DNA of 24,138 nt, taken from the IMG/VR virus record IMGVR_UViG_3300037847_001863, positions 1 to 24,138 of that record; one strand, 5' to 3'. The position numbers and the translations under genes are program-made. Each line of letters begins with the position of its first letter. Positions within the stretch are counted from its first letter, which is position 1. Source of the stretch: a virus. The notes under the pieces were generated by a model that had not been told where the DNA came from, did not search any database, and saw only the letters and a list, made by a program, of their open reading frames with translations. Positions 1-24,138 of the stretch are shown piece after piece.

Positions 1-19
1 CCACTGAGCTGATGTAAGT

Positions 20-47
20 ATATTAACATAGTGAATATTTATGTCAA
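20..47 (-). promoter_or_regulatory. Sigma70-like promoter firing leftward out of the window
   Basis: Read on the minus strand there is a perfect -35 TTGACA (42-47), a 16-base spacer and a -10 TAATAT (20-25) preceded by TG one base upstream (extended -10). Transcription would start near position 12 and leave the window, so the gene served is not visible. The spacer and -10 share TCACTATGTTA-TAT with the plus-strand promoter at 81-108. Confidence 0.7.
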
Positions 48-80
48 TACTTTTTTTATTAAAATAATTAATAATATTCA

Positions 81-108
81 TTGACATATGTTGTCACTAT
101 GTTAGTAT
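81..108 (+). promoter_or_regulatory. Sigma70-like promoter for a short non-coding transcript
   Basis: Perfect -35 TTGACA (81-86), 16-base spacer, -10 TAGTAT (103-108) with TG in the extended -10 position. Expected start is near 115. No credible gene follows; the transcript meets a terminator hairpin at 144-206. It is back-to-back with the promoter at 20-47, and the two share the segment TCACTATGTTA, which may be an operator. Confidence 0.65.
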
Positions 109-114
109 GAATGT

Positions 115-206
115 AGGGCGTTTTTACTCAAATTTAGCGTCCTGACCTAGTGTGGAATAGCTAAGAGGTGGTTTCCGTTTAGTAAAAACCCACTAGGTCT
201 TTTTTT
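115..206 (+). ncRNA. Putative phage small RNA of about 92 nt
   Basis: A strong promoter (81-108) is followed at once by a terminator-like hairpin and T-run, with no ribosome site and no reading frame longer than about a dozen codons between them. This is the layout of a stand-alone small RNA gene. The 3' half folds on a 9-bp stem, GACCTAGTG (144-152) with CACTAGGTC (191-199), ending in seven T. The large loop contains AGCTAAGAG (159-167), a 9-mer repeated elsewhere in the early region, and a possible inner stem GGTTT/AAACC. Ends are estimated from the promoter and the T-run. No known RNA family is recognised. It could instead be an attenuated leader of a gene I cannot see. Confidence 0.5.
144..206 (+). 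terminator. Long-loop intrinsic terminator
   Basis: Perfect 9-bp inverted repeat GACCTAGTG / CACTAGGTC (144-152, 191-199) with a 38-base loop, followed directly by seven T (200-206). The T-run is on the plus strand only, so it would end the transcript from 81-108. The loop is long for a textbook terminator, but inner pairing may compact it. Confidence 0.6.
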
Positions 207-225
207 GTGTCAAAATCTTGGCAAT

Positions 226-348
226 CCCCTAGCTAAGAGAAAAAAGAATAGTTTGGGGGAAACCCCTTAAAAACTTTGTGTTTGCCTCTTTGGGGGAAGC
301 ATTTAAAAACTTTGGGGGAAGAAGTTTAAAAACTTCAACCCCTTAGCT
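226..348. repeat. Repeat module A: GGGGGA ... TTAAAAACTT units between CCCCTAGCT boxes
   Basis: Three units of the form TTTGGGGGA, 4-6 variable bases, TTAAAAACTT occur here; their G5 runs are at 255-259, 292-296 and 314-318. The module starts with CCCCTAGCT (226-234) and ends with CCCCTTAGCT (339-348). The last unit folds into a hairpin, GAAGTTT with AAACTTC plus flanking GGGG/CCCC (315-342), which could also terminate the minus-strand operon ending at 359. The same organisation recurs as module B at 1280-1400. Function is unknown; initiator or repressor binding sites, or a replication origin, are possible. Confidence 0.75.
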
Positions 349-358
349 TATAGAATTA

Positions 359-586
359 TTATTTATTAGATTCTATTATATCGAATAGATATTTTTTAAA
401 TTCACTAACATTTTGATTCATGGCTGAGCCAACTCTTATCCCATTGTATTTTATGACTTGAATCCATGTATTGAATGCCTTGTATGAAATTGGGATTTCA
501 TTCACATATTCATTCAAAAATATCCATTCGTTTTTATTTTCTAGTCTTTTTTTATTAGCTAGCTTTATAAACTCTGTTGTATTCAT
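359..586 (-). CDS. Hypothetical small early protein, 75 aa
   Basis: I do not recognise this protein. It is a 75-residue, Asn/Lys-rich, probably cytosolic chain with no signal peptide, membrane segment or cysteine motif. The central stretch around EIPISYKAFNTWIQ looks like a compact helical fold. Its ATG overlaps the stop of the 108-aa gene upstream in an ATGA arrangement (583-586), so translation is probably coupled. It is the last gene of the three-gene early operon driven from 1182-1210; the hairpin in the repeat module just downstream may end the transcript. Confidence 0.7.
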   Translation of the reverse strand: MNTTEFIKLANKKRLENKNEWIFLNEYVNEIPISYKAFNTWIQVIKYNGIRVGSAMNQNVSEFKKYLFDIIESNK

Positions 587-909
587 CGTTTTATCTCGCC
601 TCCTCTTAGCTGTGGGAAGGTTTTCATATTCAACATATAACTGACTAATTCGTTATCGGTTATATATCTTTTTGCACCATCATACCAATCCATAAAATGG
701 TAATGAACTGTTCCGTCTGCATACAGCCTGAATTCATCAGAAGGACCGCCCCAGCTAAGCTGCCATCTGTGGTATCCTCTTGGCTGTTCTACAAATGTAA
801 ACGGCTCGACATAATCAAAGCACAAACCCTCAAGTTCGCCTTTGCGAAAGTCCTGCATCCTATCAGCTAGGGCTGCATCTATTCTTTCTTCACATGTTTT
901 CTCTTTCAT
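583..909 (-). CDS. Conserved phage hypothetical protein with WGGPSDEF and DWYDGA motifs
   Basis: A 108-aa soluble protein. The segments LSWGGPSDEFRLY (about residues 52-64) and HFMDWYDGAKR (about 71-81) belong to a conserved phage/plasmid hypothetical family that I recall from its WGGPSDEF and (F/W)xDWxDGA signatures; no function is established that I know of. The N-terminal 30 residues are helical and charged. A GGAG ribosome site precedes the ATG. The stop overlaps the start of the 75-aa gene. The 3' end carries one copy of the 9-mer AGCTAAGAG (minus strand, 603-611). Confidence 0.8.
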   Translation of the reverse strand: MKEKTCEERIDAALADRMQDFRKGELEGLCFDYVEPFTFVEQPRGYHRWQLSWGGPSDEFRLYADGTVHYHFMDWYDGAKRYITDNELVSYMLNMKTFPQLRGGEIKR

Positions 910-960
910 ACTTTTTTACTCCTGGCTAAGGGCGACAGAAGCCGCCCCATGCCTGTTTGT

Positions 961-1149
961 TTATTTGTTGCTATTAATTTCAGAAGCATATCTTTCGTAA
1001 ACTGTGTTTATTTTCATTCTTAGCTCACTAATATATTCATCCTGAAACTTCCTTTCGCTGTATTGCCTTAGAGCCTCACCTATTGTGTGAGCCTCTGCAA
1101 TATCTAGCTCGACTTCATACTTTTTGTTTGTATCAATAAACTTTGTCAT
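961..1149 (-). CDS. Hypothetical small early protein, 62 aa
   Basis: First gene of the left early operon. A strong AGGAG site lies seven bases before the ATG, and the promoter at 1182-1210 predicts a leader of about 25 bases. The 62-residue product is charged and helical, with alternating acidic and basic residues in IAEAHTIGEALRQYSERKFQDEY, and has no recognisable domain. The size and first position in an early phage operon would fit a host-takeover or regulatory protein, but nothing in the sequence shows it. Confidence 0.75.
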   Translation of the reverse strand: MTKFIDTNKKYEVELDIAEAHTIGEALRQYSERKFQDEYISELRMKINTVYERYASEINSNK

Positions 1150-1181
1150 TTTTTTTCTCCTATAAGTTAGTTTATGTAATC

Positions 1182-1210
1182 ATATTAACATGATGAATTC
1201 ATTATGTCAA
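1182..1210 (-). promoter_or_regulatory. Strong sigma70-like promoter of the left early operon
   Basis: Read on the minus strand: perfect -35 TTGACA (1205-1210), ideal 17-base spacer, -10 TAATAT (1182-1187) with TG at the extended -10 position. The start is expected near 1175, just upstream of the 62-aa gene at 1149. The sequence after the -10 ends in TTACAT, as does the promoter at 20-47, so the two look related by descent or by shared regulation. Confidence 0.8.
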
Positions 1211-1247
1211 TAAAATAATCTAGCTAAGAGTAAATTAATTTTTTTGA

Positions 1248-1263
1248 TGTTTCACGTGGAACA
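1248..1263. promoter_or_regulatory. parS: parS-like ParB-binding site
   Basis: The sequence TGTTTCACGTGGAACA is, on the other strand, TGTTCCACGTGAAACA, the classical chromosomal parS sequence recognised by ParB of many bacteria. By a rough estimate at about 35% GC a given 16-mer of this composition is expected about 1e-5 times in 24 kb. It lies in non-coding DNA, 38 bases upstream of the early promoter and 17 bases before repeat module B. No parA or parB gene is visible here, so the partner would be host ParB or a phage protein outside the window. Sequence identity is seen; binding is inferred. Confidence 0.75.
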
Positions 1264-1279
1264 ATTCTTCTTCAATATG

Positions 1280-1400
1280 CCCTAGCTAACATCTTGGGGG
1301 AGACGCATTAAAAACTTTGGGGGAACACTATTAAAAACTTTGGGGGCATCAATTAAAAACTTTTGTCCCTAGCTGGGGGATATCGGTTAAAAAATTTGCA
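1280..1400. repeat. Repeat module B: four GGGGG ... TTAAAAA units between CCCTAGCT boxes
   Basis: Four units of GGGGG(A/C), 5-7 variable bases, TTAAAAA(C/A)TTT are present with G5 runs at 1296-1300, 1319-1323, 1342-1346 and 1375-1379. The first three are 23 bases apart, close to two helical turns, as in iteron arrays bound on one face of the helix. CCCTAGCT boxes lie at 1280-1287 and 1367-1374, the second touching the fourth unit. It repeats the plan of module A, 1 kb to the left, and a single related unit occurs at 24068-24085. Confidence 0.75.
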
Positions 1401-1662
1401 AATATATACAGGCAGGGTGTGTGTGCGGATAGGTACGTCTTTTATCTTCTTCCGTCATCGTTTGTGTAGTTACCACAATCCAATACAACCCTGTATTCTT
1501 ACTATGTAGGCTAATAAGAAAGCGGCATTTGTGTCCTTCGCCGACTTACTGATTGTTATTACACATGTTTAACAAAAAGGGTAGCCGATATGTTTGATTT
1601 GTGGGTGGACGACTACCCTCCTAGCTAGTGAACAATCCAAAGACTAGCTAAATGGAAATGTG
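1401..1662. other. Non-coding spacer between repeat module B and the recombination operon
   Basis: No credible reading frame was found. It holds a 6-bp hairpin AATACA-ACCC-TGTATT (1482-1497), the minus-strand terminator at 1573-1619, and two TAGCTA-type words at 1621-1627 and 1643-1650. The base composition is less A/T-biased than in the neighbouring leader regions, so a structured RNA is possible, but I see no tRNA cloverleaf and no plus-strand promoter. Confidence 0.5.
1573..1619 (-). terminator. Terminator of the recombination operon
   Basis: On the minus strand AGGGTAG (1613-1619) pairs with CTACCCT (1578-1584), followed by five T-equivalents (A1574-1578 on the plus strand, the first shared with the stem). 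The loop is 28 bases. It stands 44 bases after the stop of the last gene of the minus-strand operon at 1663, where a terminator is expected. Confidence 0.55.
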
Positions 1663-1968
1663 TTAATCATACTTTTCATCATTATCCTCCTGTGTGTTTT
1701 CTCTCTCAGCTAACAGCTTATTTGCCTCAGCTAATTTCTGTTTCGTCATCGCATATCTCTGCCTAGAATATTCGTTGAGTTTATCTTTATTCTTATGATA
1801 ATACTCTCTCATTTTCTCTCTATCAAGTTCTTTCTGCTCTTCTGTACGAGAAGCCCTTTTCGCTCTTACAGAAGCTAACCTTTTTTCTTTATGTTTTTGG
1901 TAATCAGCCCTTGTTTTGGCATTATGTTTATCACGATTACGCTCATAATACTCTTTATTGTAAGTCAT
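1663..1968 (-). CDS. Basic, helical YYxxNxDK-repeat protein
   Basis: A 101-aa protein almost entirely of charged helix. It carries repeated elements of the type EYYxxNRDK (residues 6-14) and EYYHKNKDK (about 55-63), each followed by a short basic linker. Such repeats are known at the N-termini of phage HNH or recombination endonucleases, but the nuclease part is absent here, so this may be a free DNA- or RNA-binding segment. The tail is acidic. A clear AAGGAG precedes the ATG. As last gene of the recombination operon, a role in DNA handling is likely but not shown. Confidence 0.75.
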   Translation of the reverse strand: MTYNKEYYERNRDKHNAKTRADYQKHKEKRLASVRAKRASRTEEQKELDREKMREYYHKNKDKLNEYSRQRYAMTKQKLAEANKLLAERENTQEDNDEKYD

Positions 1969-1977
1969 CTTTACTCC

Positions 1978-2241
1978 TTAAAATGGGCTTGCGTCTTCTT
2001 CCTTACCTACCAGCTTAACTGTTGCGTAAGGTCCTTTGTCTTTCTGATTAATAAATACAGATATGTCCATAGTTTTGTGGTCATTATTCTGTGAATTTGT
2101 GTCAGTAGCCTCACTATTGTTAAATATTGGCTGTTTTTTGCCGCTTTCCTCTTGTTTCTTCTTAACCAACTCTATCAAAGCCTTCATTTCGTCTGAATCT
2201 TTAATATCTTTGTTAATAAATAAATTGAAATATTCAATCAT
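1978..2241 (-). CDS. Small protein with an SSB-like acidic C-terminal tip
   Basis: An 87-aa protein with a helical N-terminus, a Ser/Asn-rich linker (about 42-56) and a short beta-like segment containing MDISVFINQKDKGPYATVKL. It ends EEDASPF. Bacterial SSB proteins end in an acidic tip finishing in PF (as DDDIPF), which recruits repair enzymes; this ending resembles it, although the protein is too short for a full SSB OB fold of the usual size. It sits in one operon with the annealase-exonuclease, which favours a recombination role. The start overlaps the stop of the 48-aa gene (ATGA). Confidence 0.7.
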   Translation of the reverse strand: MIEYFNLFINKDIKDSDEMKALIELVKKKQEESGKKQPIFNNSEATDTNSQNNDHKTMDISVFINQKDKGPYATVKLVGKEEDASPF

Positions 2242-2384
2242 TTCTTATCCTCCTGTACTTGTTTATATAATTTGTCAACTTCAAGCATGTATTCTCTCTG
2301 TGACAAAATTCCTATATCTAATTTCTTGATGAGGTCAACTAAAATGTCAACCTCATCTTTTGTGTAGCCAACAGACTCAAGCAT
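2238..2384 (-). CDS. Hypothetical 48-aa protein inside the recombination operon
   Basis: A short gene that exactly bridges its neighbours: its ATG lies inside the last codons of the annealase-exonuclease gene (8-base overlap) and its TGA overlaps the ATG of the 87-aa gene. A GAGG ribosome site stands seven bases before the ATG. The product begins MLESVGYTKDEVDILVDLIK and ends in Lys, with a helical, strongly charged composition and no cysteine. The tight fit on both sides is the main argument that it is real. Function is unknown. Confidence 0.7.
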   Translation of the reverse strand: MLESVGYTKDEVDILVDLIKKLDIGILSQREYMLEVDKLYKQVQEDKK

Positions 2385-3717
2385 TATTTGCCTCATCATA
2401 AATTAACTTAACATTCTGCATTGGGTTTCCTTCGTAAGCTATTGGTTTCTTTGGCAATTCTTTATTTCCTAACAATGCCTCCGAGTAGTCCTCAAGGTTT
2501 TGTATTAAGTTCTTTTCATAATCCATATCTCTTGTGTATCTCCATATTTTTGTGTGCGTTGGTGTCCAATTAACCAAGTCAACATACTCTAATGGTAGCT
2601 TAGGGTCTGCCATTTTGAGTACCATTAACTGACCTGCCACTTGTGGAAGGTATTGTCTAGGAAACTCATCATAGTTTGCGTTGCCTTGTGCTGAACATTT
2701 TATTTCCACCAGCCCTTTCTTGTCCATAGTCATGCCGTCAGGGGTACAACTTAGAGCAATAGTTCTGTCAGCTTTTGTGTTCATCCAATCAGAAACTTTC
2801 CAATTTTTTTGATTGTCACAATAGTGCAAACAAGCCTCCTGATTGACCAACATCCACTTTGCTATGCCACATCTCTCATTATATGTGCCGTATTTAACAC
2901 TAGCTAATGCTTTATCAGGAAGAGGTATGTCCTCTTGTTTTATGTCTGCTTGTAGTCTTTTCATCCTACTAGCTGGAGACATCCTCCAGTCATTCTTAGC
3001 TTTATAGGTCAGTCCGTAAGCATAATCTTTGAATAAAGATGTTCTTAGATTATCAGGTATATAAGGGTGTTCTTCCTCTTTTATCTCAGGCTGTAAGGCT
3101 GTGCCAAATTCCATTTCATTAACTTCTTTATCCTTTAGCTCGCCTTTCTTAAATGCCTGACATATAGCCTGTTCTTGCTTATCAGAATCCCTAATATCTA
3201 ACAATGTTTTGTTAGATATGTTGGTTATTGCTGGCTCTCCTTCAGGCATGGTAGTGCCATCGTGGAAAATTTGTATCCCTAAGCCAAACATAGCAATACA
3301 TTTGACCATAGCCCTCATTTTAGCCGTATTTATATCAAAACAGCTTGGTTTTATTATTGGGCTATTCTTGTAGTCAGTGACAGGATACCACATTTCTTTG
3401 TATAGATTTCCTATCTCTACCCTACAATAGATTTCTTGTGAGCCATCCTCAAAGAATCTATGTTTACTATCATCAAACTCAACATGGTGTTGAGGATAAT
3501 GTTTATTAAGTTCTGATATGGCATAAGACCATTTCAAATAGGTAAACCCATTTTTTAGTTCTGTCTTGCCTGTCACATCAATTTTAGACAAAGTATTCCA
3601 AACATCTGCGTATGTTGGCTCTTTTTTTGATATGTCATCTATTATTTCTGTTAACATATCTATCCTTTTGTCAGGTTTTTCATTACTACCTGGAAGATTT
3701 TCAACTTTTTTATTCAT
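2377..3717 (-). CDS. Fused single-strand annealing protein (DUF1071/Sak3-type) and YqaJ/lambda-type exonuclease
   Basis: A 446-aa protein with two recognisable parts. Residues about 35-155 resemble DUF1071/Sak3 annealases: VTGKTELKNGFTYLKWSYA (48-66), EMWYPVTD (108-115) and FDINTAKMRAMVKCIAMFGLG (127-147). Residues about 225-420 match the YqaJ/lambda exonuclease fold, with E281 (in GTYNERCG), D327 (TPDG), E338-x-K340 (LVEIKC) and Q359-xxx-Q363 (QVAGQL), a complete catalytic set. Such exonucleases resect 5' ends and hand the single strand to the annealase; normally they are two genes. The gene heads the recombination operon. No ribosome site is visible and the predicted start of transcription is only a few bases before the ATG, so the message may be leaderless. 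Domain calls are by eye. Confidence 0.8.
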   Translation of the reverse strand: MNKKVENLPGSNEKPDKRIDMLTEIIDDISKKEPTYADVWNTLSKIDVTGKTELKNGFTYLKWSYAISELNKHYPQHHVEFDDSKHRFFEDGSQEIYCRVEIGNLYKEMWYPVTDYKNSPIIKPSCFDINTAKMRAMVKCIAMFGLGIQIFHDGTTMPEGEPAITNISNKTLLDIRDSDKQEQAICQAFKKGELKDKEVNEMEFGTALQPEIKEEEHPYIPDNLRTSLFKDYAYGLTYKAKNDWRMSPASRMKRLQADIKQEDIPLPDKALASVKYGTYNERCGIAKWMLVNQEACLHYCDNQKNWKVSDWMNTKADRTIALSCTPDGMTMDKKGLVEIKCSAQGNANYDEFPRQYLPQVAGQLMVLKMADPKLPLEYVDLVNWTPTHTKIWRYTRDMDYEKNLIQNLEDYSEALLGNKELPKKPIAYEGNPMQNVKLIYDEANNA

Positions 3718-3726
3718 AATAATATA

Positions 3727-3786
3727 ATTATATATGTTAATATAATTAAATCAAGTATTGATTTGATTTTTTTATTAATATATGAT
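3727..3786. promoter_or_regulatory. Divergent promoter pair with a shared palindromic operator
   Basis: Minus strand: -35 TTGATT (3749-3754), 16-base spacer, -10 TATAAT (3727-3732). Plus strand: -35 TTGATT (3758-3763), 17-base spacer, -10 TATGAT (3781-3786). Both -35 boxes are the two arms of one palindrome, AAATCAA-GTA-TTGATTT (3748-3764). A protein bound there would block both the recombination operon on the left and the replication operon on the right. Confidence 0.6.
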
Positions 3787-3822
3787 AATTATATATAATT
3801 TAATAAATAAATATATTAATAC

Positions 3823-3840
3823 ACACACATATATGTGTGT
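3823..3840. repeat. Perfect 18-bp palindrome in the leader of the replication operon
   Basis: ACACACATATATGTGTGT equals its own reverse complement. It lies 17 bases before the ATG at 3858, inside the predicted leader that starts near 3793. It could be a second operator or an RNA hairpin (7-bp stem, TATA loop) near the ribosome landing area; no Shine-Dalgarno sequence is seen before this gene. The flanks are A/T-rich and repetitive, so chance origin from a CA/TA tract is possible. Confidence 0.55.
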
Positions 3841-3857
3841 ATATATATAAATAAAGT

Positions 3858-4319
3858 ATGAATAAAGATGAGTTTAAACAACTGATAAGGTTATTTGATG
3901 ACACTTATCCTAAACAACCTAAGCTGACAACTGCTCAGCAATTAATGTTATGGGTTAGTTTGCAACACTACAGCGTTGATGCTGTTATGGCTGCTTTCAT
4001 ATCACACACTAATGACCCTGATATTGGTGAATGGAAACCTCAAGTTCCTGTGAATCTTACTAAATACCTGCAACAATCAGACGTGTCTATTAGAGCGTTA
4101 TACAATCAATTTTTTGAGCGTATAGACGTTAAAGATGACGTAGCTAAGAGCGTTTGGAATAAACTAGGCGGAAATAAATTGCTCAAATTGCCTCAATATG
4201 AGACAGATAAGAAAGAAGATGTATTTGTAAACCTTTACAAACAGCAGATGATAGGCGATAACTATGATAAGTTGCCTGATGATTTAAAAACAAAATTGAT
4301 AGGAGTATTAAAAAAATGA
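3858..4319 (+). CDS. Probable replication protein, helicase-loader-like
   Basis: A 153-aa soluble protein and first gene of the plus-strand operon. The pattern of residues about 4-65 (F..L...FD.TYP....LT..Q...W...L..YS.D.V..A...H..DP..GEWKP.VP.....YL) is that of small phage proteins annotated as replication or helicase-loading factors, where this helical part binds the DnaB-type helicase. The C-terminal half is charged and less typical. The position at the head of an early operon opposite the recombination operon fits. No Shine-Dalgarno sequence precedes the ATG. The assignment is by pattern only; another early function cannot be excluded. Confidence 0.6.
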   Translation: MNKDEFKQLIRLFDDTYPKQPKLTTAQQLMLWVSLQHYSVDAVMAAFISHTNDPDIGEWKPQVPVNLTKYLQQSDVSIRALYNQFFERIDVKDDVAKSVWNKLGGNKLLKLPQYETDKKEDVFVNLYKQQMIGDNYDKLPDDLKTKLIGVLKK

Positions 4320-4645
4320 CTACTTATGTTGTGAGATTGAAAGAAAACAAGGAATTTGTCGGAATATATGCTGGCAAAAATGAGCCTGACCTTTTTTGGT
4401 TAGTAGACCAATTATGCGACCCTTATGCGTGTGAGTATGCAAGACTTAGTTTTGGTGGTTTGTATTTTGCTGGCAAATGTTCTAGGTTTGTTGACTTAGA
4501 TGAAATGACTGAAGAGGAAACTCATAATACCCCTGAGTTGAATGAACCTAAATTTACTGAGGAAATAACAGAATTTAAAGGTAGGTGGAAACCTATAACT
4601 AAAGATTGTTACACAGAACTTTTGAGAGGTGGCAAAGATGATTAG
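4316..4645 (+). CDS. Hypothetical protein, 109 aa
   Basis: I do not recognise this protein. It begins with a beta-rich segment (TTYVVRLKENKEFVGIYAG), contains FWLVDQLCDPYACEYARL with two cysteines, and then an acidic stretch. The ATG overlaps the stop of the gene before it (ATGA), with AGGAG nine bases upstream. The acidic composition suggests a small protein-binding factor, but this is guesswork. It sits between a helicase-loader-like gene and a coiled-coil gene. Confidence 0.75.
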   Translation: MTTYVVRLKENKEFVGIYAGKNEPDLFWLVDQLCDPYACEYARLSFGGLYFAGKCSRFVDLDEMTEEETHNTPELNEPKFTEEITEFKGRWKPITKDCYTELLRGGKDD

Positions 4646-4991
4646 ATTGGGCGAAGAACAATTAGAACGAGCTGTTTCACAGCTAAGAGATTTGGGGAAG
4701 CTATTAGCTAAGGCTGAATCTGATTACCAATATTATGAATCTATGATGAAGGTTACCAAAGCTAGAATATTTTTAGAATATCAAAATAGCGGCATGACTG
4801 TCAGGGATAGAGAAGCATTAGCTGAAACACATCAAGAAGTGTTAGCTTACATAGATTTGATAAGAGAAAAGAAGAAAGATTACATATCTTTGAGGCATGA
4901 GATAGCCAGTATTACTGAATCCTGTAATTTATTTAGGACAAAATCCGCTAATATTAGAGGAGAGAAGAAACTTTATGGAGAGTTAGGTTGA
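4638..4991 (+). CDS. Coiled-coil phage hypothetical protein
   Basis: A 117-aa protein made largely of long helices, probably coiled coil, around LAKAESDYQYYESMMKVTK and VLAYIDLIREKKKDYISL. The part YESMMKVTKARIFLEYxxxGMTVxDREALA recalls a conserved phage hypothetical family with no known function. A GTG at 4629 is in frame, but the ATG at 4638 has GAGAGGTGG five bases upstream and is the better start. It overlaps the stop of the previous gene by eight bases. The 5' part contains AGCTAAGAG (4681-4689). Confidence 0.75.
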   Translation: MIRLGEEQLERAVSQLRDLGKLLAKAESDYQYYESMMKVTKARIFLEYQNSGMTVRDREALAETHQEVLAYIDLIREKKKDYISLRHEIASITESCNLFRTKSANIRGEKKLYGELG

Positions 4992-5377
4992 AACATAACA
5001 ACGATTTTAAGTTTGATTTAGATTTTGGTTTAATATCTGAGAAATATTACGGCAAGGTTGTATCTGACATTGCCAATGGATTGACAGAGTGTAAGGCTGA
5101 AAGAGACCAATGGGTTGAGACAGGCAATACTTTTGTTGAGTTCAAATCAAGGGGCAAGCCTAGCGGTATTGCTACTACTCATGCAGACCATTGGGTAGTG
5201 TCATTTTACAAAGGCAAGGAGGTTTGTTTTACCTTGACAGTGCCTATTGAAAGCATGAAAAAAATAGCTAGAAAAGGCAGATTGATAAGAGGAGGAGATG
5301 AAAACACATCTGAAGGGATGTTGGTTTCTATACAAGATTTAATTAACCCTGACAATTATGGAGGCGGAAATGATTGA
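4988..5377 (+). CDS. PD-(D/E)XK-like nuclease, possible junction resolvase
   Basis: A 129-aa protein. It opens with a short acidic beta segment (FKFDLDFG), then GLTECKAERDQWVETGNTF (31-49), VEFKSRGKPSGIATT (50-64) and ADHWVV (66-71). This series matches a phage family I associate with PD-(D/E)XK nucleases, with E34-x-K36 and D40 as likely metal ligands and the TGN and GxPSGI segments as family hallmarks. Junction or branched-DNA cleavage during packaging and recombination would be the expected role. The start is TTG, overlapping the previous TGA (TTGA), after a GAGAGTTAGG stretch. The nuclease call is by motif only. Confidence 0.6.
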   Translation: MKHNNDFKFDLDFGLISEKYYGKVVSDIANGLTECKAERDQWVETGNTFVEFKSRGKPSGIATTHADHWVVSFYKGKEVCFTLTVPIESMKKIARKGRLIRGGDENTSEGMLVSIQDLINPDNYGGGND

Positions 5378-5480
5378 TATAATAAAAAAGATAATGTATG
5401 CGTATGACGATTTACCTGAGCTAGTACAGGCATTCATATTTATATCTTTAGTTATATTTTTTTGGGAGGCTGTGCTGTAG
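5370..5480 (+). CDS. Single-pass membrane microprotein, 36 aa
   Basis: A 36-codon gene starting with ATG at 5370, eight bases before the previous stop. A strong GGAGG stands five bases upstream, which supports translation. The N-terminal half is charged (MIDIIKKIMYAYDDLPEL) and the C-terminal half is one hydrophobic segment (AFIFISLVIFFW, about 21-32), so a small inner-membrane protein is expected. It could be a superinfection-exclusion or lysis-timing peptide; nothing specific shows this. Confidence 0.6.
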   Translation: MIDIIKKIMYAYDDLPELVQAFIFISLVIFFWEAVL

Positions 5481-5492
5481 AATGATAATTCT

Positions 5493-5768
5493 ATGGCAAA
5501 AAAACCCAACAAAAAGATACAAGAAGAATATAAACAGGCAATTAAGTTTGGGTGTGTGGTTTGTAAAAAACACTACGGAGTGTATACAGAACCATGTATC
5601 CATCACTTAACAGGAGCTGGAATGGGTATCAAATCTAAGTCATTTATCCCTTTATGTTTCGAGCATCATCAGGGCTCTCAAGGAATCCATTTTTTAGGCA
5701 ACTTTACGTGGGAGGATAAATATGGTACACAGGAAGAATTACTGGAGTATTATGAAAAGAATAAATGA
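5493..5768 (+). CDS. Ref-like HNH/zinc nuclease
   Basis: A 91-aa basic protein with a pattern like the RecA-dependent nuclease Ref of phage P1: C21-VV-C24, C35-IHHL (H37, H38), GMGIKS, FIPLC55-FEHH (H58, H59), GIH66 and YGTQEELL. Cysteines and histidines are placed to hold zinc and a metal-dependent HNH-type active site. Ref cuts DNA within RecA-bound displacement loops; here, next to recombination and resolvase-like genes, a recombination or packaging role is plausible. The family is usually longer when it has an N-terminal DNA-binding tail; here only the basic PNKKIQ segment precedes the core. The ribosome site is weak. Confidence 0.7.
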   Translation: MAKKPNKKIQEEYKQAIKFGCVVCKKHYGVYTEPCIHHLTGAGMGIKSKSFIPLCFEHHQGSQGIHFLGNFTWEDKYGTQEELLEYYEKNK

Positions 5769-6292
5769 ATCCTGAGCTGTTAACATTGCTACTACCTAGT
5801 AGCCCATCTTATGAGATTAAATCCGCTAATCACAACGCCCTTACACCCCAAGACATTGCATACCTACTAGCTAAGAAAAGATTGAAGAAGAGAGAGTTAA
5901 ACATACTCTTAGCTAAGTTTATTGATTCTAGCTCAGCACACGAAGAATTGTTCGATGAAATGATGGACAGAGCCTGTGAAATATTTATGAAAGATGGTGT
6001 GCCTGATAAGCCTGGAATCATTAGGAAGTTTACAAGACTCGCTCTTGCCGAGACTTTATTTACTAAATGTTTTATTTGTAAAGGCGTAGGAACAATCGTA
6101 ATAGACAATAGTAAATTAGAAAAATGCCCTCATTGTGAGGGCACAGGTGAGTTTATATATGAGGATGTGCATAGAGCACATATTATGAAAATCCCTATGA
6201 AGTTATTCAAAAAACATAAAAAACAATATATCAAAATCAGAGAAATTATTATTGATATCGAAAATGAAGCATTAAGAAAGCTAGGTGATTAA
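5765..6292 (+). CDS. DnaJ-type zinc-finger protein, possible late regulator
   Basis: A 175-aa protein with two CxxCxGxG elements, C102-FI-C105-KGVG and C121-PH-C124-EGTG, which together form one DnaJ-type zinc site. A helical N-terminal part (LTPQDIAYLLAKKRLKKRE) precedes it and a Lys-rich helical part follows. In several phages late antitermination proteins of the Q type carry such a zinc site, and the position at the end of the early operon suits a late switch. The start overlaps the previous stop (ATGA). A general nucleic-acid-binding role is the safer reading. Confidence 0.65.
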   Translation: MNPELLTLLLPSSPSYEIKSANHNALTPQDIAYLLAKKRLKKRELNILLAKFIDSSSAHEELFDEMMDRACEIFMKDGVPDKPGIIRKFTRLALAETLFTKCFICKGVGTIVIDNSKLEKCPHCEGTGEFIYEDVHRAHIMKIPMKLFKKHKKQYIKIREIIIDIENEALRKLGD

Positions 6293-6298
6293 TTGGTA

Positions 6299-6327
6299 TT
6301 GACATTAATAATTTATTATGTTTATAT
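6299..6327 (+). promoter_or_regulatory. Sigma70-like promoter of the stand-alone 82-aa gene
   Basis: Perfect -35 TTGACA (6299-6304), 17-base spacer and -10 TTATAT (6322-6327), preceded by ATGT as in the other three TTGACA promoters of the window. Transcription would begin near 6334, right before a leader hairpin. Confidence 0.65.
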
Positions 6328-6335
6328 ATGTTCAT

Positions 6336-6357
6336 ACCAACAATAAAGTTGGTGGAG
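6336..6357 (+). promoter_or_regulatory. Leader hairpin abutting the ribosome-binding site
   Basis: ACCAAC (6336-6341) pairs with GTTGGT (6348-6353) around an AATAAA loop. The next four bases are the Shine-Dalgarno GGAG (6354-6357), nine bases before the ATG at 6367. The hairpin begins almost at the predicted 5' end, so it may protect the message or control translation. Confidence 0.5.
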
Positions 6358-6366
6358 TAAAAAAAC

Positions 6367-6615
6367 ATGACAATTAACACACAAGAACCTATGGAAGTAT
6401 TACCAAACGGACATAGGAAACATACATTAGAGGTCATGCCTGAGTTCCAACACACTCAAATTGGAGCATTAAAAAATGCTCATCAACTTTGGGCTGAGTT
6501 ATCAGGCGGTCTCGACCCTCATGTCGTTATGAAAAAAGCAAAAGAGTTAGGCATCCCTTTTGCTGAGCTCGATTACATTTACGGATGTGATGAGGACGAG
6601 TACAACAAAGCCTAA
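6367..6615 (+). CDS. Stand-alone early protein of unknown function, 82 aa
   Basis: An acidic 82-residue protein with no membrane segment and a single cysteine (in YGCDEDEY). The N-terminus is extended (MTINTQEPMEVLPNGHRKH); the rest is likely helical (ALKNAHQLWAELSG, HVVMKKAKELG) with the pattern of a small helix-turn-helix-like or protein-binding fold, though I recognise no family. It is the only gene in its unit: own TTGACA promoter, leader hairpin with GGAG, and a hairpin after the stop. It lies between the early plus-strand operon and the late minus-strand operon. Confidence 0.75.
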   Translation: MTINTQEPMEVLPNGHRKHTLEVMPEFQHTQIGALKNAHQLWAELSGGLDPHVVMKKAKELGIPFAELDYIYGCDEDEYNKA

Positions 6616-6622
6616 ATAAAAC

Positions 6623-6651
6623 AGGAGTGGGTATCTCCTCAAACCTACCCA
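6623..6651. terminator. Putative terminator between convergent units
   Basis: Two overlapping inverted repeats occupy the gap: AGGAG/CTCCT (6623-6627, 6635-6639) and TGGGTA/TACCCA (6628-6633, 6646-6651). Read leftward, the first is followed by GTTTTATTT, giving a modest terminator for the late operon; read rightward the T-content is poor. They cannot form together. Confidence 0.45.
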
Positions 6652-6653
6652 AT

Positions 6654-7112
6654 TTAATGCTTAGATTTGCTTTCTTGCTTATCTACCACAACCAAAGGAA
6701 CTCCCTCAGCTAAGTCAGGTGCAGTTTCCATAAGTGTTTTAAGTTCTGCAATTAATTCAGCATCAGTTTTGTCTTTTGTTTTATCAACATTAACATTGAT
6801 AGTTTGAGATGAAAAATTACCTAGCTCAAGTATAAGTTTGGCTGTGTTAAGTTTGACAGCATCTTGTTCAGAATGTAGCAACTGTTGCAAAACAGTAATT
6901 GCTGGTCCTGATATAGATGATATTCTTTCTTCTTGTTTCTTTCTGATTTCTTCTTTGTATTTATTTTTAAGATACCTAGCTTGGAATCTAATAGATTTGT
7001 TATTTTCCCAACCAGCTTTAATTGCTGATTGTGTTGCGTTGCCTGCGGTTTCTCCTTCGCAGTAAAAATCTATAAACTTTTGTTCTTTTTCCTTGTCAAT
7101 TTTTTTTGGCAT
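6654..7112 (-). CDS. Terminase small subunit-like protein
   Basis: A 152-aa protein that matches the plan of Terminase_2-type small subunits, which recognise the packaging site and hand DNA to the large subunit. Residues about 8-50 read KEQKFIDFYCEGETAGNATQ, SAIKAGW and IRFQARYLKNK, the usual helix-turn-helix segment with its AGW element, followed by a helical oligomerisation part (VLQQLLHSEQDAVKLNTAKLILELGN) and a polar tail. It is the last gene of the late operon. GAGGT lies four bases before the ATG. The large subunit is not in the window, so the usual pair is split or lies beyond an edge. Confidence 0.75.
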   Translation of the reverse strand: MPKKIDKEKEQKFIDFYCEGETAGNATQSAIKAGWENNKSIRFQARYLKNKYKEEIRKKQEERISSISGPAITVLQQLLHSEQDAVKLNTAKLILELGNFSSQTINVNVDKTKDKTDAELIAELKTLMETAPDLAEGVPLVVVDKQESKSKH

Positions 7113-7120
7113 AACTACCT

Positions 7121-7345
7121 CTATTGTAATGGATTGTCTGACCTAGCTTTAATTTCATCTACCTTAGCTTTTAGCACAGCAATCTCTGCTTTGTTTATTG
7201 CAATATCTTGCTCTAATGGTTTTATGTTCGGTGCTTTTTGAGATTCAAGATTTTCAACTCTTTCAATAAGTTGTCCCTGAAATACGAAAAGCGAGGCTAT
7301 AGCAATTATAGCTCCGACTGCACCAGTTATTGTTTTAATATCCAC
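7121..7345 (-). CDS. Membrane-anchored coiled-coil protein, i-spanin-like
   Basis: A 74-aa protein with one N-terminal membrane segment (about 8-24, GAVGAIIAIASLFVF) and an exposed coiled coil of about 45 residues (QLIERVENLESQ, EQDIAINKAEIAVLKAKVDEIKA). That is the layout of inner-membrane spanins, which with an outer-membrane lipoprotein break the outer membrane at lysis. The start is GTG with a perfect AAGGAGG four bases upstream, inside the last codons of the exported 549-aa gene. A general membrane-tethered structural role remains possible. Confidence 0.6.
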   Translation of the reverse strand: MDIKTITGAVGAIIAIASLFVFQGQLIERVENLESQKAPNIKPLEQDIAINKAEIAVLKAKVDEIKARSDNPLQ

Positions 7346-8984
7346 GAATCCTCCTTAAGTGTTCTTCTGCCCTGATTGTATTATCAATACTTTCTTGCAA
7401 ATTCTTTTGATATTGTGCAACTGAATCGTTATACATGTTTTGATTTTCTGCATAAATATTTCTAGTATCAATAAATTCTCTGCCATCATAATAATTACCT
7501 CCGTCAATAAAAACTTGGTTATTAAATATGTCTGTGTTTATGTTGTTGTATGTATCAAGTATTTTGTCATTAGACATTGCTTTAGCAACAATTAAAGATG
7601 TTGCAATTAATCTTTGGTCTACTCTTTTGATTGTTTGATTTACTTTGCGTTCTATGTTCTCTACTGAAATTGCTGTATCAACTGTTCCAGCACTTTCACT
7701 ATCCCTGCTTTCTTCCATCTCAACATTACCGCTTTCGGCATCTTGGCTGTCTTGAGAAGCGACTTCAGTTCCCTCACCTCCTTGTTCACTTTCGACTGTT
7801 TCTGTTTCTCTGTCAGTTTCATTTACTTCTTCAGAAGCGACTTCAGTTTCTGTTTCACTAGATGTATCATCTTCTGAAACCATGCTTTCACTTTCAGAAT
7901 TTTCATTCCTAGACTGTTCTCCTCCTGATGATACTCCTCCGCTGCTCTCTTGCTCAGATTGTGCAACAACTGTTGTTTCGTTTTCTGTTGATGCTTCTCC
8001 ATTTCCTGTTCCGCTAACTTCTTCTCCTGCAACTCCTTCTGTCTCTGTTCCTCCAACTTCTTCTTCTCTAACTGCAAGCTCAGTTTCTCCGCTAAGCTCA
8101 AAGGTTTCTGTGTTTGTGATTTCTGTTGTTTCAATTTTTGTTTCAAAGCCTTCGATTTCTGCTGAGAATGTTTCGATGGTCTGCGGTTCTTCATAAGTAA
8201 CCTCCTCAAATATATTCACTATCCCTGTATTTATTTCTTCTGTTGCAATTTCTGTAACAAAAAATTCTTCAAAAGAAACTAATACTTCAGGTTCTATGTA
8301 TTCTTCAAATCTTATCTCTTCAATCGGTATGAATTGTATAATTTCTATTTCGTTTTCTAATTCTTCTATTGAGTTAATAGCTGTTGTTATAGTTTCTGTT
8401 TGACTTGTTGTCAAAACAACAGGGTCATAAGTCATAGTGACTTCTACATTATCAAAGTTAGGACCACCCAAACCACCAGCAACACCATTACTGTCAGTAC
8501 CACTAATAGTAATGCCTCCCCTATTAGAGCCACTCTGTGTATACGTAACAGAATCGCTGAAATCTTTTCCATTAATCCCTGTAACATTAGTTCTCTCCTG
8601 TGTTGTTGTAGCTAACACATTGTTGTCAGAATCTTTTATTTGTAATTGAACGCTAAAGCTGTCGGCTGGTCCGCTACCTCCCCAACATTGAGCTACACCA
8701 CACTCTCCGTTCTGCACTTGGACTGAGCTGTTAAGCGTAATGCCGTTATCTAACATTGGTTGTGTTATGGTGTCTGATGTTAGGTCAAACGATTGGCTTA
8801 TGCTTCCTGATAATCCTATTTCTAAATCGTATTGAGAACCACAGCAATCATTAAGAACAGTAACTTCGCCAGTAGTTGTCCAGCCATTAGAGTTACCATT
8901 TTCAAAAGTTCCATTAGTAATTAAGTTTCCAGTAGTTTCTGCAAACAAACTTAATGGAAATAAAAGTATTGCTAAATATCTCAT
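7335..8984 (-). CDS. Large exported acidic protein
   Basis: A 549-aa protein with a clear signal peptide (MRYLAILLFPLSLFA, cleavage about residue 15). The N-terminal domain (about 18-190) resembles a carbohydrate-binding-like beta sandwich (NLITNGTFENGNSNGW ... YDLEIG, with cysteine pair CC near 47). The middle (about 190-430) is a very acidic, Glu/Thr/Ser-rich low-complexity stretch. The C-terminal 120 residues (IERKVNQTIKRVDQRL onward) are folded and charged. It is not a recognised lysin. Its ATG overlaps the stop of the 41-aa lipoprotein gene (ATGA), and its end overlaps the coiled-coil membrane gene. Likely periplasmic or surface-exposed during infection. Confidence 0.75.
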   Translation of the reverse strand: MRYLAILLFPLSLFAETTGNLITNGTFENGNSNGWTTTGEVTVLNDCCGSQYDLEIGLSGSISQSFDLTSDTITQPMLDNGITLNSSVQVQNGECGVAQCWGGSGPADSFSVQLQIKDSDNNVLATTTQERTNVTGINGKDFSDSVTYTQSGSNRGGITISGTDSNGVAGGLGGPNFDNVEVTMTYDPVVLTTSQTETITTAINSIEELENEIEIIQFIPIEEIRFEEYIEPEVLVSFEEFFVTEIATEEINTGIVNIFEEVTYEEPQTIETFSAEIEGFETKIETTEITNTETFELSGETELAVREEEVGGTETEGVAGEEVSGTGNGEASTENETTVVAQSEQESSGGVSSGGEQSRNENSESESMVSEDDTSSETETEVASEEVNETDRETETVESEQGGEGTEVASQDSQDAESGNVEMEESRDSESAGTVDTAISVENIERKVNQTIKRVDQRLIATSLIVAKAMSNDKILDTYNNINTDIFNNQVFIDGGNYYDGREFIDTRNIYAENQNMYNDSVAQYQKNLQESIDNTIRAEEHLRRIRGY

Positions 8985-9106
8985 TGTCTCTCGATTGGGT
9001 ATATTTCTTGTTCATTAGAACCCCATATAGGTTCTCCTATTTCTACTTGGTAAGTAGCACAACTACTTAATAGGCTCAATATTGCCACTAGGTACAGGCT
9101 TCTCAT
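8981..9106 (-). CDS. Small lipoprotein, o-spanin-like
   Basis: A 41-aa gene hidden across the end of the 212-aa exported gene (44 bases overlap, other frame). The product starts MRSLYLVAILSLLSSCATY: a short charged start, a hydrophobic core and the lipobox LSSC, so cysteine 16 would be lipidated and the mature lipoprotein would be 26 residues. The stop overlaps the ATG of the 549-aa gene (ATGA). Size, lipobox and overlapping position resemble Rz1-type outer-membrane spanins. Its presumed partner is the coiled-coil membrane protein at 7121-7345. The ribosome site is weak. Confidence 0.65.
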   Translation of the reverse strand: MRSLYLVAILSLLSSCATYQVEIGEPIWGSNEQEIYPIERQ

Positions 9107-9701
9107 TCCAGGTCATACTCCGTTTGGTTTGAGTACCTCCAGTTATTTCTTTTTTTCGTTTCTCCATCCATCTCTCTTTGGCTTTAGCTCCTATCAATCC
9201 ATCAATAGGGCATGGCGTTCCAGCATCCATCATAGCTTGCCATACGTTTTCGTCTTGGCACATCAAACTTATTGCTGCTACTTTCATGCCTAGCTTAGAT
9301 AAAACCGCAACAGACTTTCTTCTCTCGCAGGCTTCGTCAACCATATAGCTGCCGAAGCTCCCTGAAAAACCAATGACAGTTACTCCTGCTGCAAGCGGAA
9401 TAACACATGAGTCCTGTCCGTATACACTCATAGCAGGAGCTGAGGAAGTATTAACTGCTGTTTCTTGATTTGTAGAATTATTTGTTTCGTTGTTTGTGGT
9501 TGTGTTAGAACTACTACCTGATTGGTATGTAGTTGATGATTCATAACCACCTGTAATTGCTGTGTTCGACCCAGCATTATTACTTTGAGTATTAGTAGTG
9601 CTGCCTGAGCTAGTAACGTCTGATATTGCTGATTCTATACTCAACAGAACGATTATTAAAGCAAGTACAAACAACGCAGGTTTTAACTTTTTCCACGACA
9701 T
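9063..9701 (-). CDS. Exported Ser/Thr/Asn-rich protein with conserved cysteine domain
   Basis: A 212-aa protein with an N-terminal signal or anchor segment (about 9-27, LFVLALIIVLLSIESAI), then a low-complexity Ser/Thr/Asn region (about 30-90), then a domain with QDSCVIPL, DEACERRK, MKVAAISLMCQDENVWQAM and GTPCP. I know this last series from marine and alphaproteobacterial phage hypothetical proteins; no function is known to me. The first ATG (9707) has AAGGAA touching it, while the second (9701) has the site seven bases upstream and is preferred. Both alternatives overlap the end of the basic 84-aa gene. Confidence 0.75.
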   Translation of the reverse strand: MSWKKLKPALFVLALIIVLLSIESAISDVTSSGSTTNTQSNNAGSNTAITGGYESSTTYQSGSSSNTTTNNETNNSTNQETAVNTSSAPAMSVYGQDSCVIPLAAGVTVIGFSGSFGSYMVDEACERRKSVAVLSKLGMKVAAISLMCQDENVWQAMMDAGTPCPIDGLIGAKAKERWMEKRKKEITGGTQTKRSMTWNEKPVPSGNIEPIK

Positions 9702-9937
9702 TTCCATTTCCTTAATGCCAATGCTTTTCTAGTTGGTCTGCCCTTACTATCTTTCATTGGTCCTTTAACTCCTGACATTCTTGCACAAAAACTTGCTCTT
9801 CTTTTGGCTGCTTTTGAACCTTTTTTAACTTTACCTGTTACAGGTCTCTTGAGATTTGCTCCCTCTTTTCTTTTGAAATATTTTCTGCCAGCTTCGTTTA
9901 AACCACCAGTTTTAGATTGGTATTTTTTAGCTACCAT
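9683..9937 (-). CDS. Small highly basic protein, DUF6321-like
   Basis: An 84-aa protein with about a third Lys/Arg. The run AGRKYFKRKEGANLKRPV, GKVKKGSKAAKRRASFCARM and MKDSKGRPTRKALALRKWKC is a signature I associate with DUF6321, a family of unknown function frequent in marine phages. The charge suggests DNA or RNA binding in the virion or during packaging. The ATG follows the stop of the 53-aa basic gene without a gap (TAAATG). The family name is from memory and was not checked. Confidence 0.75.
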   Translation of the reverse strand: MVAKKYQSKTGGLNEAGRKYFKRKEGANLKRPVTGKVKKGSKAAKRRASFCARMSGVKGPMKDSKGRPTRKALALRKWKCRGKS

Positions 9938-10099
9938 TTATTTTTTCTTTTTTCTTTTCTTAGCTGTTTTAGCTGCACGTTTAAATTGTGCGTCAGTAGG
10001 TGCACCTTTAGCACCTTTCTTTCTCATTTTTTCTCCTGAGCCAGCTTTAATTCTTTTTCTTTTTGCATGTATGTTTGCGTAAAGTCCACGTTTTGCCAT
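9938..10099 (-). CDS. GLYANIHAKR basic microprotein, 53 aa
   Basis: A 53-aa gene between the holin-like gene and the basic 84-aa gene. It reads MAKRGLYANIHAKRKRIKAG, then SGEKMRKKGAKGAPTDAQFKR and a poly-Lys end. I recall near-identical short proteins (GLYANIxAKRxRIxxGSGEKMRKxGxKGAP) from many marine phages, which is strong support that this is a real gene. Role unknown; the high charge and the neighbour suggest binding to packaged or host DNA. Its stop touches the next ATG. Confidence 0.8.
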   Translation of the reverse strand: MAKRGLYANIHAKRKRIKAGSGEKMRKKGAKGAPTDAQFKRAAKTAKKRKKKK

Positions 10100-10100
10100 A

Positions 10101-10532
10101 TTATTTTCTCGTTAATGAGCCTCCAAAGTATAATCCTATTATTGAAAAAATTGTGTGTGATTGTAAATTAGTTATAAAAATTGTATTGCCTTCTTGAAAA
10201 TAAGATGTTTCATAAGTAGAACCAAATATCCACCAGCCACTATCAGCCTCAGTTACTATTTGATATGCAATGTTTACATCAGTAAATATTGGTGCAACGA
10301 TTGGCACTACAATAATACTAAATACGCACATCAAGGCAATCCAACGACGTGTGTGTTTCGTGTGGGGGTCAGAGATTTCTCTAGCTTTATCTGTTTGTTT
10401 GGCTGCAAACCCTGCCCTAGCCATCAACATCTTTTGTCGTTCAGCTTCAGCTTGTCCTTTCTGAGCCATAATAGACATGATGCCACCTAGTACAGTGCTA
10501 GCTAACATGCTAAGTAACTCCATCGGTATCAC
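10101..10532 (-). CDS. Holin-like membrane protein (3-TM)
   Basis: A 143-aa membrane protein with three hydrophobic segments at about 5-24 (LLSMLASTVLGGIMSIM), 64-83 (RWIALMCVFSIIVVPIVAPI) and 125-139 (TIFSIIGLYFGGS), and a basic ending TRK. A charged stretch with HTKHTRRW precedes the second segment. This is the layout of 3-TM phage holins, which open the inner membrane at lysis. The start is GTG (overlapping the previous TGA) with GAGGA about six bases upstream; an ATG three codons later is less well placed. It lies between virion and exported genes, as expected for lysis, but no endolysin is present. Confidence 0.6.
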   Translation of the reverse strand: MIPMELLSMLASTVLGGIMSIMAQKGQAEAERQKMLMARAGFAAKQTDKAREISDPHTKHTRRWIALMCVFSIIVVPIVAPIFTDVNIAYQIVTEADSGWWIFGSTYETSYFQEGNTIFITNLQSHTIFSIIGLYFGGSLTRK

Positions 10533-13000
10533 AATGTTTCCTCCTCAGCTAATCTTTCTGCACCCATTGCACGTAATGCTTTAAGTAATGCTGGGTCTCT
10601 TGAAGCCGCCATTGTTTCAAACATTCTATTTACTAAATTTTTAAAAGCCGCACTTCGTGGATTTTTTTCTAATTCTTCTAAGACTTTTGCACGTGCTTCA
10701 GGATTTGTACCTGCTTTTGCTAATAAATTTGCAATGTCATCATGTATTGCAGGTTTTGATATAATCCCAGCTAACAATCTTAATCCAAACATAGTTGCTA
10801 CCCCTCCTAGTGGTCCGAAAGCAGCACCTGCACCACCACCTATTCCGATGAAGCCTGTAAGTGCACCGATGTTTACGCCACCAGCCATTTTTAAAGCAAT
10901 AGACCTTTGCACAAATTGGTTGAGTGCAGGTCTTTCAGGCAAGAACGATAACAACAATCCATAATTTTCTAGGTCTTTATATTTAATAGGTTGCATAGCT
11001 ACTTCTTTTCCGTTTACTATTACTTTTTGGGTTTTTCGTGCGTCATTCCATCCATCTAAAATTAAATTCATTCTGTCTTTAGCAGCTTTCATTTCTTTAG
11101 CTGTGCCAGCAGCACCGATACGTTCTAAAAATTCTTGTCTACCAGCACCTCCTTCATTCATGTATTTAATAATGGTGCTGTCAAACAAATCATCCATTTC
11201 GTTTTGTGCTAATTTTGCATAATTTTTAGTGCCAATTAATTCTTTTAAGTTTGCGTGTTCCGCTCTTCCGCCTTTCACAAACAGTTGCTCTAATACTTCT
11301 TCGTATCCTGCTGAACCTGATTTGCCTTGTGCTACTCTGCCTGCTAAAAACGTAGCTCCAGGTAAAGTAACAAATTCTCCGTTTTGTGCTCCTCGTAAAA
11401 TGTCTATGTATTGTTTTTGTGGACCTCCGACTGCTTTTAATAACAAACTATCTCTCATAGCTGTATTTATGCCTTGTATAAATGCTTGGTCGTTTTCTCT
11501 AAAAACTACATTAGCAGCACTTAGCATGCCTGTTTGGTCTGCTTTTCTTAAAAATTCGATTTGTTCTTTTCTAAGATTTTGATATTTTGTAAAATCAGCA
11601 CCAAACCTCCTTCCGCTCCTGTTTGCATTAACACTTCTAATTATGTCTTCGTCCAAAGCTATTCTTGCAGTTCCAAATTGTCTATATAAATCATCTGCAT
11701 AAGCACCATCTATGCTGTTGAGTAAATGTCTTTCTGTTTTATTCATGCCTTCAAATAATTGTCTTAATTGCAAAGGAGTCATTTGTTCTCCTGCTCTATG
11801 CCTTTTTACATCAGCCATTAATTTTCTAAATTCTGCTGGATATCTACTACGAGCATTCTGTGCTTCGATAGTTTTCCACCAGTTATTTAAACTTGCAAAA
11901 GTATTTCTAGCTAACGCTTGACTTGCTTCCCCTGATGGCGAGGTTCTTCTTCCTGTTCTTGGACTATAAGAACCGAACATTTTATCTAATTGTTTTTGTA
12001 TGTTTGCTTCATATCCATCTGCTCTTTTTAATAAATTAACAAAAGCACTTAAATTTACAGAGTCAGGGTCATAGCCATTTTTATCACTAAGGATATATTT
12101 TTTCTTTGTATCATCCCATTTAAACCTATTAGAAAATTTAGCCGCTGCTTGCTCAATGGTCAAACCTTTGCCGACATCGTCAACTAACGTATTTGCAACA
12201 GATTTCATAGCTTTTTCATAACCCTCTTGCAACGGCGTGCCAACAAAAGGCATTCTTGAAAACGCTTCAGCTAAAGACCTAAAGGTAGGGCTAAATGTCA
12301 TTGACCTAGTAAGTACAATTCCTCTTTCTGCCGCAGTTTGCATAAGCTCATTTGCAAAAATATTTTGTTGTGCTAGTTTGCCGTTCATGTAGCCAACGAC
12401 GCCCTGCACTTTTTTATTTGCAAATCTACCTGCTGCACCAACGCCTGGTATTGTTCCAGCTGCTTTACCTGCTAACATTGTAGCTCCTTTTGCAGTTTGA
12501 TATACGCCTTTGATTAATGGTCCACCTACTTTTAAACCACCCATAAAAGCTGCGTTGAATTTTGCTACATCGCCACCAAGTTCTAATGCCTCTTCCATTT
12601 GTTTGTCAGAAGCGTATTGTGCTGAACTCATAGTTTTGTTGTAAAAGTAATTAGCGACACCAGCACCTGCCCCTGAGGCTAATGATTGTCGACCTACATA
12701 AGTTAACCAACCTAAAGGGTGTGCTAGTCTAGCACCGCCAAATAACAAAGAACCAGCTATTGCACCACCAATCTCTAACCCCATTTTTAATCCATCATTG
12801 TCGTCTATTGACTCAGGTATGTTTTTGTTGTTTGGGTCTATTGCTCCTGTGTACAAACCATATTCTCTAACTTTGTTATGATATTGCTCAGGTGTAATTC
12901 TTCCTTTTTCTAATAACTTAGCACCCATGATTTTGTATTGATTGAAAGAATCGGCTAGTCTTGATTGTGCTAACAATTCATTTCTTTCGTCTTCGGTCAT
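10529..13000 (-). CDS. Large internal virion protein, probable DNA-ejection protein
   Basis: An 823-aa protein, one of the largest here. It has a charged helical N-terminus with ITPEQYHNKVREYGLYTG (about 35-52), Gly/Ala-rich hydrophobic segments at about 74-99 and 704-748 (GGVNIGALTGFIGIGGGAG), and a long helical centre. This combination, soluble helices plus membrane-active glycine-rich patches, is typical of podoviral internal proteins that leave the capsid with the DNA and build a channel through the cell envelope. No transglycosylase motif was seen. Translation is coupled upstream (ATGA) and downstream. Confidence 0.65.
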   Translation of the reverse strand: MTEDERNELLAQSRLADSFNQYKIMGAKLLEKGRITPEQYHNKVREYGLYTGAIDPNNKNIPESIDDNDGLKMGLEIGGAIAGSLLFGGARLAHPLGWLTYVGRQSLASGAGAGVANYFYNKTMSSAQYASDKQMEEALELGGDVAKFNAAFMGGLKVGGPLIKGVYQTAKGATMLAGKAAGTIPGVGAAGRFANKKVQGVVGYMNGKLAQQNIFANELMQTAAERGIVLTRSMTFSPTFRSLAEAFSRMPFVGTPLQEGYEKAMKSVANTLVDDVGKGLTIEQAAAKFSNRFKWDDTKKKYILSDKNGYDPDSVNLSAFVNLLKRADGYEANIQKQLDKMFGSYSPRTGRRTSPSGEASQALARNTFASLNNWWKTIEAQNARSRYPAEFRKLMADVKRHRAGEQMTPLQLRQLFEGMNKTERHLLNSIDGAYADDLYRQFGTARIALDEDIIRSVNANRSGRRFGADFTKYQNLRKEQIEFLRKADQTGMLSAANVVFRENDQAFIQGINTAMRDSLLLKAVGGPQKQYIDILRGAQNGEFVTLPGATFLAGRVAQGKSGSAGYEEVLEQLFVKGGRAEHANLKELIGTKNYAKLAQNEMDDLFDSTIIKYMNEGGAGRQEFLERIGAAGTAKEMKAAKDRMNLILDGWNDARKTQKVIVNGKEVAMQPIKYKDLENYGLLLSFLPERPALNQFVQRSIALKMAGGVNIGALTGFIGIGGGAGAAFGPLGGVATMFGLRLLAGIISKPAIHDDIANLLAKAGTNPEARAKVLEELEKNPRSAAFKNLVNRMFETMAASRDPALLKALRAMGAERLAEEETL

Positions 13001-13806
13001 TTTTTATATTCCTCGCCAGGTATTTCTGACATAAAGATATCTTCCATTTCTGCTAAACCTTCTTCTGTGTCAGGCAATTCGTATCCCACAGGTATATCAG
13101 GATACGCATTAACATTTGGTTTTGTTCCGTCTTCAGTAAAACCAGCTATAACGCTATCTAGTCTTTTTCCTAATTGTACTGCTTTGGCTCTTTGTTTTAT
13201 TAAATCTATTTTTGTTTTACCTGTTGCTCGTGAAACTTCTCCGTCCAATTCAGGTATCCATTGGTCAAATCTAAATTTTAATTGTTGGTATCTCTCTAAG
13301 GCTTTTGCATCACCACCAACCCAGTTACCGATGGTTGGCAAAAGTTGTTCTATTTCTTTTAAAAGATAATTACTAGGTCTACCTTTGAAAGAACCTGTAA
13401 GAACAATTTTAATATCTTTGTTTAAATCTTCTGCTGCACGTCTAGCTGTTGTAAATCTAGTTGGCTGCATTCCAAAAGTCTCTCCTATTGTTCCAATACC
13501 AAAAGATATATCGTCTAATGCTCCGTATGCGTTGTGTATGGTTCTGTCTCTAGCTGCCATTTGTGGTGAATATTCTTGATAAACTTCATCGTTTTGCATT
13601 GGATTTATTTCTTCACGCAATTTTGCGTTTTTAAGTGCTAAGTTTTCTAATTCTAAAGCAGTTTTAGTTTGTTTTGCTTGACCGCTACGCAGATTATCTA
13701 TAACAGATTGTCCTTCGCTAAAACTTTCTTTGAATGACCTGCCAGCAGCTACATCGCCTGACAGTTTAAGTATAGCCATTTGTAATTCTTCATCTGTAAT
13801 AGCCAT
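12997..13806 (-). CDS. Virion-associated helical protein, 269 aa
   Basis: A soluble 269-residue protein with long helical segments (DEELQMAILKLSG, LELENLALKNAKLREEI), and a central Gly-containing part (SFGIGTIGETFGMQ). I recognise no catalytic motif. It stands directly upstream of the large ejection-type protein and downstream of another unclassified virion gene, overlapping both by a few bases, which suggests an internal or ejection-complex component of the T7 gp14/gp15 kind. This is inference from position. Confidence 0.65.
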   Translation of the reverse strand: MAITDEELQMAILKLSGDVAAGRSFKESFSEGQSVIDNLRSGQAKQTKTALELENLALKNAKLREEINPMQNDEVYQEYSPQMAARDRTIHNAYGALDDISFGIGTIGETFGMQPTRFTTARRAAEDLNKDIKIVLTGSFKGRPSNYLLKEIEQLLPTIGNWVGGDAKALERYQQLKFRFDQWIPELDGEVSRATGKTKIDLIKQRAKAVQLGKRLDSVIAGFTEDGTKPNVNAYPDIPVGYELPDTEEGLAEMEDIFMSEIPGEEYKK

Positions 13807-15131
13807 TATATCCTCCTTTTTTTGTAAAGTTGCTCAACTGGCAAAGTTAATCCTTTCTGTGAAAACATTGGTGCTATTCTCATTCCTGTGTTTGCCTGTT
13901 GTTGATTTAATAATCCAACTCCTGTTATGTATAATTTTAATAACTCTTTACCTTGTTCTGCGGTCATCAACGGAGTGCTGTCTACTTCTTCTTCGTCTTG
14001 AATAATGCCTTTTTCTTTAAGCAAAGCTATATCTGCTGCATCTGTTGCTTCGTCTCCAGGCGTGTAAGTTACTTCCTGTCCGTCTACCATGTAAGTTTCT
14101 ACCCCTGATGGCGTTCCAAAAATGTTTAGAAACTTGTTTACTAAACCAATTCCTTGTCTTCTTTCTGCTAACTTTACTTCTTCATTTTCTTTTTTAATTT
14201 TTTGTTCGTTTTCACGATTAATTCTTACTATTGCCTCAGCGTCTGTTTCTAATCTTGTTGTTCCATTAGATAAAACAATTTCTTGTTTTTCTATTTCCTC
14301 TCTTTTGCCACTTCCTACTGGGTTTGGAGACGTAACATCTATAGGTACAAATCTTTTATCTAATGTTCTTAAATAATCATTTACGTTATCAAAACCATTA
14401 GAATTAGCCGCAGCAAGCATTTCACTATTTGTTAAATAAGCGTTTGGTCCTCCATCAAGAACTTCTGTATCTCTGTATAAAACAGTTTCTCCTGTAACTA
14501 AATTTCCAGTTTTAGGGTCTATTTCTCTTCTTAATTTAAAATTTATTGTATCGTTCAATGCGTCTGCTGTAGCGTCTCCGCTACGGCTCATAATATTTGC
14601 TCCACGTTGTACCATGTCGTTATAAAATTCATCATAATCTGTGCTTACGTCAAAATCAGTAAAACGTCCTGGTCCACTGAATCCCCTAAAAGGTCCAAAA
14701 TTACCACCTGCACCGCCAAAATCTATGTTGAACAAAGATGGTGGTTTGTAATAATTATCTCCTGCTGGGTCTACAAATTGTGTTGCATTAAGACCAGTAC
14801 CAAATTGTCCTCCACGTCCAATAGCGTTAGGTCCTAAAATATTGTTCGTTGAATAATCGCCAAATATGTTTGATAAAACTTGATTAAATCCGACGCTAGC
14901 TTGAGGGTATGGGTCAGGCAAACCCATTTGATTTAAAGTTTTGTCAATACCTGATAAAAGTGGAATAATAGGTTTGTCTGTTGGTGCTGGTTGTATATTA
15001 CCAAAAATACCACCTCTTCCAATAGGTTGCCCTTGTGCATCTACTGGTGATTGTGTTCTTGTTGTGCCGAATTGGTCATCGTAAAATAACAATTCACCAA
15101 ATTCGTTTGTGCCTATAAATCTTTCAGCCAT
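13806..15131 (-). CDS. Virion-associated protein, 441 aa
   Basis: A 441-aa protein without an obvious signal peptide or membrane segment. The N-terminal half is rich in Gly, Pro, Phe and Asn (GRGGIFGN, GGAGGNFGPFRGFSGPGRF), the middle is charged and helical (REEIEKQEIVLSNG, ENEQKIKKENEEVKLAE), and the end is QQQANTGMRIAPMFSQKGL. No known enzyme motif was seen. The four-gene run 10529-16057 has the size and order of a podoviral internal-core cluster, so an internal virion role is likely. Start and stop overlap with neighbours (TAATG at 13806). Confidence 0.6.
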   Translation of the reverse strand: MAERFIGTNEFGELLFYDDQFGTTRTQSPVDAQGQPIGRGGIFGNIQPAPTDKPIIPLLSGIDKTLNQMGLPDPYPQASVGFNQVLSNIFGDYSTNNILGPNAIGRGGQFGTGLNATQFVDPAGDNYYKPPSLFNIDFGGAGGNFGPFRGFSGPGRFTDFDVSTDYDEFYNDMVQRGANIMSRSGDATADALNDTINFKLRREIDPKTGNLVTGETVLYRDTEVLDGGPNAYLTNSEMLAAANSNGFDNVNDYLRTLDKRFVPIDVTSPNPVGSGKREEIEKQEIVLSNGTTRLETDAEAIVRINRENEQKIKKENEEVKLAERRQGIGLVNKFLNIFGTPSGVETYMVDGQEVTYTPGDEATDAADIALLKEKGIIQDEEEVDSTPLMTAEQGKELLKLYITGVGLLNQQQANTGMRIAPMFSQKGLTLPVEQLYKKRRI

Positions 15132-15139
15132 AATATCTC

Positions 15140-16057
15140 CTAGTCAAATAGACTTCCTAATAACATTCCAGCAGCCATACCCATAGGTCCGCCTAGTGCA
15201 GCTAATCCTGTTGCACCAGCAGTTCCAGCACCAGCTCCTAAAATTCCACCTGTACCCAACGCACCCATGCCTGCTGCTCCACCTAAAGCACCACCGATAA
15301 TACTTCCTGTGCCAAGACCGCCACCACCGCCACGTTCTGCTGTGATAGTGCCTGGAAGCATGCTGCCTGCAACAATGTTGCCGTATTGATTTAGTGCTGA
15401 GTATGGTGCTTGTTGTCCAAACTCAAATCTTTCTCTTGCAGCTTCGATTGCTTGTTGTGCTCTTTGTGTTTGTAAATTACCAAGACCTGTAAGCGTTTGT
15501 GATGGTGTCATCAAACTAGCCATAGCTGTTGGTACGTTAGCTATGGATGCTGCTTGTGTCCTTAGTGCATTTTCATACGCTTGATTATACATATTTGCTG
15601 AAATATCGCCTGCTCTTTGCAAATAATCGCCAATAACGCCACGTTCTAACACTGCTTGTCTGTCTGAGCCTAACTGACCTGCCTCGTTAGCATTACGTCT
15701 TGCTTGTTGTAAGAGTTGTTGTGTTTGTGAAAAAATTGGACGCAACGCTGCGGTAGTCGCTCCTGCCAAATAAGGATTGTTTGCGACTGCTGCTGGTCCA
15801 GCTAATTGCCCCTGTATTGCAGGTAACAAAGAACCAGCCAATGCGGTTTGTGGTCCTAATGCAGCTTGTTGTGCTGCCTCTTCGCCAGCCATTTGTAATT
15901 GTGATGGCTGTGCAATCGTTGCACCTGGAAAATATTGTTGCGGACCAGTGTCATACAAGTTTTGTGCTTGTCGATAAAGGTTCGATAAATATGGTGCTTG
16001 TAATACAGATGGCTCACTTCTTTGTACTTGTGTACCGCCACCGCTTCCTTTGCTCAT
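15140..16057 (-). CDS. Virion protein with membrane-active glycine-rich tail
   Basis: A 305-aa protein. The first 230 residues are helical and Gln/Ala-rich with SEPSVLQAPYLSNLYRQAQN and YFPGATIAQPSQ, elements I know from virion proteins of marine podoviruses. The last 65 residues are almost only Gly, Ala, Leu, Met (GSIIGGALGGAAGMGALG, GPMGMAAGMLLGSLFD), a hydrophobic stretch that could enter membranes during DNA delivery. It heads the cluster of probable ejection proteins. No cleavage site or signal peptide is apparent. Confidence 0.7.
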   Translation of the reverse strand: MSKGSGGGTQVQRSEPSVLQAPYLSNLYRQAQNLYDTGPQQYFPGATIAQPSQLQMAGEEAAQQAALGPQTALAGSLLPAIQGQLAGPAAVANNPYLAGATTAALRPIFSQTQQLLQQARRNANEAGQLGSDRQAVLERGVIGDYLQRAGDISANMYNQAYENALRTQAASIANVPTAMASLMTPSQTLTGLGNLQTQRAQQAIEAARERFEFGQQAPYSALNQYGNIVAGSMLPGTITAERGGGGGLGTGSIIGGALGGAAGMGALGTGGILGAGAGTAGATGLAALGGPMGMAAGMLLGSLFD

Positions 16058-16066
16058 AATGTACCT

Positions 16067-16495
16067 CTAATGTATAGATTTTAATTCTTTCGTTAATATT
16101 GTGTATGTGTGTTCATACCCAAATCTTTTTAATTTTTTGACAAACCCTTTTCGGCATGCTGTTTCCATAGCAACACAGTCATTGTCTGTCGCCCACTCTT
16201 CTAAAACCTCTAAAAATTCATCTACCCAATCATCCATGTCTTTGCCTCCTAATGTGACAATGCGACAAGTTTTCATTCTAGGGTATAAAACAATTTCTGT
16301 GGTCAATACAGATATTATGTTTGCATCTTCGTCGAAAATTAACCATAGTTGCATATCTGCTAGTAACAATTTGTCATAAATGTCTTCGACATTCATCTCT
16401 TGTTTGCTTTTATTGTTACCCATTTCGATAAATTTTTTACATTTATCCCAAACATTGTTAATTTCTGAAGATGGTATCCCTGATACATACATCAT
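16067..16495 (-). CDS. GNAT-like N-acetyltransferase fold protein
   Basis: A 142-aa protein with the strand-helix layout of GNAT folds: MQLWLIFDEDANIISVLTTE as central strands, the segment RIVTLGGKDMDDWV and a long acidic helix FLEVLEEWATDNDC, then FVKKLKRFGYEHTYTIL as C-terminal strands. The typical acetyl-CoA loop is not clear, so enzyme activity is uncertain; similar phage proteins occur within virion operons. A TTG at 16507 extends the frame, but the ATG at 16495 overlaps the previous stop (ATGA) and is preferred. Confidence 0.6.
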   Translation of the reverse strand: MMYVSGIPSSEINNVWDKCKKFIEMGNNKSKQEMNVEDIYDKLLLADMQLWLIFDEDANIISVLTTEIVLYPRMKTCRIVTLGGKDMDDWVDEFLEVLEEWATDNDCVAMETACRKGFVKKLKRFGYEHTYTILTKELKSIH

Positions 16496-16749
16496 AGTTT
16501 TACCCAACTCCCTGCTGCGTTTCTAAAATATATGCCCTCGCCTGAGCCTGGATTAAAATTAGAGCCGTCTGCATATACAATATCTCCTTGTTTTATTTTA
16601 TCAGGTGTAACATTTTTTACCTCAATAAATGTAACAGGGGTTTCTTGTAAAGCTCCTTGTAATTTAATTAATTCTTCGAATATGTATTTTGGCAAATCTT
16701 CAGGGTTATCAGGTACAGGGTTAGGAGTATATCTTGGTGCTTGTGCCAT
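16492..16749 (-). CDS. Small virion-associated protein, 85 aa
   Basis: An 85-aa protein with a Pro/Asn-rich start (APRYTPNPVPDNPEDLP), a helix (KYIFEELIKLQGAL) and a beta-rich C-terminal half ending in GIYFRNAAGSWVKL. The last part resembles the small beta domains found in phage tail or fibre-associated proteins. It is coupled on both sides (TAATG at 16749; ATGA at 16492). A structural role is inferred from position. Confidence 0.65.
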   Translation of the reverse strand: MAQAPRYTPNPVPDNPEDLPKYIFEELIKLQGALQETPVTFIEVKNVTPDKIKQGDIVYADGSNFNPGSGEGIYFRNAAGSWVKL

Positions 16750-17336
16750 TATTGAAACAAGCTCCTGTAAAACATTTGCACGTCATCTAACAATCCGCCT
16801 CTATTTTGCATATCATTTAATAATACTGGGAAAGCTGGCAAACCTCTAGCTGTGTTAATATTCATCATTTGTTCAGGAGTTGGCAGTAAAGTAAAACCTG
16901 GTAGCATCGTAGGGTCTCCACCTGCGTTTGCAACTGCTTGTGTTTGTTCTTGACTAATGCCAGCTTGATTTCTAAAAAAATCATTAATTTGATTAGCTTC
17001 GCCAGGATAAAAATTTACGTCAAACTGATTAGTTTGTGGTCTTTTAGGAAATGTTGGGAACATTGTTCCGTAAGGATAAACGTCTTCTTCAGTTTTCCCT
17101 GTAACAATAGTGCTACGACCTTCTCTAGCAGGTCCACTCATTAAAACATTGTTCATAGCGTTGTGATAATTGAGTAACGGCTCTACGACATCCATTTTTT
17201 CTGCATCCGTCATTTGCCCAAACATTTTATCAACAGGCAAATTAGTCATTGGGTCTAATGTTTGCGGTCTGCCAAAACTAGGTCCAGGACCATCCATCAT
17301 TTCTAAATCTCTAAAATATTCATCCATCGTTGCCAT
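16749..17336 (-). CDS. Virion-associated protein, 195 aa
   Basis: A soluble 195-aa protein, rich in Met, Pro, Asn and Gln, with no catalytic motif I can name. Elements are MDEYFRDLEMMDGPGPSFGR at the start, DVVEPLLNYHNAMNNVLM and PGEANQINDFFRNQAGIS. It is coupled to its neighbours by TAATG overlaps at 16749 and 17336. Lying between a large beta-rich tail protein and a set of probable internal proteins, it is likely a minor structural or assembly factor. Confidence 0.65.
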   Translation of the reverse strand: MATMDEYFRDLEMMDGPGPSFGRPQTLDPMTNLPVDKMFGQMTDAEKMDVVEPLLNYHNAMNNVLMSGPAREGRSTIVTGKTEEDVYPYGTMFPTFPKRPQTNQFDVNFYPGEANQINDFFRNQAGISQEQTQAVANAGGDPTMLPGFTLLPTPEQMMNINTARGLPAFPVLLNDMQNRGGLLDDVQMFYRSLFQ

Positions 17337-18874
17337 TATCTTTCTCCTAATACCTCATATTCCATATCGTAGCCATTCAATTCAAAAGTAGAAGATGAGG
17401 TGTGTTGAAATCTTACTGCTATGTATTTGCCTGTGGCTCTAGCATCTACTTTGTTTTGGCTGTTTGGGTTAAATTCTTGTGCCGATGTAAAGGTATATGT
17501 GCCATTTGGTGACATAGAACTACCAATAGATATTTGTGCAGTTCCTGTTCCTGCCATTCTTGGTGTTAGTTTTCTAACTTGTTTGACTGTATTCGTATTT
17601 CCATCAAGAACTAAACCTTTCCTCTCAAGAGTCATAGTAAAATTATTACCTGCAAAATCAAAACCTTTATCCCCTCTATAAAATTTAGTGTCAGTTGTTC
17701 CTGCCATAAGTATACTTACTTCTGATGGATTATAAGAGCGTGAACCCCAGTTTTCTGTTGTGTTGTAAGCGTCCCAGCTTTGCGATTGTCCTGACCATAC
17801 TTCAGTTGAAGCTCCAGGATTTACAATACCTGTAGCTATGTGCAATATATTTGGCAAATCTCTAAAACTAAATGCGTTTCTTCTGTAATTCCATATTAAG
17901 GCTTTGTTGCAATGCGTTGAACCTACTGTTGGGTAAGACACCCATATTTCGCTTTTTTGCTTGTTATGAGTAACAAATATGTTTTTATAATTGCTAGTAT
18001 CTAAATCATCAAATAATGCTCTTTTGACTAAATTAGTCGCAACTGATTGTTTCGATACGCCATTGTGAACAATTAAATCTCCTTCAACTACTACAAAGTG
18101 TTTGCCATCAAATTCTACTGCACAGTTTCTCGATAGTATGCCTGTGTCGTTAAATAACTTTTGAAAACTAAATACAAGGTTTCCGCCAATGTAGTTCATT
18201 AGCCATGTGCTTCTTTCTTTGTATATGATAAAAGATTTGTTAAGAGGAAATCCGTCAACAATAAAATCACCATCATCACCTATCGTTGTTGAGCCTGCGT
18301 CGTTAGTTGCTGCTGCTGTCCAAGTGCTAGGTACAGTAATTGACGTATCAGACCATCTAACTTTGTTTTGTAAATCATTACCTGATTCAGTCATATTCAA
18401 GGCTATCAAATAATTTCCATAGGCTCTTATAGATTTGCAAGTCGTGTTAGCTGGCCAGTTGGTTAAATCAACAAATTTAGAACTTGAAGTATCATAAAGT
18501 TGTGGGTCATCTATTCCGTTGCAAAGTATAGGATTTCCGTTAAATATAGTGCCGACCCAGTTACCTACGCTAGTTAAATTAGTGCTGTAATCACCACCTG
18601 ATGTTCTTGTTACGTCTGCGTTTGTTGTTCCGTCTGTTCTGTATATTTTTGCAGTTCCTGCATAAAACCAATAATTTGTTGAGCCTGTTAAATTAATTAA
18701 AAAATAAGGTGCAACCGCTGGTGCTGTAAATACACTATCGTGTCCTGCTATTTTTTTTGCAGCGTTATCTTCAAATCTTACGTTTTCTGTGTGTGAAAAT
18801 ACTTCGTTTGGCAATGCAGTAGGGTTTATATCTTTTGCCATACCTGCTGGAGGTCCTACTTGAAACAATGGCAT
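17336..18874 (-). CDS. Large beta-rich tail structural protein
   Basis: A 512-aa protein that begins MPLFQVGPPAGMAKDINP and runs through many beta segments with NGIDDPQLYDTSS, YGNYLIALNM, VVEGDLIVHNG and the like, as in proteins that form beta-propeller-like parts of podoviral tails or hub stabilisers. A GTG six codons earlier (18892) extends the frame, but the ATG at 18874 overlaps the upstream stop (TAATG) and has AAGG eight bases before it. It belongs to a phage virion family I recognise by its N-terminus (ALPNEVFSHTENVRF), without certainty about the exact tail position. Confidence 0.7.
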   Translation of the reverse strand: MPLFQVGPPAGMAKDINPTALPNEVFSHTENVRFEDNAAKKIAGHDSVFTAPAVAPYFLINLTGSTNYWFYAGTAKIYRTDGTTNADVTRTSGGDYSTNLTSVGNWVGTIFNGNPILCNGIDDPQLYDTSSSKFVDLTNWPANTTCKSIRAYGNYLIALNMTESGNDLQNKVRWSDTSITVPSTWTAAATNDAGSTTIGDDGDFIVDGFPLNKSFIIYKERSTWLMNYIGGNLVFSFQKLFNDTGILSRNCAVEFDGKHFVVVEGDLIVHNGVSKQSVATNLVKRALFDDLDTSNYKNIFVTHNKQKSEIWVSYPTVGSTHCNKALIWNYRRNAFSFRDLPNILHIATGIVNPGASTEVWSGQSQSWDAYNTTENWGSRSYNPSEVSILMAGTTDTKFYRGDKGFDFAGNNFTMTLERKGLVLDGNTNTVKQVRKLTPRMAGTGTAQISIGSSMSPNGTYTFTSAQEFNPNSQNKVDARATGKYIAVRFQHTSSSTFELNGYDMEYEVLGER

Positions 18875-19596
18875 TATGCTGTCCTTTTCCACATATATAC
18901 TACGATATATGGCTGTACGTTATTGTGTGCTGCACCACCACCTGTAGATTCTGTGTTTTGAGAACCTAAAGTCGTTGATGAAGCATCTCCCCCCACACCA
19001 CCATCAGGAGAACCTGTTTCAACGAAAGTAACAATATTATGAGTATGTGATGGTATTTCAGATGTAGTTAATGTATGAGTTTTAGAACCACCTGTTTCTT
19101 CTGCTGCGTCAAAATCGGTATCTGTAGAATCTATACCAACCATTACACGACCAGCTCCAAAAGCCGCCCATGTACCAAAACCGAGTAATGTTGCAGGATT
19201 TGTAGCTACTGTTGCATTTATATAAATAGAACCTACAGGATATACAGCTTGTAAAGTAGCTGCTGTATTACCACCTACAGTCAATGTGCCTGTCATAGTA
19301 AAATTCCTTACCCCTGTAATATCTATATTGGCATCTGCTGTAACTGCTTTTGATGCTTGTGCTGTACCAAGTGTTGTAATATCTACATAATTAAGTTCAG
19401 TAGTGTTTGCTGTAACACCATCTAATAAATTTAATTCTGTGTGTGTAGAAGTAACAGCTCCTGATATGTTAGGAAATGTTGCTTTTACTGTTGATTTAAC
19501 AAGTCTTATATGGTCATCACCCTCATTAACAGGGTCACCTGCTGCTGGGTTTGAGCTGTTAAGACTGTCTATATATGTTCCTGTTTCTAATCCCAT
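18874..19596 (-). CDS. Tail collar-type fibre protein
   Basis: A 240-aa fibre. The N-terminus GTYIDSLNSSNPAAGDPVNE and the repeat elements TELNLLDGVTANTTELNYVD are typical of phage fibre shafts. PVGSIYIN (120-127) with GFGTW (139-143) opens a collar-type receptor domain, which continues with SEIPSHTHN (179-187) and ends HNNVQPYIVVYMWKR (224-238). The HTH histidines in such domains often bind metal in fibre trimers. It probably touches the host surface. The stop overlaps the next gene (TAATG). Confidence 0.8.
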   Translation of the reverse strand: MGLETGTYIDSLNSSNPAAGDPVNEGDDHIRLVKSTVKATFPNISGAVTSTHTELNLLDGVTANTTELNYVDITTLGTAQASKAVTADANIDITGVRNFTMTGTLTVGGNTAATLQAVYPVGSIYINATVATNPATLLGFGTWAAFGAGRVMVGIDSTDTDFDAAEETGGSKTHTLTTSEIPSHTHNIVTFVETGSPDGGVGGDASSTTLGSQNTESTGGGAAHNNVQPYIVVYMWKRTA

Positions 19597-19605
19597 CTAT
19601 TTCTC

Positions 19606-19884
19606 CTAACTTTTAGGGTTGTTATCTTTTACTGCTTTAATATGTAAATACCATGCACCTGTTTTTGCATTGTCGCCAAGTTTACCTGCATCAATGTCTT
19701 TATAAAGCATATCAAGTTGCTCTGCTATATCTTTGTAATAATCGCCTGTACCTGTACCTTTAGTTCTAGCAAGTACATAAGCATTGTCTATATACCATTG
19801 TTGAGTTGCTTGTATATCTGATAAAGTTTTGGCATCTTCTTCTCTAGTTGTAAGAGTTCCTTTATTATCTACTAATGCTACCAT
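19606..19884 (-). CDS. Small fibre-associated protein, 92 aa
   Basis: A 92-aa soluble protein (EDAKTLSDIQATQQWYIDNA, TGDYYKDIAEQLDMLYKDID), mostly helical, with no known motif. It lies between two fibre genes and is coupled to the one upstream (TAATG at 19884). Small proteins at this place may help fibres fold or attach, which is guessed from context. Confidence 0.65.
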   Translation of the reverse strand: MVALVDNKGTLTTREEDAKTLSDIQATQQWYIDNAYVLARTKGTGTGDYYKDIAEQLDMLYKDIDAGKLGDNAKTGAWYLHIKAVKDNNPKS

Positions 19885-22160
19885 TATGCTCTTTTCACTC
19901 CATAAACTGTTAAATTAACTTTGTGTGCACCATCTCCACCTGCAAATAGTAATTGGAAACCATTACAAGTGTTTGCCTGTGTGTCATTCAAATATCCATG
20001 ACCTATGGCTATCCTTGATGAACCATTGCTACCCTCTCCACCTAACATATACACTACTGATGGTGATACTTCTCCTTTAGAGTCGTTAGCATCAGAATCC
20101 CAACGACCACCTGCACCATTGTTAAAATACAACCAGCCATTCATTGGGTCTTTTGTTCCATTAGTTTGTTGTTGAACAAGTGTAATTTTATCTTCTGCTG
20201 TTGTAGTAATTCTTTTTTCTGAATTGCTGCTTGTTAAACCTAAAGTGGTTTGTCTGTAGTCTGAATTCGTAAGAGCAGAACCATCGTCTAAAAATCTCAT
20301 TTGAATATCTCCAGCCATGTGTTGTGAGATAGCATGAATAATTACATAGTAATTATCATAAGTAGAATCAAATCCAGTAAAAGAATACGAAGTTATAGTA
20401 CCACTAGCATTATATTCATTGACTGCACTTATGACTGCTAGTCCACCACCCCCACCAGGTGTTGCAAATTTTAATCCTGTAGCTGTAGAACTATCAGCAG
20501 TTAAAACTTGGTCGTTACTTCCAACAGCAAGTGCAGATGGGTTTCCTGAACCATCGCCAACTAAAATACTACCTTTGGTTGATAAATCTACTGCCGAAAC
20601 AGCACTTGTGCCATTACCGATTAATACACCATTTGCTGTAAGTGAAGTAGCTCCTGTGCCACCACTACCTACTGCAAGAGTTGCTGATAATCCAGCAGCA
20701 GTACCTGATGTATTTTGATTTCCAGCACTATTAACTCCTGGTAAATCTATATTGCCAGTTCCGTCAAAACTAACACCACCTATATTTCGTGCAGTCTCTA
20801 ATGCAGTAGCTGTAGCTGCATTTCCAGTACATGAACCTGAACTACCTGATGTATTTCCTGTTACATTTCCAGTTATATTTCCTGCAAATGTTCCTGATAA
20901 AACATCTGTATTAGAGTTAAAAGTTAAACCACTTGCAGTTTTAGGGCCTAAATCACCTGTAGCTGCTGTTACGAATAATGGAAAACATGAAGTATCGGTT
21001 GATTCATCTGCAACTGTAATTGCTGTAGGAGTTGGAGCAGATACTGCTGCCCATTTCATACCTGTAGCTTCTGAGCTATCTGCTGTTAATACATGAGTAT
21101 TAGTTCCTATAGATAATGCTGATGGGTTACCACTTCCATCACCTGCAATCAAATGTCCTTTGGTAGACATATCAACAGCACTTATTGCTGATGAGCCATT
21201 ACCTACTAAAATTCCATTTGCAGTTAAACTTGTTGCACCTGTACCACCACTTCCTACAGCTAGGGTTGCAGAAAGACCTGCTGCTGTTCCACTTGTATTT
21301 TGGTTACCTGCTGAGTTTACACCAGGCAAGTCAATATTAGCTGTACCATCAAAAGATACACCACCAATATTTCTTGCAGTTGCTAAAGCTGTTGCTGTTG
21401 CTGCATTACCTGTGGTTGAACCTGATGTGCCACTCACATTACCTGTAACATTTCCTGTAATGTTTCCTGAAAAAGTTCCTGACAATACATCTGTATTTGA
21501 ATTAAAAGTCAATCCTGATGCTGTCTTTGGACCTAAATCCCCAGTCGCTGCTGTTGTAAACAAGGGAAAACAAGTAGTGTCTGAGGATTCATCTGCGACA
21601 GTAATTGCAGTTGGTACATAACTTGATGATGCTTTACCATCTAATTGTGATTGAATGGAAGATGATACACCATCTAAATATCCTATTTCTGTAGACGTTA
21701 CTGCTGAAACACTTACATCTCCACTACCATCAGAAACCAATGCTCTTGATGCAGTTAAGTTTTCCATTTTAGAAAATGCTATTGCTGCACTAGTGTTTAC
21801 ATCTGCATTAACAATAACTCCTGTGCCAATAGCTGCTGTACCTGTAGTGCCTATAGATATATCGCCTGAAATAACAACAGGGTTAAAATTAGTTCCATCA
21901 GCTATCAATGCAGCACCACTGGTATTGGTAGCCATAAATAAATCATCGCCTGAAATTGTTACATCGCCACTAAATGTAGCATTTCCTGATACAGTTAATG
22001 CACCTGAAGATGTAATAGTAGTTGCAGTTAAATCAGGCATATTAGCTGCAATATTACCTAGTGTTACTTTTAAATTAGAACTAGACTGAACGATAGGAAA
22101 TACTGCACTACTCAATGGTGTCGTGGTTGCTGTAAAATCTGTTATTTTCTTAGTTGCCAT
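19884..22160 (-). CDS. Tail fibre with internal tandem duplication
   Basis: A 758-aa fibre rich in Thr, Ser, Gly, Ala and Asn. It starts with a short attachment part (MATKKITDFTATTTPLSSAV), continues with shaft elements (SGALTVSGNATFSGDVTISG, TEIGYLDGVSSSIQSQLDGK), then two copies of a 195-residue block (184-378 and 379-569) that include GGTGATSLTANG and TFNSNTDVLSGTF. The C-terminal 185 residues (GTITSYSFTGFDSTYDNYYV onward) have a compact beta fold likely to bind the receptor. No peptidase or chaperone domain was seen. It is coupled to the 92-aa gene (TAATG). Confidence 0.85.
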   Translation of the reverse strand: MATKKITDFTATTTPLSSAVFPIVQSSSNLKVTLGNIAANMPDLTATTITSSGALTVSGNATFSGDVTISGDDLFMATNTSGAALIADGTNFNPVVISGDISIGTTGTAAIGTGVIVNADVNTSAAIAFSKMENLTASRALVSDGSGDVSVSAVTSTEIGYLDGVSSSIQSQLDGKASSSYVPTAITVADESSDTTCFPLFTTAATGDLGPKTASGLTFNSNTDVLSGTFSGNITGNVTGNVSGTSGSTTGNAATATALATARNIGGVSFDGTANIDLPGVNSAGNQNTSGTAAGLSATLAVGSGGTGATSLTANGILVGNGSSAISAVDMSTKGHLIAGDGSGNPSALSIGTNTHVLTADSSEATGMKWAAVSAPTPTAITVADESTDTSCFPLFVTAATGDLGPKTASGLTFNSNTDVLSGTFAGNITGNVTGNTSGSSGSCTGNAATATALETARNIGGVSFDGTGNIDLPGVNSAGNQNTSGTAAGLSATLAVGSGGTGATSLTANGVLIGNGTSAVSAVDLSTKGSILVGDGSGNPSALAVGSNDQVLTADSSTATGLKFATPGGGGGLAVISAVNEYNASGTITSYSFTGFDSTYDNYYVIIHAISQHMAGDIQMRFLDDGSALTNSDYRQTTLGLTSSNSEKRITTTAEDKITLVQQQTNGTKDPMNGWLYFNNGAGGRWDSDANDSKGEVSPSVVYMLGGEGSNGSSRIAIGHGYLNDTQANTCNGFQLLFAGGDGAHKVNLTVYGVKRA
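20454..21611 (-). repeat. Tandem duplication inside the tail fibre gene
   Basis: Two adjacent copies, 21611-21027 and 21026-20454, with a period of 585 bases (195 codons). I count roughly 85% identical residues. At DNA level they have drifted: over the 21 identical residues from GPKTASGLTF to VLSGTF, 12 codons use a different synonym. So the block is an old, protein-conserved duplication. Confidence 0.85.
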
Positions 22161-22370
22161 TTATTGTATTGTCCAAGTCGTTGTTGAAGGTTCAGATACA
22201 TCTTGCCAGTTACCAGGTGCTATATCTGTTTTATCTTCTTGTTGTATTAATTCACCATTTTCTGTTTCTATCAAAAACAAATTGTCTTCTGTTTCGATAT
22301 AACCTTGTGCTGTTTCAGGTACAGTAGTCCAAGAAGTGCTACTAGTGCTTACAGTTGTCCATGTAGTCAT
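22161..22370 (-). CDS. Trp-Thr-rich small virion protein, 69 aa
   Basis: A 69-aa acidic protein with short repeated WT elements, TTWTTVS near the start, TSWTTVPE and then WQDVSEPSTTTWTIQ at the end. Such W-T/W-x-x-V repeats occur in small phage structural proteins next to fibre genes. No enzyme motif. It directly precedes the large fibre gene and overlaps the adaptor-like gene (TAATG at 22370), so it may decorate the neck or help attach fibres. Confidence 0.7.
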   Translation of the reverse strand: MTTWTTVSTSSTSWTTVPETAQGYIETEDNLFLIETENGELIQQEDKTDIAPGNWQDVSEPSTTTWTIQ

Positions 22371-22996
22371 TAGTAAGCTCCATAGTCAATTCTTGTGGTT
22401 GGTGCTACTCCTGAATGTCGGTCTCTTTCGTTAGATCGTATAATATCATCTTTGGCTCTATCATATAAAGTAGACCAAGTTTGTAATCTTTTATCGTTGT
22501 ATAAATAAGGTTCTGCTTCAACTAATGCACCATAAAGATAAGCATCAGGGTGAAAAGTAAGCATATCATTAGTTGTGTTAGAGTCAGATAAAGCTGTAAA
22601 GTATTTAAAATACAACATTTCTATTTCGTAAACCCCATCAGGTATTGGTCTTAGTTGAAAGTTATTACCAATAATAGAATATGCTTTTGGTTTACCTGTA
22701 TTGCTACCACCTCTAACTCTATCCATTTGTTCAGGTGTCATATATTCTAATGCTGTTTTAGGATCAGTATTGAGCTGTATATTCCTCATAGCTATAAAAT
22801 TATCAGGTAAAGAATAATATTCAGTATCTGCTATTGTGTTTGCAGTTACTCTTGTTTCCATTCTTCTAATCTTAAAATCCCTTCTGTGCCTTGCTTCTGC
22901 AAGTGCAATAAATTCAGGAATTCTGTCATCTAAATCAGTTCTGTCTAACCAATTAGATATTGCTGTTTTTAATTCTGAATAAGTTGTAATTGCCAT
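22370..22996 (-). CDS. Head-tail adaptor protein (SU10/P22-gp4-like)
   Basis: A 208-aa protein that fits the adaptor that sits under the portal and links head to tail in podoviruses. Residues about 15-50 contain NWLDRTDLDDRIPEFIALAE and ARHRRDFKIRRME, the helical core; YYSLPDNFIAMRNIQLN (59-75) and FQLRPIPDGVYEIEMLYFKY (about 112-131) are the beta parts; YLYGALVEAEPYLYND closes the bundle. The order of these elements agrees with SU10-type adaptors. It is coupled on both sides. Confidence 0.75.
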   Translation of the reverse strand: MAITTYSELKTAISNWLDRTDLDDRIPEFIALAEARHRRDFKIRRMETRVTANTIADTEYYSLPDNFIAMRNIQLNTDPKTALEYMTPEQMDRVRGGSNTGKPKAYSIIGNNFQLRPIPDGVYEIEMLYFKYFTALSDSNTTNDMLTFHPDAYLYGALVEAEPYLYNDKRLQTWSTLYDRAKDDIIRSNERDRHSGVAPTTRIDYGAY

Positions 22997-23295
22997 TATA
23001 TCCTTCTATTAGTTGTTTTTAAGTACCTATATTCAGGACTATTTATTAATTTTCTAACCCCTTCTTTGTGATTAGGATTAAACAAATCAACCCCATACTT
23101 ATTCTTCCATTCGTAATACACAGTCATAGGAATCCTTGCAGATAACCTAAACTCATCTTTTATGTGATGATCTTCCTGTTGTAGTTTCTTGTTAGAATCA
23201 ATAAGGGGTTGTATGTTTTCGATATGTTCGATAGCCATTTCTTTCGTTGGTTCATGCCAATGAAAGATTTGTTTATCATCGAGTTTTCTTCTCAT
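22996..23295 (-). CDS. Hypothetical protein, 99 aa, between head and tail genes
   Basis: A 99-aa basic protein without a recognised fold. It has a His-rich start (KQIFHWHEPTKEMAIEHIEN), a central helix, and YYEWKNKYGVDLFNPNHKEG before a basic tail ending TTNRRI. It lies between the adaptor-like gene and a small beta-rich protein, overlapping both (ATGA at 23292, TAATG at 22996). A minor structural or assembly role is guessed. Confidence 0.65.
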   Translation of the reverse strand: MRRKLDDKQIFHWHEPTKEMAIEHIENIQPLIDSNKKLQQEDHHIKDEFRLSARIPMTVYYEWKNKYGVDLFNPNHKEGVRKLINSPEYRYLKTTNRRI

Positions 23296-23579
23296 TCACT
23301 TAACTCGTCAATGTAGAGATTTGCTGTAGAACTAGCTACAATTGCTGCGATTTTCATACCACCATCAATCTTAAAAATTTCTTCATTATTAGCTCCAAGA
23401 TAAGTTGAGCTAGTGGTTGCAGTAGGATTAGCACCAAATGCAATATGTACTCCATTAGTGTCAGATATAACTCTTACATATTCTGTACTTGCATTAGTTG
23501 CTGCTGTTTGTTGAGAACCAGTATTTACAGTTCTCTTTATTGTGTTAGTAACTCGCAAACCATAATTTACTGATGCCAT
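23292..23579 (-). CDS. Small beta-rich virion protein, 95 aa
   Basis: A 95-aa protein with Thr/Ser/Asn-rich beta strands (TNTIKRTVNTGSQQ, TEYVRVISDTNGVHIAFGAN, GGMKIAAIVASSTANLYI). The layout is like a small capsid decoration or neck protein. An optimal AGGAG lies seven bases before the ATG. Its pair at 23582-23929 has a similar style, so they may form a decoration set. Role is inferred from fold and position. Confidence 0.65.
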   Translation of the reverse strand: MASVNYGLRVTNTIKRTVNTGSQQTAATNASTEYVRVISDTNGVHIAFGANPTATTSSTYLGANNEEIFKIDGGMKIAAIVASSTANLYIDELSE

Positions 23580-23581
23580 GT

Positions 23582-23929
23582 TTATCTCCTAATTACAAAT
23601 GTAACTAATAATTTTTTAGCACCTGTAGAACCACCATCGGTAATCATTTCAATAGTGCCATCTTCTTCAACTCTATTAGCTGCTGTTGGCTCTGCTGAGT
23701 CTACAGTACCTGCTGCTGATCCTGAATGTGCAACTGTTATGCCACCACCTGTTACAGCAGTACCACCAATTTCGAAACTAATCGCAGCATTGCCACCACT
23801 TATAGCTCCTTGTAATGCAGTAATAATTTTAATAATTTTACCACCATCAGGTACAGCTACAAATGTGCTTGATGCAGTAGAAATATCTTCTATTTCTCCT
23901 GTTAAAAAATAATCGTTTAATGTTCTCAT
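23582..23929 (-). CDS. Small beta-rich virion protein, 115 aa
   Basis: A 115-aa protein with a helical start (MRTLNDYFLTGEIED) and Gly/Thr/Ala-rich beta strands (GGKIIKIITALQGAISGGNA, GTAVTGGGITVAHSGSA). It resembles small decoration or head-completion proteins near a capsid gene. A TTG at 23947 continues the frame, but the ATG at 23929 has GGAG eight bases upstream and is preferred. It is the first late gene in the window; the capsid gene probably lies to the right. Confidence 0.65.
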   Translation of the reverse strand: MRTLNDYFLTGEIEDISTASSTFVAVPDGGKIIKIITALQGAISGGNAAISFEIGGTAVTGGGITVAHSGSAAGTVDSAEPTAANRVEEDGTIEMITDGGSTGAKKLLVTFVIRR

Positions 23930-23997
23930 TAAAGTTCTCCATGTCAATAACCCTCGTTCCGAAGCGATACCTTCTTCAAGGTCATTATTAAATGTAT

Positions 23998-24063
23998 CTA
24001 GATTTTAGTAGCAGAGCAAACCCTATTGCTTTTACAAGACTTACACATTTGATGCTACTAAAA
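23998..24063 (-). other. Structured leader with an 11-bp stem and a 16-codon cysteine-rich reading frame
   Basis: TTTTAGTAGCA (24003-24013) and TGCTACTAAAA (24053-24063) form a perfect 11-bp stem. Inside, AGCAA/TTGCT (24015-24019, 24026-24030) can form a second stem. The same strand holds a 16-codon frame (24048 to 23998), MCKSCKSNRVCSATKI, with CxxC spacing and a third cysteine. There is no ribosome site, so translation is doubtful; the RNA fold is the firmer observation. Confidence 0.4.
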
Positions 24064-24105
24064 AGGTGGGGGAGTCAAAAACTTTGGAGTGAAAAAAACT
24101 CCCCC
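24060..24105 (-). terminator. Terminator upstream of the late genes in this window
   Basis: On the minus strand GGGGGAGT (24098-24105) pairs with ACTCCCCC (24068-24075), followed by ACC and five T (24060-24064). The loop is 22 bases. It probably ends, fully or in part, a transcript from the gene to the right, plausibly the capsid gene. The stem also contains a single copy of the GGGGGA...AAAAACTTT unit of modules A and B. Confidence 0.6.
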
Positions 24106-24138
24106 TAACATATATATGAGGATATATGAAATTTATTA

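Follow-up and report, generated by a model that had tools for sequence, protein, structure and literature searches.

What does a chromosome-type parS site do on a phage in which no ParB or ParA of its own is found? The window, by which we mean the whole stretch of 24,138 bp that was analyzed, is a virus record whose genes include those for a Sak-like annealing protein, the small subunit of a terminase and a tail tubular protein of the T7 type, and it belongs to a podovirus family of marine bacterial viruses. The 16-mer TGTTTCACGTGGAACA at positions 1248–1263 is identical to parS and conforms to the 16-bp chromosome-type motif TGTTYCACGTGRAACA; it is the sole match in the window at two or fewer mismatches. 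The features to which we refer below are the following.

247–337, plus strand: second cluster of the 22–23-bp repeat found beside parS, itself without parS
583–909, minus strand: 108-aa ORF (PHROG 36747), the family marker used for finding relatives
961–1149, minus strand: 62-aa ORF with homologues in contigs L337 and L338
1210–1182, minus strand: leftward σ70-like promoter, TTGACA-17-TAATAT with a TG extension (consensus match only)
1248–1263, plus strand: parS, at what we call family position A
1294–1398 (also delimited as 1288–1398), plus strand: 22–23-bp direct repeats TTGGGGGA...TTAAAAACTTT, which flank parS
2377–3717, minus strand: Sak-like single-stranded DNA annealing protein with a RecE-like C-terminal part

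An earlier note, made from the letters of the window, had placed an exact parS in non-coding DNA between an early promoter and a repeat module, and had estimated the chance of such a match at about 1e-5. Each of these statements was confirmed. The site lies within a 513-bp gap between the ORFs at 961–1149 and 1663–1968 (both on the minus strand), and the expectation for an exact 16-mer in either orientation in 24,138 bp was 1.0e-5 under both order-0 and order-2 models. The promoter reads into the 62-aa ORF; parS lies upstream of it, 37 bp from its −35 hexamer, and the repeat cluster (TTGGGGG/TTAAAAACTT) starts 46 bp to the right of the site. Among relatives, the same parS–promoter arrangement (again a consensus match only) was seen alongside the sites at position A and at a second position, B, and in contig L338 the same repeat cluster lies 44–47 bp from both. 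The repeats TTGGGGGA..TTAAAAACTT are kept in several non-coding gaps (in L338 at 5368–5415, 6182–6241 and 7206–7229) and adjoin parS at A and B. We also observed that AGCTA/TAGCT is over-represented in the whole window (126 counts versus about 50 expected), where it frequently takes the form CTAGCTAA close to the ends of genes.

As the window is a linear fragment, it does not by itself prove that ParB and ParA are absent, but its overlap with a relative closes this gap. Contig 3300030102_002631 (G008), with DNA about 80% identical, overlaps the window at both ends, so that together they make up a circular map of about 34.5 kb. No match to ParB_N, to the ParA-type AAA_31 domain or to tyrosine integrases was found in the window or in this contig. 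The earlier observation that no parA or parB was visible is thereby extended to the whole map, as is the search for a parB-like gene that it had proposed. A DUF932 gene near the sites was considered as a candidate ParB and rejected, since Pfam identifies it as DUF932 and not as ParB.

To determine whether the site is conserved, we used relatives that had been collected by protein similarity and not by the presence of parS. All lineages in which the region from Sak to TerL was covered carried a non-coding parS with at most one mismatch to TGTTYCACGTGRAACA, located at one of three positions (A, B or C) beside promoters or upstream of TerL; the stretch in which relatives always have a site is bounded on the left by the Sak gene. 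At position A, the site is identical in the window, L376 and L337, and is exact in L124 and L033, where the flanks differ. Position B holds CGTTCCACGTGAAACA in L377 and TGTTTCATGTGAAACA in L379–L382; L376 has a copy there with two mismatches. Upstream of TerL, at position C, the site is exact in L383 and has one mismatch in L384–L386, while contig 3300038520_001123 carries both an exact A and a B with one mismatch. Some variants in the family have an altered core (CATGTG) or differ at two bases. Contigs L378, L340 and L341 stop before or begin after the positions concerned. Site A is missing from L125, L127 and L128; these contigs share their metagenomes of origin with L379–L382, which have the site at position B, and probably represent pieces of those genomes. 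Two-mismatch sites in L344 and L354 lie within the TerL coding frame (VSRGK) and were set aside as coincidences.

Each covered lineage thus keeps a site at 0–1 mismatch, whereas flanks and position vary between lineages, as would be expected of an orphan-parS element under selection. Between L379 and L380, for instance, the site is identical at 16/16 positions and the flanks at 70%, and between L383 and L385 the values are 13/16 and 46%. The earlier note had named a lack of conservation in related phages as grounds for refutation; this comparison did not refute it, the sequence being kept at 0–1 mismatch at places that vary. Sites at one mismatch or fewer are expected at 1.6e-3 per 34.5-kb genome. 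These data bear on the possibility that the site is a functionless chance match or leftover host DNA. The closest isolated pelagiphages (EXVC032P and HTVC106P) are without the site, and many viral parS 16-mers are coding coincidences (see below), as such a reading would have it; the chance expectation of 1e-5, the presence of the site in every covered lineage at changing positions and flanks unlike the rsmG gene that holds parS in the presumed host all speak against it. Family conservation makes a functionless match unlikely, and we regard this explanation as scarcely credible. Judged by its sequence and its conservation, the 16-mer in the window is a real, conserved orphan parS.

Which ParB could act on it depends on the host. 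Among isolated phages, pelagiphages give the best matches (58% to EXVC032P for TerL, 50% to HTVC106P for the capsid); from these matches, distant as they are, we infer a SAR11-like host, SAR11 or a near relative being likely. A tetranucleotide comparison was uninformative, no host prophage with the Sak protein was found in the bacterial genome contigs searched, and in 397 Pelagibacterales genomes the Sak protein gave one weak partial match only. Among 148 sampled Pelagibacterales genomes, 84 match TGTTNCACGTGNAACA, with one site per matching genome. This parS is nearly always TGTTTCACGTGAAACA, the exact phage form occurring in two listed genomes, and sits inside rsmG, adjoining parA-parB (L253, L478–L487). 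The SAR11 ParB can be aligned with that of Caulobacter (E 2e-59) and, of the parS-contacting residues whose roles were previously described (PMC7383237), keeps R173, N178 and G201, with R204 replaced by K. The presumed hosts, themselves assigned by phage similarity, thus encode ParA and a ParB with conserved contact residues, and binding of host ParB to the window site is likely.

We then asked how far such sites extend among other viruses. The TGTTTCACGTGGAACA-type 16-mer was present in at least 120 IMG/VR contigs, versus 58 and 1 for control 16-mers. Many of the viral matches fall in coding frames (VSRGT, VPRET, FHVEH), so that raw counts overstate function, and scans of viral contigs for parS must separate coding coincidences from intergenic sites. 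Among the matches listed, 29/134 parS sites were intergenic versus 3/58 for the control, and for the canonical form TGTTTCACGTGAAACA 50 of the 142 sites listed were intergenic. In the group with HTVC027P-type TerL, 17 of 40 sites among the matches listed lie no more than 200 bp upstream of TerL, versus 1.2 expected by random placement and a maximum of 7 in 2000 simulations, although the related contigs are non-independent. ParB_N was absent in 48/50, 28/28 and 26/27 parS-bearing records (partly overlapping sets, mostly fragments), and ParB was present in only 3 of roughly 100 parS-bearing contigs tested, again mostly fragments. The one-mismatch site at 16412 of HTVC027P is annotated as intergenic but by eye lies inside an unannotated nuclease-like frame (FHVKH) and was not used; that frame corresponds, also by eye, to L476:2680–3030 and HTVC027P 16179–16529.

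Several arrays and motifs were seen in the same survey. Five exact canonical parS sites occur within 0.8–0.9 kb in each of L503:2657–3444 and L530:10535–11462, upstream of a terminase-like gene and with no ParB match, and eleven exact copies of TGTTTCACGTGGAACA occur in 5 kb of a 117-kb viral contig of 65% GC without a ParB match (L045:8906–13878). In the HTVC027P-type group, GGGCCATGTTTCTGACAAATA-like and AGGGGCCCC motifs recur around parS just before TerL (L494, L505, L513, L515, L528, L568, L577, L581, L585, L595, L603, L604).

The placement of the sites raises the question of whether host ParB on phage parS acts mainly as a local regulator, its clamp silencing the adjacent promoter until phage replication dilutes ParB and so working as a copy-number timer. 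The silenced promoters would be those of small genes at A and B and of TerL at C. Every site in the family is either 17 to about 75 bp away from a promoter −35 box or just upstream of TerL, the TerL-proximal sites of the HTVC027P-type group agree with this arrangement, and P. aeruginosa ParB represses promoters beside parS3 and parS4 (PMC5521831), which are likewise intergenic parS sites beside promoters, although chromosomal ones, repression having been demonstrated there only. That every family position is upstream of a promoter or TerL favors some promoter role. On the other hand, the family site has moved between three positions, which argues against a purely local role, and the controlled gene differs among relatives, which would be odd for one circuit. 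Moreover, phage non-coding space is mostly promoter space, so that promoter adjacency may reflect the lack of other room. Overall, mainly local regulation appears rather unlikely.

The same location upstream of promoters and near TerL would suit an operator that serves a phage-encoded repressor or terminase protein and owes its likeness to parS to chance or convergence, and one relative has a 69-aa ORF with weak HTH-like similarity, below the cut-off. However, phage groups that are unrelated and differ in their terminases have a 16-mer equal to the bacterial parS, a DNA-binding protein common to these groups was not seen, and a site that changes place yet is retained is easier to reconcile with a recruited trans-acting protein than with a fixed operator. 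We consider an operator quite improbable.

The nearest precedent is SGI1, which carries parS mimics without its own ParAB and whose mimics are bound by the ParB of IncC plasmids (PMC10954446). SGI1 and the phage are both mobile elements that bear another replicon's type of parS and lack ParA and ParB. The SGI1 case concerns an enterobacterial plasmid as victim, with measured binding, stabilization and incompatibility; in the window's family a phage bears the site, and the ParB presumed to be targeted is that of the host chromosome. The phage site would be an instance of parS hijacking outside the SGI1 system. With chromosomal parS of the B. subtilis/Caulobacter type, including the single SAR11 site in rsmG, it shares identical 16 bp (two sampled SAR11 genomes having the exact form), but it lies outside any parAB context and away from the oriC surroundings of such sites. 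Phage-plasmids with their own ParABS, such as P1 and extrachromosomal mycobacteriophages, likewise carry parS on the phage genome, but they encode ParB and usually also ParA, whereas the window's family has neither. No description of a phage-borne orphan parS was found in the open-access literature searched.

The SGI1 precedent also suggests that the site could serve partition of a plasmid-like carrier state by host ParA and ParB: parS would be sufficient in principle, and SGI1 gains stability in this way from plasmid ParAB (PMC10954446). The tyrosine integrase of temperate integrating phages was absent from the map, leaving this idea without independent support, and neither a clear repressor above the cut-off nor an independent sign of persistence was seen. 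A carrier state is therefore doubtful, if somewhat less so than the operator.

Since the relatives keep parS and the virus has no ParB, the virus probably recruits the segregation protein of its host. The core of the earlier proposal, recruitment of host ParB, receives good support from conservation in relatives, absence of ParB and ParA from the phage and the presence in presumed hosts of ParB and the same type of site. The effects that it had suggested are candidates; that ParB binds, and that selection acts on recruitment or titration more than on control of a nearby promoter, is what we infer. Our favored explanation, which we think probable, is that the orphan parS loads host chromosomal ParB onto a phage without its own ParB or ParA, and hijacks or titrates the host partition system. 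Early in infection, ParB-CTP clamps of the host would enter phage DNA at its parS and spread along it, the loaded ParB would engage the host ParA/SMC partition machinery, and rising numbers of phage copies would draw ParB away by titration from the one parS that the host chromosome carries. Provided that ParB binds, there is about an even chance that the outcome is hijack or titration; promoter control by ParB is a possible but weaker candidate, and positioning or carrier-state partition is unlikely. Titration is plausible, since Caulobacter is killed by a plasmid that carries two parS sites (PMC5815017), and hosts having only one parS should be vulnerable to it.

More broadly, the case is evenly balanced that orphan parS is a widespread phage element: many unrelated phages, marine ones included, would have a host-type parS, single or arrayed, near the early control region or terminase gene, and host ParB loading there as a clamp on DNA would let them time late genes by copy number, capture the host segregation machinery or disturb the segregation of the host chromosome. 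If host ParB does load on phage parS, the site would give these phages a route to engage the chromosome segregation system of their host.
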